DNA of 64,000 nucleotides, from the NCBI GenBank assembly GCA_019637875.1, contig JAHBUW010000006.1, forward strand, positions 1 through 64,000. The letters are read 5' to 3'. The notes beneath the pieces are model-generated. The model saw only the letters and a program-made list of their open reading frames with translations. It searched no databases and was not told the origin of the DNA. Source of the DNA: Pseudobdellovibrionaceae bacterium (GTDB lineage Bacteria; Bdellovibrionota; Bdellovibrionia; Bdellovibrionales; Bdellovibrionaceae). Positions 1-64,000 of this stretch are shown piece by piece; positions within the stretch are counted from its first letter, which is position 1, and each line of letters opens with the position of its first letter. Position numbers and translations under genes: made by a program.

Positions 1-22
1 GCCGGGAAAGACCGGCGCTTTG

Positions 23-109
23 AGATGGACTGCTGGGTAGCTCAATTGGCAGAGCCCACGCATTGTAGCTGGAGGTTACGGGTTCGAGTCCCGCCCCAGC
101 AGTCCATCT
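23..109 (+). repeat. 15-bp inverted repeat enclosing tRNA-like body
   Basis: AGATGGACTGCTGGG at 23-37 is exactly complementary to 95-109. The inner seven pairs are the acceptor stem of the tRNA-like structure. The outer eight pairs (23-30 with 102-109) extend that helix well beyond a normal tRNA. There is no T-run after the right arm, so it is not a standard intrinsic terminator. Confidence 0.85.
31..102 (+). tRNA. tRNA-like structure, isotype unclear
   Basis: A seven-pair acceptor stem (TGCTGGG at 31-37 with CCCAGCA at 95-101), a D-arm with GCTC/GAGC stem and AATTGGCA loop, and a T-loop TTCGAGT with a GGG/CCC stem are all visible. The anticodon arm is irregular. It pairs as CCA/TGG plus GC/GC only if one C is bulged, leaving a six-base loop ATTGTA, so Thr (TGT) and Tyr (GTA) readings are both possible and neither is clean. 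No CCA is encoded; the acceptor is followed by GTCCATC. It may be a degenerate phage tRNA or a structural mimic. Confidence 0.45.
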
Positions 110-223
110 GAACGCGAGCGGAGGTGCGAACCTCGGCACGAGATCGGGGACTAGGGAGAGTGAGAGGACTTCCTGCTTCGTTAATAGACCCCGTAACCGC
201 AGCGTTCTTTTGAAGGAGAAAAC

Positions 224-1759
224 ATGAGCGCATCAGGCGCCTACTACAACGAGAATGACCCGAAGGCCGCAGCTTGGCTTCGGGAGCTGATCAAGAATGG
301 TCACATCGCACAAGGGGAAGTCGATGACAGAGACATCAGGGACGTCACGCCAGCAGATCTCGCTGGATTCACTCAACACCACTTCTTTGCAGGCATCGGC
401 ATCTGGAGCTACGCACTCAGACTCGCTGGCTGGCCCGATGACCGTCCTGTTTGGACCGGAAGCTGCCCATGCCAGCCTTTCTCCGCGGCAGGCAAAGGAG
501 CTGGGTTTGCTGACGAGCGGCACCTCTGGCCCGCCTGGCACTGGCTCATCCAGCAGTGCAGACCTGGCGTCATCTTTGGCGAACAAGTTGAGGGTCGTGA
601 CGGACTTACTTGGCTCGACCTTGTTTCGACTGACCTGGAAGCCACGGGTTACGCCTGCGGGCCGGTCGTTCTCCCTGCTGCGGGCGTCGGCGCTCCGCAC
701 GCAAGACATCGCCTGTGGTTCGTGGCCGACACCTATGGCGGGAACGCCTGCGCAGAACGGGAACAACGCAGCTGGGAACACGGACTCGTCGAGAAAGACA
801 GTAGCGCTTTGCAATTGGCCGACACCTCAAGCATCGGATGGCACAGGGGGAGGGCAAGCGAAGCGAGCGAAAACGAGGGGCAATCTGAACGATCATGTGA
901 TGCTAGCCGGCTGGACAACTCCAACAGCACGAGATCACAAGGGAGACCCATCTACGCCCAGGGCGAAGGGTCGAGCTCTTCCGTTCCAAGCGGGATTGGC
1001 TTCTTGGGCGACTCCCCTAGCATCGCTGGCAGACAAAGGAGTGAGGACCTACGAGGGAGCACAAAAGGAAGCGCTTCGGAACCCGGGCGCAGACATGGGG
1101 GCGCAAGTAGCGCTGGCCCAGTTAACGGCTACTGGGCAGACGCTGAATGGATCTACTGCATCGACAACAAGTGGAGGCCAGTTGAACCCGGCACACAGCA
1201 GATGGTTGATGGGATTGCCATCGCATTGGGATTTGTGCGGAGTCATCGCGATGAGGCGACTGGAGCAATAAATGCCGCAAAACAAATTGGATTGTGGAAC
1301 GAAGTGTTGCGAGCGCTGCGGAATGAATATGACCCGCAAGAGATTTGGCGCGCGATTGGAGAACGCTTCGGCATTCCGGAAGCGTCGGTTTTGTTCGCTC
1401 TCCTGTGCGAATACGAGGGGGAACTGGGGCATATCGAGCACTGCTCGACACCGGGCATCTCAAAAATTTATGAAAGAGCAGTGCGAGAAGTGCGGCACCA
1501 AAGGTCGCCTACACGTCCATCACGTCGACGAAGATTACCACAACAACGATCCGATGAATTTACAGACGCTCTGTCCAAGCTGTCACAAGAGAGCGCATCT
1601 TTTGGTGCGATGATGGAAATGGTCAGAGTTTTTCATGGACATCCTTTGGCTCATGGGGCTCCCGCGCGCATGGGACGAATCCGGGGTTACGGCAATGGCA
1701 TCGTTGCCCAAGCCGCAGCGGAATTCATCAAAGCGTATATCGAAACCGAAAGAGGCTGA
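224..1759 (+). CDS. DNA (cytosine-5)-methyltransferase, phage type
   Basis: Transfers a methyl group from S-adenosylmethionine to C5 of cytosine in DNA, probably protecting phage DNA from host restriction or marking it. Motif I F-x-G-x-G is at residues 54-59, the catalytic P-C-Q-P-F-S loop at 82-87, motif VI as G-E-Q-V-E at 119-123, motif VIII as R-H-R-L-W-F at 161-166, and the C-terminal R-G-Y-G-N motif at 487-491. A GAAGGAG ribosome site sits before the ATG. Residues about 168-300 are low-complexity and coincide with a second open frame. Residues about 331-470 are not expected for the family. They correspond to DNA carrying an HNH gene in another frame, which pushes the C-terminal motif about 140 codons downstream. 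Whether the long 511-residue protein is active is unknown. Confidence 0.88.
   Translation: MSASGAYYNENDPKAAAWLRELIKNGHIAQGEVDDRDIRDVTPADLAGFTQHHFFAGIGIWSYALRLAGWPDDRPVWTGSCPCQPFSAAGKGAGFADERHLWPAWHWLIQQCRPGVIFGEQVEGRDGLTWLDLVSTDLEATGYACGPVVLPAAGVGAPHARHRLWFVADTYGGNACAEREQRSWEHGLVEKDSSALQLADTSSIGWHRGRASEASENEGQSERSCDASRLDNSNSTRSQGRPIYAQGEGSSSSVPSGIGFLGDSPSIAGRQRSEDLRGSTKGSASEPGRRHGGASSAGPVNGYWADAEWIYCIDNKWRPVEPGTQQMVDGIAIALGFVRSHRDEATGAINAAKQIGLWNEVLRALRNEYDPQEIWRAIGERFGIPEASVLFALLCEYEGELGHIEHCSTPGISKIYERAVREVRHQRSPTRPSRRRRLPQQRSDEFTDALSKLSQESASFGAMMEMVRVFHGHPLAHGAPARMGRIRGYGNGIVAQAAAEFIKAYIETERG
324..1271 (+). CDS. Nested out-of-frame W-x-T-P repeat protein inside the methyltransferase gene
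   Basis: A 315-residue frame lies entirely within the methyltransferase gene, shifted by +1. Its ATG at 324 is preceded by AAGGGGAAG (312-320), a good ribosome site inside the methyltransferase coding sequence. The protein has four spaced W-[PTA]-T-P motifs (W134, W165, W197, W228), a central L-T-W-K-x-R-x-T-P-A-G-R segment near 103-114 and a C-terminal S-R-W-L-M-G-L-P-x-x-W-D block near 291-302. In the other frame the W-P-T-P codons read A-D-T, so the low-complexity part of the methyltransferase is a by-product. From memory, proteins with this pattern occur beside cytosine methyltransferases in other phages; this could not be checked here. Function unknown. An in-frame ATG at 297 is the alternative start. 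Confidence 0.72.
   Translation: MTETSGTSRQQISLDSLNTTSLQASASGATHSDSLAGPMTVLFGPEAAHASLSPRQAKELGLLTSGTSGPPGTGSSSSADLASSLANKLRVVTDLLGSTLFRLTWKPRVTPAGRSFSLLRASALRTQDIACGSWPTPMAGTPAQNGNNAAGNTDSSRKTVALCNWPTPQASDGTGGGQAKRAKTRGNLNDHVMLAGWTTPTARDHKGDPSTPRAKGRALPFQAGLASWATPLASLADKGVRTYEGAQKEALRNPGADMGAQVALAQLTATGQTLNGSTASTTSGGQLNPAHSRWLMGLPSHWDLCGVIAMRRLEQ
1272..1613 (+). CDS. HNH endonuclease inserted in the methyltransferase locus
   Basis: This 113-residue protein has two zinc-binding cysteine pairs at its N-terminus (C-x-x-C, then C-S-L-S-C) and an HNH core: C-E-K-C-G, then H-V-H-H, N-N-D-P-x-N-L-Q-T-L-C-P-S-C-H. It starts at ATG 1272 directly after the TAA of the nested frame, with TGGAG seven bases upstream, so it is probably translated on its own. 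It occupies the nested gene's frame while the methyltransferase frame stays open through it. Free-standing HNH proteins of this type commonly act as homing endonucleases in phages. The position and the diverged copies on either side suggest it arrived by insertion. Confidence 0.82.
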   Translation: MPQNKLDCGTKCCERCGMNMTRKRFGARLENASAFRKRRFCSLSCANTRGNWGISSTARHRASQKFMKEQCEKCGTKGRLHVHHVDEDYHNNDPMNLQTLCPSCHKRAHLLVR

Positions 1760-1766
1760 CACATGA
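1614..1766 (+). pseudogene. Second, cut-off copy of the nested protein's C-terminus
   Basis: Directly after the HNH stop, and in the same frame, the DNA reads a second version of the nested protein's C-terminal block: W-L-M-G-L-P-x-x-W-D-x-x-G-V-x-A-M, then a basic tail ending at TGA 1764-1766. The first copy ends at 1271 with W-L-M-G-L-P-x-x-W-D-x-x-G-V-x-A-M as well. The TGA overlaps the next gene's ATG (1763) by 4 nt, the junction style used throughout this phage. The ancestral nested gene therefore probably ended here. The methyltransferase frame of this copy keeps the R-G-Y-G-N motif, which the first copy has lost. Confidence 0.55.
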
Positions 1767-2011
1767 CCACCATCCTACCCGTCAAACAAACCATCCGCAG
1801 AGGCTGGCAGGCGCAGAAGATCGCGCAGCTGGAGAAGGAGAATGCGGAGCTAAAAAAGCGCGCAGAAGACCTCCAGACGCAGGTAACTGTGAAGCTCACC
1901 ATGCTGATCGGTGCGTGTCGCATTCCGTCGATCAAGAAAAAGCAGATAGAAGAATCGCTCGAGCGGTTCATCGAAGATTTGAAGAAGCAGAAAAAACAAC
2001 CGCCGCGGTGA
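1763..2011 (+). CDS. Small coiled-coil protein
   Basis: An 82-residue protein with a strong heptad-like stretch (A-Q-L-E-K-E-N-A-E-L-K-K) near residues 20-40 and a basic C-terminus rich in Lys. No catalytic motif or membrane segment. It follows the methyltransferase/HNH locus and starts at an ATGA overlap with the residual nested frame. A coiled-coil dimer is likely; its partner is unknown. Confidence 0.6.
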   Translation: MTTILPVKQTIRRGWQAQKIAQLEKENAELKKRAEDLQTQVTVKLTMLIGACRIPSIKKKQIEESLERFIEDLKKQKKQPPR

Positions 2012-2047
2012 CTTCGGGTCGCTGCTGCCTTTTAGGAAGGATTAGGG

Positions 2048-2410
2048 ATGGGGAAGAAATTCGAAATCGTCGGCAAAGACATCAGCGACGGCTACCACAC
2101 ATTCGACGAACTCTATGACCATCGGTGTCTGCTATACATTCATCTTTGCCAGCTGAATCATCTGCTGTGCACATGGCGTCCAGACTTCGATGGCTGGTTC
2201 GTCTTGTACTTCGAAACGCCCCAAGGACAGATCAGCTACCATTGTCCGAACCATTACCTCTATCTCGTGGAACCGCTTATTCGAAAGAGCGAGAACACGG
2301 TATTCGACGGACACGTCAGCACTACGGTTGCTGCGCGGATTGAACGAATGGCTGTGACGTTCATGAACGATCGCTTGACCCAGATTTCCGCCCCCCAAAA
2401 AGGAGAGTGA
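2048..2410 (+). CDS. Conserved-type phage protein of unknown function
   Basis: A 120-residue protein preceded by AGGAAGGATTAGGG. It has an I-S-D-G-Y-H-T-F-D-E-L-Y start, a W-x-x-D-F-D-G-W-F centre and a G-Q-I-S-Y-H-C-P segment. Proteins with this layout are frequent in phage early regions, from general memory; no function is assigned. Acidic, soluble, no membrane segment. It sits in the early + strand gene train. Confidence 0.65.
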   Translation: MGKKFEIVGKDISDGYHTFDELYDHRCLLYIHLCQLNHLLCTWRPDFDGWFVLYFETPQGQISYHCPNHYLYLVEPLIRKSENTVFDGHVSTTVAARIERMAVTFMNDRLTQISAPQKGE

Positions 2411-2413
2411 GAG

Positions 2414-2746
2414 ATGAGCAAAAAAGAGTTTGGCAAAATCAAGTCCGCTGAATTCGGCGCGTGTGGCTACCAAGAAGCTTGCTTAGGGGTGCGTCTTACT
2501 CTCGGTGGTGAATCATGGGGCGTGCGCGCTGACATCACTGGAGGGTGGGATGTAGTTAGGTCCGAGAGCGCTCAGTGGACAGAGGATGATCGAATCAAAG
2601 CCCACGGCGAGATGTGTTTGAAGCTTTCAGCGATCTTAAAAGACGCAAAGGTCAATTCGGTATCCCGCCTCGTTGGAATTCCGATTGAAGCCGAATTTGA
2701 CGGAACGAAGCTCGTGAATTGGCGCGTAATGAAGGAGGTTTTATGA
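2414..2746 (+). CDS. Phage hypothetical protein
   Basis: A 110-residue protein with an AGGAGAG ribosome site in the short gap after the previous gene. The central part (W-G-V-R-A-D-I-T-G-G-W-D-V-V-R) looks like a small beta-rich fold, followed by a helical stretch. No recognised motif. Position and orientation place it in the early operon. Confidence 0.55.
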   Translation: MSKKEFGKIKSAEFGACGYQEACLGVRLTLGGESWGVRADITGGWDVVRSESAQWTEDDRIKAHGEMCLKLSAILKDAKVNSVSRLVGIPIEAEFDGTKLVNWRVMKEVL

Positions 2747-2768
2747 CCCCAAAAAAGGAGAATGAGAA

Positions 2769-3119
2769 GTGATTTACGAATTAGCAGCAAGAGTTACACA
2801 CGAAGCGAATCGCGCCTATTGCCGGAGCATCGGCGATCAAAGCCAGGTGCCGTGGGACGAGGCGCCCGAATGGCAAAAGGCGTCTGCGATTAACGGTGTT
2901 AAGTTCGCAGTAGAAAATCCCGGCGCAACGCCTGAATCAATGCACGAAAACTGGATGCGCGAAAAGCTTGATAGCGGATGGATATTCGGCGAAGTGAAAA
3001 ATCCCGAAGCCAAAACGCATCACTGTCTCGTCGAGCACTCACAGCTACCGCTTGAGCAGCGAGTGAAAGACCACTTGTTTTTAGGAATCGTTCGAGCTCT
3101 TCAAAAGGGGTTGTCATGA
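2769..3119 (+). CDS. RyR-domain phage protein
   Basis: A 116-residue protein whose sequence follows the RyR domain pattern: A-R-V-x-H-E-A-N-R-A-Y-C near residue 7, I-G-D-Q-S-Q, W-x-x-A-P-E-W-Q-K-x-S-A, N-P-x-x-T-P-E-x-x-H-E-x-W and a C-terminal K-D-H-L-F. The start is GTG 2769 behind AAAAAAGGAGAATGA. RyR domains occur singly in many phage proteins and their role is not settled. It overlaps the next gene by 4 nt (ATGA). Confidence 0.75.
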   Translation: MIYELAARVTHEANRAYCRSIGDQSQVPWDEAPEWQKASAINGVKFAVENPGATPESMHENWMREKLDSGWIFGEVKNPEAKTHHCLVEHSQLPLEQRVKDHLFLGIVRALQKGLS

Positions 3120-3250
3120 TCCCCTCCAAACCTAAAGTAGAAACGGAAGTCCGCGCCAATTTCTGGACGGGCTTTCTCATGGGCGCAACGACGGCGTGGG
3201 TGGTCGCGCTGTTTTTCCTGGTGCGTTTCGTGATGGGGAGGATGGCGTGA
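3116..3250 (+). CDS. Small single-span membrane protein
   Basis: A 44-residue protein starting at ATG 3116, which overlaps the preceding TGA. Residues 1-15 are charged and residues about 16-37 form one hydrophobic segment (F-W-T-G-F-L-M-G-A-T-T-A-W-V-V-A-L-F-F-L), followed by a short basic tail. Function unknown. The 4-nt overlaps at both ends are the main evidence that it is translated. Confidence 0.5.
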   Translation: MIPSKPKVETEVRANFWTGFLMGATTAWVVALFFLVRFVMGRMA

Positions 3251-3414
3251 CAGACTTGGTTCTATATCACGCGAAGTACGACCACATCCGGCTGTTCAAA
3301 CTCAATCGACCTTTTTACCAAAGAGATCAGTGGTTAGGGCATCCGTACATTGCATGGAAGACACTCGAAATCGCAATTGAATATGGTTGGACGGTGATCG
3401 GAGAAGCGACATGA
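3247..3414 (+). CDS. Small phage protein
   Basis: A 55-residue protein from GTG 3247, chosen because it makes a GTGA overlap with the upstream stop. Longer upstream extensions would lie inside the previous gene. Rich in aromatic residues (Y-H-A-K-Y-D-H, W-L-G-H-P-Y-I-A-W-K-T-L). Reminiscent of small phage proteins, but no function can be named. Confidence 0.5.
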   Translation: MTDLVLYHAKYDHIRLFKLNRPFYQRDQWLGHPYIAWKTLEIAIEYGWTVIGEAT

Positions 3415-3740
3415 CCCCTTTTAAAAGCGCGAGAGAGTTCGCACAGGCGTTGGCGGATGGGAAGAAACTGGTCAAGATTCCTGAGGGAACTTTTGTAACC
3501 CTGGATCAAGACGGATGTTTGAGGGACGCATCAGGAGGCTATTACGCCGCCGACGTTTTCCGGTTTGCATATTACGCCCTCGCCCCCGAGCCCCCGCAGG
3601 TCGTGGAGTTTGAAGCGGAGTGGATGCTAAACAACGAGTCCGACTGGTTTTATCCCATTCCGGAAAATGGACTGCGCCAGCACGTTCAACGGCTCGCAGG
3701 CAAACGCTGGCGCATCGTCGCGACCGAGGTGAAGGGATGA
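3411..3740 (+). CDS. Phage hypothetical protein
   Basis: A 109-residue protein from ATG 3411 with an ATGA overlap. The first 30 residues (A-R-E-F-A-Q-A-L-A-D-G-K-K-L) look like a helix, followed by mixed strands with many aromatics. It resembles phage proteins that open with a short D-G-K-x-L segment, but no domain could be named. It is part of the coupled early operon. Confidence 0.55.
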   Translation: MTPFKSAREFAQALADGKKLVKIPEGTFVTLDQDGCLRDASGGYYAADVFRFAYYALAPEPPQVVEFEAEWMLNNESDWFYPIPENGLRQHVQRLAGKRWRIVATEVKG

Positions 3741-4078
3741 AAGACCCGAAGACACGCGCGTTGATGGAGGCGAAGGCGGCTTCGTGGGCAAGTAGCGGAA
3801 CCTGCCGAGAGAATGCCGAAATGGATTTCCTCGCAGGCGCCGAGGCGAGAGACGCTCTTGCGGTTGAGCGGGAAGAGAAGCTTGTGGGCCTGCTCAAAGG
3901 TGCCATTGCAAGGATTGATGCCAAGGATGCGCTGTTAGTGGCGTATCGGGTCGGCAAACGCCCGTCAGAAAAAAGCTGGCAGGCAATTGAAAGCTCCGAA
4001 GCTGCCGAAGCAGATGCCCGGACAGCCCTCGCCGAACACCACGCCGCGAAGGGGGAAGACAATGTGGGAAAACGGTAA
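3737..4078 (+). CDS. Helical phage hypothetical protein
   Basis: A 113-residue protein from ATG 3737 (ATGA overlap). It is almost wholly helical and rich in Ala and Glu, with no membrane segment or metal site. It overlaps the start of the next gene (4062) by 17 nt. Function unknown. Confidence 0.55.
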   Translation: MKDPKTRALMEAKAASWASSGTCRENAEMDFLAGAEARDALAVEREEKLVGLLKGAIARIDAKDALLVAYRVGKRPSEKSWQAIESSEAAEADARTALAEHHAAKGEDNVGKR

Positions 4079-5105
4079 ACCGGACCACGGCTCTCACCAC
4101 TGTTTCAAGCACAAATATATGCACGATGGCTTTAAAAGTCGCGACTGCAAAACGTGTTTCCCGCCGACGTGTCCAGAGTGCTATCCCGACCAAAACCCGA
4201 AGCCGCCCGCAGAGAGTGACGAGAAGCTGCCTGTCGATGGCAAACGACATCCACAGTATGATATTAACGTCTTCCCAGACGGCAGAGTATGGTCAAACAA
4301 ACTGGGCAGATTCCTAAAGCCCTTTTACCATGGTGCCCCGCACGCCAAATATCCGAGCGTCGCCGTAAGAGTGGATGGCAAAACGCGCTCAAAAAAGGTT
4401 GGTCACTTGGTACTTGAGACTTTTGTCGGCCCTAGACCCGAGGGATACCATGCCGCCCATCTCGATGGAAACAAAGACAACAGCTCGTTGTCGAACATGA
4501 GGTGGGTAACTCCAACTGAAAATGAGAGCCATAAAATCCTTCATGGGACAAAAGCTGTTGGCGAAAAACATGGGTCTTCAAAGCTGACAGAAGCGGATGT
4601 CGCATTTATTCGTTCTTCGGACAGAGGAACGGCAAATCTGGCAGTCATGTTCGGAGTTTCGAAAAGGCAGATATTAAACATCGTTAACGCGGAAAACTGG
4701 AAGTCTCCAACCCTCGCCAACGATCCGCGAGTAACAAAAATCGGCGAAAACGTTACTACCGAAAACGTAAGTAACGAAAACGTAAGTAACGAGAGTGACG
4801 AGAAGCTGCCTGCATTCGGGACTCTTGCTTTATCTGTCGAAAGAACTAATCCGCTCGAATGGGCGACTGCGGCTGCGAAAGCAAGTTACAATCTTGCCCG
4901 CGCCAACCCAGTCGAAGACCCCCGCGTCACGGAGTTGGTGGAGGCTCTTCAAGATGCGCAAGAGTCTCTCGCCGGAGCACTTGAGGACATGCAACACTAC
5001 AGAGACCAAAGGTGTCTGCCGACAGAAGATGAAATCGAGAAGGTGGGAACGGCGGAGCTTCAAGCAAGGAAAACGCTCCGCAAATTTGAAAGGCGGGACA
5101 CATGA
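4062..5105 (+). CDS. Phage protein with internal HNH homing domain
   Basis: A 347-residue composite protein. Residues 1-50 hold Cys/His pairs (C-x-x-C-F-P-P-T-C-P-E-C) like a zinc ribbon. Residues about 60-155 form an HNH_3-type domain: G-H-L-V-L-E-T-F-V-G, then A-A-H-L-D-G-N-K-D-N and L-R-W-V-T-P-x-x-N. Residues about 175-205 look like a helix-turn-helix (K-L-T-E-A-D-V, then F-G-V-S-K-R-Q-I) of the kind that follows homing nuclease cores. Then come three tandem five-residue units (E-N-V-x-x) and a C-terminal helical region shared in style with the neighbours. The nuclease part is bracketed by an exact 22-bp direct repeat, suggesting in-frame insertion into an older gene. Confidence 0.78.
   Translation: MWENGKPDHGSHHCFKHKYMHDGFKSRDCKTCFPPTCPECYPDQNPKPPAESDEKLPVDGKRHPQYDINVFPDGRVWSNKLGRFLKPFYHGAPHAKYPSVAVRVDGKTRSKKVGHLVLETFVGPRPEGYHAAHLDGNKDNSSLSNMRWVTPTENESHKILHGTKAVGEKHGSSKLTEADVAFIRSSDRGTANLAVMFGVSKRQILNIVNAENWKSPTLANDPRVTKIGENVTTENVSNENVSNESDEKLPAFGTLALSVERTNPLEWATAAAKASYNLARANPVEDPRVTELVEALQDAQESLAGALEDMQHYRDQRCLPTEDEIEKVGTAELQARKTLRKFERRDT
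4212..4812 (+). repeat. 22-bp direct repeats bracketing the HNH insert, plus 15-bp tandem repeats
   Basis: GAGAGTGACGAGAAGCTGCC followed by TG occurs exactly at 4212-4233 and 4791-4812. The 579-bp period is a multiple of three, so the inserted segment leaves the frame intact and the residues E-S-D-E-K-L-P are repeated. Just before the second copy are three 15-bp units starting at 4746, 4761 and 4776, the last two identical. Confidence 0.9.
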
Positions 5106-5398
5106 GTGCAGCAGACAAGCTCCTCACGCAGATCAAAGAGGACCGCGAGATTCGCGCGAAGGCCGTCAACGTTGTGAATCTCTCAGAGAACTCAGGTGGA
5201 AGGGCAATTGAGTTCATCGAGCACGCAGTTAGAACCTGGGAGCGCAAGAACCGGCAGCTTGAGATTGCGGTGGAAACGGCAAATCGGATTCTGCGCAAGG
5301 TCCCGCACAAGACTACACGCGAAGAGGCCGCCGACATGGCAATCGAATTCCAACACGAGCTACGCAAAGCCCTCGAAGACATGGAGGCGGTGAAATGA
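5102..5398 (+). CDS. Helical phage hypothetical protein
   Basis: A 98-residue protein from ATG 5102, overlapping the previous stop by 4 nt. Almost entirely helical with charged heptads; the C-terminal part (T-R-E-E-A-A-D-M-A-I-E-F-Q-H-E-L) suggests a coiled coil. No known motif. Member of the coupled early operon. Confidence 0.5.
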   Translation: MSAADKLLTQIKEDREIRAKAVNVVNLSENSGGRAIEFIEHAVRTWERKNRQLEIAVETANRILRKVPHKTTREEAADMAIEFQHELRKALEDMEAVK

Positions 5399-5610
5399 GA
5401 GAAGCAACGATTGAAGAGAAGTTGGCGTGGTTTCACGCGGAAGCAAATGCTCGCGGCTTCGATGGCGACCCTGAAGCCTTCCGCGAATGCCTCGCGATGC
5501 TCAAGAAAGCCATCGAGCAGAGGGATGCGCTTATGGACTTTGACGACAATTTGTCAGCGTGGGAAGTTTACAACGCCGAACTGCTCAAAGCTGCGGAGGG
5601 GAAAACATGA
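5395..5610 (+). CDS. Small acidic phage protein
   Basis: A 71-residue protein with ATGA overlaps at both ends. Helical and acidic, with a repeated A-M-L-K-K-A / A-L-M-D-F-D pattern. Function unknown. Confidence 0.5.
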   Translation: MREATIEEKLAWFHAEANARGFDGDPEAFRECLAMLKKAIEQRDALMDFDDNLSAWEVYNAELLKAAEGKT

Positions 5611-5843
5611 GGCGGGAGTGGAGCGCACAAATCTCAACCGACGGCGAGCAGCTATTGGGTGCTTTGAATGGTATTCGCATGGATGCCCGATGCGTGACCG
5701 TCATCGAAAAGCTCCCCGGAGACGTGGTGCTGAGTCGGGAAGAGGCGGAAAAGCTTCGCAATCTGATCGAGCATTATCCCGCGTCGATGATTCTTAGTTC
5801 TGAGCGTGAAAAGCTGCTTGCTGCCTTGGAGGTCAAATCATGA
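5607..5843 (+). CDS. Small phage hypothetical protein
   Basis: A 78-residue protein. ATG 5607 is chosen over an upstream in-frame ATG at 5559 because it gives an ATGA overlap and follows GGAGGGG. It has an acidic amphipathic helix near residues 45-58 (S-R-E-E-A-E-K-L-R-N-L-I-E). No domain recognised. Confidence 0.5.
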   Translation: MRREWSAQISTDGEQLLGALNGIRMDARCVTVIEKLPGDVVLSREEAEKLRNLIEHYPASMILSSEREKLLAALEVKS

Positions 5844-6079
5844 AGAAGCCGAGGGAGTTTTGGATTGAGCGTCGCGCCTGTGGGACGTTCATGGTTTGGG
5901 ACCGTAAACAAGATGGAATGATACACGTCCGCGAAGTCCTGCCCGAAGCCGAGCCGGAGTTTCCGGAGGCGCAGCTTATGAAGTGGGTTGTGAGTCAGGT
6001 TGATAAAGACATCTATCCAACAATCCAAGATGTGGGGCGATGGGCATGGGCTCAGCGCGGGAAGGTGGGGAAGTCGTGA
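5840..6079 (+). CDS. Small phage hypothetical protein
   Basis: A 79-residue protein with an ATGA overlap upstream and a GTGA overlap downstream. It begins K-K-P-R-E-F-W-I, a start seen in several phage early proteins, followed by a strand-rich core (A-C-G-T-F-M-V-W-D). No catalytic motif. Confidence 0.5.
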   Translation: MKKPREFWIERRACGTFMVWDRKQDGMIHVREVLPEAEPEFPEAQLMKWVVSQVDKDIYPTIQDVGRWAWAQRGKVGKS

Positions 6080-6225
6080 CTGAAGAGGAACAGTGGCGAA
6101 ACGCCGTGATTGCTGATTTCAAGATGCACGCGAAATGGATCAGGTTTCTCGGTAACTGGTGCCTTGCGCTAACTGGATATGTGATTTGCGTGACTCTCAT
6201 CGCGGTCATCCTTGCACGCGGCTAA
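6076..6225 (+). CDS. Small membrane protein, last gene of the early train
   Basis: A 49-residue protein starting at GTG 6076 with a GTGA overlap. An acidic N-terminus is followed by one hydrophobic span (about residues 24-46, W-C-L-A-L-T-G-Y-V-I-C-V-T-L-I-A-V-I-L). A transcript ending here would meet the hairpin at 6377. Function unknown. Confidence 0.5.
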   Translation: MTEEEQWRNAVIADFKMHAKWIRFLGNWCLALTGYVICVTLIAVILARG

Positions 6226-6376
6226 AGCCTCCGCCCCGTCGTCACGAAAAGCTTGAGCTCTTTGATCATCGCCGTATTCCCGCGCCAGTCTTTCATGAGG
6301 CCCGTCCGCTTTAAGACCAGCGAAAGCATAAGGGGCGTCAACCCGCGATGGGTCTAGAAACTAGGTCGCATGGTCT

Positions 6377-6400
6377 AATTGTACGAACGTACAATTTTTC
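6377..6400 (+). terminator. Intrinsic terminator between convergent blocks
   Basis: AATTGTACG and CGTACAATT (6377-6396) form a perfect stem with a tight loop, followed by a T-run to 6399. It ends the left + strand operon just before the 3' end of the convergent late operon. The 150 bases before it (6226-6376) show no supported gene. Confidence 0.75.
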
Positions 6401-6403
6401 TGG

Positions 6404-8758
6404 TCATAGCTCGTCCCAAGGCGACTTCGTGATGCCTTCACGGATGACAGGCGTCATAGGTGCGTAGACGCGGCCCATGGCGTTTGCTCCGGAGCGAATC
6501 GGGTCAGTCATCTTGATGCCATACTTCATGGCTTGCGGCGATGAAGCGACAGAACCTGCCATACCGCCGATGACCATGCCTGGGTATCCGCCAAACAGGA
6601 ATCCAAGCCCTGCGCCGGCACCACCGCCTGTAAGCGTCTTAGACGTCGATGTCGTGCCTTTCATGCTTCGGGGCATCCAAGACTTCGAGCCGAAGTGATC
6701 GGCAGCCTGAAGCATGCTCACGTCACCAGCAAAGTTCTCGCCTGTGCGGCTCCCGAGCTTCTCGAGCGCCTCGCGGAAGGCCATCTTACCCGACCCATCC
6801 ATGTTGTTGAACGCCGAGTACGCGGACTGCGTCTGCCCGTTGAGCGGACGGAGCGCGTCTTGGATGTCGGCAAGCTCTGCGTATTGAGTCTTAAGCTTCG
6901 GAGACACGCCAGCTGTTACGCGGTCTAATTCGCCTCCAATTGAGCGGTAAGCGTTCAGTGCTGAGTCAGCCATGGCTTTCTCAGACGACGTCGCCTGGGA
7001 CGCGTAGCGAGGGTTTACGCCGCCTGAGATCTTGCGCAGATCGCCGTAGTCTTTCAGCTGCTGCTGAAGCTTCCAGGCAAACGAAGGCTTCAAGCTGTCG
7101 GGGATGACGTTATCGCGGACAACCGTTCGATCAGGTATGATCGCCAAAGGAGCCGGAGCCTGCGGACGCGCCATCGGTGCAAACACCATTTCGGTCTGCC
7201 CGGTTGCGTTCATCGTGCGAGGCATCACAGCTTCACCATAGGTGCGAGGGACGAGTTCGGTGCCGACGATGTCACCCTGCTGTCCCATGTCGAACATCTC
7301 TTGTTTGAATGCTGCGGCAGCTTCGTTGTCCTGAGCTCGGATCGTCTTCGGCAGATCCGTCCGATTGATGATCTTTTGAATCTCGTTCGACTTGAACTGC
7401 CGCGGAAGCCCGGGCGTATCGAACATGAAGAGTTCTTGCTGATTGGCTTCATACGGTGCCGGCATCATCTGAGCCGCGTTTTGTCCGTTCAGTTCGACTG
7501 CTTCACGAACATTTCCTGTGCGCTGTAGATCGTCAACCATACCGGGCAGAATCGGCTGAGCGTATTCATCGCCAGCTTGACCGATAGCGGCCCGGTAGTC
7601 GGCGTCCTGCTTCATGAAGTTTGCTATGTTCTGCTGATACTCAGCGACAGCTTTGTTGTGTGCTGCGATCTCAGACTGTGGCGTACCCGGGATGACGATC
7701 TCTTGGCCTGATCGCTTGAGATCCTTGAACAGGCTCATATAGCTCTGCTCGGCTGCATCAACTGCGGCCTTGTTCTCGGGAGTCGGCATCTTACGGTAAA
7801 GAGCTTTGGCTTGAGCGATCTGTGTGCGGAAGGCCTGCTTCGCGCCTTTCAGATTTACATTCTCACCTGCTCCATCGATCGCGGTTGCAAGCTGCTGGCC
7901 GATGTCTTGCTTCTCTTTGTTGAGCGCACCTGTGACTCGGCTCACGAGATTGTCAGTGAAATCTGTCCGGCCACCCGACGCCAAAGCGTCAACCTGCTCG
8001 CGTGTTGCGGGATTCGTGTAGAGCTTCAGCGCATCGTCTGTGACGCCACCCATGCTAGACGCCAGCTTCGGGATGCCCTTGTTCCATGCCGCGCGAATGA
8101 GGCCCTGCGTCTCCCCGTTAGCGGCCATGCCTTTAAGCGGACCCGTACCAAACACCAAGGGGCCAGCCGCGCCAAACGCGCCGGACATAGCTACATCGCC
8201 ACCTGACACCTCTTGCGGGATGCCGAGCTTTTGTCCGATATACTGACGAAGGGCTTCATGCCCCGCCGAAGCCGCAGCAGAGCCAGCAGCCGCACCGGCA
8301 ATCCCTCCAGGGACAGCGCCGATCAGCGTAGGAGCGCCAGCTGCGGCCCCCGCAATTGCGCCGCCTACTGTGCCTAGTTGGCCCGCAACACCGCCTGTTA
8401 CGACGTCACCCATGTCCGTGATGTCTGAGAACTCAAACGACGACGGGTCAAGTTTCGTGTACTGCACCTCGCCCGGGCGGCGCGCGACGACCTCGCCTCC
8501 CATGAGAGCGATCTCAAGGCCCGGATACTCTTGCTGAAGATACTTCAATTGTGACTCAGGCGAGTTTGCGAAGTTCTTCGCAACCGTCCGGTCATACCAG
8601 CTGATGTCAGGATTTCGCTCGTCAAGGATTTGCGGAGGAAGCGAGCCGCCAGATGTGGGGCCAGAGTCATCAAACTGCGCGAAGAAGTCTTGTGTCGGAG
8701 CTTGGGGCGCTGAAGCTACGGTGTCTTCGTAGTCGCCCCAGTCGAAACCTTTAGCCAT
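6404..8758 (-). CDS. Large internal virion / ejection-type protein
   Basis: A 784-residue protein, the last gene of the late operon. After an acidic N-terminus (about 1-100), residues about 115-190 are very rich in Gly and Ala (G-A-I-A-G-A-A-A-G-A). The rest is helical with Gln/Ala coiled stretches, and a second Gly-rich segment lies near residue 720. Gly/Ala-rich hydrophobic segments in a long helical late protein are typical of virion proteins that enter the host envelope with the DNA, so an ejection role is inferred. It overlaps the upstream gene by one base. Confidence 0.6.
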   Translation of the reverse strand: MAKGFDWGDYEDTVASAPQAPTQDFFAQFDDSGPTSGGSLPPQILDERNPDISWYDRTVAKNFANSPESQLKYLQQEYPGLEIALMGGEVVARRPGEVQYTKLDPSSFEFSDITDMGDVVTGGVAGQLGTVGGAIAGAAAGAPTLIGAVPGGIAGAAAGSAAASAGHEALRQYIGQKLGIPQEVSGGDVAMSGAFGAAGPLVFGTGPLKGMAANGETQGLIRAAWNKGIPKLASSMGGVTDDALKLYTNPATREQVDALASGGRTDFTDNLVSRVTGALNKEKQDIGQQLATAIDGAGENVNLKGAKQAFRTQIAQAKALYRKMPTPENKAAVDAAEQSYMSLFKDLKRSGQEIVIPGTPQSEIAAHNKAVAEYQQNIANFMKQDADYRAAIGQAGDEYAQPILPGMVDDLQRTGNVREAVELNGQNAAQMMPAPYEANQQELFMFDTPGLPRQFKSNEIQKIINRTDLPKTIRAQDNEAAAAFKQEMFDMGQQGDIVGTELVPRTYGEAVMPRTMNATGQTEMVFAPMARPQAPAPLAIIPDRTVVRDNVIPDSLKPSFAWKLQQQLKDYGDLRKISGGVNPRYASQATSSEKAMADSALNAYRSIGGELDRVTAGVSPKLKTQYAELADIQDALRPLNGQTQSAYSAFNNMDGSGKMAFREALEKLGSRTGENFAGDVSMLQAADHFGSKSWMPRSMKGTTSTSKTLTGGGAGAGLGFLFGGYPGMVIGGMAGSVASSPQAMKYGIKMTDPIRSGANAMGRVYAPMTPVIREGITKSPWDEL

Positions 8759-9873
8759 TACGGAACCTGCTTTCCACCCGCCTTCAGGGCGTCTTGGAGA
8801 CGACCACGGGGAATAAGTTTAATCTGGCCATTCGGCGCCTGAACACGAACCATCTCGGTTTGTTGAAGGGCTCTCTCGGCAACCTTCCCGGTTGTGGGGC
8901 TCACGTAAGGAATCTGATCAAAGGCACTCGCTCCTTCCGCTTTGAAGTTCTGAAAGACCTGGGCGCGGTTCGCAGCCTTCTGCGCGATGACCTCAGGGCT
9001 ATCTCCAGGTTGCGGCAAATACTGCTGGCGAGCATTCGCGAATTCACCATCGGAGATCGCGGCGCCTGATTCACGACGAAGAGTCGCATTGATGAAGTTC
9101 CGGACGGATTGGTCATAGGTGCGGTACTGCGGCGTTTGCACTTCCCCGGGAAGAAAAGCCCTTGCCTGATCCGCACGCGAAGGTCCGAAGTAGCCGTTGT
9201 TTGCCAATCCTTGCAGAACTTCATCAGTCTGCTGGAGACGCCTTGCAAACCCTGCGGCTTTCCAGGCTTCGCCTGAAACATTCGGAGGCTTTGCGCTCTT
9301 ACCCGCTGCGATTTCTGCTGCAAGGTCTGCGCGACGTCCGGTGATCTGCGTGAGCATCTCGAGGTTATCCATGCGGCGATCCGCCTGAGCATCAGACGAG
9401 AACATCTTGGCGAGCGCCAAACGGTCATTCGCGGAAGCTTCGTCAGCTTTGATCGCTTGAACCATGAGGCCTTGTTTCAGCTTCTCTTTGTTGAGGTTTG
9501 GATCTTCATAGCTCTTTGCAAACTGCGTCCCGTTCCAGCTGTCAGCCAGCGCAAGAAGCGGCTTTAAGTTCACATCGGAAAATGTCTGCGGACCTGCTGG
9601 CGCGTTTGCTTTATCCCACAGAGCTTGAGCCTGCTGATCACGACGGCTAATCGACTCTTGGATGAGATCAATCAGGGTCTGCGGCTTTTCAGCTTCAACG
9701 GGAGGAGTCGGCGCCATAGCGGGCGTGCGCATACGAACCTTCGCAGTGACGGACTGCGGAGCTTTCACGGGTGCCATCACCTGATCCAGCAAAGGCCCGC
9801 GGCCCTGCATTTCTTCAGGCATCGGAGCACCGATTTCAGGCAGAAGTGTCCAAGGGTTAATTTGCTGGGCCAT
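8758..9873 (-). CDS. Internal virion structural protein
   Basis: A 371-residue protein with a Pro-rich N-terminal third and a conserved-looking segment near residues 255-300: F-I-N-A-T-L-R-R-E-S-G-A-A-I-S-D-G-E-F then Y-L-P-Q-P-G-D-S-P-E-V-I. I recall this segment from late proteins of short-tailed and other phages, next to the genes for internal or ejection proteins. Role inferred from that and from its place between 10.2-kb and 8.7-kb late genes. Confidence 0.6.
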   Translation of the reverse strand: MAQQINPWTLLPEIGAPMPEEMQGRGPLLDQVMAPVKAPQSVTAKVRMRTPAMAPTPPVEAEKPQTLIDLIQESISRRDQQAQALWDKANAPAGPQTFSDVNLKPLLALADSWNGTQFAKSYEDPNLNKEKLKQGLMVQAIKADEASANDRLALAKMFSSDAQADRRMDNLEMLTQITGRRADLAAEIAAGKSAKPPNVSGEAWKAAGFARRLQQTDEVLQGLANNGYFGPSRADQARAFLPGEVQTPQYRTYDQSVRNFINATLRRESGAAISDGEFANARQQYLPQPGDSPEVIAQKAANRAQVFQNFKAEGASAFDQIPYVSPTTGKVAERALQQTEMVRVQAPNGQIKLIPRGRLQDALKAGGKQVP

Positions 9874-9882
9874 TGTAGCTCC

Positions 9883-10218
9883 TTAAGTATTCATTCCGCG
9901 CGAGTGATATGCATTGATGCCGGACGCCTGGCTCGGCTGATTCATCTCGGCCTCGAGTGCCGCCCAAGGATCAGTAGGCTTTGCACCCAAACTTCCAAGG
10001 CTCTGCCCGAAAGCTGCACCTTGGAGGCCTCCGCCGATTGCCGATGTGAGCGGATCTGCGTATTGGTTGTTGATCTGGCCTTGGCCTAGACCCGACCATG
10101 CCGAGTAGCGCGTCTGCTCTGCTGCGGCTTGGTTTGCCTTCTGCATCTGATCGTTTTTGTTTTGAGCGTTTTTGTAAGACGCTAGTGCGGAAACTCCGCC
10201 AAGAATCAAAGGTAACAT
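9883..10218 (-). CDS. Small late virion-associated protein
   Basis: A 111-residue protein starting at ATG 10218 behind AAGGAGACATGG. A short hydrophobic start (L-P-L-I-L-G-G-V-S-A-L-A-S-Y) is followed by a Gln/Asn/Ala-rich body. Proteins of this composition beside internal virion genes are common in short-tailed phages. No enzymatic motif. Confidence 0.5.
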   Translation of the reverse strand: MLPLILGGVSALASYKNAQNKNDQMQKANQAAAEQTRYSAWSGLGQGQINNQYADPLTSAIGGGLQGAAFGQSLGSLGAKPTDPWAALEAEMNQPSQASGINAYHSRGMNT

Positions 10219-10228
10219 CCATGTCTCC

Positions 10229-10639
10229 TTAGAAGTCGATTTTATGTTCGAGCAGAATCTTCCCGTCATAAACGCGAAGTCCTGAGATCACCCAGCCTTC
10301 GTTCATCGCGAACTTGAGCATGGGAGTGTTTGTGTTTTCGATGAGAGTGCCGGCGCGTCTATAGCCATCACGAATGAAGCGCATAATCATGCGGTAAGCT
10401 CGAAGCGCGGCAGTCGTTCCCTTCGTTCCAGGGAAAGCGCCTCCGTACTGGAAATAGGCTGTCTCCGAATCAAGCTCCTTGATCGTCGCGTAACCAGCCG
10501 GCTTTCCTTCTTCAGTCTCGACAACGAGAGCAAAGCTGATGCGCTCCATCGCGGTCGGACGACGCTCATCAAAGACGACAAGATGTGCCGCTTCAGAGAA
10601 TTTCGCCCATTCCTGCGGAAGAAGAACGCGGAGCTTCAC
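10229..10639 (-). CDS. GNAT-like acetyltransferase family protein in the late operon
   Basis: A 136-residue protein. The layout fits a small GNAT fold: a strand near 36-42 (F-A-L-V-V-E-T), G-x-P-A-G-Y-A-T-I-K, a helix-leading G-T-K-G-T-T-A-A-L-R-A-Y-R in the position of the acetyl-CoA pyrophosphate loop, and a final N-x-P-M-L-K-F-A-M-N-E-G-W segment typical of the C-terminal helix. Related proteins lie in tail modules of several phages with unknown substrate. Confidence 0.55.
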   Translation of the reverse strand: MKLRVLLPQEWAKFSEAAHLVVFDERRPTAMERISFALVVETEEGKPAGYATIKELDSETAYFQYGGAFPGTKGTTAALRAYRMIMRFIRDGYRRAGTLIENTNTPMLKFAMNEGWVISGLRVYDGKILLEHKIDF

Positions 10640-11526
10640 TACTTTTTACCACCAGACGAGGCGCGAGCTTGAGCATCTGCGGTCTTTCCAGCCGACCACT
10701 CCTGCATCGCTTTGCCGTAAGCATCGGCGTTATAGGCGTTGTAGCCGCCTACGTCCTTCAACTTGTTTCCGATGTCGTACTGCTGCGCCTGAGCGTTGAA
10801 CGAACGCTGGTTCTGTTGGAAGTTAGCGTTTGCCATGTCCATGCCAGGCAGCTGCATGAGCATGTTGTCTTTCGACTTCTGATCTTCCATCAGGATGTTT
10901 GAGCGATTCAACAGCCCCTGATTCAGAACGCCCTGCTGGTTAGCAGCCGTGTTGCGCGCACCTTGCATCGCAAGACGCTCACGCTGCCCTGCCGACAAAC
11001 CGCCGCGGGAACGCATCTGGTTATAGGCCGTTGTCTGCGCTTGTGCGCCTGAGCGGTTTGCCGAATCCATGGCGTTTTGCTGTTCAAGGCCTTGTTTTTC
11101 GAGGGCGAGATTCGCCCACGCAGACGGTCCCGTCGAGAGTGCGCGCTCTTTGATGGCGTTGTAGCCGTCCTGGTTGACCTGGATGTCGGGACCGATCTTG
11201 TCAGCGATCGAGAAGTTTGAGTTCAGGTTCCCGTTCTTATCCATGATCGACAGGTAGTCGTTACGGATGGGTCGGCCCTGATCGTCGTACTTCACATCAG
11301 CTGAGATGGCGTTTGTTCCGCCCATGGCAGGTTGTGCCTGAGCTTTGACAGCTGCGGCATCGGCAGCTTTTTTCTCTTCCTGCTGCTTAAACGATTCCCC
11401 ATACTCCTTAGCGAACGCCGGGTTTTTCATGTTCTGATTCCAGAGATTCTGGATCACATGTTCAGGCTGATTCATGTAAATCGGATGTGTGCGGACCTTC
11501 TTAGCCCATGCTTGATCGTAAGCCAT
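10639..11526 (-). CDS. Late structural protein, Gln/Asn-rich
   Basis: A 295-residue protein, overlapping both neighbours by a base or so. Long helical, Gln/Ala/Asn-rich regions (A-N-F-Q-Q-N-Q-R-S-F-N-A-Q-A-Q-Q) and an R-S-R-G-G-L-S-A-G-Q-R-E-R-L-A segment. Composition and place between adaptor and ejection-type proteins suggest a virion component. No catalytic motif. Confidence 0.55.
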   Translation of the reverse strand: MAYDQAWAKKVRTHPIYMNQPEHVIQNLWNQNMKNPAFAKEYGESFKQQEEKKAADAAAVKAQAQPAMGGTNAISADVKYDDQGRPIRNDYLSIMDKNGNLNSNFSIADKIGPDIQVNQDGYNAIKERALSTGPSAWANLALEKQGLEQQNAMDSANRSGAQAQTTAYNQMRSRGGLSAGQRERLAMQGARNTAANQQGVLNQGLLNRSNILMEDQKSKDNMLMQLPGMDMANANFQQNQRSFNAQAQQYDIGNKLKDVGGYNAYNADAYGKAMQEWSAGKTADAQARASSGGKK

Positions 11527-12197
11527 TAGTTACACTCCTCATAAAAGCTCATGTCGGGCTGGGCGAAGTTGTCATCGTCCGGCACTCGGTTCATCAGGTC
11601 AGCCTCAAGCAGCGTCTGCTCTTCTTTGAGCGCTGCTGATGGTTGAGCATCAGGGGTTCCGCGTTCTTTGTTGAGGCACGCGTCTTTTGCGAACTGGACG
11701 ACGTAGTCGTAGGCTTCAGGCACATCGAGAACGTCGCTATTCGCTTCAAGGCTTGCAGCAGTTCTTAGAAACCATATCGTAACGACAGGGCCTGCCTGCG
11801 AAGGCGTCGGATAGAAGGTGATCTTGGGTTCCGCACCCGTTGTGACAATGAGGTACTTCAGGTCTCGGTCAGACTGAAACGTGTTCATCACCGAAGCTGT
11901 GTTCTCGAGGTTCTTCACCCGAGTGATGACATAAGACTCAGAGCCGTCATCCCAGAGAAGCTTCCGCACTTTATGCGCATAAATCCCAGCGGGGAGCGAA
12001 TACTCAGCGGTTCCACCGACGAGAGTGATCGTGGCTTTCGCGAGGAAGTAGTCCTCATTGAGACCCAGCGCGATCTTTTGGGCGGACTTCACGCCTCTAC
12101 GGATGTGTCTGTCGATTTCATCGTTGTCGATGAAGTCTTCGTCTTCGAGATCGAGGTCATCCTTTACCGCGTCTCTGATTTCAGAAAGTGTCGCCAT
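11526..12197 (-). CDS. Head-tail adaptor (tail tubular A / gp4-like)
   Basis: A 223-residue protein. A helical N-terminus (S-E-I-R-D-A-V-K-D-D-L-D-L, I-D-R-H-I-R-R-G-V-K-S-A-Q-K-I) and a beta-rich middle (A-E-Y-S-L-P-A-G-I-Y-A-H-K-V-R-K-L) match the layout of adaptor proteins that dock on the portal in short-tailed phages. It lies directly downstream of the nozzle candidate. Assigned by layout and position. Confidence 0.6.
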   Translation of the reverse strand: MATLSEIRDAVKDDLDLEDEDFIDNDEIDRHIRRGVKSAQKIALGLNEDYFLAKATITLVGGTAEYSLPAGIYAHKVRKLLWDDGSESYVITRVKNLENTASVMNTFQSDRDLKYLIVTTGAEPKITFYPTPSQAGPVVTIWFLRTAASLEANSDVLDVPEAYDYVVQFAKDACLNKERGTPDAQPSAALKEEQTLLEADLMNRVPDDDNFAQPDMSFYEECN

Positions 12198-12502
12198 TAT
12201 TTTGCCTTTCCTAGCAAAAAGCGAAAGCGCGTCTCCGAAGATGCCGTCACCGTGAACTTGAAGACTTGGTCACTGAAAGCGGAGTGATCAAAAGTGATCG
12301 TTCCGCCTGACTGATGGATCAAAATCACATCGATCGGTTTGAATTTCAGACCATGCGCTTTCGTGTACGTGCCGATGCCGAGAGCTAAATCGAACAACTG
12401 CCATTGGCCGTTTGTGATCGGGTTTCCATCGAGCGCATCGCCGATGGCGACGAAGTTCTCTTTGGCCGGAGACAGAATCCCGAGGAGATTCAGTTTGAGC
12501 AT
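12197..12502 (-). CDS. Small late protein between nozzle and adaptor
   Basis: A 101-residue protein. The ATG at 12502 shares its A with the nozzle stop (TGATG). Predicted mostly beta (F-K-P-I-D-V-I-L-I-H-Q-S-G-G-T-I-T-F). Possibly a minor tail protein; no family recognised. Confidence 0.5.
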   Translation of the reverse strand: MLKLNLLGILSPAKENFVAIGDALDGNPITNGQWQLFDLALGIGTYTKAHGLKFKPIDVILIHQSGGTITFDHSAFSDQVFKFTVTASSETRFRFLLGKAK

Positions 12503-14736
12503 CAAGACGCCTTGTAGGGAGTTTGCGAAGGCCCGATGGGCTCGTAAATCATCGAGAAACTGAGGAGTCGAACCGCTTCATCAATCCGGTAGCCGATGAC
12601 TTTGAAGTCGAATTGGCCCGAGGGAAGTGTGCTCGCCAGGTCTTCCACGGTTAAAACCGTGTTCGTTCTACCGATGATTCTATATCGGGACTGAAACGAG
12701 TCTGAAGAGATCGTCACAAAATAGTCCAGTGCGTTAACGGCCCAGTTCACTCCGGGGTTCACGATCGTCACGGTTTTTGCCACGGAATCAAACGTGGCCT
12801 GCCCCATCGTCTTTGTTTCCTCGATGGTCGTGAGTGAATTCCTGAGTCTGATTTGTTTGTAGCTGCACCGGATGGATTGCTTCGGGAATCTGCGGTTAGC
12901 AGACACGATCGGAACAAACGCCCAGCGAATCGACGAGTCCCCCCAGAGAACGTCGGTATCCCCCCATATCAGAGGAGTGCCGGCGCGGATCTCGGCCATC
13001 TCTCGCCAAACCGCGGTCTTGTCGTTTTGCGAGAAGGGCATCATCGTGACCTTGCCTACAGCGTCGGCGTAGACAATGAGGCGCGTGACCCACTTCCGAC
13101 TGCGGACGAGGCCGAAATCGGTCGCAAACGACTTATAGTCGTAGATCACGGGAATCCTGATCCATTCGCTGACCGGCGCGTCCAAGTCGACCTTGAGGTC
13201 ATTTACGAGCTCAGGTGAGTGCTTCAGAAGAACACCCGTAGACTCCCCCCGAATCAGTTCGTTTGTGTCCTCGTCGTAGAGAAGGGATGCTGGGTTGAAC
13301 ACACTCGCCCACTCCCCGCCGTTCCAACGAGTGAAGGGCAAATTGGGACTGATCCCGAAGTAGAGATGCGCAACAAAGATGCAGTCATTGTCTGCCTTCT
13401 CAAAGTCAGATGTCGCAGACCACAAAACGCGCTTGTTGAAGGGGTCGTAGGTCCCGTAGATGCGCTTGGCCTGCTCAGCCGTGGTGACGAGAGAAAGGTA
13501 GGTCTTCGGAATATCTTCCGAGATCCGAACAACCCTGTAGCCGTCCGTGAAGTAGTACCCATCCCGCGCGGCGAAGAACAAACCATCCTGCGTTTGAACA
13601 ATCGACTTGTGACTGACACAGCCCACCGTTCTCGAGATCTCTACCGGCGTGATGCCACCAGCACCCGTCGAATCGTAGATCCCCTGGAGCCGGTATGTCC
13701 GCTTTTCGGTGAAGACGACCGGAAACTGGCCAGCAACACCGCCTCCGGTCAGATCACCGTCAACCGTCGCCGAGTTCCCGCCCGGAGCCGCATAAGGCTG
13801 GTCAGGGTTCGCCTGGACGATCATGTTCGGATAGGTGTCGCCGAAAGCGTCCTTCACGTTCAGGAAGAACAGAACGCCGTCATTCTGAAGCAAGAACTTG
13901 CACTCAGGCGGCATGTCGTAGTCGAGCTCATCCGAATCCGTGTAGATGACCTCGTTGAGTTGAAGATCGATGTCAGACACCGAGTCGGAGAACGTGGTCG
14001 TTCCGTTCGTAACCTCGCCCACTTTGTAGTAAGTAGCGCCCGTATTCGCCGTTCGGTAGATCTCAATCTTCACAGTCGCGGTATCGAAATGCGTGTTCCC
14101 GCTGTTTACGAGAACAGGTAGTGCGCCGATACTGTTCGGCAGAGCGCCGAAGTAGCTCTTAATCGTGGAAACCGCCGAGCGCTGCGTGAACTCGACGCCG
14201 TTGATTGAGTACGTCTGAGAGCGTACGAACACGTAGTTTCGCGAATGTCCTGTGCCCGCAGACATCGTGACCAACGCAGCTTCTGCGTTTGTAATCCTTG
14301 GAAGGCCAAGGGTCCGAAGCGATACGGTAGAACCATCTTTATAGAGAAACGCTGGCTTTCGCCTCGCATCGTTCGTCATGAAGAGATGGTTATTCCACTC
14401 AGCATAAGAGTTCTGGTTGAACGCAAGAACCCCTGAACCGTAAAGGCTCACGCTCGCAGGCCCTTGGATCTCAGTCTCGACACCCGACCCCACAGAGAAG
14501 AGTTTGTTCGCGCTCTGGAAGTACCGCGTGCCCTTGAACTTCACAATCGAGTCCGCTCGAGCTTCCGTCGAAAGCCGAGGCACATCCGGGTCCATCACAC
14601 CAGAACCTTGACGCGACTCAAGCCTGCGATCGTTCGTGATCACGAAGTTGTCGGCAGCCTCAAACTTGTTCAAAGGCGCGGTGACGAAGTTGTCCGTCAT
14701 GCCGCCTGAGAAATCGGCGACATCCAAATTACCCAT
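12502..14736 (-). CDS. Tail nozzle-type protein (tubular B-like)
   Basis: A 744-residue beta-rich protein. It opens D-F-S-G-G-M-T-D-N-F, a start typical of nozzle or tubular tail proteins, with N-x-L-E-x-R-x-G-S-G motif-like residues around 35-47 and repeated strand patterns to the end. Its length and location next to the adaptor gene fit the tail knob of a short-tailed phage. It overlaps the next upstream small gene by 8 nt. Confidence 0.65.
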   Translation of the reverse strand: MGNLDVADFSGGMTDNFVTAPLNKFEAADNFVITNDRRLESRQGSGVMDPDVPRLSTEARADSIVKFKGTRYFQSANKLFSVGSGVETEIQGPASVSLYGSGVLAFNQNSYAEWNNHLFMTNDARRKPAFLYKDGSTVSLRTLGLPRITNAEAALVTMSAGTGHSRNYVFVRSQTYSINGVEFTQRSAVSTIKSYFGALPNSIGALPVLVNSGNTHFDTATVKIEIYRTANTGATYYKVGEVTNGTTTFSDSVSDIDLQLNEVIYTDSDELDYDMPPECKFLLQNDGVLFFLNVKDAFGDTYPNMIVQANPDQPYAAPGGNSATVDGDLTGGGVAGQFPVVFTEKRTYRLQGIYDSTGAGGITPVEISRTVGCVSHKSIVQTQDGLFFAARDGYYFTDGYRVVRISEDIPKTYLSLVTTAEQAKRIYGTYDPFNKRVLWSATSDFEKADNDCIFVAHLYFGISPNLPFTRWNGGEWASVFNPASLLYDEDTNELIRGESTGVLLKHSPELVNDLKVDLDAPVSEWIRIPVIYDYKSFATDFGLVRSRKWVTRLIVYADAVGKVTMMPFSQNDKTAVWREMAEIRAGTPLIWGDTDVLWGDSSIRWAFVPIVSANRRFPKQSIRCSYKQIRLRNSLTTIEETKTMGQATFDSVAKTVTIVNPGVNWAVNALDYFVTISSDSFQSRYRIIGRTNTVLTVEDLASTLPSGQFDFKVIGYRIDEAVRLLSFSMIYEPIGPSQTPYKAS

Positions 14737-15118
14737 AGACCGCTTTCAAGGCGACAGAGTTGTCGTTGATGAAGATGTCGAAGGTGGTGGAAGAAGCTTT
14801 GCGAATCGTCGGATGGACTTCAAATCCATCCTCTCCGCCGCCGTTCACGAAGAACTTCATTTGCACATTGGCGAGCGTGTGCCCCGCGGGAACGGTGATC
14901 GTCTGCTTGTAGGTTCCGGGCTCACCAGAAACCGCTACCCACGACACCTGTGCGATATCCTGAACGGTTTTGTCCAGGTCCCCAGGTGAGATCTTCTCCG
15001 AGTTCACGCCGTCATGGTTGTGGTCATTCTGTAACTGCGCGTTGTCTTCGAGATCGTTCCAGAAGTCGCGGTCGCCGGTTTCAGGCTTCTTTACGCCTTT
15101 AGAGAGAGTGATGCTCAT
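14729..15118 (-). CDS. Small tail-associated protein
   Basis: A 129-residue protein with a helical N-terminus containing D-F-W-N-D-L-E-D-N and N-D-H-N-H-D-G-V-N-S, a stretch reminiscent of the N-terminal region of tail-fibre and tail-attachment proteins, then a beta-rich C-terminal domain. Probably a minor tail or short fibre protein; inferred from neighbours. Confidence 0.5.
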   Translation of the reverse strand: MSITLSKGVKKPETGDRDFWNDLEDNAQLQNDHNHDGVNSEKISPGDLDKTVQDIAQVSWVAVSGEPGTYKQTITVPAGHTLANVQMKFFVNGGGEDGFEVHPTIRKASSTTFDIFINDNSVALKAVYG

Positions 15119-15399
15119 CGAGCGGCCTCACATTGTTTTAGCCGGTCAGCCTGCCGGCGTGCCCAGGAGTTGTAGTTCGCAATCTCTTTCGCTGAAAAAC
15201 AGTAGTGCCCATCGAGCTTCTCAAGCCCTGTCGTCCAGCCGCGCTTCGAGAACTCGAAGTTTTCTCGGTCAGTGAGTTCATAGGTGTGGAAACGGTTTCG
15301 AGCGTGATCGATAAGCTTCGGATGAAGATCCGGAGCAGAGTCACAGCCAGAAAGGCTAGCGGCCATTAAGAACATCGAGACCAGAGTCAGCGATTTCAT
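15115..15399 (-). CDS. Small lipoprotein, outer-membrane spanin candidate
   Basis: A 94-residue protein starting at ATG 15399, six bases after AAGGTG. Signal peptide M-K-S-L-T-L-V-S-M-F-L-M-A-A-S-L-S-G-C with lipobox L-S-G-C. Its 5' end overlaps the upstream membrane protein gene out of frame by about 40 nt, as o-spanin genes often do. The mature part is short and charged with one further Cys pair. The spanin role is inferred only from architecture and overlap. Confidence 0.5.
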   Translation of the reverse strand: MKSLTLVSMFLMAASLSGCDSAPDLHPKLIDHARNRFHTYELTDRENFEFSKRGWTTGLEKLDGHYCFSAKEIANYNSWARRQADRLKQCEAAR

Positions 15400-15586
15400 C
15401 GTCATCACCTTTTTTGAGAGCATCCTCGAGCTTGGAGGCGTTCTCTTGAGCCTTTTTGTCGTCAGCTTTTTTGCGCTTGTGCGTTTGGTACGCAGAGATC
15501 GCCTGTGTGATCAGGGAGATGGCTGACGAAACCGCATTCCAGATCTTGATCAGATTCATGGGATTCAGAAACGACAGCCACCCCAT
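15356..15586 (-). CDS. Small membrane-anchored protein, inner spanin or lysis candidate
   Basis: A 76-residue protein with an N-terminal hydrophobic segment (about 4-33) and a charged, coiled-coil-like tail (H-K-R-K-K-A-D-D-K-K-A-Q-E-N). The pairing with an overlapping lipoprotein gene downstream fits an i-spanin/o-spanin pair, though it is short for an i-spanin. It could instead be a holin-type protein. Confidence 0.45.
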   Translation of the reverse strand: MGWLSFLNPMNLIKIWNAVSSAISLITQAISAYQTHKRKKADDKKAQENASKLEDALKKGDDDEIADSGLDVLNGR

Positions 15587-15587
15587 A

Positions 15588-15860
15588 CTAGGCCGCCTTC
15601 ACGCGAGCAGCGATGGCGAGAACCAATCCCAGAAGCTCTTGTGCTTCTTCAGCCGAGAGATCTTTCACTTCAGCGGGGATTTCGTTAGTGCCTTGAACAG
15701 CCGCGGTCAGAACGGACGCATCCTGCACAAGTCCGATCACGACCGGAAGATCAGCAAGGTTCACCTTGCCATCGGCCATGATCTTTTTTCCTGCAACGCC
15801 CAAGAGCGCGAGCCCTTCCAAGAGTTCTTTCAGTTCCTTGATCCCTTTTGCTTCAGCCAT
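15588..15860 (-). CDS. Helical late phage protein
   Basis: A 90-residue Ala/Leu-rich helical protein without a clear membrane span (interrupted by charged and acidic residues such as K-K-I-M-A-D-G-K-V-N-L-A-D-L-P). The ribosome site GAGGCCAGG precedes it. It sits among lysis candidates. Function unknown. Confidence 0.5.
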   Translation of the reverse strand: MAEAKGIKELKELLEGLALLGVAGKKIMADGKVNLADLPVVIGLVQDASVLTAAVQGTNEIPAEVKDLSAEEAQELLGLVLAIAARVKAA

Positions 15861-15870
15861 CCTGGCCTCC

Positions 15871-16134
15871 TTAGTTTTTCTGTTTTTCCATGAGTTTGAT
15901 GATGAGTTCGGTGTTTGCCTTCGTGGCGGCGGTGTCCTCTAGGAGCTGTTTGTTGATTTGCTCCTGGCTTTGGAAACGACCCAAGGCGAAGTCTCGGAAT
16001 CTGTGCAGCTGCCCGTTCGTGTCGAACTGCCCTGCTTGCAGACTGCCAGCCCACAGGCCGATTCCTGCCACCATCAAGGCGAGCGATACCGTCAGCCCGA
16101 GCTTGATGTTCGAATTCTCAGAAATGTTCGCCAT
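15871..16134 (-). CDS. Single-span membrane protein, holin or lysis candidate
   Basis: An 87-residue protein with one hydrophobic segment at about 11-34 (L-G-L-T-V-S-L-A-L-M-V-A-G-I-G-L-W-A-G), then a Gln-rich coiled tail (F-Q-S-Q-E-Q-I-N-K-Q-L-L-E-D). One span plus an amphipathic tail is compatible with a type III holin or a spanin-like protein. Evidence is structural only. Confidence 0.45.
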   Translation of the reverse strand: MANISENSNIKLGLTVSLALMVAGIGLWAGSLQAGQFDTNGQLHRFRDFALGRFQSQEQINKQLLEDTAATKANTELIIKLMEKQKN

Positions 16135-16196
16135 TCATTCCCCACTAATTGTTTGCGCGATTTTTGCAGTGAGGACTGCTTGAGTTTCCCGACTCT

Positions 16197-16218
16197 CCCC
16201 CTCCAGCCCCGGAGGGGG
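16197..16218 (-). terminator. GC-rich hairpin after the tail-fibre gene
   Basis: CCCCCTCC at 16197-16204 pairs with GGAGGGGG at 16211-16218 across a six-base loop, just past the tail-fibre stop at 16224. No T-run follows on either strand, so it may act as a processing or pause structure and not as a full intrinsic terminator. Confidence 0.45.
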
Positions 16219-16223
16219 TCCTC

Positions 16224-18902
16224 TTAAAGACCGATGCGAATGATTGACACGTAGTTAAACTCAGCAGCGTTGAACAACGCCAAGCTTGCGCCCGAGTTGT
16301 GATAGATCCGTATGTCGATATAGTCTCCGGCCATCAATTGAACTAAGTCGTGTCCACCCACACGCATGAGTCCATTCGCGCTGCTTCGATTGTCATCTCG
16401 ATCAAGGGCACTAACCCTCGACCCATTCTTGTAGAGAGAAATCTCCGCGACTTCCCCCTGAGTCCAAGTGGTGCTAGCTACAAAGATCGCCATTGCCGAA
16501 ACATCGTACAAACCAGGAGCCTGTGCCGTGAATTTCCACGACGCTCCGGTTGTCACAGAACCATGAGTATCGAAGTTGACGGTTCCGAAGTTGATGATTG
16601 TAACGGCGTTGTTCGGAATACTTTGACCGGCACTGGTACTTGCGCGAGCGGCAATCGTCTCCGTCGCCGCGATGGCTGTGGGGCCACCGATTCGCTCGAC
16701 ATCAAAATACGTCGGGTTGTAGTCCGCCGCCGTGGTTGACCCGGCTCCCACTTGAGCGGACAGAGCAATCGTCTCGCCAGCACGAAGGGGAACGATGACC
16801 GAACCGCTCGGAATCAACGACTGATTGCCGGCCGCTTGGTTAAATGCCTGGCCGATCGCGCGAGTCGCTGATCCGTTTTTCTCAAGCGTCAAAAGAATAT
16901 TGCCGTTCGTTGTCGATACCGCAGCCGCTCGCAAGCTTCCGGAGATCCGATAGTTCCCACTCACTTTCACGGTGTACTGATTCGTGCTCGGATTCCAGCC
17001 GCCATGTGTATCAAGCGCAACGGTCGACATCGTTGTGATGCGAGTTGAAGAAGTCCCTACTGACTGTGTTGTTGCCGTGTTGTTGTAGACTGAAAGAGCG
17101 ACAACCCGCGTGTCTGCGCTATCCGACATCTGAACCGACGACGACCAGCCTTGGATGGGGAAGGCGAAGTTGAGATTTATGGCGTCCGTTTGTCCGGATG
17201 CGATATCAGCGTTAGATAGCTGAGCAGCAGTACCTACCACTGTCGCTTTGACCGCTGTGGTTCCGAACTGAAGCACAGAGATTGCTTTGAACTGCGAGGC
17301 TGAGACATCGTACCAGAGACTGGTCAAATCCTCTCGCGCGCCCGATCCGCCGGGGAGCATCTTGGCATTATCGATCGAAATCCCGCTGGGAAGCCCATAT
17401 CCGAAGTCGCCTCCCGTACTTGTTCCTGTTGATCCAAAAATATGTCGAATACGAACTTCAATAGAGTCGCCGACGCGGCGCCATTTACCCGATAACCCAC
17501 CATTACCGAGGGTGAATCCAAAGAAAGTCGGCGTGTACAACTGCCAATCGGTAGCAGGCGTCCCAAACACATACGTGCTCGGCCCGACCTGGATGTTGTT
17601 GACCTGAAGCGCGAACGCCGTGGTAGCGCTCGAAGCGACGTGCAGGATTAAGCGGTAGTCGGAACCTGTCGCCGAAGTCTGAAACTCGCCTTCGAACACA
17701 TCCGCGATGGTCGATGAATTCGAGAAGAGCTTGAAGTTCGAGGGCTGAATCAACGTCGAGTTCGTCACGTCGTAGATGTAGACGACGACATCCGATAGGG
17801 CCGATTGCGAACCAGCGGTGAACGTCCCCGACTCGACGATGTAGTCGAAACGGATCTTGCACGCTTTCGCGCGGTAAGCCTTATCGACCGTAAATGTCGT
17901 AGCCCAGCCCTGTCCTTGGCGGTTAGCGGCATCCTTCCCAAGCAGGAAGTCTTGTGTACCTGAGAGCGGTGAAGCGGTGTTGACGCCCGAAATGACGCTC
18001 GGACTTCCACCCGTCCCGTCTGTGGGTGTAGCGCCGGAATCGGCGTATTCCGCCCAGATGTCGCCAGATCCGCCATCGCCACCTTGAATGAAGTTGACGC
18101 CCGATGCACCCGATCCTGAACCCAAAGGTTTCTCGGCGCCGAATTCATCGATCGAGTAGAACTTCCCGTCAGTTTTTGGATAGAGCTTGAGCGTGCCCGG
18201 AGGTGTTGCACCGCCTGCCGTCGACTGCTGCACCATAATGAGCGGCTCATCGAAGGTCGGAGACTCAGCGAAGGAAGTCCCGGTTCCGAACTCTTTGTTT
18301 TCGAGAGTCTGCGTATCGGTCGTGCCGACGACATCTCCTGTAGGGACGGCCTTGGACGCAACGACTGCGCCCGTCCCATCACGCTGGATGAACTTGTTTG
18401 CGTTTGGAGCGTCGACCTTGAGCGTTCCTAGCCCCAGATCTTGAATCGTGTTGTCGTCGCCATCGATCGTCTTTCCGGTCAGCGTCTCGGTCGCATCGCG
18501 AGTGACGATGGTCCCGGTCGTAGGAAAGGTGACGTTTGTATTGTCAGCGCCCGTCCCGCCGCGAGATTTCGACAGGCGCTGCTCTTCGAACATGGCGCCG
18601 AAGCCGTCGTTGACGACGACGTAGCCAGGCGTCGCGGTCGCGAGCTTTTGGCGGTTGATGTTTGCGCCGTCTTTGATGTCCGCGTTCTCGATGTTCGAAA
18701 TGGTGTTCTGATCGGCGTCGATTGTTTTATTGGTAAGGTTTTGCGCTTGATCTTCAGTGACGAAGACGCGCTTCACACCATTCAGAACGACCTTTGCCAG
18801 GTGCGCAGTGGTGTTCACCCACGTCAGGCCCTCAGGAAGATTTGTGGGATCGTTCTGTTTGTTTTCGAGTTGAGCTTGTTCGAGCTGGCCTTTGAAGAGC
18901 AC
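16224..18902 (-). CDS. Tail fibre / receptor-binding protein
   Basis: An 892-residue protein starting at GTG 18902 behind GCGAGG. The N-terminal ~230 residues hold spaced repeats of the type L-T-N-K-T-I-D-A-D-x-N-T-I and L-T-G-K-T-I-D-G-D-D-N-T-I, seen in fibre shafts. A Gly/Ser-rich linker near 255-300 follows. The C-terminal ~300 residues contain two related jelly-roll-like modules (D-T-H-G-G-W-N-P and D-T-H-G-S-V-T-T starts; A-G-E-T-I-A-L-S and A-G-D-Y-I-D-I-R), similar in pattern to C1q/TNF-like receptor-binding heads. It probably binds the host surface. It is placed between capsid and lysis genes and not near the nozzle. Confidence 0.75.
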   Translation of the reverse strand: MLFKGQLEQAQLENKQNDPTNLPEGLTWVNTTAHLAKVVLNGVKRVFVTEDQAQNLTNKTIDADQNTISNIENADIKDGANINRQKLATATPGYVVVNDGFGAMFEEQRLSKSRGGTGADNTNVTFPTTGTIVTRDATETLTGKTIDGDDNTIQDLGLGTLKVDAPNANKFIQRDGTGAVVASKAVPTGDVVGTTDTQTLENKEFGTGTSFAESPTFDEPLIMVQQSTAGGATPPGTLKLYPKTDGKFYSIDEFGAEKPLGSGSGASGVNFIQGGDGGSGDIWAEYADSGATPTDGTGGSPSVISGVNTASPLSGTQDFLLGKDAANRQGQGWATTFTVDKAYRAKACKIRFDYIVESGTFTAGSQSALSDVVVYIYDVTNSTLIQPSNFKLFSNSSTIADVFEGEFQTSATGSDYRLILHVASSATTAFALQVNNIQVGPSTYVFGTPATDWQLYTPTFFGFTLGNGGLSGKWRRVGDSIEVRIRHIFGSTGTSTGGDFGYGLPSGISIDNAKMLPGGSGAREDLTSLWYDVSASQFKAISVLQFGTTAVKATVVGTAAQLSNADIASGQTDAINLNFAFPIQGWSSSVQMSDSADTRVVALSVYNNTATTQSVGTSSTRITTMSTVALDTHGGWNPSTNQYTVKVSGNYRISGSLRAAAVSTTNGNILLTLEKNGSATRAIGQAFNQAAGNQSLIPSGSVIVPLRAGETIALSAQVGAGSTTAADYNPTYFDVERIGGPTAIAATETIAARASTSAGQSIPNNAVTIINFGTVNFDTHGSVTTGASWKFTAQAPGLYDVSAMAIFVASTTWTQGEVAEISLYKNGSRVSALDRDDNRSSANGLMRVGGHDLVQLMAGDYIDIRIYHNSGASLALFNAAEFNYVSIIRIGL

Positions 18903-18932
18903 TCGTGACCTCGCAGATTAGGAGGGGATACG

Positions 18933-18968
18933 AAAAGGGGCCTCAGCTGAGAACACAGCCGAGACCCC
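18933..18968 (-). terminator. Intrinsic terminator after the capsid gene
   Basis: Read on the - strand, a 13-bp stem (18956-18968 with 18937-18949, including two G-U pairs) is followed by TTTT at 18936-18933. It lies 24 bases downstream of the capsid stop and separates head genes from tail-fibre and tail genes, which would allow high capsid expression. Confidence 0.8.
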
Positions 18969-18991
18969 AAAACCCAAGGAGGGCTTAAGAA

Positions 18992-20230
18992 CTAGTAAGT
19001 GATTCCGTAGATGATCGCGCACTTGTACGGCTTCGAAACGACGATCGTTCCTTCGTACATGAGGTCGACGACATACTTATAGTTGTCGTTCTCATCGCGG
19101 ACTGTGTAGAACGCGTTTCCGTTCGGATCTTTGTGCTTACGGATGCCGCCGTTCGAGTGAATCTTCATTGCGTCCATCGAAACGAACGTCATGAAGTCGT
19201 TATCCATCTCTTGCATCGCGACGACTTTCAGCGAACCACCGGGGCCAAAGATTTCGATAGTGGTGAAGCCGTACTGGCTCACTTTCATCGAGCCGGGAAC
19301 CATTTTGTAGGCACCCTTATCCTGCTCCAGTTTCTTCATCATGGTGCCCAGGTGCTTAAACGAGCACCAGAGCTCGCCCGCTCCGACTTTCGCCAGTTGA
19401 CGGTATTTCGAGTATGCGTCGAAGATCTTCTCGAAGATGTTCGAAGTCGACATGCCCGAGCCGTCGATCGCGAGCGCCTGAGTGTAGGGGCTTGCGGTTT
19501 TGGTCTGACCGTAGACAGTCGATGCGCCACCAGCGGCAACGGGGAGCAGGATGTCTTTCAGGTTCGAAACACTCGATGTTGCGAAACCTTCTTGGTAGAT
19601 CAATTCGCCGACAGCAACGCCAGTCAAAGTCGCGCCAGTCGATCCGCCTTTAGCGGTGACGATCAAGAGCTCACCTGTGTTGATGTTGATCTCTTTAACC
19701 CAGCCGGTCACGTTTGCGCCTGTGGGATCGAGAATGACTTTCATATCGAGTTCGAAGCGCTCAGGGCGATTCACACCGATTTTGCTCGAAGCCAGGTTCG
19801 TGACGTCAGCGACTTTATCCAAGTGCTTCGCGTTCAAGAACGTGTGGTTCAGAGTTTTTGCGAAGAAGTCAGTCGCATCCGAGATCTGCTCAGGCAGGAA
19901 AGTGCCCAAGAACGACTTCGCTTTGACTTTGCCTTCGTGGTTGAAGATGTCCTTGTGATGGAACACGAGCGCCATGTTGATTTCAGGGCGCGAAGAGTCC
20001 GCGATCGAGCCGCGAACGAGCTTTTGCGAGGTGATGTCCGCGATAGCGACAAGGCCGCCCGCTTTCACGCTCGAAGCACGCCCAGCCTGGAAGGGAACGA
20101 TCAAATCGCCCGTCCAGTCTTCTTTGTGTTCGATGTTTTTCCAGAGATACGACTTCTCTTCGATCTCCGGCTTCAGGAGGTCGTAAGAAAGGTTTTCATT
20201 CAACATATCGTTGAAGAGTTTGATCGACAT
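18992..20230 (-). CDS. Major capsid protein
   Basis: A 412-residue protein with TAGGAGAC before the ATG. It follows a scaffold-like gene and precedes a strong terminator, the usual place for the coat protein. The sequence is mixed alpha/beta without Cys-rich or catalytic motifs, and the C-terminal domain (D-L-M-Y-E-G-T-I-V-V-S-K-P-Y) has the strand pattern of an HK97-fold coat protein. Assignment rests on position, size and overall pattern. Confidence 0.75.
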   Translation of the reverse strand: MSIKLFNDMLNENLSYDLLKPEIEEKSYLWKNIEHKEDWTGDLIVPFQAGRASSVKAGGLVAIADITSQKLVRGSIADSSRPEINMALVFHHKDIFNHEGKVKAKSFLGTFLPEQISDATDFFAKTLNHTFLNAKHLDKVADVTNLASSKIGVNRPERFELDMKVILDPTGANVTGWVKEININTGELLIVTAKGGSTGATLTGVAVGELIYQEGFATSSVSNLKDILLPVAAGGASTVYGQTKTASPYTQALAIDGSGMSTSNIFEKIFDAYSKYRQLAKVGAGELWCSFKHLGTMMKKLEQDKGAYKMVPGSMKVSQYGFTTIEIFGPGGSLKVVAMQEMDNDFMTFVSMDAMKIHSNGGIRKHKDPNGNAFYTVRDENDNYKYVVDLMYEGTIVVSKPYKCAIIYGITY

Positions 20231-20280
20231 TCATGTCTCCTAGGCCGGGTGTTATCCGGCAAAAGGGTGGTTGGATTTTT

Positions 20281-21228
20281 TTAGTCTTCGAGCGTTTGGG
20301 CGAACTTCTTCATGTCGGCGAGGCTCTTGATGCGAGAGCCGCCTGCGACTTGAGAGGCGCCTTTAGCGGAAGGGATGACAGGCACTTCTTTCGGTGCTTG
20401 AGGAACTGCGGGTTGCATTTGTGCGGGTGCAGCTGGTGCCGCTTGTGTCAGGAAGGGTCTGAACCTCGAGACGACAGCGTTAACTGCTTCGAACGCAGAG
20501 ATGTCTTGTTGGTTCAGCGCGAATTGCGCCTTACCCTCTTGAACGACCTGTGCGTAGAATGCGCCCTCACCGTTTACAGCATCGAAACGAGAGGCAATGT
20601 CTTTGATTTCGGGATTTGCCAGGGCTTGTGACAGCTCTGTGCGTTTGACCGATACCTGGAGCGCCGCCATTTGATTGGCGTAGGACTCGTTCTGGCTTGC
20701 CAAGTGTTGAGCTTGGCGCTCGGCTTCTTGGTTCTGATGGTAGATGTCCTGGGCTTGTTGGGGCAAGGAGTCAAAATCCATCTGCTGTTTTGCCGCCACG
20801 TAGATCTCTTCCGGCGTGAGGCCGAGTCCACGAAGGGCTTTCATCATCTGGCCCTGAGAGCGAAGCGCTTTGATCTTCGAGAACTGCGTTTCGTACTGAC
20901 CGAGTTCGTTCCGGTAGACGCCGCTTTCCTCGCGGTACTTATCTCGCTCAGCTCGCACAGGATCGAGACCCTTTGCCTGCTCGAACAAACGCTTCAGACG
21001 CTTTTCGTCCTCAGCCGATTTGATATAGCTGCGGTACTCTTCGTCGATCTCATGCTCTTGACCGGCAGCTTTGAACTTCCAGTTCGGCGTGTACGCAGGG
21101 GTCTCAGGCGCGGGAGTTACCGCCCCGGGGTCTCCACTCACTTCAGGCGCAGACGTTTCCGCAGCGCTCGAAGTCTCTACCGCTACACCTTCGCTAGATG
21201 ACAGGTTCGACTGTTCCATTTCCGACAT
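20281..21228 (-). CDS. Capsid scaffold protein
   Basis: A 315-residue, acidic, highly helical protein between portal and capsid genes. It has a disordered Ser/Thr/Pro-rich N-terminus (about 1-48), a long Gln/Glu/Ala coiled region and a Pro/Ala-rich segment (about 262-290) before a basic C-terminal helix, the part that contacts coat protein in known scaffolds. It overlaps the portal gene by 35 nt. Confidence 0.7.
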   Translation of the reverse strand: MSEMEQSNLSSSEGVAVETSSAAETSAPEVSGDPGAVTPAPETPAYTPNWKFKAAGQEHEIDEEYRSYIKSAEDEKRLKRLFEQAKGLDPVRAERDKYREESGVYRNELGQYETQFSKIKALRSQGQMMKALRGLGLTPEEIYVAAKQQMDFDSLPQQAQDIYHQNQEAERQAQHLASQNESYANQMAALQVSVKRTELSQALANPEIKDIASRFDAVNGEGAFYAQVVQEGKAQFALNQQDISAFEAVNAVVSRFRPFLTQAAPAAPAQMQPAVPQAPKEVPVIPSAKGASQVAGGSRIKSLADMKKFAQTLED

Positions 21229-23359
21229 TCACTCCTCCTTGAGTTTGATTTTGTTGTTGCATCAGGCCTTCCGTGGCCTGTCCCGCGATGGCGACTTGAT
21301 CTGCCGGCGCGAACTTCTGTAAAGAATCCTGAGCCATGCCCTGCTTGTTCACGATGTCGTGAGCCCATTGCAGAGTTTCGTAGGGAAGCACCATGCGCTG
21401 CTGTTTCCCGTTGATGGTGACGTAGACGTCACACTTCACGAGGCTCCCGCCCATGGGAACGAAGCCCTGCTTTGCCATCGCAAGCTGCCTGAGCTCTTCG
21501 GCCTTAAAGGCGCGGTGCTGCTCACGCTTCTCGAAGTACGCCTGCTGAATCTGCGGATCGAGTGCCTTGAAGTCTGGAGACTTGATGCGCGAGGTGAGTT
21601 CAGTCACATAGAGGTCATGCGTATCATCAGGCTCAGCTGGACGCTTCTCCCCGCGGTCTAGAGCCAGGATGTCGTTTTCGACATTCCGGTAGTTCTGCAT
21701 GATGGGCTTTAAGATCTGCTCCGAATTCGCGAACGGCATATTCGAGAGAATCTGCCCGACTGCCTCAGGGGGAAGGTTCTTCCCGACGTACTGAAGAGCG
21801 TTCTGTGTGAACATAAACCGGCCCAGCATGTCGGTTGCGTCCGAGTTTGCAGCCTCAACCGTGATCGAAACACTAGCCTTATCCGCCGTGCGGAATTCAG
21901 CGATGTTGATCATTTCAGATCGGCCCACAGCTTTGATGAAGTGGTGCTCATCGAAATAGTGCTTCGCGAGCTCGAAGTAGATGCCGTAAACGTCCTGAAG
22001 GAAAGCGACGATCGCCTTGGCTTGCTTCCCGTGTTTCTTCGATCGTTTGACAGACGAGTACAGAATCGCGAGCGGCTCCGTCGCCATTCCCGAATCTTCA
22101 ACCGCTTCTTCATCAGCGACCTGATACATCTCCGCAATCTGCTCGACGACGTAGCCCGCGAACTGATCGCCTACCCGCCCAGGGATGATTTGCACATCAC
22201 CGAAGGCTTTGTATGTGCGGATACCGGGAAGGGTTCCTTCCTGCGAGGCTTTCGCTCCGGGGCGCGTGATCATCTTGTCGTCGCCATGGGTCAACTGATG
22301 CTGAATGCGCTGGCTCGATGCGCGGTTGATCTCGACCTGGTAAGGGCGAATCACCCGGATGCGCGAGCGGTGGCGAGGAGACGTGGGAAGGCGCGTGTGC
22401 CCAGTGTAGGCGATGGGCCACACACCAAAAGGAAGCTCGCCGCTCGTGATAATGCCGAACTCTGTCTGGATGTAGTAGTAACCTTGCGGATACTCCATAC
22501 ACGGACGGTAGTAGTGGTAGCGCAGATGAACTTTCCCTTTGTCGTCACCGAAAGAGAGCTTGTTTGTGTCGAAGATACGGTAGGTGGTCTCCGATGACTT
22601 CTTCACGAACTCGAGCTTTTCTTCGCGCTCGGGGTCGTCTTCTGCGATCATCGCTTTCACATCTTCAGGCATCGACATCTTGTCGACGATCACATAGGGC
22701 GAATCGTCCATATCGTCTGCGTCTGGTGCGCGGTGGAGATTGAAGCCGTAGATGTTCTCGAAGACGAAGTCTCCGGAGAATACAGGACGCGTCTTATCAG
22801 GTGCGGGCTTGAGCATTTGATCAAGCTCAGGGTTTCCGGTTTGGCGGACCTCAGACCCATCAGGAGCCGTGAAGAGCGCCTGCCCTTCCTCGTCTACTTT
22901 TTGGTGATAGTTAATCAAGTCACCCTTGTTCGGATTCCAGATAACGAGCGTTGCGACTTCGCCGATCTCGACGAAATCCTGAATCCATTTCTCGCGGCGC
23001 TCTGCGAGCTTGTACCGTTTATCTCCAAAGAGCTTCACTGCCTGGTAAAGCTGTGCCGCCTTTTTATCCTGAAGCTCGTCACGATTTGCCGGAGTACACT
23101 TCACGTCAGGGGCGAGGGCGGCAATGCCGTTCACTTCCCGGTTACAGATCTTTTGCGTGTGGTTCTTTGTGATCTTCACCTTTTGCTGTGAAGTCAGGCT
23201 CGAGCCGCGAAGCTGTTCGCGGAGATTTTTCTCAATCCGTTTGTAGTGGTCGCCCGAAACTAGCAGCAGGTTCGACTTCTGCTCGGCGAATAGTTCTTCA
23301 TCGCAAGTCTTCGCATCTTGGAAGAGCTTGTTCAGTTCTTCATTAGTCTTCAGCTTCAT
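21194..23359 (-). CDS. Portal protein
   Basis: A 721-residue protein between the terminase and scaffold genes. The size matches large portal proteins of short-tailed phages. It has a helical N-terminus, Q-K-V-K-I-T-K-N-H-T-Q-K-I-C-N-R-E-V-N-G, a basic R-S-R-I-R-V-I-R-P-Y-Q-V-E-I-N-R segment near 330-345 and a Gln-rich C-terminal tail. It forms the dodecameric DNA gate and docking point for terminase and adaptor. Confidence 0.78.
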   Translation of the reverse strand: MKLKTNEELNKLFQDAKTCDEELFAEQKSNLLLVSGDHYKRIEKNLREQLRGSSLTSQQKVKITKNHTQKICNREVNGIAALAPDVKCTPANRDELQDKKAAQLYQAVKLFGDKRYKLAERREKWIQDFVEIGEVATLVIWNPNKGDLINYHQKVDEEGQALFTAPDGSEVRQTGNPELDQMLKPAPDKTRPVFSGDFVFENIYGFNLHRAPDADDMDDSPYVIVDKMSMPEDVKAMIAEDDPEREEKLEFVKKSSETTYRIFDTNKLSFGDDKGKVHLRYHYYRPCMEYPQGYYYIQTEFGIITSGELPFGVWPIAYTGHTRLPTSPRHRSRIRVIRPYQVEINRASSQRIQHQLTHGDDKMITRPGAKASQEGTLPGIRTYKAFGDVQIIPGRVGDQFAGYVVEQIAEMYQVADEEAVEDSGMATEPLAILYSSVKRSKKHGKQAKAIVAFLQDVYGIYFELAKHYFDEHHFIKAVGRSEMINIAEFRTADKASVSITVEAANSDATDMLGRFMFTQNALQYVGKNLPPEAVGQILSNMPFANSEQILKPIMQNYRNVENDILALDRGEKRPAEPDDTHDLYVTELTSRIKSPDFKALDPQIQQAYFEKREQHRAFKAEELRQLAMAKQGFVPMGGSLVKCDVYVTINGKQQRMVLPYETLQWAHDIVNKQGMAQDSLQKFAPADQVAIAGQATEGLMQQQNQTQGGVNVGNGTVEPVI

Positions 23360-23648
23360 CTGCTACTCCTTCAGCAGTTGTCGAAAAGCTCATGCCGGCG
23401 CGCTGCCACGCCACAGGGTCTTCGAGGGGGTCGATGTAGTTTGATTCTTCGGGCTCGGCGGGAGCGAGTGTGTTTTCGTAGTGACCAGCCGTCGCCATGA
23501 CGGATTGAGTATCGCTGACACCATGAAAGGTTTCTTGGAAGCGAATCTTCAATGCTCCTAGGTCAAGCTGAAGAACACCCGCTTCTCCGCAGGCTTTGAT
23601 AATGGCGACGAGGTCTTTTGGCGCAGGAAGGCTATCCGTAGTCTTCAT
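23343..23648 (-). CDS. Small late protein between terminase and portal
   Basis: A 101-residue protein. The ATG at 23648 lies four bases after AGGAG inside the terminase 3' end, giving a 17-nt overlap. A longer in-frame extension upstream would lie fully within the terminase gene. Pro/Glu-rich and acidic at the C-terminus (P-A-E-P-E-E-S-N-Y-I-D-P-L-E-D). Function unknown. Confidence 0.55.
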   Translation of the reverse strand: MKTTDSLPAPKDLVAIIKACGEAGVLQLDLGALKIRFQETFHGVSDTQSVMATAGHYENTLAPAEPEESNYIDPLEDPVAWQRAGMSFSTTAEGVADEAED

Positions 23649-26175
23649 TAAGCTCCTCAATTTCTTGTTCAAGGTCGATGATTTCGGTTCGTTTCTGGTA
23701 GGCAAGTCGGCGATCAGCGATCATCATTTCGGTTGTGATGATCTTCGGAGCTTCGGGCTTCTCCTGACCGCCGGTCACATTCATGAAGTCAAAGGTCACA
23801 GACGAAAGCGCGTATCTGAGGGCATCAGAAGCGTGGTCCTTTGCTTTCTGCTTCTGGGTGTCGTTCCGCAGGTTCAGCAGCTCGTCTGCGAGTTCAAGCC
23901 CGCCTTTGTTTTTGAAGATCGAGAGCATCATGTTTTTGAAGAGCGTATTGATAAGCCCTTCGCCGATCTCATGACGCTTTTCTGCTTTTTGGATCGGGAT
24001 GCTTTCTCGTTCGGCCACGATTCCGAGATCGCGGTCGGCGTAGTCGTAGTAGCTTGCAACGACCTGCTTTCCGACTCTCATGTAGACGTACTGCCGGAGA
24101 ATGTCGGATGCGGTCGTGTTCTTATCATCGCCCGTGATGTTGTCAGGGGTTCCGATCCAAACGTCGGTAACGATGGCTTTCTGGAAGCTCGGGTCAACGG
24201 CCACGAATACGATCGCGGCTGGATGCGAAAAGGTCGTCTTCGTGCCCTGAACGCCAGAGCCTGAGTCGATGCCGACGAAGTAAACCCATGACTCCGGAAT
24301 CTGATGCTCAGGAATCATGTTCACTTCAGCATTGAACGACGGGAACTTCAGGACGGATTTGTCGATGATGAATCGACCATAGACACGTCGGAGCACTTCT
24401 TCGGGCGTGGGGAGCGTCTGCTCAATCTTCTTGATGCGCTCGATTGTCCAGTCAGACGGAATGCCGTTCTCGTAGGTGAGGCAGTCATAAAGCGACACCC
24501 GCATCTTGTGCGCGGAAGGAAGCTTCAACTTCAGAGGATCTGTCTCCTCCATGACGTCGAACCAATACTGCTGAGACAGCGTCGGCGTGAATACGCCTGC
24601 GATGTAGCCATCCGTCGCACCGACTCGGAGTTGAAGTTCAGGCCAAAGCTCAATCGGGAGTTCTTCGTCAATAGAGAGCATCCAAACGGTTCCCGTCTGA
24701 AGGTTCTCGACCTGTTGGTCGTATGATTTGAAAAGCAGGTTGATGCCGGAGTTAAACTTAAAGCCTGCGATGAGACCATTCGGCGATTTGATGAGCTCCC
24801 AGCCGTACTGCGGGTCATCCTTCATCTCACCACGAGGCATGAATTCAGGAATCCATTTCAGGCGCGCTTCGTGATCGGCAACCTTAAGCGACGGATACAG
24901 ATACCAGAATGTAATGGGGCGCGTGCGCCATAGCTCGGGCCATCTGTCAGGTTCTGTTGCGAGCGTGATGTTTTTGCGGATCTGCGTGCTAGAATTGTGG
25001 GTAACGATCGACTCTTTGCCTGCGACAAACGAGCCTTCACCGCAGACCGTGATGCACTTGACTCGCTTTTTTCCGATGGGCTCGATCTTGTGAATGATTC
25101 GCTCGTGAGCGCATCGCTCAGGGAACCGATAACGAGCAATTTTGCGAGGCAGCCGAAATGGACAAATCGGCAGGTGAACGCGGACACAGTACGTGTCGCT
25201 CGCGATGTGCTTTGCTCCATCTTTTATGTAGTGACTCGGGTGCTTCGCAATGAAGCCTAGCCCACCAAGCCCCTGCGTGAGTCGCACCACATCTTCTGCG
25301 AGCTGCTTGGACGCAGTCGCAAATGTGCAAAGTCCCGTCCTCGAGACGCAGCCATCTGTGTCCATGAGGCCTTGAAGCAAGGCCAATCTTTGCTCGACGG
25401 CGCCCCAGAAATAGGACTCGGGAATAAACTTCGTAAAGCAGTCTGTTCCCAACAAACCTAGCTCCGACAGAATATCCCTCACTCCCGTATCGACGGGAAT
25501 GCGGTAGCCGTATTTCCCACTCTTCCTCGCGCCGTAATTCACGACTGCGTAGTCCGCTATTTCCGCGTCAGCGGTAGTCAGCGAGACGTGTTTCGTTACG
25601 CAGCCATCGCCCAGCAGAAGCCCTAAAAAGTATGGGTCAAAAAGTATCTTGCCAGAGAATCTCAGTGGCTCATTGACGGGAATGCTGTATCTTGCGCGCG
25701 CGCACGTCGTTGAAGGCGAGTATCCTCCGTGCTGGATAATTTCCTTAGTTGTTCGAACAACCCATTCGCCATACCTAGAATGCGTTTTGCGAAATCGCTC
25801 TTCAGGACCTTTGCAAAACCACTCGTGTTCACCGCTGGCTTCGATCGAAGATCCATCGTGAAAGGTGATACGGAAAGCTTCATCTTCCCCATCGAAAGGA
25901 ACCGCCAGAATCTTCGTGGGATTTCCGAGACGCGTATAGACGTAATCGCCGACCCCAAGGTCAGCCATCTTCTTGTAGCCCGAAGGCGTGGGAATGAGCG
26001 TCTCATGGGTAAGGGCCTTCGAGATCTGGTTCGCACCAGTCAGGAATAGGAGCTTGTTCGTCGAGTTGATGAACTCGCGCGTCCACTTGTAGTAGGGAAA
26101 GCCGTAGAGGTGAGGCAATAGCTCACGCTTCCGCGCCTCACGCGCAGCCGCTTCCTCCAGCTTCTGGAGCTTCAA
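23632..26175 (-). CDS. terL: Terminase large subunit, interrupted by an intein
   Basis: The DNA-packaging motor and headful or site-specific nuclease. The precursor is 847 residues; removing the intein (residues 54-394) leaves 506 residues, a normal size. The Walker A motif G-A-N-Q-I-S-K is split after Lys53 and continues with S-S-T-Q-I-R-K after residue 394. Walker B W-M-L-S-I-D-E-E lies at 498-505. The nuclease domain shows Asp637 (G-I-D-S-G), Asp711/Asp714 (Y-D-Y-A-D) and Asp784 (H-A-S-D-A). The ATPase cannot be functional until the intein is spliced out. Confidence 0.92.
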   Translation of the reverse strand: MKLQKLEEAAAREARKRELLPHLYGFPYYKWTREFINSTNKLLFLTGANQISKALTHETLIPTPSGYKKMADLGVGDYVYTRLGNPTKILAVPFDGEDEAFRITFHDGSSIEASGEHEWFCKGPEERFRKTHSRYGEWVVRTTKEIIQHGGYSPSTTCARARYSIPVNEPLRFSGKILFDPYFLGLLLGDGCVTKHVSLTTADAEIADYAVVNYGARKSGKYGYRIPVDTGVRDILSELGLLGTDCFTKFIPESYFWGAVEQRLALLQGLMDTDGCVSRTGLCTFATASKQLAEDVVRLTQGLGGLGFIAKHPSHYIKDGAKHIASDTYCVRVHLPICPFRLPRKIARYRFPERCAHERIIHKIEPIGKKRVKCITVCGEGSFVAGKESIVTHNSSTQIRKNITLATEPDRWPELWRTRPITFWYLYPSLKVADHEARLKWIPEFMPRGEMKDDPQYGWELIKSPNGLIAGFKFNSGINLLFKSYDQQVENLQTGTVWMLSIDEELPIELWPELQLRVGATDGYIAGVFTPTLSQQYWFDVMEETDPLKLKLPSAHKMRVSLYDCLTYENGIPSDWTIERIKKIEQTLPTPEEVLRRVYGRFIIDKSVLKFPSFNAEVNMIPEHQIPESWVYFVGIDSGSGVQGTKTTFSHPAAIVFVAVDPSFQKAIVTDVWIGTPDNITGDDKNTTASDILRQYVYMRVGKQVVASYYDYADRDLGIVAERESIPIQKAEKRHEIGEGLINTLFKNMMLSIFKNKGGLELADELLNLRNDTQKQKAKDHASDALRYALSSVTFDFMNVTGGQEKPEAPKIITTEMMIADRRLAYQKRTEIIDLEQEIEELNEDYG
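24994..26016 (-). mobile_element. Class 3-type intein with LAGLIDADG endonuclease, in terL Walker A
   Basis: A 341-residue insert (precursor residues 54-394). It starts with Ala, has no Cys/Ser at position 1, and ends H-N followed by Ser+1. The class 3 W-C-T triplet is in place: block B His117-Glu-Trp119, block F Cys374 in R-V-K-C-I-T-V, and block G Thr392 before His393-Asn394. Two LAGLIDADG-type (DOD) blocks are present, F-L-G-L-L-L-G-D-G (183-191) and L-Q-G-L-M-D-T-D-G (267-275), so the homing endonuclease may be active. Known class 3 inteins use the block F Cys to make a branched intermediate without an N-terminal nucleophile. Confidence 0.88.
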
Positions 26176-26233
26176 TTTCTTGAGAGCTAAAATCTCGTCG
26201 ATGTCTTACGTCCTGTAATTCGATCGATTGGTG

Positions 26234-26431
26234 TCAGTGATGTTCCCAAAACCCCGGGCATTCATTGCATGAGGTGATGACGATTTCGTTTCCTACGGTG
26301 TCACTCTTCAGCGCCATCCAAGTCCGCGTCCCGCACTTCGGGCAGGCGAGCTTCGAGGAGCTTCGCCCCGCCTTTTTCCTCAAGTTCGCGAATGCGGCGG
26401 TCGATGTCTTCGAGGCTTTCTTTTTCGCCAT
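26234..26431 (-). CDS. Small zinc-ribbon protein
   Basis: A 65-residue protein starting at ATG 26431 after GAAGGAAC, with a basic N-terminus (A-K-K-K-A-S-K) and a zinc ribbon C-P-K-C-G-T-R-T-W ... C-N-E-C-P-G-F-W. It overlaps the 3' end of the upstream gene by about 131 nt in another frame, and both frames look protein-like. It lies between the terminase subunits, so a DNA-binding packaging accessory role is possible but unproven. Confidence 0.6.
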   Translation of the reverse strand: MAKKKASKTSTAAFANLRKKAGRSSSKLACPKCGTRTWMALKSDTVGNEIVITSCNECPGFWEHH

Positions 26432-27029
26432 CGGGTGTTCCTTCGACATTCACGTTCTGGTTCTGCGTCACAACTTTCTGAGTGACCGAACCGTAGACGC
26501 GGTTCATGAGGATTTCGGAGATCTTCACCTTCACAGCCGCTAGACGAGCATCAGTTCCGATGTCGTTGCCTTGCTTATCCCTGAGAACATGATCGCGCGT
26601 CAGGATGTCGAGCTGCTGATCGAGCGCAACGGTCAGCATGTGTTTCAGCTGAACCCGATACGCAGGTGGGGGCAGACAGATGAACGCCATCTTGTAGGCG
26701 TCTTTCTGAATGATCTTCCACCAGTATTCTTTGCGGCAGACCCCGTTATAGATGTTCGGCAGGTTCATGATTCGCCCGCCGAGAGACGCGAAATTGTACT
26801 CAAGCCAGAAAGCTTCGCGCAGGCGTTCTTCAGTGAGGCCGATGTTGCCGACTCTTTTCAGTTCGGTCTCGGTGTAACTGAGAACTTCGAGGGGGATCGA
26901 TTGAAGCGCTTCGGCCATTTTACCCGGAAGCATGTTGACTAGCGAGTGCCGATTGCTGGCATCCGTTAAATCAAGCTCGGGTTGTAGGTCCTGGGGCGAA
27001 GGGATCACGTCTCGGGACATCAGTAGCAC
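26301..27029 (-). CDS. Terminase small subunit candidate
   Basis: A 242-residue mostly helical protein upstream of the terminase large subunit gene. N-terminal half: helices with L-T-E-E-R-L-R-E-A-F-W-L-E-Y; centre: A-A-V-K-V-K-I-S-E-I-L-M-N-R; the C-terminal ~50 residues form an acidic coiled coil (L-E-D-I-D-R-R-I-R-E-L-E-E-K). Size and order fit a small subunit that recognises pac/cos DNA. No clear HTH was found, so the name rests on position. Confidence 0.5.
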   Translation of the reverse strand: MLLMSRDVIPSPQDLQPELDLTDASNRHSLVNMLPGKMAEALQSIPLEVLSYTETELKRVGNIGLTEERLREAFWLEYNFASLGGRIMNLPNIYNGVCRKEYWWKIIQKDAYKMAFICLPPPAYRVQLKHMLTVALDQQLDILTRDHVLRDKQGNDIGTDARLAAVKVKISEILMNRVYGSVTQKVVTQNQNVNVEGTPDGEKESLEDIDRRIRELEEKGGAKLLEARLPEVRDADLDGAEE

Positions 27030-27703
27030 TCCGGCACATTTGCCTTCACACGACCGAGCACCGAAGAAATCTTCTGGTACTTATTGCCTTCGAGAATGAT
27101 CGCCCAGTAGCGGTACTTCGAAGCGTTTGGGAGAATGATCTCGCCCGACTTCATGATCTGGCGCTTCATGAGGATGACGTAAAGGTGAATGTTAGGCTTC
27201 GAGGTCTGAAGGTCAGCAAAGCTGTACTTCGTACCGCCGCCCGCCCAAGACTGGTCAACAACAGAGAGCTGGAAGAGACCGACCGAGTAGGTATCGAGGT
27301 TTTCTTTCTTTCCCACGTCGACTGATGACGACTTCACATTCCAGCTGGACTCGTAGTAAGCAAGCGCCGCCGAGAACTCGCCGAGGGCTTTTAACTTCCC
27401 GTCTTCTGCCAGCGAATGGTACTTCGGGCAGATTTGAGTGACGTCTTTCGCCGACGAGAATGTAGCGAGGTCAGCCCGCAGAAGGCTGATCAGGTAGTCA
27501 GAGGTTTCAGGCAAAAGCGAGTAGCCTTTGCCGGCTTCCCATGAAAGCGCGATCCGCTTCTTGGGTTTCGGTGTCCCGGGTGCCTCGATAGGGTCGACAG
27601 GCATCGTTGGCACGTTCTCGCACCCCAGAAGGCATGTCGCGAGAACCATGGCTACCGCGTAGATGCCGATGACTGTGAGGGCTAATTTAGTGCGTTGATT
27701 CAT
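27020..27703 (-). CDS. Lytic transglycosylase-like lipoprotein
   Basis: A 227-residue protein. N-terminal signal with lipobox L-L-G-C (C28), then a Pro-rich linker (about 33-50). The catalytic-looking part has A-L-A-Y-Y-E-S-S-W-N (Glu about 118) followed by Y-S-V-G-L-F-Q-L-S, the arrangement of the SLT/lysozyme-like fold. It would cleave peptidoglycan glycan strands. It sits next to a second wall enzyme and overlaps it by ATGA. A lipidated muramidase in a late operon is unusual. Confidence 0.7.
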   Translation of the reverse strand: MNQRTKLALTVIGIYAVAMVLATCLLGCENVPTMPVDPIEAPGTPKPKKRIALSWEAGKGYSLLPETSDYLISLLRADLATFSSAKDVTQICPKYHSLAEDGKLKALGEFSAALAYYESSWNVKSSSVDVGKKENLDTYSVGLFQLSVVDQSWAGGGTKYSFADLQTSKPNIHLYVILMKRQIMKSGEIILPNASKYRYWAIILEGNKYQKISSVLGRVKANVPECY

Positions 27704-28632
27704 CGTGTGGACTCCTTGCCCTTCGAGCCCGAAGTGCAGTTGATGGTCTTTGTGACTTTTCCGGGGAACGCCCAGAACTTCAGAAGCGGCCAGCGGATAG
27801 AGCAGATTTCAGTTACCGAGTAGGTCGAGATCTTGACGGCATCTGCCTGGTTGCCTCCATCGAGGTCGACCGTGGCTCCTGCGCGCGTGAGGTCTTCAGC
27901 TGTGCAGTTACCTGCGATGAATGCGACGTGATTCGACGAATCGTTTCCGCATTTCACATGGTTGATGTGTGCGATCGCACCATGAGGCGCGCCGTTCACT
28001 TTGTAGTTGATGGCCGCTCCCCAGTTCGACCAGTGACGAGCGAGAGAGCCGTTTCGCTGAACGTCGATGCCGGCATATCCCAAGGCAGCTGCGACCATGA
28101 GTCCGCACCAAGCGTTTGCGGAACCACGGATCGAAGGAAGCGAGAAGCCGAAATACTTCTTCCAAAGCGGCGTCATCATCGCGTTGAAGTCGTTGTCCTG
28201 CTCTTTCTTGCCGCGGTACTTCTTCATGAAGTCCATCCAGGGAACAGGTTGGATGGTTGTGATGTCGGTGCTTTTCGAAGGTGTGGTGGGCGTCGTAGGC
28301 TTCGACGGCACCTGAGGCGTCACACGCTTCTTCAGCAACTCCTCAATCTTCGGCCATGTCTGCTTCAGGCCGACCTTGCCGTCGATCGTAAGACCCTTTG
28401 CGCGCTGGAGCTCACGAACGGCTGACTCGAGAACCGCGTCGAATTTGCCGGTGGGTTTGCGCGCAAGAAATCCAAGCGTCGCAAGGCATTCCTCAAGATA
28501 GATAACGAGAGGGCCTACATCGCCGAGCATGATCTGCTTAATTTCTAAGGCTTTTGTGTCTGACGCCTTCGGAGCGCCCACGCTCCCAAGCCAGGAGAAG
28601 AAGGTAACGATGAGGTTCCAGAATGTTTGCAT
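27700..28632 (-). CDS. Endolysin: peptidoglycan-binding domain plus CHAP/NlpC-like amidase
   Basis: A 310-residue protein from ATG 28632, behind GAAAGGCAC. It has an N-terminal hydrophobic segment (about 3-20, possible signal-anchor), a peptidoglycan-binding helix bundle (about 40-105: G-D-V-G-P-L-V-I-Y-L-E-E-C-L, F-D-A-V-L-E-S-A-V-R-E-L-Q-R-A-K-G), a Thr/Pro linker, and a Cys/His peptidase-like domain with A-W-C-G-L-M-V-A-A-A-L-G (Cys nucleophile) and S-N-H-V-A-F-I-A-G (His). It probably cleaves wall peptides during lysis. Confidence 0.75.
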   Translation of the reverse strand: MQTFWNLIVTFFSWLGSVGAPKASDTKALEIKQIMLGDVGPLVIYLEECLATLGFLARKPTGKFDAVLESAVRELQRAKGLTIDGKVGLKQTWPKIEELLKKRVTPQVPSKPTTPTTPSKSTDITTIQPVPWMDFMKKYRGKKEQDNDFNAMMTPLWKKYFGFSLPSIRGSANAWCGLMVAAALGYAGIDVQRNGSLARHWSNWGAAINYKVNGAPHGAIAHINHVKCGNDSSNHVAFIAGNCTAEDLTRAGATVDLDGGNQADAVKISTYSVTEICSIRWPLLKFWAFPGKVTKTINCTSGSKGKESTR

Positions 28633-28634
28633 GG

Positions 28635-28913
28635 TTAGTGCCTTTCTTGGCTCTCCGGCCAATGCAGAGTGACGGTGACTTTCGAGTTCTTGATCTTGAT
28701 GTGAATGGTTGGAGGGTCAGCTGTACGGATCGGCTTCAGCATCACGTCCGCAGCTTCGTAGGCTTTTGCGAGCGCCTGCTTATCGTCCCAACCCCACTTG
28801 GCGATTGCGTTCTCAACCATCTCGATGAACTCGCGGTTAAACCAAAGCCTGAACCCGCGACGAGTGTCCTCGCCTGACGGGACAAACAAGTTAGCTTTTT
28901 CGGAGTGTTTCAA
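28635..28913 (-). CDS. Small late phage protein
   Basis: A 92-residue protein with a likely TTG start at 28913 inside the end of the previous gene (23-nt overlap); further upstream in-frame starts would overlap even more. Helical N-terminus, beta-like C-terminus (I-H-I-K-I-K-N-S-K-V-T-V-T-L-H). No motif recognised; the start is uncertain. Confidence 0.45.
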   Translation of the reverse strand: MKHSEKANLFVPSGEDTRRGFRLWFNREFIEMVENAIAKWGWDDKQALAKAYEAADVMLKPIRTADPPTIHIKIKNSKVTVTLHWPESQERH

Positions 28914-29220
28914 CGGGTAAGCCTTCCTTGGCTGCGATCTCCAGACGAAGCTCCTCAAGCGTCTCTTCCATCTCCTCGCGAATGGTATAGAGATGCGCCA
29001 CCGTGCGACTGATGATGGGGTCGGCTGACATATCAGCGAGCCTCACGCGGGCAACCGTGCGGTTAATCAGCCGATCCATGTTGTCGATGAGGCCTTGAGC
29101 CTGCTCGAGCATCTTCCGGTGCTGTGTCGTCATCCCTGACTTCCCCTTCTCTTCAGGCGAACAAAACAGCTCATCCATGAGCCCCAGTCCGCGTCCTTGC
29201 GAAAACCTCTGACGGGTCAA
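28891..29220 (-). CDS. Small late helical protein
   Basis: A 109-residue protein from a TTG at 29220 that forms a TTGA overlap with the preceding stop. An internal ATG at 29133 (80 residues) is a plausible alternative. A long coiled-coil-like helix (M-E-E-T-L-E-E-L-R-L-E-I) fills the C-terminal half. Unknown function. Confidence 0.45.
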   Translation of the reverse strand: MTRQRFSQGRGLGLMDELFCSPEEKGKSGMTTQHRKMLEQAQGLIDNMDRLINRTVARVRLADMSADPIISRTVAHLYTIREEMEETLEELRLEIAAKEGLPVETLRKS

Positions 29221-29441
29221 TCCCCCGACCGCCAGAGTTCTGATTCCTTGCAGATGTCACAGATGCGGTGATGCTTGCCCTCGGACATGAACTTCTTGTC
29301 GCAGCCGAGGCAGACCTTCTTTGTGAGCTTGAAGCGCGGATAATGCGTAGGCGTCACCTGGCGCACACCTTCCGTCCCCTTGATGTAGGGAGAAACAGTA
29401 GGGTTCGCATGCGGGTGGCGCTTGTTGCGGTAGTTGGTCAT
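29217..29441 (-). CDS. Small zinc-finger protein beside the methyltransferase
   Basis: A 74-residue protein from ATG 29441 (ATGA overlap with the methyltransferase stop). The C-terminal part has [21 protein letters not shown], a compact zinc-binding knuckle. The basic N-terminus suggests nucleic-acid binding. Translational coupling to the methyltransferase hints at a related role. Confidence 0.6.
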
Positions 29442-30355
29442 GCGCCTATTCGCTTTCGCGCGATCTCTGCGTACCCAGGATTCAACTCGATACCGATGAA
29501 CTCGCGGCCATGCTTCTTCGCGACCATGCCGGTTGTGCCAGAACCCAGAAAGGGATCGAGAACAACACCTCCAACGGGCGCACCTGCGAGAATGCAAGGT
29601 TCGATGAGATCGGGAGGGAAAGTTGCGAAGTGAGCGCCTTTGAATCCTTTTGTGGTAACTGACCAGACTGAGCGCTTGTTGCGTGTCGGTCGCGGGCCGA
29701 TCTTGTGAATTGACCCGCCGAGATTCGCGTTCTTGCCTTCGCGCTGGCCGGGCACGTCTTGCCCCTTGGTGTTGCCAGGTCCTCCGGGGTATCGAGCAGG
29801 CTCACGAATCGCTTCGTTGTCGAAGTAGTAGCGAGGCTTCTTCGATAAGAGAAAGATGTACTCGTGAGACTTCGTGCAGCGGTCCTTTGTCGACTCAGGC
29901 ATGGGGTTAGGCTTATGCCAGATGATGTCTTGGCGAAGAATCCAGCCGTCAGCCTGGAGAGCGAGCGCAGTCCGCCAGGGAATGCCAACGAGGTTCTTGT
30001 TCGGAAGTTTCGCGTCGTAGCCGGGGTCAGTGAAAAGTGACCGCTCCTGCGAGTTACCGCCTGAACCGTTCTTTCCTTCACCTTTCGCCCAGCCTCCGCC
30101 GCTTCCGTACTGAGAAGCCGCGTAGCTATCGCCCAGGTTCAGCCAAAGCGTGCCGTCGTCTTTGAGAACGCGGCGAACCTCACGGAAGAGAGTTGTCATC
30201 GAAGCGATGAACTCTTCAGGAGTCTTCTCGAGGCCCATCTGACCATTAACGCCGTAGTCTCGCAGACCCCAGTAAGGCGGCGACGTCACACACGTCTGCA
30301 CCGATTGGTCAGGAAGCGTGCGAAGAGTCGCAAGAGAATCGCCTACGAGAATCAC
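29438..30355 (-). CDS. DNA methyltransferase, N4-cytosine or N6-adenine type
   Basis: A 305-residue amino-methyltransferase of the beta order: catalytic motif IV T-S-P-P-Y-W near residue 25 and AdoMet motif [10 protein letters not shown] near 268. The start at GTG 30355 is preferred over an upstream in-frame start at 30421 because it gives a GTGA overlap with the small membrane gene and puts the T-S-P-P-Y-W motif at the usual distance. It has no partner restriction gene, as expected for an orphan phage enzyme that protects DNA. The target specificity (N4C or N6A) cannot be told from motifs alone. Confidence 0.85.
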
Positions 30356-30525
30356 TTCGCACCATCCCGGAAGAGATTCGGTCCGCAGGCTGACGTGAAA
30401 AGCACTGTAAACAGGAACCACCAGGCGCTGTAACCTTCGTAGGTCACGAGGTAGGCGGTGCCTGCAAGTAGCGAGAGGTCGAAGATTAACATCGCGATAT
30501 AGACGATTAGTGTGCGCTGGCTCAC
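30352..30525 (-). CDS. Small two-span membrane protein upstream of the methyltransferase
   Basis: A 57-residue frame from GTG 30525 to TGA 30352, with GTGA overlaps at both ends. Two hydrophobic stretches (about 5-26 and 34-46, the second with [11 protein letters not shown]) flank a short polar turn. Its limits explain the neighbouring start sites. Function unknown. Confidence 0.5.
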
Positions 30526-31052
30526 TTCGACTCCCCAGCCGGCGTGAACTTCAGCTCACCTTTTTCCATGTGGTAGACGCCAGGGGCAGGTTTGATCGCT
30601 TCGTAGCGCGAAGGCTTCTCATCGAGGATGTCAGCCGTGCGATACGTCAGGTCGTTGTAGGCGCGGATAATGTCCGACACCGGGGCAGCTACGCCGCTCT
30701 GAAGCAGGTACATGGCTTTCTGGATGGTGCGGTCGTAGTAGAAGCCAGGCTTGCGGGGAGAAGCGTGAGTAGGCTCTGTGGCGCGTTTAACGGGCTCAGG
30801 AGAGGCTGTGGGCGCTTGGGTTGCGTGATAGGCGTAGAGAGCGGCGAAAGCGTCATGGATGGCTTTATGCGCTTCAGGCAGGGTGAGGCCGTGCAGGCTC
30901 TCGTTGGTGGGGAAGGGAGGGGGGAGGGGGGCTGCGGAGGTGGGGGGAGATAGGGTGTGCGCTCCATGGCGGACATCTCCCTTATCGTCGACCCCACCCC
31001 CCGGTGAGAAAGCTGCTTCTTGACCCTTAGCCACGAAAGCGTCCTTGCCCAT
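30522..31052 (-). CDS. First gene of the late operon, unknown function
   Basis: A 176-residue protein with a strong AAGGGGGAGC ribosome site before the ATG at 31052. The N-terminal half is Pro/Ser/Ala-rich and probably disordered. The C-terminal half (about 95-176) is a small helical/beta domain ([14 protein letters not shown]). It is the promoter-proximal gene of the - strand operon, but nothing shows whether it is regulatory. Confidence 0.5.
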
Positions 31053-31197
31053 CGTGCTCCCCCTTGTTGACGCGCGCCACTAAGTAGCTGATCACGCGTT
31101 ATATAGACGAGATGACGGCCCTGAGGCCTGAGCTCCGAATCACCCCTTGATTCGAAGCCTGCTTAACGCTGCGGAATCACTGGAGATTCGAACTTCG

Positions 31198-31223
31198 CTG
31201 CTGGATCTACATAGATCCAGCAG
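31198..31223. promoter_or_regulatory. Perfect 12-bp dyad in the divergent intergenic region
   Basis: CTGCTGGATCTA at 31198-31209 is the exact complement of 31212-31223 with two bases between. It lies about 145 bp upstream of the late operon start (31052) and has no T-run, so it fits an operator or a cruciform better than a terminator. On the - strand it is flanked by D-loop-like and T-loop-like tRNA fragments, but no acceptor stem can form. Confidence 0.55.
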
Positions 31224-31612
31224 TGTTGGTCGAGTCTACCAATTGTGTGTCCTGAGGCGCGTCAGGCACTAAATATAGTGGTCCTGCTCGTGAGGAGCTC
31301 AGCGCTCGAAGCGCCGCGCGCCCCGCCCGTTGGCACCACACACCTCGGTCCGCTTCATCCGCCCTGCTTGCTTCCTCAGCATCAGCAGCGTCCGCGGTCC
31401 CTGCTCCTCAGCATCTTCCATCATCTCGTTTCCCTCACTTTGCCTCATCTACCCTACAAACTGTCAAACTCTTACAATCTGCCTACAAGTTATCCACCGC
31501 ACCGCATCTATCACACATCACGCACACTTAGCCCTGCTCACCTCCCGCCGGCAGCGCTTCCCCGTCTATAAGTTCTACAAAGTACCATTCGCTAACCTAC
31601 TGATTTCACTGC
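31224..31612 (+). other. Long G-poor intergenic segment with a DnaA-like box
   Basis: Part of the 622-base gap (31053-31675) between divergent operons. From about 31330 to 31560 the + strand is markedly rich in C, T and A and poor in G, with pyrimidine runs. TTATCCACC at 31490-31498 differs from the DnaA box consensus TTATCCACA at one base. No convincing coding frame is seen on either strand; the frames present are low-complexity Ser/Pro/Leu/His. A replication origin, packaging region or untranslated RNA is possible. Confidence 0.4.
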
Positions 31613-31637
31613 TGCTTGATGTGGCACAGATCAAGCA
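31613..31637 (+). promoter_or_regulatory. Inverted repeat upstream of 31676
   Basis: TGCTTGAT (31613-31620) and ATCAAGCA (31630-31637) form an 8-bp dyad with a 9-base spacer, 38 bases before the ATG of the first + strand gene. Spacing and size suit a dimeric regulator. The ribosome site GAAGGAG follows at about 31664. Confidence 0.5.
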
Positions 31638-31675
31638 ATGTGTAGTGTCGTAACCAACTAACGAAGGAGTACGAG

Positions 31676-32317
31676 ATGAAGAAAGCCAAAATGACTCAAG
31701 CCGAAGCCCTGGACATCGTGATCGCTGACCTCCAGTCATGGGCTGACTCAGGTGGAGATGAGTCCGACGACGGTATGTTGTACGCGCTTCGCAACGGATA
31801 CCGGCTCCACGCTGCTCAGCTTTGGTTGGGCACTGGTGCCGCTAGCGAGACCCGCAAGATGACCGAAGCGACTTCAGTCCTTCGTATCAGCCGCAAGGCT
31901 GAAGACCGCGAGATCGACCAGATCTGCCGCGAAGCACACATCTACGAATGTCCGGACTGTAACCACAATGGCTTTCGCGACGATGACCAAGGTGAGTCCA
32001 TCAGCTGCTTTTCGTGTGGTGAGACCGCTTTCAAGCAAGCGCGCCCCGAGGAAGTCATCAGTAAGGTGCAAGAACTTTTCCCCGAATCTCAGGCGCTCCC
32101 TTACGCACGTAAATACAAAGCAGCTTACGTCCACGCCGAAGATAACTCCTCAGGCTTTCGTGTCGTCGTCGTTCCTTGCACTGAGTTCCGCGATCGTCAG
32201 GGTATCCATCTAGTAGACCTCACGACCGAGGAGCTCGAGCGCAAGCTCAGCGCTGCTGCTGAGTCGTGTGATCGCGATGGCTTCGAAACTGTATGGGTCC
32301 ACGTCATCGGCGCGTGA
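31676..32317 (+). CDS. Phage protein with zinc ribbon
   Basis: A 213-residue protein behind ACGAAGGAG. N-terminal ~80 residues are helical (A-L-D-I-V-I-A-D-L-Q-S-W). Residues about 92-121 form a zinc ribbon, C-P-D-C-N-H-N-G-F ... S-C-F-S-C-G-E. The C-terminal ~80 residues form a mixed fold. It is the first gene of the right-arm + strand group, just after the operator-like dyad, so a regulatory role is possible; no homologue recognised. Confidence 0.6.
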   Translation: MKKAKMTQAEALDIVIADLQSWADSGGDESDDGMLYALRNGYRLHAAQLWLGTGAASETRKMTEATSVLRISRKAEDREIDQICREAHIYECPDCNHNGFRDDDQGESISCFSCGETAFKQARPEEVISKVQELFPESQALPYARKYKAAYVHAEDNSSGFRVVVVPCTEFRDRQGIHLVDLTTEELERKLSAAAESCDRDGFETVWVHVIGA

Positions 32318-32384
32318 GCAGCTTGATCAGGGTGTCTTGCGGGACACCCGAATGAAGACGCTTTCAATTAACAAAGGAGATCGC

Positions 32385-32654
32385 ATGAACTCGCTTAAAA
32401 ACGTCCGCATTTACGATAATGGCGGAAAGACCTTTGACCGCTACACAGCCGTCTACATGGACCAGCCCGAGTACCAGCCCGGCACGTTCGCAGCGCGCGG
32501 CATGAGCACCAACCCGTTCAGCCCTCAGGGCTTCGGCTGCTCGTGTGTCGCATCACCGGGTCGTCATCTCGGGAAGCGTATCAAGTTCGAGGAGCTGCCG
32601 CCCGACTGCCAAAGATTAGTCCTACAAGACATCTCTACAGAGGAGACCGCATGA
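32385..32654 (+). CDS. Small phage protein of a common type
   Basis: An 89-residue protein. ATG 32385 follows AAAGGAGATCGC. The pattern V-R-I-Y-D-N-G-G-K-T-F-D-R-Y-T-A-V-Y-M-D near the N-terminus and G-F-G-C-S-C-V-A-S-P-G in the centre recalls a small family frequent in phages (from memory). It contains a C-x-C pair and may bind metal. Function unknown. Confidence 0.6.
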   Translation: MNSLKNVRIYDNGGKTFDRYTAVYMDQPEYQPGTFAARGMSTNPFSPQGFGCSCVASPGRHLGKRIKFEELPPDCQRLVLQDISTEETA

Positions 32655-33106
32655 GCCGCCGTCAATCGACCATCTACATCACTCGGGTTTCGACTCCGAA
32701 AGGCTGCGGACCTTACCGCTACCTCGTGACCCAAGACTCCACGTCGTGGTGTGCGTTCAGAACCCGCCGCGGTGTCCGTCAGTTCATTCGAGACCTCAAC
32801 CTCACCGTGAAACTCATGCGCCGAACCGGGCGCGGGCTCGACTCTTTTGCGGTGTACGAATGTCATTCTCCGGTGTTTGAGCAGCTTGGGTCTTGGGACC
32901 TCGAAAAGTTCATGCGCATGGAGGCAGATGTCGAGCGCGTTTCACACTCGAACGGAGATTTGACGCTCTGGAAAATCATGCACCTCGATGGCGGCGGTTG
33001 CGTGATGTATCACATGAACCCGAACGTGAAGGACCGCCCGACTTATCCGCGCGAGGCTTACTCAGATAGCGGACCTGACGACACATCACCCAAACGGAAA
33101 GGATAA
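32651..33106 (+). CDS. Phage hypothetical protein
   Basis: A 151-residue protein with an ATGA overlap upstream. It is beta-rich in the first half (I-Y-I-T-R-V-S-T-P-K-G, R-Y-L-V-T-Q-D), with an aromatic/His-containing C-terminal part and a disordered tail (S-G-P-D-D-T-S-P-K-R-K). No motif recognised. Confidence 0.5.
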   Translation: MSRRQSTIYITRVSTPKGCGPYRYLVTQDSTSWCAFRTRRGVRQFIRDLNLTVKLMRRTGRGLDSFAVYECHSPVFEQLGSWDLEKFMRMEADVERVSHSNGDLTLWKIMHLDGGGCVMYHMNPNVKDRPTYPREAYSDSGPDDTSPKRKG

Positions 33107-33110
33107 TCAG

Positions 33111-33383
33111 ATGACCCGCCCCAAACACACACCCGGACCGTGGGACGTAAATGTCTACTCGTATCCGCTCACGCCTCGCCTTTTCGGTGTCAACTGGAAG
33201 CAGCAAGAAAAGCGAGACGCCTCAGAGGACCTCGCCAACGCCCGTCTTATCGCCGCCGCGCCTGAGATGCTGGAAGCGTTGGAGGACGTGCTTGCGTTTC
33301 TCAACATCAAACGGACCGGCATCGAGAACTCACTAGCCAAGCAAGTCGAGCGAGCCCTCGCCAAAGCGCGAGGTGAGTCATGA
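33111..33383 (+). CDS. Phage protein with H-T-P-G-P-W start
   Basis: A 90-residue protein. The pattern K-H-T-P-G-P-W at the N-terminus and A-N-A-R-L-I-A-A-A-P-E-M-L-E-A-L in the centre marks a widespread small phage family whose function is not known. It overlaps the next gene by 4 nt. Confidence 0.7.
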   Translation: MTRPKHTPGPWDVNVYSYPLTPRLFGVNWKQQEKRDASEDLANARLIAAAPEMLEALEDVLAFLNIKRTGIENSLAKQVERALAKARGES

Positions 33384-33622
33384 AGCTCAAATCACTGAAT
33401 CAAGCCATCTTTCACTCGGTACACTCCGATTGCGATGGGTCTGAAGTAGACGCCGCTTTCAAAATCGAAGTCGATGGCGCAACTTGGTCTTGCTACACGG
33501 TAGCGCTGAGTCACCGTGACCTACTCTGCTACTGCAACGAGGGAACCGCTTCCTTTGTTGTCGACACTTACGGGACGCGCGACGTGGCGGAGCTCGTCGA
33601 CTGGGAAGCCGATCAGCCTTAA
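33380..33622 (+). CDS. Small acidic phage protein
   Basis: An 80-residue acidic protein from ATG 33380 (ATGA overlap). It carries a D-C-D-G motif near residue 17 and two more Cys residues, with predicted strands in the centre (F-K-I-E-V-D-G-A-T-W). Possibly metal-binding; unknown function. Confidence 0.5.
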   Translation: MKLKSLNQAIFHSVHSDCDGSEVDAAFKIEVDGATWSCYTVALSHRDLLCYCNEGTASFVVDTYGTRDVAELVDWEADQP

Positions 33623-33709
33623 CGCCCCTTAACCGTCTCAACTTGCTATAGCGTTTTGTTGGAAATTTCACGCGGGGTTAACCAAGTCCCGCCGATAATA
33701 GGAGTAGAC

Positions 33710-34300
33710 ATGTCACGCAACCAACTCACACCAGATAAGTACATGACGCCTCAGGAAGCGGGTGCGCTTGACGCCCGTCTTGCAGCGCTCGATACCTCTG
33801 ACCCGCTCGTTGCGCGTGATCATGCTTATCTGAGTTTTCTCAGGCTCACGGGCGTCCGCGCTTCTGAGGCGCTGAACCTCGAGCGCCGAGACTTCCTCGG
33901 TGTGTTCGACGGAGCAGGAGGAGAACGCTTCGGACGCGTCCACATTCGCACGCTGAAGCAGGGGCTTGACCGGGTCGTGCCCGTGCCCGGTTGGCTGTAC
34001 GACCGCTGCTTGTCAATGGCTGGAGCGTTTCCGGGCTCGCCGATCTTCGCATCTGATACGGGTGAGGCGATCAAGCTCAGACGTGCCGACCAGATATGGC
34101 GTACGTATCGGACGTGCGACAAGAAGCTTCACTCGCTTCGTCACACTTTCGGGCGTGAGCTCTACCGCGCAACCCGCGACATCCTGCTGGTGAAGTACGC
34201 GCTTGGACACGCATCGGTATCGAACACGCAAATCTATACCGAGATGGACATGGAAGATGACTTGAGTCGCGCTTTAGGAGCGCTGAGAGGAGCGTCATGA
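33710..34300 (+). CDS. Minimal tyrosine recombinase (catalytic domain only)
   Basis: A 196-residue protein. It carries the R-H-R-H-Y set: T-G-V-R-A-S-E (first Arg), H-S-L-R-H-T-F (His and second Arg), L-G-H (His) and N-T-Q-I-Y-T (Tyr nucleophile). It lacks the N-terminal core-binding domain of a standard integrase, so it is about half the usual length. It is separate from the full-length integrase at 41.7-42.8 kb. Possible jobs include resolving genome dimers, inverting a phage segment or replacing a host Xer protein. ATG 33710 is chosen as the start for its position after the intergenic AATAGGAGTAG site. Confidence 0.85.
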   Translation: MSRNQLTPDKYMTPQEAGALDARLAALDTSDPLVARDHAYLSFLRLTGVRASEALNLERRDFLGVFDGAGGERFGRVHIRTLKQGLDRVVPVPGWLYDRCLSMAGAFPGSPIFASDTGEAIKLRRADQIWRTYRTCDKKLHSLRHTFGRELYRATRDILLVKYALGHASVSNTQIYTEMDMEDDLSRALGALRGAS

Positions 34301-34902
34301 CACGCTATACGCTTTTATTGGGACTGAGTGCGTCCCTTATCCTGACCGCTTGCGTGCCTGATGGCGGCTCTGGTGGAGCTCCAGCTGCTCGCGTAGTTGA
34401 CGAAGCTCCGAATCTTGAGCCCGAGGCGCCGGAGCCCTTGCCTGAGGAGCCAACTCTTGCCGAGTTGACAAGCGGTGACATCCAGTCTCTGACGCTAACC
34501 CGCGGTTCGGAGTCGCTGACGTTTACAAGCTCCGAGATCCAAGACACGCGCTGCTATGGTGGGCGCATCGAGATCAAGAGCGTGACTGAGGCTGATGGTA
34601 TTGTGACCGTGTCGGCTGAGCGTGATGGCGACGTGCCGCTCGACACACCGACACATCAGGACTGCATGCTTGAGGTCGGTCAATCGCATTTGGCCTTCTA
34701 CTATGGCGGAAGCTGCGTCTATGCCGCGGTCGATCCGTACTTCCACGCGCGAAATATCACCTATCAGCTTTCCAGAACAGCTGATGGCGAGATCACAGTC
34801 GCGCGGTCGCTTGAGACGATGCCGTTTCAACGAAGCTGCACAAACCCGATAGGCTATGGCCCTTTCACGGGCTCAATTGCAGGCGAGGTCTATCATGAGT
34901 AA
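34297..34902 (+). CDS. Prophage lipoprotein
   Basis: A 201-residue protein with signal peptide and lipobox L-T-A-C (C19). A Glu/Pro-rich linker (about 36-57) is followed by a beta-rich domain with several Cys (C at D-T-R-C-Y-G-G and H-Q-D-C-M) that could form disulfides. Start at an ATGA overlap with the recombinase. Lipoproteins expressed from prophages often alter the host surface or block superinfection; that role is a guess here. Confidence 0.65.
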   Translation: MTRYTLLLGLSASLILTACVPDGGSGGAPAARVVDEAPNLEPEAPEPLPEEPTLAELTSGDIQSLTLTRGSESLTFTSSEIQDTRCYGGRIEIKSVTEADGIVTVSAERDGDVPLDTPTHQDCMLEVGQSHLAFYYGGSCVYAAVDPYFHARNITYQLSRTADGEITVARSLETMPFQRSCTNPIGYGPFTGSIAGEVYHE

Positions 34903-35101
34903 GCCTCAGAATCTGACCGAGTTAAACGCTTTATTAGCCCGTCAGGCGAGTGAGCGAGATCAGGCCGACCGGAAGAACAGCGCGAGACTTTGGCGCGTCC
35001 TAGGCCCCGTGGCGGCGTTATTCGTGGCGGGATATATCGGTGTTGCGGTTTACGGATTAACTCAAACTGAAACGAAGTCTCAAGTCGAGGTGACGAAATG
35101 A
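34895..35101 (+). CDS. Small single-span membrane protein
   Basis: A 68-residue protein starting within the end of the lipoprotein gene (8-nt overlap). A charged helix (1-31) and one hydrophobic span (about 33-53, V-L-G-P-V-A-A-L-F-V-A-G-Y-I-G-V-A-V). With the lipoprotein before it and the next membrane protein it may form a surface-exclusion or envelope set; unproven. Confidence 0.55.
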   Translation: MSKPQNLTELNALLARQASERDQADRKNSARLWRVLGPVAALFVAGYIGVAVYGLTQTETKSQVEVTK

Positions 35102-35331
35102 AGGCTCAGACGTATCCTGTTCGCATGACTGCTATAGCGAAAAACCGGAATCTACCCTGGGGCTTAGTGAAGCGCGCGGTGCTTTGGACTGCGGCTGCCG
35201 TGGTGTCCTTCTACGTGCTCGGTGGTGTCGGGATGCTTCTCTATATCGGAAAGACCTCTCCGAAGGTGCAAGCAGCCATCGCGGACTTCGATCCCGGCAT
35301 CCTTCGCTCAACTCTCGAGATCATCTTTTAA
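35098..35331 (+). CDS. Small single-span membrane protein
   Basis: A 77-residue protein with an ATGA overlap upstream. A hydrophobic segment lies at about 26-50 (V-L-W-T-A-A-A-V-V-S-F-Y-V-L-G-G-V-G-M-L-L). The stop codon is shared base-for-base with the convergent gene at 35328. Function unknown. Confidence 0.55.
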   Translation: MKAQTYPVRMTAIAKNRNLPWGLVKRAVLWTAAAVVSFYVLGGVGMLLYIGKTSPKVQAAIADFDPGILRSTLEIIF

Positions 35332-35645
35332 CGATCAGCGGGAAGCTTGCCTTCGTTCATGAGCGACCAGACATCAGTGTTGCGCGATTTCATCGGGTCT
35401 TTCTCGCGCTTAGCCTTCTCGATCAGCTCATAGCGCTTTTTGTAGGGTGCGGCTTCAAGCGACCCAGCATCCATGACGTATGCAAGGCCATCAAGAGCCT
35501 CGTTTTGCATGTTACCGATGAAGCCTGTCTGACCGCGGGCTTTGGCGAGCTCTGACTCAGCCCAAGCCTGATGCGTACCTTCACGCATGGTCGCACCGAG
35601 ATTGTCCAGCTTGTCCCACACGCTGCGTTTCTGAGTTCCCGCCAT
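35328..35645 (-). CDS. Phage hypothetical protein, reverse strand
   Basis: A 105-residue, helical, charged protein on the - strand among + strand genes. No signal, membrane span or metal motif. Its 3' end meets the convergent gene at 35331 with an overlap of four bases. Possibly a small regulator or a moron. Confidence 0.5.
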   Translation of the reverse strand: MAGTQKRSVWDKLDNLGATMREGTHQAWAESELAKARGQTGFIGNMQNEALDGLAYVMDAGSLEAAPYKKRYELIEKAKREKDPMKSRNTDVWSLMNEGKLPADR

Positions 35646-35692
35646 CTCACACCCCCGAATCAGTCATTATACGCGAAAACGGGAATGAGTTT

Positions 35693-36037
35693 CTAGGCTA
35701 ACCGACGCGCCTTTGCTTCTTCACGAGTCTTTCTGCCATGACAGGTCTTGCAGACCGCTTGCAGTTTCTCTGACGGAAGGAACATGCGCTCGATGAATGT
35801 GCGAGGGTCGAAGGTTCCGACAGGATCGATGTGGTCGGCGTACAGCTTCCCCACTTTCGCTCCGCAGATCTCGCAGGTGCCAATGTCGTTCTCCCCGACT
35901 GCGCGCCTCAGACAAAGCTTGCGTGCGTGGTTATACGCCCAGACCTGGCGGATGGCTTTCCGCAAACGCTCCGCATCCTTCGGCCCCAGACCATCTACGG
36001 GCTCTGGCTTTGCCTTCCTGGCTTTCTTCTTTGTCAT
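35693..36037 (-). CDS. HNH endonuclease family protein
   Basis: A 114-residue protein from ATG 36037 (an upstream in-frame TTG at 36085 is possible). A basic N-terminus (K-K-K-A-R-K-A-K) is followed by an HNH core: C-E-I-C-G-A-K-V-G-K-L-Y-A-D-H-I-D-P-V-G and L-Q-A-V-C-K-T-C-H-G-R-K-T. It may be a DNA-packaging nuclease helper, as HNH proteins are in some phages, or a free homing nuclease. It lies away from the terminase genes. Confidence 0.8.
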   Translation of the reverse strand: MTKKKARKAKPEPVDGLGPKDAERLRKAIRQVWAYNHARKLCLRRAVGENDIGTCEICGAKVGKLYADHIDPVGTFDPRTFIERMFLPSEKLQAVCKTCHGRKTREEAKARRLA

Positions 36038-36129
36038 GCTTTGATCTTGTGAGACCTGGACCTTACGGTGAAGTGAAACCTTCAAATGACTTCCAGCCCC
36101 AACAACCCTCGCGCTGTTAAACTGGCGGC

Positions 36130-36888
36130 ATGCTTGAAACTTGTTTGGTTATCCCGGATTGCCACCGTCCGTGGCATCATGTTCGCGCGTACAACCTCAT
36201 GCTTGAAGTTGGTACGTTCATCAAACCGAAACACGTCATCCTTCTCGGTGATTATGCCGATGTCTACAATCTTTCCGGCCATGGGCCTAAAGATCCCGGC
36301 ATGATCACCAACATGAAGCGCGAGATAGACTCGGTGAATGAGGGCCTCGATGAACTCGATAAACTCTTTCCGAAGTCGAAGAAGAAATACATCGAGGGGA
36401 ATCACGAATGGCGCCTCACTCGCTACATCCAGAATCGCGCACCGGAACTTTTCGGCGTCATGGACTGGGAAGGTCTTACTTCACTCAAAGAACGTAAAGG
36501 CTGGGAGTGGGTCCCCTGGGAGCCGACTCAACTGACACCCATCGGACCATCTAAGTCGAAGCTGCTCGCGCGCCACCGTCCACTGGGCTCGTCGATGAAA
36601 GCATCTGCACAACGCGCGCTCTGTTCGATGGTCTACGGCGACAACCACAAGATTGAAGAGACCCACTTCACAAGCATCAAAGGCGAGGAACACGTCTGCT
36701 TCTCGGTTGGATGGCTCGGAGATAAGCGTCAGCAGCAGGTCTTTGGCTACGTCGCCGGCATGGCTCAATGGCAGCTTGGCTTCGGCATCGTTCACGTCGA
36801 TCCGCGGACCGGCTACTTCTATCACGAGAAGATTCACATCCTCGACAACATCACCTGCATGGTAAACGGGAAGCGTTTCAAAGGATGA
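36130..36888 (+). CDS. Metallophosphoesterase
   Basis: A 252-residue protein of the calcineurin-like phosphoesterase fold. Metal motifs: P-D-C-H (D-x-H, about 10-12), L-L-G-D-Y-A-D (about 39-45), G-N-H-E (about 90-93), and later H residues at Y-G-D-N-H and A-R-H-R-P. Phage members act on nucleic acids or phosphoproteins. It is paired with an HExxH gene by an ATGA overlap and ends at the terminator at 37270. Confidence 0.75.
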   Translation: MLETCLVIPDCHRPWHHVRAYNLMLEVGTFIKPKHVILLGDYADVYNLSGHGPKDPGMITNMKREIDSVNEGLDELDKLFPKSKKKYIEGNHEWRLTRYIQNRAPELFGVMDWEGLTSLKERKGWEWVPWEPTQLTPIGPSKSKLLARHRPLGSSMKASAQRALCSMVYGDNHKIEETHFTSIKGEEHVCFSVGWLGDKRQQQVFGYVAGMAQWQLGFGIVHVDPRTGYFYHEKIHILDNITCMVNGKRFKG

Positions 36889-37169
36889 AGCTCAAGATCT
36901 TCGGCGTCTCCATGCAAGTGAAACGGCGCAAACACCTTCGCACGAAGGAAGAAGCCATGGGTATCTACTACCCTGGCCAAAATCTCATTCACATCGATGC
37001 AGACCTTAAGGGTGAAGAGTATGACCAGTGCGTGCTTCACGAAGCTGTTCATGCGCTCCTCGATCGCCTGCACATCTCGCCCGCCATCGATGAAGATGTC
37101 GAAGAGATCATCGCCGACTCTGTCGCAACCATGATCACCGAAAACTGGAAGCTCTCAAAAAAACGCTGA
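36885..37169 (+). CDS. Small HExxH putative metallopeptidase
   Basis: A 94-residue protein. L-H-E-A-V-H-A-L-L-D gives the zinc-binding HExxH motif in a helix; downstream Glu/Asp residues (E-D-V-E-E-I-I-A-D) could complete the site. The motif resembles ImmA/IrrE-type domains that inactivate phage repressors, but the protein is short and lies 1.2 kb from the repressor gene. Unknown substrate. Confidence 0.6.
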   Translation: MKLKIFGVSMQVKRRKHLRTKEEAMGIYYPGQNLIHIDADLKGEEYDQCVLHEAVHALLDRLHISPAIDEDVEEIIADSVATMITENWKLSKKR

Positions 37170-37269
37170 CGCGGGACCGCTACACTTCACACTCAGGCAA
37201 TTCGCGACTAGATCTTGTGAAGTCTCTCGTCTCTCTCTCACACAACGGTTTGTAGATTTGCTAGTAGGA

Positions 37270-37296
37270 AGCCTCGGGGAAACCCGGGGCTTTTTG
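37270..37296 (+). terminator. Intrinsic terminator after the metallophosphoesterase operon
   Basis: A nine-pair stem (37270-37278 with 37283-37291, one G-U) capped by a GAAA tetraloop and followed by TTTTT. A textbook Rho-independent terminator, 100 bases after the last stop. Confidence 0.85.
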
Positions 37297-37612
37297 CTTT
37301 AAGGGCTGTATCGGTCGCGCGTCATGCGTAAAGCGGCAGCGCCCCAACAACTCACTTTGTGTTGAATCTCACGCAAACCGTGAATTACCTTCAAATCAGA
37401 ACCGACCACTCCCGGGCTGATTGCATCTACCCCGCGCGCAGCAAGGAAGGTTCTAAGTCCTACGGGACGTGCTGGGCCAAACACCCTCCATCTTGAAGAG
37501 ATGACTCTGTGGCGCGGAGGGGGAACTGCCGCTGGTGGCTACCTACCTAGAGCACGACGTGAATACGTCAAAACGAGTGTGGAGATCCAGATGCCGTAAG
37601 CCGACTCATCTC
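37297..37612. other. Intergenic stretch without supported genes
   Basis: About 315 bases between the terminator and a repeated start module. A 61-residue - strand frame (37299-37484) is open, but it has no clear ribosome site or recognisable motif and runs through the upstream terminator side, so it is not called. No strong hairpin was found. Confidence 0.4.
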
Positions 37613-37712
37613 AGGGGGTTCGAATGTTTATTCGCGCCTTCAGCAGATCATTTGGTTCGGTGGGATATAGGGGAACCTATGCCTGCCGATCTATCTAGGG
37701 GGTTCGAATGTT
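37613..37712 (+). repeat. Duplicated translation-start module
   Basis: AGGGGGTTCGAATGTT occurs exactly at 37613-37628 and 37697-37712, preceded in both by related sequence (CCGA-ATCT). Each copy contains a Shine-Dalgarno-like AGGGGG five bases before an ATG. The first ATG opens a 24-codon frame ending inside the second copy, and the second opens the nuclease gene. Confidence 0.85.
37624..37698 (+). CDS. Possible 24-residue leader peptide
   Basis: From ATG 37624 to TAG 37696-37698, with AGGGGG ideally spaced upstream. The peptide is short and basic (M-F-I-R-A-F-S-R-S-F-G). Its stop codon overlaps the ribosome site of the downstream nuclease gene, an arrangement that could couple or attenuate nuclease translation. 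Evidence is positional only. Confidence 0.4.
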   Translation: MFIRAFSRSFGSVGYRGTYACRSI

Positions 37713-38325
37713 GTATTTGTATCAGACAAAGCTGTCTGAGCATGCGATGAGAAGAGAGTTTCGGAAGGCAGAGAAGGTCGGATTGGTTCCGCACCCAATT
37801 GAACTTCTTCGTCAACGCTGCAACAAGTTGAACCATAGTAACTTCCCAAGTGAGCGCTGGTTTATGACGGCAGCCGAAAAGCATTTCGCAACATTTCCTG
37901 TTCGCGTCCGTTGTTCCCGGAACCACCCTGCATTAGGTGTGTTCTTCATCGATTTCTTTTTCCGTCGCGGAAGACTTGCGATCGAGATCGATGGGCGCTC
38001 ACATGATGGAAAAAAAGAGCATGACGAATGGCGAGACGGACTTCTCACGCGTGCTGGGAATCGTGTGATCCGCATCAAGCATGGCGACGAGAATGCGCTT
38101 CATGCAGCTCTATTGGAGATTGAGAATCTTTATCCTAAGATGAAGCGTGTTGAGCCTGCCCGAGAATTAGAGGGCCTCGCTAAGTCGGTTGCGAGTACAT
38201 TGAGGAAAGAGAAACGTAGTCTCCGCGGCACTGCTTACGGTCGCAAGGCCCGCGAGAAAGCAGCCGTCGACTCGTGGCCGTCTCACATCGACAAAGCCAA
38301 AGTTCTTTCGTGGTTCAAGTCCTAG
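37708..38325 (+). CDS. DUF559/Vsr-like endonuclease
   Basis: A 205-residue protein. The central part has F-F-I-D-F-F-F-R-R-G-R-L-A-I-E-I-D-G-R-S-H-D-G-K-x-x-H-D (in two overlapping pieces, catalytic Asp in I-D-F and E-I-D-G), then D-E-W-R-D and R-V-I-R-I-K-H-G-D, matching the PD-(D/E)xK-type fold of DUF559 and Vsr nucleases. A basic C-terminal extension follows. Phage proteins of this type can be homing or repair nucleases. It is translated from the duplicated start module and faces the convergent repressor gene, with a 4-nt tail overlap. Confidence 0.72.
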   Translation: MLYLYQTKLSEHAMRREFRKAEKVGLVPHPIELLRQRCNKLNHSNFPSERWFMTAAEKHFATFPVRVRCSRNHPALGVFFIDFFFRRGRLAIEIDGRSHDGKKEHDEWRDGLLTRAGNRVIRIKHGDENALHAALLEIENLYPKMKRVEPARELEGLAKSVASTLRKEKRSLRGTAYGRKAREKAAVDSWPSHIDKAKVLSWFKS

Positions 38326-38954
38326 CGGCGCTTCTTAGCTATATCCCGCACCATCATTTCGATTTGCCCGAATGATTTGAGTTGGCGCTCATCGAGAAGA
38401 TTTACGGCTTGAGCGAGCTGGTCGATCTTGGCTTCGAGAGACGCGATAACTCTGCGCAAATCTGCATCACCCGAGCTACCCGTGATCGCCGGCAGCTTTT
38501 TCACTTCGTCACTCATGAGTTCTTCGGGCGACACTCCGAGAGCGGCAGCGATTTTTCGAATGCCGACGACGTCGGGTCCGCGGGTGCCGTTCACGTAGTT
38601 CGACATCGTATTCGGTAGAATGTCTGCTCTACGCGCGAGCTCGAGAGTAGAGATCCCCATCTTCGTCATTCGGACACGAACTCGCTGACTGAAATTTACT
38701 CTTTGATCCGGTGTTTTGACTTCGTAGTTGATGGTCTCGGTGTCTGGCGAAAGAAGTTCCGCGATCGAAATCTCAAAGGCTTTCGCGATCGCTTCGAGTT
38801 TTTCCATCGACGTGTTCGCTGACCCGTTTTCAATATGTGAGAGAGCACTGCGACTGATCCCCGTGGCGTCGCAAAGGTCGTTTTGCGACATATTGCGCGC
38901 GATCCGCTCGGACTTCACGCGCCTAGCGAGGATTTCTTTTTGATCAGGCTTCAT
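38322..38954 (-). CDS. Phage repressor with two tandem HTH domains
   Basis: A 210-residue protein. The first HTH_3/XRE domain (about 8-70) has M-S-Q-N-D-L-C-D-A-T-G-I-S-R-S-A-L-S-H-I-E. The second (about 85-145) has I-S-T-L-E-L-A-R-R-A-D-I-L-P-N-T-M-S-N-Y. A C-terminal coiled coil (about 160-205) could mediate oligomerisation. There is no LexA/CI-type S24 peptidase domain, so RecA-induced self-cleavage is not expected. Transcribed divergently from the recombination operon across a region with repeated GTTCGA motifs. It is the likely lysogeny repressor. Confidence 0.78.
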   Translation of the reverse strand: MKPDQKEILARRVKSERIARNMSQNDLCDATGISRSALSHIENGSANTSMEKLEAIAKAFEISIAELLSPDTETINYEVKTPDQRVNFSQRVRVRMTKMGISTLELARRADILPNTMSNYVNGTRGPDVVGIRKIAAALGVSPEELMSDEVKKLPAITGSSGDADLRRVIASLEAKIDQLAQAVNLLDERQLKSFGQIEMMVRDIAKKRR

Positions 38955-39157
38955 CTCAACACCACCGTTTCAGCTGGTATCGAACATTAGACCTCCCGGG
39001 TTTGCGCCGCATCCGCCCTGACGCTATGTTGCGTCAAGTGTTCGAAACGACGTCCAATGTTTACCATCTTACGCCAACCGAGTGCTAGCCCCCCGTTTTG
39101 TGTTGCAAACAACGCAAAGCTGTCGGAATGTTCGACACATCACTTAAGGGGGAAACG
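38955..39157. promoter_or_regulatory. Divergent operator region with three TGTTCGA sites
   Basis: The gap between the repressor and the recombination operon holds TATCGAACATT (38978-38988, reverse orientation), AGTGTTCGAAA (39037-39047) and AATGTTCGACA (39127-39137), sharing the core TGTTCGA. There is also a TGACGC/GCGTCA dyad at 39019-39036 with a six-base centre. The third site lies just before the GTG start at 39158. Paired operators of this kind between divergent genes suit a double-HTH repressor. Confidence 0.65.
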
Positions 39158-40075
39158 GTGTCGATTCTGAAAAAGGCAACGACGGGCACACTGCCGAAGG
39201 CTCAGGTTTATACAATCTACGGACCGAACGGTGTCGGTAAAACCACACTCGCGTCTCGCTTCCCTAACCCCGTGATGTTCGATCTTGAAGATGGCAGTCA
39301 ATCTGTCGGTCACAAGGACTTTTTGCGTATCGCGAAGAAAGAAATTCCTGGTCTCGATGAATACATGCTTGCCTTGAACGACATCTGGAAAGATCCGGCT
39401 GATCGCAAAACGCTCATCACAGATTCTGTCGAGGCGCTCGAATCCCTTATTCACAAGTCTCTCTGCAAAGAGCAAGGCGTCGAATCGATTGAAGATATTC
39501 CGTATGGAAGAGGTAACGTCTACGCGCGCGAAAAGATGGAGGCAATCATGCGCCTTTATCACCGAATTCGTGATGACCGCGGCCTCACAGTGATTCTTGT
39601 TGGTCATTCGATCGTCAAATCATTCACCGACCCTAAGGCGAACCAGACCTACGATCGTTACATCATGCGCGCAAACGACAAGTTCGCATCGATCATTCGA
39701 GATTTGTCAGATGGCGTTTTCTTCGTGAACCATAAGGTCATCACCGAGAAAGGCCAGAACCCTGCGAAGGCAAAAGCGTTCTCGACCGGAGACCGCGTGA
39801 TTCACACGGTGTGGTCGCATGCCTACGATGCGAAGTCTCGCTACGCACTTCCCGCTGAAATTAATTTTTCTTTAGTTTCCGTAGAAAAGGCCGTGTCGGA
39901 ACTCATTCCTAAATCGGGCGAAGATCTAGTTCATCAGATCAATCAATTAAAGTCTCGTGTAGCCGATCAAGATCTCGTTCAGAAGATCGACAAGGCGATC
40001 ACCGAGGCTGGCAAAGATGACGAAAAATTAAAAGTTATTAAGTCTCGACTCATGGAACTGACACAGACGCTCTAG
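39158..40075 (+). CDS. Sak4-type AAA/RecA-like ATPase
   Basis: A 305-residue protein. Walker A G-P-N-G-V-G-K-T-T-L-A near residues 22-32, Walker B-like hydrophobic strand ending T-L-I-T-D-S-V-E-A (about 86-94), and V-I-L-V-G-H-S-I-V (about 144-152). The pattern and neighbours match phage single-strand annealing/recombination ATPases. GTG 39158 is chosen as the start because AAGGGGG lies just before it and the upstream in-frame extension runs through an operator site. It heads the ATPase/SSB/exonuclease cassette. Confidence 0.75.
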   Translation: MSILKKATTGTLPKAQVYTIYGPNGVGKTTLASRFPNPVMFDLEDGSQSVGHKDFLRIAKKEIPGLDEYMLALNDIWKDPADRKTLITDSVEALESLIHKSLCKEQGVESIEDIPYGRGNVYAREKMEAIMRLYHRIRDDRGLTVILVGHSIVKSFTDPKANQTYDRYIMRANDKFASIIRDLSDGVFFVNHKVITEKGQNPAKAKAFSTGDRVIHTVWSHAYDAKSRYALPAEINFSLVSVEKAVSELIPKSGEDLVHQINQLKSRVADQDLVQKIDKAITEAGKDDEKLKVIKSRLMELTQTL

Positions 40076-40087
40076 GAGGAGCACGAC

Positions 40088-40531
40088 ATGAAACCTGGAA
40101 AGTACATCGCGAAGGTTTACGAAGCGAACGTCTCGAAAACAAAGGCCGGAGACCCGCGTCCTTACATCATCTTCCGCACGGAAGCTGGTGAAGACTATCA
40201 GATGGGCTTCTCGCTCAAGACTGAAAAAGGTCAAGAGATCGCGATGAAACACGCGCTGATGATCGGCTATGACGGCGCACGCGGCTGGGCTGGGTTCAGC
40301 ACTCTCGCGGTCGACACGAAGAAAGACTGGGAGATCGACGTTCGCGAGCGTTCACACGACGGGAAGAAGTATCTCGAAGTGAAGTACGTGAACAACCCCC
40401 GCAAGGCGAACGTCATGAGCTCGGACGAGATCGCGGTGATGACTGCGGGCTCGGCTGACAAATTTGCTGCTTACCGCATTCAAAACAACATCACGGTTAG
40501 TAAACCTTCGTCGGACGACATTCCGTTCTAA
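40088..40531 (+). CDS. Single-stranded DNA-binding-like protein
   Basis: A 147-residue protein with AGGAGGAGC upstream. The body is OB-like in pattern (Y-I-A-K-V-Y-E-A-N-V, P-Y-I-I-F-R-T, W-E-I-D-V-R-E-R). It ends in the acidic tip D-D-I-P-F, the same terminal motif that bacterial SSB proteins use to recruit partners. Its place between a Sak4-type ATPase and a YqaJ exonuclease supports a role in phage recombination or replication. Confidence 0.7.
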   Translation: MKPGKYIAKVYEANVSKTKAGDPRPYIIFRTEAGEDYQMGFSLKTEKGQEIAMKHALMIGYDGARGWAGFSTLAVDTKKDWEIDVRERSHDGKKYLEVKYVNNPRKANVMSSDEIAVMTAGSADKFAAYRIQNNITVSKPSSDDIPF

Positions 40532-40543
40532 GGAGCAGTGAAC

Positions 40544-41452
40544 ATGGAAATCGTCGAACTTGTCCAGAACAGTGAAGAGTGGAAGCGCTTTCGTCTCGGT
40601 AAGATCGGCGGGAGTACAGCTCCTATCATCATGGGTGTCTCGCCCTACATGACTCCTCGCCAGCTCTGGCAGTGCATGCTGGGCCTTCGCGAATGGCCGG
40701 ACTTTAACAATCCGGCAACACGTAGAGGCCACGAGGTCGAGCCCGTCGCACGCGCTCGTTACAACATCAAGTACGAAAGAAACCTTCAGCCTGTGGTCTT
40801 CAAATCTCAGGAGTATCCGTGGGCGATGGCGTCCTTGGACGGGTTTGAGATCGCCGAAGAGCGCATCATCTGGGAATGCAAGGTGGTGGGCCGCGAGGTT
40901 TTCGATCTCGCAAAAACGGGCATCGTTCACGAGCAGTACGTGCCCCAGCTTGAGCATCAGCTTTGGGTCGCAAAGGCCGACGTCGTTCATTTCAACTGCG
41001 TCCTCGCGGAGCAAGACGAGTACGGGAAATGGGCGATCACGGACGAAGCGATTGTGAAGTACCGCTCAAACAAAGCTTATCTTGAAAGACTGATTCAGAC
41101 GGAGACCGAGTTCATGGAACGCATTCAGACACAAACCGAGCCGCCGCTCACAGACCGCGACACGCTTTTACGGACAGAGGCTGACGTCATCGAAGTCTAC
41201 CGCGAGATGCGGGGACTCAAAGAGCAGATCGACGAACTGGAAGCGAAGATCACAAAGCTGAAGGGCGTTCTTGATCCGCTGAAAGCCCGCGCGATTCAGA
41301 TGATGAAGCACAGCCGCGAAGAGTGCCAGGGCCTCACGCTCACAAAGCAAGTGAGCTTTCGCGTGGATGAAACGAAGCTGAAAGACCTGGGCGTCTCGGA
41401 GCAGGCGAAGTCCCCGGTTGTCAGTTACGTGCTTAGAAAGCGAGCAAACTAA
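40544..41452 (+). CDS. YqaJ-type viral exonuclease
   Basis: A 302-residue protein of the lambda-exonuclease/YqaJ family. Near residue 8 is E-E-W-K-R-F-R-L-G-K-I-G-G-S, then R-G-H-E-V-E-P-V-A, catalytic A-S-L-D-G (Asp) with W-E-C-K (Glu-x-Lys) about 15 residues later, and Q-L-E-H-Q-L. The C-terminal third is a coiled coil (L-K-E-Q-I-D-E-L-E-A-K-I). It degrades one strand of dsDNA ends to feed annealing. ATG 40544 is preferred over GTG 40538 for spacing to AAGGAGC. Confidence 0.85.
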   Translation: MEIVELVQNSEEWKRFRLGKIGGSTAPIIMGVSPYMTPRQLWQCMLGLREWPDFNNPATRRGHEVEPVARARYNIKYERNLQPVVFKSQEYPWAMASLDGFEIAEERIIWECKVVGREVFDLAKTGIVHEQYVPQLEHQLWVAKADVVHFNCVLAEQDEYGKWAITDEAIVKYRSNKAYLERLIQTETEFMERIQTQTEPPLTDRDTLLRTEADVIEVYREMRGLKEQIDELEAKITKLKGVLDPLKARAIQMMKHSREECQGLTLTKQVSFRVDETKLKDLGVSEQAKSPVVSYVLRKRAN

Positions 41453-41453
41453 C

Positions 41454-41723
41454 GTGGGCGATCCGATCACGACACACGAAGCGGCGATGAAGTACCGGAC
41501 GACCTCGCGGCGGATCTGCGCGCTTGTGAGGCAGGGACTTGTGACACCGATTCTGGCGCTCGGTTCCAAGCCCTACAAGTTTGACCCAGACCGCTTTGAG
41601 CGCGAGTTACTGGAGGCTGGATCTTTGAAAACAGAATCAGCCGTGAAGACATTGAAGAAACCCAAGCGCTCTCCCGTCCGTAACAGACGGAAAGTGAGAG
41701 AAAGACTATGGGACAAAGAATAA
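41454..41723 (+). CDS. HTH protein, excisionase candidate
   Basis: An 89-residue basic protein from GTG 41454. The N-terminal half reads like a winged HTH of the MerR/excisionase type (T-T-H-E-A-A-M-K-Y-R-T-T-S-R-R-I-C-A-L-V-R-Q-G, in two pieces, then Y-K-F-D-P-D-R-F-E-R-E-L). The basic tail (K-K-P-K-R-S-P-V-R-N-R-R-K) overlaps the integrase start by 16 nt. The position directly before int fits an excisionase that also represses or directs recombination. Confidence 0.6.
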   Translation: MGDPITTHEAAMKYRTTSRRICALVRQGLVTPILALGSKPYKFDPDRFERELLEAGSLKTESAVKTLKKPKRSPVRNRRKVRERLWDKE

Positions 41724-42754
41724 GCAAAGTGACCCGCGCAGACGGAACCACTGGCTACAAGGTCGATGTAACGATCAAGGGCCAGCGCATTCGCCAAGTC
41801 TTTGACAAGGCGGAAGCGGAGAAGCTCGTGCGCGCGGAGAAACAGGAAAAGCTTGAGCGCATGCTGGGTGTGAAAGCCGTTGAGCGTGTTTCGGAAGTGA
41901 AGCTTCGAGACCTGATCCGCGGTTACTGGGACGACGTCGTTTCGAAGCGAGTGTCGTCATGTTCACGCAGGCTTTGCCGCATCAACCTGACGCGGTTCTA
42001 CGACTACGCTCATGGTGAGCGAAGTGTGGTTTACGTCAGCGAAGTGACGACATCTCTCATCTGGGAGTGGCGCGACAAGCTGATCGACGATGGGTTTAAA
42101 CCGTCGACTGTGAACTACAAGATGAACGCCGTGCGCGGAATGTTCACGCGTGAAGTTGAAGCGAAGCGCATGAAGGCTGCTGACAATCCGTTTGACGGAT
42201 ACAGCGACCTTAAAGCCGTCAGTGAAGCGAGGATGCTATGGAAGCCACAATGGGTCGACCTGTTCATCTCGCACGCCCTGGAGCCTATTAGGAGCTTTAT
42301 CGAAGCGCTAGCTGGAACTGGCATGCGTCCGATTGAGCTTTTGAGTGTGACATGGCGGATGGTGGACTTCGACAGCGAGATCTTGACTGTGCGTTGCGGA
42401 AAGAATGCCGGCGAACTCCGGTCGTTCCCGCTGGATCAGCATCTGCGCGAAGTATTCGAGGCCATTAAGCCTGCGAACGCTGGCCTAGATGAGCGGGTTT
42501 GGAAGCTCTCTTACAATCGCATGTGGGAGATCTTCACCGAACTGCGCGACGAACTGGGACTTCCGAAGAAGCTCTCGTTCTATGGGCTCCGTCACACTTT
42601 CGCGACGGACCTCATGCAGGAGAACGTGCAGGTGTTTAAGGTTCAGCAGTTGATGGGGCACAAGAACGTGGCGACCACAATGCGCTACGTCCATGTGCAG
42701 ATGGATGACATGAGAAACGGACTTAAGACGTTACGAGACACAAGGGGTGCGTGA
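41708..42754 (+). CDS. int: Phage integrase, tyrosine recombinase
   Basis: A 348-residue protein. N-terminal arm-binding-like strand region (K-V-T-R-A-D-G-T-T-G-Y-K), a SAM-like core-binding domain (about 65-155) and the catalytic domain with G-T-G-M-R-P-I-E (first Arg), G-L-R-H-T-F (Arg/His pair), M-G-H (His) and T-M-R-Y-V-H (Tyr). It catalyses integration and excision. It is the last phage gene, immediately before the chromosomal boundary, which supports placing the att site in 42755-42892. Confidence 0.93.
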   Translation: MGQRISKVTRADGTTGYKVDVTIKGQRIRQVFDKAEAEKLVRAEKQEKLERMLGVKAVERVSEVKLRDLIRGYWDDVVSKRVSSCSRRLCRINLTRFYDYAHGERSVVYVSEVTTSLIWEWRDKLIDDGFKPSTVNYKMNAVRGMFTREVEAKRMKAADNPFDGYSDLKAVSEARMLWKPQWVDLFISHALEPIRSFIEALAGTGMRPIELLSVTWRMVDFDSEILTVRCGKNAGELRSFPLDQHLREVFEAIKPANAGLDERVWKLSYNRMWEIFTELRDELGLPKKLSFYGLRHTFATDLMQENVQVFKVQQLMGHKNVATTMRYVHVQMDDMRNGLKTLRDTRGA

Positions 42755-42892
42755 AATTTCCTGGCAAATCTTGGCAAATAGAGATGTTGGGAAATTAGAG
42801 AGAGTTGTAAGTGTTTGAAAACTGGCAAGAAATAAAGCTGGTGAAAACGGGCTGGATAATCTAAATAAGATCCTCTGGAGAAAGTACGGATC
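42755..42892. other. Prophage right boundary and probable att region
   Basis: The segment between integrase and the first chromosomal gene is AT-richer than both sides and has three T-G-G-C-A-A units: CTGGCAAATC (42761), TTGGCAAATA (42771) and CTGGCAAG (42822). Short direct repeats next to int are typical integrase arm sites. A core sequence could not be fixed because the other prophage end is not in the window. No match to the left-hand tRNA-like sequence was found here. Confidence 0.5.
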
Positions 42893-44053
42893 ATGTCAGG
42901 CGGCGTCAGACGAGAACGAGAAATCGAGTGCCCTCGGAGCGCCACACAGCTTCGTGACGAATCCGATCTCCGCGAGCTCTTCAATCGAATCAATGTCCCA
43001 GGTGATGTAATCAAATCGAAGTTTCCCGAGTGGGCGACGCTCGAGCGTTTGTGCTTCGAGCTTCTGCCCCACGGGCAGATCTTCCATCTGGGGGAATCGC
43101 GCGCGACGGATGGCCGCGCCTTCCCTTTGATCGCCCTCAGCTTCGGGAGCCAAGATCCCCAAGCGCCGACCCTTCTTCTGAATGGCGGCGCGCACGGCCT
43201 GGAACGTATCGGCTCGCAGGTCGTCCTCGCTTTCCTGACTTCCTTTGGCGAGATGATCCTGTGGGACCGCCTGCTGCGCGAAGCCCTAAAGAACATCCGC
43301 ATCATCTTTCTGCCGATCCTCAACCCCTTGGGCGTGCTGGACCGTCGGCGCGCAAATCCCAACGGCGTCGATCTGATGCGCAACTCGCCGCTCGACAGCC
43401 ACGAAGCCGCCTTCCTGTTGGGCGGTCACCGGATCAGCCCGCGCCTTCCCTGGTACCGCGGCGAAAGCGCCGAACGGCTCGAGCCCGAAACGCAAGCGCT
43501 GCTGAATCTGATGGAAAGCCACATGCTCGAGGCGCCCCGCCTGATCACCATGGATTTTCACTCGGGCTTCGGCGTGAAGGACCAGATCTGGTTTCCGTGG
43601 GCCGGCAAAAAAGAACCCTTCCCGAACCTGGCCGAGATGTACGCGCTGAAAGAAGCGTTTGAACGCACGCATCCGCACCACGTCTACCGGATCGAACCGC
43701 AGAGCTTGAACTACCTCACTCAAGGCGACATCTGGGATCACTTCTACATCAAACACCGCACGCTGCACGAGGGTCGCGGCGTTTACCTGCCGCTCACCAT
43801 GGAGATGGGCTCGTGGGCGTGGGTGAAGAAAAATCCGCTGCAGTTGATGTCGGTGCTGGGTCCCTACAACCCCATGAAGCCCCACCGTCTGAAACGCATC
43901 TTACGTCGTCACAACACGATCTTCGATTTCATGGTGCGCGCGATGGTTTCGCCCGAGGTGTGGATCCCCGCCATCGACGAGCAACGCCAGAAGTACCACG
44001 ACCGCGCGATCAGCGAATGGTACAGCCAACTCGAGAAGGGAAACGCGAAATGA
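42893..44053 (+). CDS. M14-like zinc carboxypeptidase family protein
   Basis: A 386-residue protein. Zinc ligands are suggested by G-G-A-H-G-L-E (His and Glu of HxxE) and D-F-H-S-G-F-G (third His); N-P-N-G-V-D-L-M-R-N matches the substrate-binding segment, and M-E-M-G-S-W carries the expected catalytic Glu. No signal peptide, so probably cytoplasmic, like DUF2817/M14 relatives that trim peptides. As the first gene beyond the prophage, its 5' context may have been changed by the integration. It overlaps the next gene by ATGA. Confidence 0.75.
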   Translation: MSGGVRREREIECPRSATQLRDESDLRELFNRINVPGDVIKSKFPEWATLERLCFELLPHGQIFHLGESRATDGRAFPLIALSFGSQDPQAPTLLLNGGAHGLERIGSQVVLAFLTSFGEMILWDRLLREALKNIRIIFLPILNPLGVLDRRRANPNGVDLMRNSPLDSHEAAFLLGGHRISPRLPWYRGESAERLEPETQALLNLMESHMLEAPRLITMDFHSGFGVKDQIWFPWAGKKEPFPNLAEMYALKEAFERTHPHHVYRIEPQSLNYLTQGDIWDHFYIKHRTLHEGRGVYLPLTMEMGSWAWVKKNPLQLMSVLGPYNPMKPHRLKRILRRHNTIFDFMVRAMVSPEVWIPAIDEQRQKYHDRAISEWYSQLEKGNAK

Positions 44054-44826
44054 GCGTCAAACCCCGTCGCTGGATTTTACTACGTGGACTGGGCCGACAC
44101 GCCGGACACTGGGGCGAGTTCCTGGCGCGGTTTAAAAAGGCGTTCCCGAATGACGACGTCGAAACCTTGGACCTTGCCGGCAACGGCACCGAAGCCGACC
44201 GCACAAGCTTCCGGACCATCGAAGAGAACGTCGCGGATCTGCGCGCGCGTTCGAAACTTCTGAAAAAGGGACCCGTTTCGATCCTGGCGGTCTCGATGGG
44301 CGCGATGGTCGCCGTCGCCTGGGCCGATCAACATCCCGGCGAAACGCGCGAACTCGTTTTGATCAACACCAGCGACAGCCGTGAATCCTACTTCTTCGAG
44401 CGCCTGCGCCCGCGGAACTATCTGCCCATCTTGAAGCTCTTCAAGCAGCGGGGCGATTTGATGTTCCGCGAACGCACGCTTTTACAAATGACGGCCGGGG
44501 AGCTTCCGCACCTTGAGCGTATCGCCGAAAAACAGTCCGAACTCCCCGCGACGACGCCCGAAAACTTCCTGCGCCAGCTCTGGGCTTCTAGCCGTTACAG
44601 CTTCCCCAAATCCCAACCCATCCGCCGCATCCAATTTTTGGTGGCCGACGGCGACTCTTTGGTCCATCCGAACTGCACCAAAAGATTGGCCGTGAAGTGG
44701 AATGCGCCCCTTGCGGCCCACCCCCGGGCCGATCACGATCTCACTTTGATCGACCCCGACTGGGTGATCGGACGCGTTCGTCACTTTACGGGAAAATCCG
44801 AGATCCAGAACGAGACGAATTCTTGA
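44050..44826 (+). CDS. Alpha/beta hydrolase
   Basis: A 258-residue protein. Oxyanion region L-L-R-G-L-G-R-H-A-G-H-W near residue 10, nucleophile elbow A-V-S-M-G-A-M (S about 81), D-G-D near 205 and a C-terminal H-D-L (His). It lacks a signal peptide. ATG 44050 overlaps the previous stop by 4 nt, so the peptidase and hydrolase are co-translated and perhaps act in one degradation pathway. Substrate unknown. Confidence 0.72.
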   Translation: MSVKPRRWILLRGLGRHAGHWGEFLARFKKAFPNDDVETLDLAGNGTEADRTSFRTIEENVADLRARSKLLKKGPVSILAVSMGAMVAVAWADQHPGETRELVLINTSDSRESYFFERLRPRNYLPILKLFKQRGDLMFRERTLLQMTAGELPHLERIAEKQSELPATTPENFLRQLWASSRYSFPKSQPIRRIQFLVADGDSLVHPNCTKRLAVKWNAPLAAHPRADHDLTLIDPDWVIGRVRHFTGKSEIQNETNS

Positions 44827-44898
44827 AGACGGCATCCTGATTCGAGAATCGGCGGCGCAGGGTTAGGCCCCGCGATTCGACTCAGGTATTCTGGTTTC

Positions 44899-46578
44899 AT
44901 GAAACCGCTTCACAGATTTTTCATCGTCCTGGGTTTCCTATTCCTGTCTATGGAAATCGCGATCGCCAAGAACATGAGCGAGAGCGAAATCTATCAACGC
45001 TGCCATTTGAGACTCGCGAGACAGCTCCCGCCCGCCGACGACAAGATCGCGGCCGACGTGCGCGCCGGTCGTCGCAAGGCCGCCGACGCCTGCTTGGCGC
45101 TTCTGCGTTTGGCGAATTTCGACGCTTCGGGAAAGCTCGCGAATTTCGAGGATCCCCGGGCGCGCATGATCGTGAAGACCATGCACGACTTCCACCGCAC
45201 CTATTTTCAGTCACGCAAAAACGAAGTCCTCTTAAGCGGTAGCTACCTCGTTCGCGACGGCGAAGAGGCGCCGCTTTACCTGACCCGCGCGCTCTTCCAG
45301 CCGAAGACCGCGTTCTCTTCGGTCGTCACCTTGAATCACGGCCTGACCGGCATTCGCGCCCGCGCGAAAGATCGCCCCATGGGCGCGATGAGCGAGTTCA
45401 CCAGTAACCCCATCGCCCGCTACGGCACGACCCACCAACGTTACGGCGACCGGAACCTGAGCGTCTCGTACCCGTTCCGCGCTTACGTGGAAGGAACGAT
45501 CGGTCTGTCGCTCGCGCTGCCCGATCCCGGCCCCGTGGGCGCGACCGGCATGACCGGCTCCACCGGGATGACGGGTTCCACCGGAGCCACGGGTTCGACC
45601 GGAAGCACCGGCCTGACGGGCCCCACGGTCACGCCGACGCCGCAAATCGTTTTGATCGATCCGCCCCCGGGCCACGTCTTTAAAGGAAATGGAACCTTCG
45701 GCGCGGTCGTCGAAAATTCCGTCGAGATCTCGAAGATCGTCGACTTCGGACAGCTCGTCGGCGTCGAAGCCGCGAAAGAACTGATCCTGCCGAACTTTTT
45801 CCCGCTGACGCCCAACGCGGTCATGCGCTCGGCCGTGGCCACGAAGGCGGCTCGTTTCGATGGAAACGCGCACTTCGGCGGCGGCATCGTGGGCTCGCAG
45901 AACTTCATCGCCAACAATTCGAATTTGATCACGAACCAACTGACGAACGGCGTGGGGCTCATCAACCGCCGCCTCAGCAACCGCATCTACGAGGATCTGC
46001 TCTGTCACCAGATGCCGTCCTTGTTCGCCGAAGACGTCGCGAGCGAAGTCGACCCCAAGTCGCCGCACCCCTTCCAGAACGGGGCCAGCTGCATGCAGTG
46101 CCACTCGTCCATCGACCCGTTGGCGTACAGCTTCCGCAACATCACCATCTACCGTACGACCATGACCGATAACTTCCTGGGTTTCCCGGTGACCGGCGTG
46201 CACGAACTTCCCGTCGTGGCGAATGCGAATCTGTTCGCGGCGACGCCGCCCACCGGACGCCTGATGTACCGCCGCCTTCTCGACGGCGGCTTGCAAAAGC
46301 GCGACGTCGCTTCGATCGCGCAGGTCGGCCAAGCGCTCGCGTCCGAACGCGATCTGTATCTGTGCGCGGCGAAGAAGTACTACAACTTCTTCACCGGCGT
46401 GAACGTGAACCTGGTCCGCCAAGCCGAAACCGAAGTCGAGCGCAAACACCAAGACGCCGTGCTTGAACTCGCCAAGGGCCTGCAGAAAACCCAAAGCCTG
46501 GAAACGATGATCGGCGATATCTTCGCGAGCGACGTTTTCCAGACCCGTAACCTCAAGTCCGTGGAGGCCCAACCGTGA
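44899..46578 (+). CDS. Exported CxxCH (cytochrome-like) protein with collagen-like tract
   Basis: A 559-residue protein with a signal peptide (K-P-L-H-R-F-F-I-V-L-G-F-L-F-L-S, cut near A-I-A-K). A collagen-like G-x-T tract (about residues 214-243, repeats such as G-A-T-G-M-T-G-S-T-G) is followed by the C-terminal domain with C-M-Q-C-H-S-S-I-D-P-L-A (about 405-416), the haem-type motif found in DUF1588/DUF1592-like proteins that accompany DUF1501 proteins. It is the first gene of a five-gene envelope operon and overlaps the next gene by 4 nt. The substrate is unknown. Confidence 0.65.
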   Translation: MKPLHRFFIVLGFLFLSMEIAIAKNMSESEIYQRCHLRLARQLPPADDKIAADVRAGRRKAADACLALLRLANFDASGKLANFEDPRARMIVKTMHDFHRTYFQSRKNEVLLSGSYLVRDGEEAPLYLTRALFQPKTAFSSVVTLNHGLTGIRARAKDRPMGAMSEFTSNPIARYGTTHQRYGDRNLSVSYPFRAYVEGTIGLSLALPDPGPVGATGMTGSTGMTGSTGATGSTGSTGLTGPTVTPTPQIVLIDPPPGHVFKGNGTFGAVVENSVEISKIVDFGQLVGVEAAKELILPNFFPLTPNAVMRSAVATKAARFDGNAHFGGGIVGSQNFIANNSNLITNQLTNGVGLINRRLSNRIYEDLLCHQMPSLFAEDVASEVDPKSPHPFQNGASCMQCHSSIDPLAYSFRNITIYRTTMTDNFLGFPVTGVHELPVVANANLFAATPPTGRLMYRRLLDGGLQKRDVASIAQVGQALASERDLYLCAAKKYYNFFTGVNVNLVRQAETEVERKHQDAVLELAKGLQKTQSLETMIGDIFASDVFQTRNLKSVEAQP

Positions 46579-48203
46579 AACGCGACATCAGCCGCCGCCA
46601 CTTCCTCAGTATTTTCGGTAAAGCCGCCGTCTTCGCCCCGATGGGCTCGGTGATGTACGATACGCTGCTCGGCCAGGTGCTGAACCGCGCCGCCGCGGCC
46701 ACCGGAAATCCGGCGCTCAATCCGAATCTTTATCTGCATATGTCCTTCGCTTCGGCCCCGCCGCGCTGGTATTTCGATCTGCCGCTCGCGCCCATGGGTC
46801 TGCACGCCGACACCTTCGCGGCCGGCGGTTTCGGTACGCTCTACACCGGCACGGGCGCGGACCCGAGCGTCGGCTACGTGACTGCGCCGCAAAAGCTCGG
46901 GGGCGAGACCGTGCAGCTCCCCCCGCTTTGGAATATGGCGCCCGCGGGTCAGGACTTCCGCAAACTGCTGGACCATACGCTGTTCATCCGCGGCATGGAC
47001 ATGGAGATCAACAGTCACCAGCTGTCCAACGCCCGCCAGGTCGCGCCCATCGTGAACGGCATGAGCGTCTCGGGCATGCTCGCCGACGTTTCGAATCTGC
47101 CGATCCCTTCGATCTCGGGACCCGAGGTCGAATCCGTCCGTGCCTTCCGCACGAAAAAAGGTCTTTCGTATTCGCGCATCGACTACACCTCGAACGCGAC
47201 CGTGAACCCGATCGTCACGCTGCTGAAATCCTTCCGCGGCGAGCACCTGGGGCGCGCGACCCACAACGCGCGCAACATCGCCTTGCAACACCAGGCGCTG
47301 AAAGAGTTCGACAAATACGCCGAAGCCCACGGCATCACCGAATCGGCCCTTTCCAATATGTACGAAGCCGCGAACACGCTGGTCGAAGGCGGCATCTTCA
47401 ACGAGGCGAACCGCTGGGCCGCGGTTCAGAAGAAATACGCCGACCTGTGCACCGCCGCGCTGAACCCCGCGCTGGGCTCGATCGCGGGGTTGAACGACCG
47501 CGCGATCCCGACGATCGCCGGCGACGCGCGTTTCCGTTTCGCGCAAACCAATCAGATCAACACCTCGGACCTCCGCCGCATGATCGACCCTTCGACCCGC
47601 ATCGCGCAGATGGCCGAAAATTTCGCCATCGCCGAGATGCTGCTCGGTCGCGTGACTTCGACGATGACCCTGCAGTTCAGCAATATGTCGAACCTTCTGC
47701 ACGACGGTGGACGCTTCGCGCTCACGCACGATCAGCACTTCGTCGGCGCGCCGGTTTCGGTCATCGCGACGACGCTGTTTTACCGCGCGTTTCTGTCGTG
47801 CATGTCGGAGCTCGTCGCGTACCTCAAAGAAGCGAAGATGTTCGACCGCACGGTCATCCACATGGGCTCGGAGTTCAACCGCAGCCCCCGCATCGATGCT
47901 TCGGGCTCGGACCACGGCGTTTCGGGAAGCGGCTGCTCGATCATCTCGGGCATGCTCGCCGAAGGCGGCATCGTCGGCAACATCGCGGTCAACAAATCGA
48001 CGACCTCGAATTACAAAGGCACTTGGGGAATCGCGACCGACTTCGACATGGAAGGCATGAAACGCCCGATCCAAGTCAACGACGTCGCGCTGACCCTGAC
48101 CTCGATGCTGGGCGTGGACAACGTCGTCACCAATGGACGTTCCGTGCTGCAACCGAAAAACGGCAAATGGGTGCTCAAGAAAAAAGAGGCCAACAATGTC
48201 TAA
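46575..48203 (+). CDS. Tat-exported DUF1501-like protein
   Basis: A 542-residue protein with a twin-arginine-type start, S-R-R-H-F-L-S-I-F-G-K-A-A. The C-terminal third holds G-S-E-F-N-R-S-P-R-I and a later S-D-H-G, the same layout as the G-E-F-G-R-T-P-R and D-H motifs of DUF1501 proteins, which have an alkaline-phosphatase-like fold. Such proteins usually occur in pairs with CxxCH proteins like the one upstream. Function in this lineage is unknown. It overlaps the next gene by 8 nt. Confidence 0.7.
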   Translation: MKRDISRRHFLSIFGKAAVFAPMGSVMYDTLLGQVLNRAAAATGNPALNPNLYLHMSFASAPPRWYFDLPLAPMGLHADTFAAGGFGTLYTGTGADPSVGYVTAPQKLGGETVQLPPLWNMAPAGQDFRKLLDHTLFIRGMDMEINSHQLSNARQVAPIVNGMSVSGMLADVSNLPIPSISGPEVESVRAFRTKKGLSYSRIDYTSNATVNPIVTLLKSFRGEHLGRATHNARNIALQHQALKEFDKYAEAHGITESALSNMYEAANTLVEGGIFNEANRWAAVQKKYADLCTAALNPALGSIAGLNDRAIPTIAGDARFRFAQTNQINTSDLRRMIDPSTRIAQMAENFAIAEMLLGRVTSTMTLQFSNMSNLLHDGGRFALTHDQHFVGAPVSVIATTLFYRAFLSCMSELVAYLKEAKMFDRTVIHMGSEFNRSPRIDASGSDHGVSGSGCSIISGMLAEGGIVGNIAVNKSTTSNYKGTWGIATDFDMEGMKRPIQVNDVALTLTSMLGVDNVVTNGRSVLQPKNGKWVLKKKEANNV

Positions 48204-48903
48204 ATACATCTGGCTCCGCCTGCTCGCTTTGTGCGGTTTCTCACTGATCGTTTTCACGTTCCAGAACTGCGCGCCGGTCTTGGTCGTGGGCCTGAACGAG
48301 GGCGAAGTGGAACTGGCCAGCCAGCAGGGCACCGTGACTCCGCCCGAACTTCTGAAGACCACCTTCGAGCCCGTCTTGATGGACCGCTACGTGCTGCGCA
48401 CGTTCCTCGCCGACGTTTTCGGCCCGAGCGTCGAAACGCTTCCGAGCTTCGCCCTGACCGTGAACGCCATCGAGTACGGAAGTCCCTGCTCGATGTACGA
48501 GAACTATCTTTACGAGGTGTCGGCGGGCCGCGCGGCCTCGGCGAACGCGAACGAGATCTGCTCTTTGGGCGTGGCGAACTACACCTCGGCCCTCACCAAC
48601 CCGAAGGCGAGCGTCACGCGCCAAGCGGAACTGCCGCGCATCTGTTCGGACATCGTCCACAACGACGGCACTTATAATGCGGCGATCGCGAAACTCACCG
48701 ACCGAGGGACGGCCCTTCCGGACGTCAATAACGCGACATTGACGACGGCCTTTCATCTCTTTTATCGTGAGAAACCGGCACCTCAAGAATCACTCTTGGA
48801 CGCACTGAAACTCTTGTCGACCTCGGGAGCCCGCGTGAGCAAAGCCGACTGGCAAAACGTCCTTTACACCATTTGCGCTTCGGGGCACTGGCAGGTTCTT
48901 TGA
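48196..48903 (+). CDS. Lipoprotein with F-Q-N-C lipobox
   Basis: A 235-residue protein. The N-terminal hydrophobic segment ends F-T-F-Q-N-C-A-P; Cys24 is the likely lipidated residue, with Asn at -1 in place of the usual Gly/Ala/Ser. The mature part is mostly helical with four further Cys. Its start overlaps the Tat protein gene and its stop overlaps the cytochrome gene. It probably anchors part of this envelope system. Confidence 0.6.
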   Translation: MSKYIWLRLLALCGFSLIVFTFQNCAPVLVVGLNEGEVELASQQGTVTPPELLKTTFEPVLMDRYVLRTFLADVFGPSVETLPSFALTVNAIEYGSPCSMYENYLYEVSAGRAASANANEICSLGVANYTSALTNPKASVTRQAELPRICSDIVHNDGTYNAAIAKLTDRGTALPDVNNATLTTAFHLFYREKPAPQESLLDALKLLSTSGARVSKADWQNVLYTICASGHWQVL

Positions 48904-49493
48904 TGTGGAAGCGCCTCGGAAGCTTTCTTTTGGCCGTCGCTTTCGCGCTACCGCTGCAAGCGGATGACGGAAGCCTGCTACAGATCCAAAGTCTGTACGG
49001 GGCCAACGGCTGGGTTCCGGGTCAACTTCTGCCCTTTCGTGTGACCGGATCCGCCATCAGCCAGGGAAAATTCCGCGGCGTCAAAATCACGTCGGAAACC
49101 GGCGCCGACTGCCGCGTGATGCGCGACCCCTTCCTTCCGGAAATCTTTCTGCTGAAGTGTGCGGATACGGACAAACTCAGCGTCGAATTCGCGTTCGAGA
49201 TGGACGGTAGCGTTTACCGCCGCTCGATCGGCCCGATCGACGTGAAAGTTCCCGATCCGAACTTCATCGTCGATCCGAACCCCACGGGCCCGCCCATCAC
49301 GCAGGTGGGCCGCCAGCTTTACTCGAGCCATTGCGTGAGCTGCCACAACCCGCCGGCGTCGAAAAGCCGTCGCAGCGCCGCCACGATCAAAAGCGCGATC
49401 CAAACGAACGGTCAGATGATGGCGATCCCGTCACTCTCCACGTTGACCGCGGATGAACTGAACGCCATCGCCGCGTACCTGGGGACCTTATGA
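48903..49493 (+). CDS. Small exported cytochrome c
   Basis: A 196-residue protein from ATG 48903 (overlaps the previous stop by one base). Signal peptide ends near L-P-L-Q-A-D. A beta-rich middle domain (about 25-130) is followed by a cytochrome c domain: G-R-Q-L-Y-S-S-H-C-V-S-C-H-N (haem site C-x-x-C-H) and a distal Met in Q-M-M-A-I-P. C-terminal helix L-T-A-D-E-L-N-A-I-A-A-Y-L-G is typical. It could pass electrons to or from the upstream CxxCH protein. Confidence 0.8.
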   Translation: MWKRLGSFLLAVAFALPLQADDGSLLQIQSLYGANGWVPGQLLPFRVTGSAISQGKFRGVKITSETGADCRVMRDPFLPEIFLLKCADTDKLSVEFAFEMDGSVYRRSIGPIDVKVPDPNFIVDPNPTGPPITQVGRQLYSSHCVSCHNPPASKSRRSAATIKSAIQTNGQMMAIPSLSTLTADELNAIAAYLGTL

Positions 49494-49954
49494 TGCGGCG
49501 ACTGCTCCGGCGACTCCTGATGACCCTGCCGCTCGTTTTCGTCGCGCTGGCCTTCCAGAACTGCTCGGTCGTGGGCGAATCGTCGTTCACGTCGTCCTAC
49601 AACGATCCGAACGCGAGCTTCTTCAACTATCCGTACAAAGAGAAACCGGAATTTTTCTCGCACTACCAGCTCATGCGTTTAGAGAAAACAAGTGGCCTGC
49701 GTAAATGGCGCTTCTACGGCGCGATCAGCGCGGCCGAACCGGGCGTCGCCATCGTTTACAATCTGAAGTTGCTTTCAAAAGACGGGGTTTTACTTTGTCC
49801 CACGCAGGACGCGACGCTCGCGAGCGGCTCGGGCACGGTGGACTTCGAGTGCAGCTCTCCCCACGATCCCATGGACACGAAACTCGTATGGCGGATCACC
49901 ATCAACGGCAAAGACATCGAGCTCGTTCGCGAGCAAGCTTACGATGCGGAGTGA
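49490..49954 (+). CDS. Second F-Q-N-C lipoprotein
   Basis: A 154-residue protein beginning with a basic R-R-L-L-R-R-L-L start and a hydrophobic core ending A-F-Q-N-C-S; Cys25 is the probable lipidation site. The mature domain is beta-rich with a Cys pair (L-L-C-P and F-E-C-S) likely to form a disulfide. Last gene of the envelope cluster; ATGA overlap with the cytochrome gene. Confidence 0.6.
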   Translation: MMRRLLRRLLMTLPLVFVALAFQNCSVVGESSFTSSYNDPNASFFNYPYKEKPEFFSHYQLMRLEKTSGLRKWRFYGAISAAEPGVAIVYNLKLLSKDGVLLCPTQDATLASGSGTVDFECSSPHDPMDTKLVWRITINGKDIELVREQAYDAE

Positions 49955-49979
49955 GCGCGGGCGGCGCTGAAGTCGCCGC

Positions 49980-51227
49980 CTAGTTCTGTCCCGCGCGCTC
50001 GCCGCCCACGTAGTTTTTCGCGCGTTGCGGACACGGCCAGCGACCCTGCTCGCGCAGGCCCCAGCGGACCTCGGGGGCGTGCTCGGGTTCCGAGATGTGC
50101 AACGTCGTTTCGGTCAAGAACGCGCGGTTGAGGTCGTTCACGTTCGCCTTCACGCCCGGCAGGACTTCGAATTCCACCTTGCGGTTGAACTGCTCCATCC
50201 GCGAGGCCTCGTCGCGGCCCCAGTCATTGCCCATCGAGTTCACGTAGCGGATGGCGGCGTTGCGGAAGTACTGCAGTTCCACCTGCACCTTCACGTCGCG
50301 GGTGGGCGTCGAATAGGAGCTGTAGTCCCGCTCGTTCATGCACTGACCGGGATTGTAGTTTTCCTGATAGAACTTCCAACCCGTGACGACCGCCTTCGCG
50401 CGGTTCTGCACGACGATCGTGAGGTTCTCGAGATTGGCGCGGATTCCCTCTTCCGGGGTGGGCTCACGCGAACGGATACGCTGCTCGACCGCGCGCGCCC
50501 AGCGGTGCCACGCGCTGCCGTCACGGTAAGCGCGCGGACGCCACTCGCCGATCTGGAACTGCTCTTCGCTGTAGTTCGGGCGATCGGACGAATCCGGCCA
50601 GACCCAGGCGCGGTAACCGCCGTCACGCTCCATGGGCGTGAAGATGATGCCATTGCGCGGATCCAACGAGCGGATCGCGGCCGGAACCGTAGAGCTGATG
50701 AAACGGATGATCCCGTTCTCGCGCACGTTCTGTAAGTAGTAAACGTGACCCGCGCGGTAAGTCAGCGGCGTTTCGCTGTCGCCCTGCGGGTGCAGGAACA
50801 TCACGCCCGGGCGCAGAACGCCCGCGCGGATCGCGACGGGATAGGTGTCGTTGACGAGGCTTCGCGTATTCGTGGAGTTATTCACTTTCGCCATGAACCG
50901 GCGTACGCGCTTGACCGGATCTTTTTCGCCGTCGAACTCCGACGTCGCGTTCGTCATCGTCCCGTTCCAGGTTCGGAAACTCACGGGCAGGCGATTCTCG
51001 TAAGCGAAGATGATCCGCAACGCGTAGGCCGCGTCCGCGCAATCGGTGGGAATACGTCCCCAATCGCCGGTCGTCTTTTCGAAGATCTGTAGATCGAGGT
51101 TACGGATGAACTCGGCGAAGCGGCGCTCGTAAGCCTCGCTCCAGCGATTTTCGGTGGGCCAAACGTCTGCCCGCGCGTTCCACGCGCCGGCCATCACCAG
51201 CAAAAGGGCGCCGAATTTTTTTAGCAT
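49980..51227 (-). CDS. Secreted protein of unknown function, possible Cys peptidase fold
   Basis: A 415-residue protein from ATG 51227, giving a clean signal peptide (L-K-K-F-G-A-L-L-L-V-M-A-G-A-W, cut after A-R-A). T-D-C-A-D-A-A-Y-A-L-R near residue 45 and A-G-H-V-Y-Y-L near 155 have the spacing of a papain/NlpC-like Cys-His pair, but other motifs are missing. Contains several W-rich segments. Convergent with the lipoprotein cluster and 25 bases from its end. Confidence 0.5.
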   Translation of the reverse strand: MLKKFGALLLVMAGAWNARADVWPTENRWSEAYERRFAEFIRNLDLQIFEKTTGDWGRIPTDCADAAYALRIIFAYENRLPVSFRTWNGTMTNATSEFDGEKDPVKRVRRFMAKVNNSTNTRSLVNDTYPVAIRAGVLRPGVMFLHPQGDSETPLTYRAGHVYYLQNVRENGIIRFISSTVPAAIRSLDPRNGIIFTPMERDGGYRAWVWPDSSDRPNYSEEQFQIGEWRPRAYRDGSAWHRWARAVEQRIRSREPTPEEGIRANLENLTIVVQNRAKAVVTGWKFYQENYNPGQCMNERDYSSYSTPTRDVKVQVELQYFRNAAIRYVNSMGNDWGRDEASRMEQFNRKVEFEVLPGVKANVNDLNRAFLTETTLHISEPEHAPEVRWGLREQGRWPCPQRAKNYVGGERAGQN

Positions 51228-51418
51228 CCTGAGCCTCCGCCCCTTCCCAGTGCAAAGCCCGCACACGCCTAAGCCCGCGAGAGGACTCGGGGAAGCCTCG
51301 GAAATCGTCTAATTTCGAGACACCCCCTCCCAATTTGTGGCCCGCCAGGGCCAACGCCCGCGCCCCGGGGCACGGGCTTCGCTCCTGGCTGGCGTGGGCC
51401 TTGCTGATCGATTCCCCC

Positions 51419-52330
51419 ATGAAAACCGCGCGCGCCGCCCTCTTCGCCCTGGTTCTGCCTTTCGCTCTCGCCGCCTGCCAAGGCGACGTGAAGGTTCACG
51501 ACACGAAAACCGACGAGCCCTCGGCGAAACTCGTGCGCGGCAAAATCGACGACCGCATCTTCCGCTCGGCGGTCAGCCTGAAAATCCGAATTGCCAACGT
51601 CGGCACGCAAGTCTGCTCGGGCACGCTCATCGAAAAAGATCTCGTCCTGACCGCCGCCCACTGCGTGGACGGCTTGATCTCGCCGCTCGCCGGGGACGAG
51701 TTCAGCGCCTACGCGACCGCGCGGCTTCTGGACTACGGCGAGGGACGCGCGTTCATCGCGCACCCGAAGTACAAAGACGATCCCCGCCGCTTCGACCTCG
51801 CGCTGATCCGCCTGGAACTCAAATCCCCCGCCGACGGCCAGGGCGTGAGCGACGCGATCGAAATCCTGCGCGCGGAATTCAAAAACCCCGCGCGCATCGC
51901 CCGCGACTGGACACCGGACGCGAAACAAAATCTGCTGCTGACCGGTTCGGGCATCAAAGCCGGCTATCTCGAAGCGCCGTTCGAACCGCCGGTGGGTGAA
52001 GCCGGAAAATTCCAAGGCCGCACGCAGATCGACCGCGCGGGCACGTTGACCTCGATCTTCGACTTTTTCAAAACTTCGAGCTTCAAAGAGGGCGACCTGA
52101 TGGAGCTTTCGGCGAACGAAAGTTCACCCTGGCTGTGCGCGGGCGACTCGGGCGGCGGCCTGTACCTGGAGAACGCCGACGAGACGCTCACGATCGCGGG
52201 CGTGAACTCGCGCGCGAAGATCTACAACTTCCAGGGTAAAAATCTTTGCATGCCGTCGGGCATGATCATCACGCCGCTCGGCCCGCACTGGGGCTGGATC
52301 GAAGACGCGACCGCAAAGCTCCGGAAATAA
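51419..52330 (+). CDS. Trypsin-like serine protease lipoprotein
   Basis: A 303-residue protein. Signal peptide with lipobox L-A-A-C (C20). Chymotrypsin-fold triad: T-A-A-H-C (His), R-F-D-L-A-L-I (Asp) and C-A-G-D-S-G-G-G (Ser). The remaining Cys residues can form the usual disulfides. It would act as a membrane-tethered protease in the envelope. ATG 51419 follows a ribosome-site-poor GATTCCCCC; an upstream in-frame start would disrupt the signal peptide. Confidence 0.88.
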   Translation: MKTARAALFALVLPFALAACQGDVKVHDTKTDEPSAKLVRGKIDDRIFRSAVSLKIRIANVGTQVCSGTLIEKDLVLTAAHCVDGLISPLAGDEFSAYATARLLDYGEGRAFIAHPKYKDDPRRFDLALIRLELKSPADGQGVSDAIEILRAEFKNPARIARDWTPDAKQNLLLTGSGIKAGYLEAPFEPPVGEAGKFQGRTQIDRAGTLTSIFDFFKTSSFKEGDLMELSANESSPWLCAGDSGGGLYLENADETLTIAGVNSRAKIYNFQGKNLCMPSGMIITPLGPHWGWIEDATAKLRK

Positions 52331-52335
52331 AAAAA

Positions 52336-52369
52336 GGACCGTTGTCGTCGGCAAGAAGACAACCGGTCC
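52336..52369 (-). terminator. Terminator hairpin between convergent genes
   Basis: GGACC-GTTGTC (52336-52346) pairs with GACAACCGGTCC (52358-52369) with one unpaired G. The A-run at 52329-52335 gives a U-tract for transcripts coming from the right (- strand). It also lies five bases past the stop of the + strand protease gene. Confidence 0.65.
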
Positions 52370-52627
52370 CGTGAATTCGGCTTTTGACTTCTGGCTTGCC
52401 ATCTTGCGATGAGATCCGGAAGGCTCGGCCGTCTATTCCGTGTGATTCCGTGGGTTTCATGCCGTGGAACCTGTTTATGAACGTTCTCTTGTGCTCTCCC
52501 TGAACTCTCTGAGCTAGAAAGTTTTGGATCGTCACAACCCCTTCCGGAGTTGCCGTAACGCTCACGCCCGATCACAAGAGCATTCCCCGTGCCGCGTGAA
52601 CCTTCGGGTTTTGTCCCCGAATCCGGG
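52370..52627. other. Intergenic stretch without supported genes
   Basis: About 260 bases between the hairpin and the end of the amidohydrolase gene. Open frames on the - strand here are short and lack ribosome sites. A small C-C-C-G/C-G-G-G hairpin near 52615 is weak. Probably 3' untranslated sequence. Confidence 0.4.
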
Positions 52628-53434
52628 TCATTTCAGGAGACGCGGAAGCCCCTCGTGGACCTTTTTCAGCGCATTGGCCAATTTCACCTGGGTCGGCGAG
52701 AACACGTCGGGGCGAATGTGTTTGGTTTCCTCATCCATATAAAGCCCGCGGTTGAGTTCGACCTGGACCGTATGCCGACCGTCGCGTGGTGCGCCGTACT
52801 GTTCGGAGACCCGACCGCCGAAGTAAGGCCAGTTGTAGCCGACCTTGAAACCCGCTTTGACGTAGGAGGTGATCACGAGATCCACGAAGTCCGGATCGGC
52901 GCTCAGTCCCTTGCAGTCGCTGACCACGATGTCCGCACGACGCTCGCCGGGATCGCGGTGCTGATGGGTCCCCAGCGACGGCATCGAGTGCAGATCCAAA
53001 TGATAAACGTGCTTCGCGCCTTCGTTTTGGAATTCTTGATAGAGATTCCGCACACTTTGGTGGAAAGGCTCATAAACGAGTTGAACCATCTCTTCATGCA
53101 GTTTGAGCGGCATGGGCTGCGGCATCAAATTCACTTCGGTCGTCGTGATGACCCAGTGAAAGCCCCGCGCGTTCGCGCCCGGAGGAAGTTTCGCGCCGAC
53201 GACCGAGCTTTGATCGATGTCCTCGGGAATGCGGTTCAAATCCGCCGCGTAACGGTGCCAGTCCGTTTTCACGTACGGCAGCTTCAACTCCGCGAGCGTG
53301 GGCTCGTACAAGCGGTCGATGTAACGATCGACGTCGCACATCAGGATCTTTTCATCCAAAGATTGAAGCCACGTGCAGGCCTCGGGCACTTTCTCGCCCG
53401 AGTGCGGAATGGTCGCGAAAAACGGCAAACGCAT
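52628..53434 (-). CDS. N-formylglutamate amidohydrolase family protein
   Basis: A 268-residue protein. A-T-I-P-H-S-G-E at the N-terminus, D-V-D-R-Y-I-D-R-L-Y near 35, Y-H-L-D-L-H-S-M (metal-binding, about 147-154) and V-Q-V-E-L-N-R near 233 are the family hallmarks. It hydrolyses N-formylglutamate or a related N-acyl amino acid at the end of histidine breakdown. ATG 53434 is chosen; the alternative at 53452 adds six residues. No hut genes are nearby. Confidence 0.82.
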   Translation of the reverse strand: MRLPFFATIPHSGEKVPEACTWLQSLDEKILMCDVDRYIDRLYEPTLAELKLPYVKTDWHRYAADLNRIPEDIDQSSVVGAKLPPGANARGFHWVITTTEVNLMPQPMPLKLHEEMVQLVYEPFHQSVRNLYQEFQNEGAKHVYHLDLHSMPSLGTHQHRDPGERRADIVVSDCKGLSADPDFVDLVITSYVKAGFKVGYNWPYFGGRVSEQYGAPRDGRHTVQVELNRGLYMDEETKHIRPDVFSPTQVKLANALKKVHEGLPRLLK

Positions 53435-53560
53435 ACTCGCAGTCTGCCCCATCCGGCCTTTGGCGACAAGGGAAGAGCGGCGCGGCCCCCTCTGACACCT
53501 TGACGGGTGGACGTCCCTCACCCCCATAATAAGATTTGTCCCATCAATTCAGGAGGACGC

Positions 53561-54157
53561 GTGGCCAAGATCTACACCCGAACCGGCGATGGTGGAAAAA
53601 CCCGATTGGTCGGCGGAAGTCAGGTCGCGAAATCCGACGCGCGCCTCGAGGCTTACGGGGACGTCGACGAGCTGAACTCGGTCCTGGGAGTTTGCCTGGC
53701 GCTCGGTCGCGCGCACGAGGGCGCGGTGCTTCTGCACCGTCCCGCCTACACGACGTTTCTGGAAGACCTCCCCCGCCTGCAGAATCATTTGTTTTTCATC
53801 GGCAGCCTTCTCGCCTGCGAAGACGACGAGCTGCGCCCGAAGCTGCCGCCGCTTCCCACAGGCGCGGTGAAAGCCCTCGAGGCCCGGATCGACGAGTGGA
53901 CCGGTCACTTGGCGCCGCTCCGTGAGTTCATCCTGCCCGGCGGTCATCTGCTGGCGAGTCACCTGCACGTCGCGCGCACCGTCTGCCGCCGCACGGAACG
54001 CGCGACCGCGCGCCTGCTCGAAAGCCTGCCCCCCGGCGCGCACGCGGAAGAGATGATCTACCTCAATCGCCTGAGCGACTACCTGTTCACCGCCGCCCGT
54101 TTCGTCAATTCGTGCCTGGGCGAAGTCGATCAGGTGTGGCGGAAGGACGTGACGTGA
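53561..54157 (+). CDS. Cob(I)alamin adenosyltransferase, PduO type
   Basis: A 198-residue protein with a GTG start at 53561 behind AGGAGG. The N-terminal K-I-Y-T-R-T-G-D-G-G-K-T binds ATP; Y-G-D-V-D-E-L-N-S, R-R-T-E-R and Y-L-N-R-L-S-D-Y-L-F are the remaining family signatures. It makes adenosylcobalamin from cob(I)alamin and ATP. It overlaps the next gene by 4 nt. Confidence 0.93.
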   Translation: MAKIYTRTGDGGKTRLVGGSQVAKSDARLEAYGDVDELNSVLGVCLALGRAHEGAVLLHRPAYTTFLEDLPRLQNHLFFIGSLLACEDDELRPKLPPLPTGAVKALEARIDEWTGHLAPLREFILPGGHLLASHLHVARTVCRRTERATARLLESLPPGAHAEEMIYLNRLSDYLFTAARFVNSCLGEVDQVWRKDVT

Positions 54158-55284
54158 TTCTTGAAGTCGCCTCGCCCGCGAACGACAAAGAGGTCCGCGC
54201 TTTCTTCGAGCAGTTCTCGCTGAAAGGATACCTGGAGGTGCGCCCTTCGCGCCCCCAAGGTTTTTCGCGCCCCTACCAGGTGCACTCGGACGATTGGCGC
54301 ACTTACCTTTTGCGCAGCGACGAGGGCGAGATCCAGGCGATCGCGAGCTTCGTGTTCCGCCGCGCGCTTTTGGGGGACCGCATCCGGCGCGTCGCCTGGG
54401 CGACGGATCTGCGGGTCGCGCCGCAAAGAAAAGCGATTCTGGAATGGAGTCAGAACTTCCTGCCCGTCATCCGCGAAATCTACGAGCAGGAAAAAGTCGA
54501 AACGATCTTCAGCACGATCAACCGGGCGGACCCCGCGCTGCAGAACGTGTTTCTGCGACCGCGCTCGGCGAAGCGGAGCTGGCCCCGTTATCACCTGTAC
54601 CGCAAATTCGATCTGGTCACGCTGCACGGACGTTTTCCGTGGGCGCAGCCGAAGCTTCCGCACATCCGCATCACCCGCGCGGACAACTCCATGAAGGCGG
54701 ATCTGATCGCGTACCTGCAAAGTCGTTCGCAGTACCGACCCTTCGCTTCGATCTGGGATATGGAAAGTTTCGACGAGCGCTTACGCCGCATGCCGGGCAT
54801 GAAGCTCGAGGATTTTTTCCTCGCCCTCGACAACAAAAACCAGATCATCGGCTGCATGGGGAACTGGAGCGCCGAAGCGATCCAAGAGCTGCGCCCTTTG
54901 ACTTACGGACTGCGCGCGCACAACTTCCGTCAGTTCTTGAAGTTCGGTCGTTTCCTGGGCTGGACGCGGCCCTTGACGAAACCCGTACGCTCGACCGGCT
55001 TCGAGGCGCCGCTCCACTTCCGTTATCTGGTGTATCCGTTCGCCTCGAACGAGGACGTCTTCGACTCGCTCTTGACTGCGGTCTATGAAAACGTCAATCC
55101 GGATGAGTTTCTGATGTACGCGCGGGCCGAGCAGGATTTCCGCCGCAATCCCCCGAAGGGCTGGATCGCGGCCGAGATGCCTTACTCTCTCTATTGTTTG
55201 GTGCCGCCGGAGATGCCGACGCCCGACTTCCTGGATCCCCGCAACAAAGAAAACCCCGAGATCGAAGCTTTCCTCTCACTTTAA
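54154..55284 (+). CDS. GNAT-like acyltransferase family protein
   Basis: A 376-residue protein from GTG 54154 (GTGA overlap). The N-terminal half resembles an acetyltransferase fold: I-A-S-F-V-F-R-R-A-L-L-G, then A-T-D-L-R-V-A-P-Q-R-K-A near 85-97 in the place of motif A, and a long helix after it. The C-terminal half repeats a similar strand/helix pattern (F-F-L-A-L-D-N-K-N-Q-I-I-G-C-M). Possibly two GNAT units in tandem. Substrate unknown; coupling to the adenosyltransferase is probably incidental. Confidence 0.5.
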   Translation: MILEVASPANDKEVRAFFEQFSLKGYLEVRPSRPQGFSRPYQVHSDDWRTYLLRSDEGEIQAIASFVFRRALLGDRIRRVAWATDLRVAPQRKAILEWSQNFLPVIREIYEQEKVETIFSTINRADPALQNVFLRPRSAKRSWPRYHLYRKFDLVTLHGRFPWAQPKLPHIRITRADNSMKADLIAYLQSRSQYRPFASIWDMESFDERLRRMPGMKLEDFFLALDNKNQIIGCMGNWSAEAIQELRPLTYGLRAHNFRQFLKFGRFLGWTRPLTKPVRSTGFEAPLHFRYLVYPFASNEDVFDSLLTAVYENVNPDEFLMYARAEQDFRRNPPKGWIAAEMPYSLYCLVPPEMPTPDFLDPRNKENPEIEAFLSL

Positions 55285-56451
55285 GGCGCGCAAAAGTTCG
55301 CGCGCGATCTTCGCGTGCGCGCCCGGGCCGGGATGGAAGCAGTCGTTGGCCAGGTCACCCTTCGCGAACCGCGGCGCACGATTTTCATCACGCACTTCGA
55401 ACGACCAGCCCGAGGTTTCGGGCAATTGCGCGACGACTTCGCGCCAAACTTCGATTTGCTCGTTCTGGAATGCGCGGATTTTTTGGATCGTGGCGGCGTT
55501 ATGACGGCTGGTCGGCACGATCGACCGGCACATGCTGACCAAGGTCTCTTGCATCTTCGTGCCTAAACTGGTGATCGCCGCGCGGTTTTCACGGATTTCG
55601 CCGCAGGCGATCCGGCCACGGCCTTGGAAATCCACTTCCTGCGCGAGCAGATTTTCATTGGTCAGAATCTGCGGCACATCGAGCGGCGCCGTGATCACGA
55701 CCCGGGTCCCGAGCTTCGGGTGCGGGCGGTAGCCGCTGATCAGACCGTGCAGCTGCCGATGAACTTCGGCACGGAATTGGGCGCGGAAAGCCTCGAGAGA
55801 ACCTTGCAGCTCGTCGCCGCACAGGTCATTGGCGGTAAACGAGATCAAAAGCAGCGACGGCATGGACGGCGACACTTCCCGCAAACGTTCGGCTTGCTCT
55901 AAAATCGCGCCGACCCGGCGGCCGTCCTGCGCGGTCAAAACGATGCGTTCGGCCGGGACGCCCAAGCCCCGCGCCAACAAATACCCGAACGAATACTCCG
56001 GGATATCCAGACGCAGGCTTCCTTTGGCTTCAAGATTTTTTTCGTAACGTCGGCCGTCTTTGACGGCCTCTTGAAACTCGGCCTGCGAGTAAACGACGCG
56101 CACGAGCGGCGACAACCGCTCCTGATCGGCGATGCCGAAGTCCGCAAGCCCCGGAACCCGCGCGGGATCGGCGATCTGCACGGTCCGGCGCGACTCGCCG
56201 AGGAAGTTCGCGATGAGTTTTCCGAGCGACCAGAAGTTCGGATCCAGATCCAAACTCGTCGCCGCGCCCGTGATCCCGCTATCGCCGATCAGGCCCACCC
56301 AGGGCTCTTGATCCGAGATGCCCGCGCGAATTCGCGCTTCATCGCGCGCGATCGACAGCGCGTGGTGATGTGCGGAGCCGCCCGCCACGGGTTCGCCCTG
56401 CGCGAAACTCAAAACGCCCACCATTCCCAAAACAAAAATTCCAATTTTCAT
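55276..56451 (-). CDS. Exported SGNH/GDSL-family hydrolase
   Basis: A 391-residue protein from ATG 56451 with a signal peptide ending near S-F-A-Q-G. Block I G-L-I-G-D-S-G (Ser nucleophile, about 54), block III F-T-A-N-D-L (Asn, about 205) and a C-terminal D-C-F-H-P (Asp/His) fit an SGNH esterase/lipase of the longer phospholipase-like kind. It overlaps the 3' end of the acyltransferase gene by 9 nt on the opposite strand. Confidence 0.75.
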   Translation of the reverse strand: MKIGIFVLGMVGVLSFAQGEPVAGGSAHHHALSIARDEARIRAGISDQEPWVGLIGDSGITGAATSLDLDPNFWSLGKLIANFLGESRRTVQIADPARVPGLADFGIADQERLSPLVRVVYSQAEFQEAVKDGRRYEKNLEAKGSLRLDIPEYSFGYLLARGLGVPAERIVLTAQDGRRVGAILEQAERLREVSPSMPSLLLISFTANDLCGDELQGSLEAFRAQFRAEVHRQLHGLISGYRPHPKLGTRVVITAPLDVPQILTNENLLAQEVDFQGRGRIACGEIRENRAAITSLGTKMQETLVSMCRSIVPTSRHNAATIQKIRAFQNEQIEVWREVVAQLPETSGWSFEVRDENRAPRFAKGDLANDCFHPGPGAHAKIARELLRALK

Positions 56452-56734
56452 CTTGCGCGCGTGAAGAGCAAAGCCCGCGCCGAACGAAACACCGAACACG
56501 GCTCACCGGGTGCCCTCTTCGTGAAAGAGCTTCCCGTCCGACTGAAAGTTGGACAGCGATTATGTAACGCGACCTGGACTTTTCCGAGTGCCCGCGCCCC
56601 GACCTCGGTCCCTGGTCCACGGACTTTTTGCTGACCCCCGGAAGCTTCCCACTTTAGACTGGTTGGGAATTGGATTTTCAACAGATATCGCGAGTTTGTC
56701 TCGCGGTGGTGACCGCGGAAGCTCAGGAGTCCGA

Positions 56735-57673
56735 GTGGCGATTGACAGCCAGACGAGTACGTACAGCATTCAAAGACGCTCGCGCACGTCCGGATTCGAC
56801 ATCCGTAAATTTCTGCCTTGGCTGCTCGTCTTGTTGTTCGCTTACTTCGCGGCCGACTTGATCATCATCAAACTGCGTCCCTACATGCTTCCCAATGAAG
56901 CGCCGCCCGCGCGGGGCTCGCGTCAGAACCGCGCGCAACTCTTCGACCGCACGGGACTTTCCACGATCACCTCGCGCAATATCTTTAACGAAGGCGCGCA
57001 GATCCCGCCCGCGCTGGTGCCCGCGGGTCAAGAGCGCGCGACCGAAGACGCGGCCCCCGTTCCGTCGGGACTGCCCTTGACCCTGGTCGGGACCCTGGTT
57101 CACTCCAACCCCGAAAAGTCGATCGCGACCATCGAGGTGAAGTCCAAAACGGTGACGGTCGCCTTGCGCGTGGGGAAAGACATTCCCGGCATCGCGACGC
57201 TCGTGCGCGTGGAGCGCAACAAAGCGATCATCCGGAATCTGGGCAACAACCGCCTGGAATTCATCGAGATCAAACAAGCGAACAAACTGGCGTTCAACTC
57301 GGCGAAGCCCATGACGAACACCACCAGCAGCGAAGTGAAAGTCACGGGACAGAATCGCTTCGAGGTCAACCGCGCGGACGTGCTGAAGTACACGAGCGAC
57401 ATGGCGTCGGTCCTCCAGCAGGCGGCGATGCAGCCGCGCCGGAATGCGAACGGCGAAATCGAATGTTTCAAATTTTTGGCGATCCAACCCGGCAGCATCT
57501 ACACGCAGCTCGGCTTCCAAGTCGGCGACTGCTTGAAGGGCGTGAACGGAGAAAAGATCGACTCGCCCGCCAAGGCGATGGAAATGTACAACGCGCTCAA
57601 AACTTCGAACAACATCAAGATCAATGTTGAGCGCGACGGTCGGGACCAAGAAAACGACTATACGGTAAAATAA
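56735..57673 (+). CDS. gspC: Type II secretion inner-membrane protein GspC
   Basis: A 312-residue protein. GTG 56735 is chosen because CAGGAG lies just before it, and upstream in-frame sequence is not protein-like. One membrane span (about 27-46, F-L-P-W-L-L-V-L-L-F-A-Y-F), a linker, the HR domain (L-P-L-T-L-V-G-T-L-V-H, then A-T-I-E-V) and a C-terminal PDZ-like domain (I-Q-P-G-S-I-Y-T-Q-L-G-F, then G-D-C-L-K-G-V-N-G). It couples the inner-membrane platform to the secretin. First gene of the T2SS locus. Confidence 0.88.
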   Translation: MAIDSQTSTYSIQRRSRTSGFDIRKFLPWLLVLLFAYFAADLIIIKLRPYMLPNEAPPARGSRQNRAQLFDRTGLSTITSRNIFNEGAQIPPALVPAGQERATEDAAPVPSGLPLTLVGTLVHSNPEKSIATIEVKSKTVTVALRVGKDIPGIATLVRVERNKAIIRNLGNNRLEFIEIKQANKLAFNSAKPMTNTTSSEVKVTGQNRFEVNRADVLKYTSDMASVLQQAAMQPRRNANGEIECFKFLAIQPGSIYTQLGFQVGDCLKGVNGEKIDSPAKAMEMYNALKTSNNIKINVERDGRDQENDYTVK

Positions 57674-57697
57674 AAAGGCCGAAGTAAAAAACCAAGG

Positions 57698-60007
57698 ATG
57701 GTGGCAATGGCAAAACATGGACGTTTATGGCTGGCGGCGCTCGTAGCGGCAACCCAGGCCATCACCCCCCGGGCGAGCGCCCAGTTCGACGATTTGAATG
57801 ATAACTTCGCGCCGCCTCCGCCGCCGAGTTTCGACGAGTTCGCTCCGCCCCCGCCGCCGCCTTCCGGCGGTGGCTTCGACTCGTCCGGCTCGGGATCTTC
57901 GGGCACCGGCGGCGCCGCGGGCGCGCCCGGCGACGGATCGATGAACCAAGCGCAGAAAAACAAATTCGCGAAAGCCCCCATCGAGGACATCACCGCGGAG
58001 AACTTCCCGGAGACCATCGACAGCTTCGACTTTCCGAACGCGGACATCCAGGACATCGTGAAGGCGATCTCGGAATTGACCGGGAAGAACTTCATCATCG
58101 ATCCCGGCGTGCGCGGCAAGATCACGATCATCGCGCCTTCGAAAATTTCCGTCGCGGAAGCCTACAAGGCGTTTCTTTCCGCGCTCGCGATCAACGGTTA
58201 CGCGATCGTGCCCTCGGGGAACTTCCTGAAAATCCGCACGGCGCGAAACGCGCAACGTGACGGGATCGAAACCTATTCGGGCTCCTATTTCCCGAACGCG
58301 GATCAGATGGTGACCAAGATCATCCACTTGAAACACATCTCGGCCGAAGCGGTGAACCGCGACCTGCGGATCCTGCAATCGAAAGACGGCGAAATGTCGC
58401 CCTACCCGCCCACGAACTCGCTCATCATCTCGGATTACGGTTCGAACATCGAGCGCATCATGCGGATCCTCAATCAACTCGACGTCCCGGGCTTCGAGGA
58501 CCAATTGGAAGTGATCCAGGTCCGCTACGCGAAGTCGAAAGACATGGCCGAGCTGATCATGAAGATCGTGAATCGCGGCGAACAACAGCAGCAACGTGGC
58601 GGCACCTTCACCGCGGGCGTCCCCCGTTTCGGCAACACCGCCGCGCGCGGAGCTTCGGGCAATCAAGGTTCGGCCTATTTCATGGTCATCCCCGATGAGC
58701 GCACGAACGGCCTGATCGTCAGCGGAAACAAAGCGGGTCTCGAGCGCATCCGTCGCCTTCTGCAACAGCTGGATCGCAAGATCGACGCGGGCGAAGCCGG
58801 CGGCGTTTTCGTGTACTACGTGAAGTACGGTGATGCGACCAATATCGCGACGACCCTCTCGGGCATCGCGAAGGACGCGGCCCCCCGCCCCGCTTCGGGC
58901 GCGGCCCCCGCGGCCCCGAACGTGTCCCCGGTTTCGGGCGTGCAGACCTCGACGCAAGAGATCTTCGGCGGCGACGTGAAGATCACGGCCGACAAAACGA
59001 CGAACTCCATCGTCGTGATCGCATCGAAACAGGATTACGAAGTGGTGCTCTCGCTTCTGCGCAAGATCGACATCCAGCGCGATCAAGTCTACGTGGAGGC
59101 GATCATCATGGAGATGTCGGGTAACGTCGTTGACGACTACAAGATCGGCTTCTTCAACTTCGTCGGCGAATCGGGCGTGAAAGCCGGCTTCAACGGGATC
59201 GATGGCGAAACCCTGGGCTCGCTTTTGAACCCCACCGGCGGTTCGGGCGTGATCTTGCCCTTCGGCGATCCGAATTCGACCGTGACCATCACGCCGATCA
59301 CCGGCGGTCAGGCGATCAAGATCCCGTCGCTTCTGGGTTTCATCAACTTCCTGAAGACGAACAAAAACGGGAACGTCCTTTCCAATCCGCAGATCCTGGC
59401 GCTCGATGCCCAAGAGGCGTCGATCACCGTCGGGGATCGCGTCGTCGTCGGAACGACGCTCGGCCCGGCCGTCGCCGGCACCGCGCCCGCCGTCGTCCCG
59501 CAGTTCGAAGACGCGAACCTGGAGCTGAAGGTGAAACCCTTCATCTCGCCCGAGGATCAGAACATCCGGATGGACCTGGAAGCGTCCCTGAAGCAGCCCT
59601 CGCAGGCCCGTACGCCCTCGGCGCTGCAGACGACGACCCAGCCGCTCTCGACCCGTAAGATCAAAACGAACATCATGGTTCGTAACGGTGACACGGCGGT
59701 CCTCGGCGGACTGATCAAAGAGGACGAACAGGAAACCATCACCAAGGTTCCCCTTCTCGGCGATATCCCGATCTTGGGCTGGCTGTTCAAGTCGCGGAAC
59801 CTGAACCGCGGGAAGACGAACCTGAATATCTTCCTGACTCCCCGGATTATTCGCTCGTCCGACGACAGCCGCCAGCTTCTGGGCCGCAAAATCGAACAGC
59901 GCCTGGACTACATCAAGCAGACCGGCGGCCGCGACACCTTCGGCGCCCAGATCGACGAGCTCACCGGAGTGAAAGCGACCGCTCCGTCGAATACTTCGAA
60001 TCAGTAA
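57698..60007 (+). CDS. gspD: Type II secretion secretin GspD
   Basis: A 769-residue protein; ATG 57698 (a second ATG at 57707 is possible). Signal peptide ends A-S-A-Q. Residues about 30-85 are a Pro/Gly/Ser-rich linker not usual in GspD. Next come the N0 domain (D-F-P-N-A-D-I-Q-D-I-V) and N1-N3 (with P-T-N-S-L-I-I-S-D and T-N-G-L-I-V-S-G repeats). The secretin domain ends V-P-L-L-G-D-I-P-I-L-G-W-L-F with L-N-I-F-L-T-P-R. Forms the outer-membrane pore. Confidence 0.93.
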   Translation: MVAMAKHGRLWLAALVAATQAITPRASAQFDDLNDNFAPPPPPSFDEFAPPPPPPSGGGFDSSGSGSSGTGGAAGAPGDGSMNQAQKNKFAKAPIEDITAENFPETIDSFDFPNADIQDIVKAISELTGKNFIIDPGVRGKITIIAPSKISVAEAYKAFLSALAINGYAIVPSGNFLKIRTARNAQRDGIETYSGSYFPNADQMVTKIIHLKHISAEAVNRDLRILQSKDGEMSPYPPTNSLIISDYGSNIERIMRILNQLDVPGFEDQLEVIQVRYAKSKDMAELIMKIVNRGEQQQQRGGTFTAGVPRFGNTAARGASGNQGSAYFMVIPDERTNGLIVSGNKAGLERIRRLLQQLDRKIDAGEAGGVFVYYVKYGDATNIATTLSGIAKDAAPRPASGAAPAAPNVSPVSGVQTSTQEIFGGDVKITADKTTNSIVVIASKQDYEVVLSLLRKIDIQRDQVYVEAIIMEMSGNVVDDYKIGFFNFVGESGVKAGFNGIDGETLGSLLNPTGGSGVILPFGDPNSTVTITPITGGQAIKIPSLLGFINFLKTNKNGNVLSNPQILALDAQEASITVGDRVVVGTTLGPAVAGTAPAVVPQFEDANLELKVKPFISPEDQNIRMDLEASLKQPSQARTPSALQTTTQPLSTRKIKTNIMVRNGDTAVLGGLIKEDEQETITKVPLLGDIPILGWLFKSRNLNRGKTNLNIFLTPRIIRSSDDSRQLLGRKIEQRLDYIKQTGGRDTFGAQIDELTGVKATAPSNTSNQ

Positions 60008-60030
60008 GTCGCATTACGACAACGGATCTT

Positions 60031-60066
60031 AAAACGGGGAAGAGGGAACTCTTCCCCGTTTTCTTT
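60031..60066 (+). terminator. Intrinsic terminator between gspD and gspE
   Basis: AAAACGGGGAAGAG (60031-60044) pairs perfectly with 60049-60062 around a GGAA loop, followed by CTTTT. It lies 24 bases after the gspD stop and would end gspC-gspD transcripts, at least in part. Confidence 0.85.
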
Positions 60067-60077
60067 TGGATTCGTCA

Positions 60078-60106
60078 TTGGACTTATGCCGTAACCGCTC
60101 TATACT
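60078..60106 (+). promoter_or_regulatory. Near-consensus sigma-70 promoter before gspE
   Basis: TTGGAC (60078-60083), a 17-base spacer and TATACT (60101-60106). The predicted start at about 60113 is only a few bases before the ATG at 60116, so the gspE transcript would be nearly leaderless, and indeed no Shine-Dalgarno sequence is visible before that ATG. Confidence 0.7.
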
Positions 60107-60115
60107 TTTGGGTAT

Positions 60116-61807
60116 ATGGCGGCGACCGACATCACGAACATTCTGGCGAAGGCGACAAGCCTGAACATGGAACAGGTCAAGACCCTGCTCGCGCACCCCA
60201 CGGCGAACGGTGGCATGACCCTCGGCGAAGCGCTCGGTGGTCGCGAGCACGCGAACGTCGACGAGCTGATCTCGGATCTGTGCCGCGAGATGAGCCTGGA
60301 GTTCATGAAGGACATCCCGGTCAACGACATCCCCGTGGATCTGGTGCGCGACATCCCGATCAACTACGCGAAACAACATTCGGTCCTTCCCTTCCGCGAG
60401 GAACAGGATCAGATCATCGTCTTGACGGCGAATCCTTTGAACTACCGCTCGCTGGACGATCTGCGCGTGATGTACGGGAAAAAGATCAAACCCGTGATCT
60501 CGCCCCAAGTGAAAATCCAAGACGCGATCAACCGCGTGTACGAGAAGTCGACCTCGAACCTGGCCGGCCTCGACGAAATCGAAGCCGAGGACTACGATCT
60601 GGACGATCCGATCGTGGATCTGCTCGAGGCGGGCGACGACGATGCCCCCGTCATCAAGCTCGTGAACTCGCTGCTCTTCCGCGCGGTGAAAGAAAAAGCC
60701 TCCGATATCCACGTCGAGCCTTACGAAAAAGACATGGCCGTGCGCTTCCGGATCGACGGGGTCATGTTCGACATCTTCAAACCACCGAAGAAGCTGCAGA
60801 ACTCGATCACTTCGCGCCTGAAGGTCATGGCGACCATGAACATCGCCGAAAAACGCCTGCCCCAGGACGGCCGCATTCCGCTGAAGGTCGGCGGGAAAGA
60901 CATCGATATCCGGGTCAACTCGGTGCCCACCGCGTTCGGTGAACGCATCGTCATGCGTCTGCAGGACCGATCGAACGTCGTCCTGGAGCTCGAACAATTG
61001 GGCTTCGCCGAAGACATGCTGAAAGGCATGTACGACCTGATCGGTCGCAGCTACGGCATTTTGCTGGTCACGGGACCGACCGGTTCGGGAAAGTCGACGA
61101 CGCTTTACGCTTCGCTTTCGAAAATCAATTCCCCCGACCAGAACATCCTGACCATCGAAGATCCCGTCGAGCAACGCATCCACGGGATCGGCCAGGTGCA
61201 GGTGAACTCGAAAATCGGTCTGACCTTCGCGTCGGGACTCCGCGCCTTCCTTCGTCAGGATCCCGACGTCATCATGGTCGGAGAGATTCGTGACCAGGAA
61301 ACCGCCGAACTCGCGATCCAAGCTTCGCTGACGGGTCACTTGGTTTTGTCCACGATCCACACCAACGACTCGGCCGGCGCCTTCCCCCGTCTGATGGACA
61401 TCGGGGCTGAGCCCTTCCTGATCGCAACCTCGATCATGGGGGTCGTCGCGCAACGTCTGGTGCGGATTCTGTGTCCGCATTGCAAACTGCGCTACGAACC
61501 TTCGGCGTTCGAGCTTTCGACGCTGGGAATCGCTCCCGAGGTCGCGAAGAACGCGAACATCTGCCGCCCCATCGGCTGCGACAAATGCAACCAGAAGGGC
61601 TACATCGGCCGGACGAATATCGCCGAGCTTTTGATCGTCGACGACGAGATCCGCTCCATGATCATGCAGCGCAAAGACGGCGCCTCGATCCGCAAGGTCT
61701 CGATCGCGAAGGGGATGAAAACGTTCCGCGATCACGGCATTCAGAAAGTCCTGACCGGCACCGTCTCGATCGAAGAGCTGATGACCAATACCCAACTGGA
61801 TTTGTAG
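60116..61807 (+). CDS. gspE: Type II secretion ATPase GspE
   Basis: A 563-residue protein. N-terminal domain (1-150) for contact with GspL-type partners, Walker A G-P-T-G-S-G-K-S-T at 320-328, Asp box L-T-I-E-D-P at 345-350, Walker B V-I-M-V-G-E at 385-390, His box S-T-I-H-T-N-D at 412-418, and a Cys4 zinc site C-P-H-C (453-456) with a later C-D-K-C. It powers pseudopilus assembly. No ribosome site precedes ATG 60116; an internal ATG at residue 18 is possible. Confidence 0.93.
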   Translation: MAATDITNILAKATSLNMEQVKTLLAHPTANGGMTLGEALGGREHANVDELISDLCREMSLEFMKDIPVNDIPVDLVRDIPINYAKQHSVLPFREEQDQIIVLTANPLNYRSLDDLRVMYGKKIKPVISPQVKIQDAINRVYEKSTSNLAGLDEIEAEDYDLDDPIVDLLEAGDDDAPVIKLVNSLLFRAVKEKASDIHVEPYEKDMAVRFRIDGVMFDIFKPPKKLQNSITSRLKVMATMNIAEKRLPQDGRIPLKVGGKDIDIRVNSVPTAFGERIVMRLQDRSNVVLELEQLGFAEDMLKGMYDLIGRSYGILLVTGPTGSGKSTTLYASLSKINSPDQNILTIEDPVEQRIHGIGQVQVNSKIGLTFASGLRAFLRQDPDVIMVGEIRDQETAELAIQASLTGHLVLSTIHTNDSAGAFPRLMDIGAEPFLIATSIMGVVAQRLVRILCPHCKLRYEPSAFELSTLGIAPEVAKNANICRPIGCDKCNQKGYIGRTNIAELLIVDDEIRSMIMQRKDGASIRKVSIAKGMKTFRDHGIQKVLTGTVSIEELMTNTQLDL

Positions 61808-61815
61808 GCTGAGCC

Positions 61816-63039
61816 ATGCCCGTTTTTGAATACAAAGGCCTGAACCGAGCCGGCAAAAATATCCGCGGCGCGATCGACGCCGAAAACTCGCGCGCCGCAC
61901 GGATGCGCCTGAAGAAGGACGGCATTTTCGTCGTCGACCTGAAGGACAAGAAAAAAGGCGCGGAAGGCGCGGGCAAAAAGAAAAGCACCATCTCCAACAC
62001 CAGCGTCAGCATCAAAGAGATGGCGCTCATGACCCGCCAGCTGGCCGTCTTGATTCGCGCGAACATTCCGCTCGTCGACGCGCTCGGCGCCGTTTCCGAA
62101 CAGGTGGAGGTCCCCGCCCTGGCCGAAGCCGTCGCGGACTGCAAAAACATGGTCAACGAAGGGATGCCGCTGCACAAGTCGCTGGCGAAGTATCCCAAGA
62201 TGTTCGACAACATCTTCGTCTCGATGGTGGAAGCGGGCGAGATGTCGGGAACGCTCGACGTGATTTTGATTCGGTTGGCGGAGTTCAAAGAGGCCGCCAA
62301 CGAACTGCGCACGAAAGTCAAAAGCGCCCTCACTTATCCGGCGATCATGCTGGTCGCGACCATGGGTCTTTTGGGCTTCCTGTTCACCTACCTCGTCCCC
62401 AAAATGCAGGCGATCTTCGATTCGGATCCCGAGCTCACCATGCCCTGGTATACGCAGATGGTCTTCTCGATCAGCGGACTCATGGTGAACTATTGGTACA
62501 TCTTCCTGATCGTGGGCTTTGGCGCCTACGCGCTTTTCATCAGCTGGAAAAATTCGGCCACCGGTCGCCCCCAATGGGACGCCATCGCCCTCCGTATCCC
62601 GATTTTCGGCGACGTCAATCGCCTGGTCGCGGTCGCCCGCTTCACGCGCACCTTGTCGACGCTGCTGAACGGAGGCGTCCCGATGCTGACCGCGCTGCAG
62701 ATCGTGCGTAACGTTGTCGATAACGACGTGATCGCCCGCGCCATCGACGAAGCCCGCAGCAATATCTCGGAAGGGGAAGGGATCTCGGGACCGCTCAAAA
62801 AGTCCGGCCAGTTCCCGGCCATCGTGATCCACATGGTCAGCATCGGCGAGAAAACGGGCGAGCTCGAATCGATGTTGATCCAGGTCGCCGACGCCTTCGA
62901 CTTTCAGGTCAAAGCGAAGATTGATGCCATGACGAGCCTCATCAATCCTTTGATCCTGATCATCATGGGGGGCACCATCGCCATGATCATTTTCTCGGTC
63001 ATGATGCCGATGTTTGAGATGACAAGCCGGATGGGATGA
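61816..63039 (+). CDS. gspF: Type II secretion platform protein GspF
   Basis: A 407-residue polytopic inner-membrane protein with two repeated GspF domains (M-A-L-M-T-R-Q-L-A-V-L-I-R-A near 70 and F-T-R-T-L-S-T-L-L-N-G-G near 277) and three membrane spans, including M-L-V-A-T-M-G-L-L-G-F-L-F-T and I-L-I-I-M-G-G-T-I-A-M-I-I-F. It links the ATPase to the pseudopilus. It starts eight bases after the gspE stop. Confidence 0.93.
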   Translation: MPVFEYKGLNRAGKNIRGAIDAENSRAARMRLKKDGIFVVDLKDKKKGAEGAGKKKSTISNTSVSIKEMALMTRQLAVLIRANIPLVDALGAVSEQVEVPALAEAVADCKNMVNEGMPLHKSLAKYPKMFDNIFVSMVEAGEMSGTLDVILIRLAEFKEAANELRTKVKSALTYPAIMLVATMGLLGFLFTYLVPKMQAIFDSDPELTMPWYTQMVFSISGLMVNYWYIFLIVGFGAYALFISWKNSATGRPQWDAIALRIPIFGDVNRLVAVARFTRTLSTLLNGGVPMLTALQIVRNVVDNDVIARAIDEARSNISEGEGISGPLKKSGQFPAIVIHMVSIGEKTGELESMLIQVADAFDFQVKAKIDAMTSLINPLILIIMGGTIAMIIFSVMMPMFEMTSRMG

Positions 63040-63062
63040 CATAATTTTGGAGAGCGCAAAAT

Positions 63063-63545
63063 ATGCGATTCCGGAGGTCTAGCTTGAAAACTGTCGTTGC
63101 CACTCGCTCAAATCAACTTACCCGTCGCGCCACTGGCGTGCGTAGTCACGGCGCTCAAGCCGGGATGACCCTGTTCGAAATCCTGATCGTCGTCGGGATC
63201 ATCGGCGGTCTGCTGGCGTTCATCATTCCCCAGGTCACAACCAGCCAGAACCGCTCGCGCGTGCAGGATTCGAAAATCCGCATGTCGAACATCGTGCAAA
63301 ACCTGACCATGTACCAAAACGACTGCGCGAAATTCCCGGGAGCCCTCGACGCCCTCGTGAAGTCGGACGGCAGCTGTAACGGTTGGACCGGCCCTTACAT
63401 GAAAGACATCCCCGCCGACGGCTGGGGCAAAGCCTTCATCTACGAATCGGACGGCAACACTTACACCTTGAAGAGCACGGGAGCGGATAAACGTGACGGC
63501 GGAGACGGTGTCGATAAAGACATCACTCAAGACGACATCAACTAA
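63063..63545 (+). CDS. gspG: Type II secretion major pseudopilin GspG
   Basis: A 160-residue prepilin. The processing site is Q-A-G before M35-T-L-F-E, with Glu at +5 and a hydrophobic helix after it. The C-terminal part has the GspG layout (Y-Q-N-D-C-A-K-F-P, W-G-K-A-F, G-A-D-K-R-D-G-G-D-G). The leader is long (34 residues) from ATG 63063; a TTG at 63084, six bases after GGAGG, would give 27. GspG polymerises into the pseudopilus. Confidence 0.9.
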   Translation: MRFRRSSLKTVVATRSNQLTRRATGVRSHGAQAGMTLFEILIVVGIIGGLLAFIIPQVTTSQNRSRVQDSKIRMSNIVQNLTMYQNDCAKFPGALDALVKSDGSCNGWTGPYMKDIPADGWGKAFIYESDGNTYTLKSTGADKRDGGDGVDKDITQDDIN

Positions 63546-64000
63546 GTCGGAATCCCAAAAAAATCGTGCGTCCGGCGCTTCCGCCGGATTCACGATTTTT
63601 GAGATTTTGATCGTTGTCACCATCATCGCCGGCCTCATGGCCGTGATGCTCTCGACGGGTCCCCGCAAAGAGAGCCAAGTCAAAAAGCTCAGCCGCCACA
63701 TCCTGGTCGTCTCCAAAGACGTTCGTAACCAGGCGCGCATCAAAAATCGCACATACCGCATCGTCTTTCATATGCCCGCCGGGGAAAAGCATTCCTATTG
63801 GGTCGAATCCGCCGACGGCATCGCGCTTCCCCGCACCGAAAAACAGCTCGAAGAGATCGAACGCATGGACGAAGAGCTGCGCCCGAAAGAGAACTTCCAA
63901 CGCGACGAAAAGTTCACGAAGTCCGCGTGGGAGCTGGGCGATCGACTTTTCTTCGGCGGCATCGAGACCAAAAACAACGACAACATGCTGACCGAAGGTG
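63508..64000 (+). CDS. gspH: Type II secretion minor pseudopilin GspH, truncated by window edge
   Basis: An open frame from GTG 63508 (GGAG just upstream), overlapping the gspG end by 38 nt, to the right edge without a stop. After a 27-residue leader the site A-G before F-T-I-F-E has Glu at +5, then the hydrophobic helix I-L-I-V-V-T-I-I-A-G-L-M-A-V-M. The remainder is a long, charged domain that fits GspH/minor pseudopilins. Position after gspG supports gspH, though another minor pseudopilin is possible. Confidence 0.72.
   Translation, partial: MSIKTSLKTTSTKSESQKNRASGASAGFTIFEILIVVTIIAGLMAVMLSTGPRKESQVKKLSRHILVVSKDVRNQARIKNRTYRIVFHMPAGEKHSYWVESADGIALPRTEKQLEEIERMDEELRPKENFQRDEKFTKSAWELGDRLFFGGIETKNNDNMLTEG

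Follow-up and report, generated by a model that had tools for sequence, protein, structure and literature searches.

Class 3 inteins, as defined by Tori and Perler (PMC5222942; likewise PMC5050341), carry a Trp-Cys-Thr (WCT) triplet, are followed by Ser or Thr, rarely Cys, at position +1 and have no nucleophile at position 1; a Cys, Ser or Thr at position 1 is the mark of class 1, and absence of the triplet that of class 2. In phage terminase large subunits (TerL), the P-loop point between Lys and Thr, known as the TerL1-a site in mycobacteriophages, is a classic intein insertion site, and those terminase inteins that were tested, including TerL1-c and -e, did splice (PMC5050341). The mycobacteriophage inteins TerL1-c, -d and -e are of class 3 with the WCT triplet, like the intein described here, but they belong to actinobacterial phages and sit elsewhere in the ATPase domain (PMC5050341). 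Closer in position are the class 3 TerL inteins of phages Tomaszewski (Mycobacterium), RaK2 (Klebsiella), ELT3 (Escherichia) and TaPaz (Acinetobacter), which follow the same Lys and share Ala1, the WCT triplet and a LAGLIDADG endonuclease with our intein. In the annotated terminases, the junctions (marked by slashes) read ...RKNGK/ALDV...THN/T in Tomaszewski, ...RQMGK/AISN...THN/T in RaK2, ...RQLGK/ALDV...THN/T in ELT3 and ...GSGK/AQPL...THN/T in TaPaz. These four are only 27-33% identical to the intein studied here, have Thr instead of Ser at +1 and reside in unrelated TerL families. The TerL inteins of Vibrio phages 1.245.O and D282 are class 3-like as well, but with Asn rather than Trp at block position B:12. 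The mini-inteins DnaBi1 of M. smegmatis (6bs8) and DnaB1 of M. chimaera (6rix), both of class 3 (PMC6195587, PMC7664689), resemble our intein in sequence, signature and fold of the splicing domain, but are devoid of an endonuclease domain and interrupt the host's replicative helicase. Finally, the class 1 VMA intein PI-SceI has the same two-domain architecture and LAGLIDADG fold (Foldseek E 1e-13 to 1e-16, TM 0.67-0.75), but is larger, shows 13-16% identity and differs in splicing class and host gene.

Within the window (the entire stretch of 64,000 nucleotides analysed), amino acids 54-394 of an 847-aa terL frame on the minus strand (23632-26175) form an insert that very probably represents a complete class 3 intein, equipped with a LAGLIDADG homing endonuclease; it separates the Walker A Lys from the next Ser in a prophage TerL of a Bdellovibrionia bacterium (Table 1). 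The frame of terL plus intein comprises 857 codons without a stop. The first-pass annotation had given the same boundaries for the insert and had named Trp119, Cys374 and Thr392 as key residues; all these numbers are exact in the translated frame.

Table 1. Features of the terL locus and its prophage surroundings (window positions).
Feature	Position	Strand	Remarks
Gene after terL, portal-like by position	21194..23359	-	homologous ORFs of 713-725 aa adjoin terL in two viral contigs
TerL C-extein	23632..24993	-	begins Ser-Ser-Thr; carries Walker B SIDEELP and nuclease Asp residues
Intein, very probably class 3, with LAGLIDADG homing endonuclease domain	24994..26016	-	341 aa; Ala1...Thr-His-Asn
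Last three intein codons	24994..25002	-	Thr392-His393-Asn394
Codon of block F:4 Cys, predicted initiating nucleophile	25054..25056	-	intein C321; precursor Cys374
Block B His-Glu-Trp codons	25819..25827	-	intein H64-E65-W66; precursor 117-119
TerL N-extein	26017..26175	-	53 aa; predicted TTG start; Walker A ...GANQISK at end
Conserved gene directly upstream of terL, candidate small terminase	26301..27029	-	synteny
Tyrosine integrase	41708..42754	+	right-hand prophage end, host genes next

The host protein shows all the features of a terminase large subunit, namely Walker A, the Walker B acidic pair, the C-terminal nuclease acidic residues and a match to a TerL profile (PHROG 2, E=1.1e-10 for the joined exteins). 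Over their full length, the joined exteins align at 37-43% identity with three intein-free homologues: two of these are encoded on viral contigs, and the third belongs to a Bdellovibrionia genome in the host's order. The Walker A and Walker B (DEELP) motifs and those around the nuclease aspartates are conserved in the four proteins, with Asp296, Asp370 and Asp443 (spliced numbering) invariant. Walker A itself is non-canonical, G-A-N-Q-I-S-K-S, with Ser in place of the second Gly; this is normal for the family, in which AANQISKSST is found in 20 of 84 homologues. In single-protein scans, the joined TerL matched none of 50,697 phage records and none of the viral contigs. The family was reached via the neighbouring gene and then by an alignment scan, which retrieved 153 related viral contigs; this TerL family is common among uncultured viral contigs. 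These contigs probably represent phages of Bdellovibrionota or neighbouring phyla. The family, for which no annotated phage was matched, also occurs in one Bdellovibrionia genome.

Intein-free terL homologues had been proposed in the first-pass annotation as a way to expose the empty site. In the set assembled here, consisting of the best 80 of the 153 viral contigs plus loci found earlier, the insertion point is uninterrupted in 84/84 TerL homologues, including the Bdellovibrionia genome of the same order. Because all 84 run through that point, the insertion can be located to the bond that joins the Walker A Lys to the next Ser (GANQISK/intein/SST), right after the Lys as originally noted. 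The commonest wordings of the empty site include AANQISK/SSTQ (20/84) and AANQLGK/STSQ (15/84). Only the three loci derived from the terL under study are split here, and no second intein-bearing member of the family was detected among the matches listed (best 80 of 153 viral contigs).

The similarity of the insert to inteins is far beyond chance, as tblastn against phage inteins gave E-values down to 8e-46 with 99% of its length covered. Residue 1 is Ala (Ala54 of the precursor), with no Cys, Ser or Thr nucleophile at this place. Block B provides His117 (B:10) and Trp119 (B:12), corresponding to intein H64 and W66; block F has Cys374 (C321) at F:4 within VKCITV; and the C-terminus is Thr392-His393-Asn394 (G:5-7; T339, H340, N341), followed by Ser395 at +1. 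In an alignment with 24 phage and plasmid inteins from annotated records, the His, Trp, Cys, Thr, His and Asn residues fall on the class 3 positions, whereas the class 1 control in the same alignment has Cys1 and a block F without Cys and does not match these positions. When the TerL intein was aligned with 47 inteins of viral contigs, all 48 sequences had His B:10, Trp B:12, Cys F:4 and Asn G:7, and 46 of them had Thr G:5. The Ala1 and Ser+1 residues would formally also be compatible with splicing of the class 2 type, in which Ser395 itself makes the attack on the N-terminal junction and Cys374 is not needed. We regard this as a most improbable route: the intein has the three additional residues of class 3 and belongs to a clade in which they do not vary, and exchange of the F:4 Cys for Ala abolished splicing in three tested class 3 mini-inteins (PMC5222942).

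Comparisons at the level of profiles, phylogeny and structure are concordant with class 3. The best matches in the PDB by sequence were the Msm and Mch DnaB inteins (6bs8 with E=1.3e-6 for the sequence alone and 4.1e-23 by profile), with C321 aligned to the F:4 Cys of 6bs8 and 6rix. In a maximum likelihood tree, the TerL intein falls among the class 3 inteins and apart from the class 1 control, as a member of a starred set of 13 rows (95/90) nested in one of 15 (95/95); both sets consist of F:4-Cys inteins throughout, mostly from phage helicases and terminases, and the TerL intein has a long branch of its own. This placement supports class 3 without proving it alone, because the tree contains a single class 1 outgroup, itself on a long branch. 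The AlphaFold2 model of the intein is confident throughout (pLDDT 93.5, pTM 0.91). Its full length retrieved intein-endonucleases such as PI-SceI with Foldseek, and its splicing domain retrieved class 3 DnaB inteins, with rmsd values of 1.2-1.9 in the best alignments. The class 3 assignment of the first-pass annotation, including the WCT signature and the lack of Cys or Ser at position 1, thus agrees with all these lines, and the profile search, the outcome on which that annotation had staked its assignment, placed the intein in neither class 1 nor class 2. The curated Pfam splicing model PF14890 gave no match to the intein and none in its own genome, and no NCBIfam intein model scored above cut-off. 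A curated splicing-domain model of Pfam therefore misses inteins of this kind.

A further question is if a class 1 intein, or a bacterial intein-like (BIL) domain as in Bdellovibrio, has been misread here as class 3. The title of a work cited in PMC2797640 refers to BIL domains of Bdellovibrio, and the other intein-like matches examined in the phylum are without a block F Cys. The protein at hand, however, starts with Ala instead of Cys or Ser, includes the WCT triplet and an endonuclease domain, and interrupts a conserved phage gene precisely where its homologues have an empty site. Signature and placement in the main refute such a misreading, whose probability we consider practically negligible. 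A protein search of 369 Bdellovibrionota genomes revealed no other class 3 intein; its only further match was a class 1 SbcC-like intein (L114/L207). The L114 intein has Cys1 and interrupts the P-loop (GSGK/C...HN/S) of an SbcC/Rad50-like protein. Further matches from a profile search of the phylum were class 1 DnaB-type inteins and partial ones, and none of the matches examined combines an HN end with a block F Cys: those ending in HN have a VFDLTV-type block F without Cys, and the remaining intein-like matches are partial or fragments with a Hint domain only. Our literature search, which was partial in coverage and hence is weak evidence, yielded no description of class 3 inteins from Bdellovibrio.

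As the first-pass annotation had stated, both LAGLIDADG blocks are kept. Each of the two motifs includes an acidic residue (D137 in LGLLLGDG and D221 in LQGLMDTDG, intein numbering), and Pfam LAGLIDADG_3 matches above cut-off (E=5.7e-9). Judged from these residues, the endonuclease domain is apparently intact and homing is plausible. From tested relatives, we infer how splicing would proceed, that unspliced TerL would be inactive and that the intein would home. After translation, Cys374 would attack the Lys53-Ala54 peptide bond, assisted by His117 and Thr392 and with Trp119 in the pocket, to hold the N-extein as a thioester. Ser395 would then receive the N-extein from Cys374, cyclisation of Asn394 would release the intein, and an O-N shift would join GANQISK to SSTQ, thereby restoring the ATP-binding loop. 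Before splicing, established P-loop chemistry predicts that TerL would have no ATPase function. The endonuclease domain would cut intein-less terL alleles at the conserved site, by which the element would spread.

An alternative is that the intein is degenerate and has lost splicing or homing, which would leave TerL, and hence the prophage, dead. It exists as a single copy in one prophage, with no intein-bearing relative in the TerL family among the matches listed, and one of its 11 cysteines is unusual: Cys325, four residues past the nucleophile C321, is present in only one of the 48 aligned inteins, namely the TerL intein itself, and could disturb the chemistry. Nevertheless, the frame is open, the catalytic residues for splicing and endonuclease activity are all kept and the structural model shows no region of low confidence; we therefore consider degeneration unlikely. 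The same Cys325 bears on the idea of conditional splicing. In the class 3 DnaB intein of M. smegmatis, oxidative stress leads to a disulfide bond between the nucleophile and a second Cys (PMC6195587), and effects of redox and zinc stress have been reported for class 3 mycobacterial DnaB inteins. A redox switch of the M. smegmatis type is possible for Cys325, the one hint at it being this residue itself. That Cys325 near C321, or redox or zinc stress, holds TerL as an inactive precursor until a cue arrives seems very unlikely; if so, the packaging motor would be switched on by host physiology, for example in the predatory cycle.

The combination of class 3, Ala1 and the Walker A site of TerL is already known from several unrelated phages, so that only the host phylum, the TerL family and the Ser+1 example at the Walker A site are new. 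The expectation that this locus would widen the range of class 3 inteins accordingly holds for one bacterial phylum and one phage terminase family, but not for the kind of element, the same TerL position being used in unrelated phages. This addition fits the proposed phage origin of class 3 inteins. Many intein-free relatives have a near-identical AANQISK/SSTQ site, which makes homing and splicing easily testable.

The prophage that carries terL lies at the end of a contig of 218 kb from a Bdellovibrionia bacterium. The prophage genes include a tyrosine integrase, a YqaJ recombinase, an AAA_24 ATPase and head, tail and lysis genes matched by PHROG, and beyond them follow chromosomal genes such as those for type II secretion components. 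This bears out the prophage proposed at the outset, and a host within the Bdellovibrionota, related to predatory bacteria and presumably a predator itself, is supported as well. No att direct repeat was found across the prophage; window position 1 is the contig start, and the left end may be missing. An ORF similar to the gene directly upstream of terL is found at the same place in three other loci (L005, L006 and L007), and its product, for which there was no PHROG match, may be a small terminase of a type not yet described. In the structural region, 16224-18902 (minus strand) encodes a probable tail fibre or receptor-binding protein of 892 aa, in which a C1q-like domain (Pfam E=9.3e-9) is combined with a match to PHROG 15750 at the C-terminus. 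The ORF at 3987-5105 (plus strand, opposite to the structural genes) has an HNH_3 domain (E=1.5e-8) and possibly encodes a free-standing homing endonuclease. A second integrase-like ORF of 214 aa is located at 33656-34300 on the plus strand (PHROG 216, E=1.1e-20).
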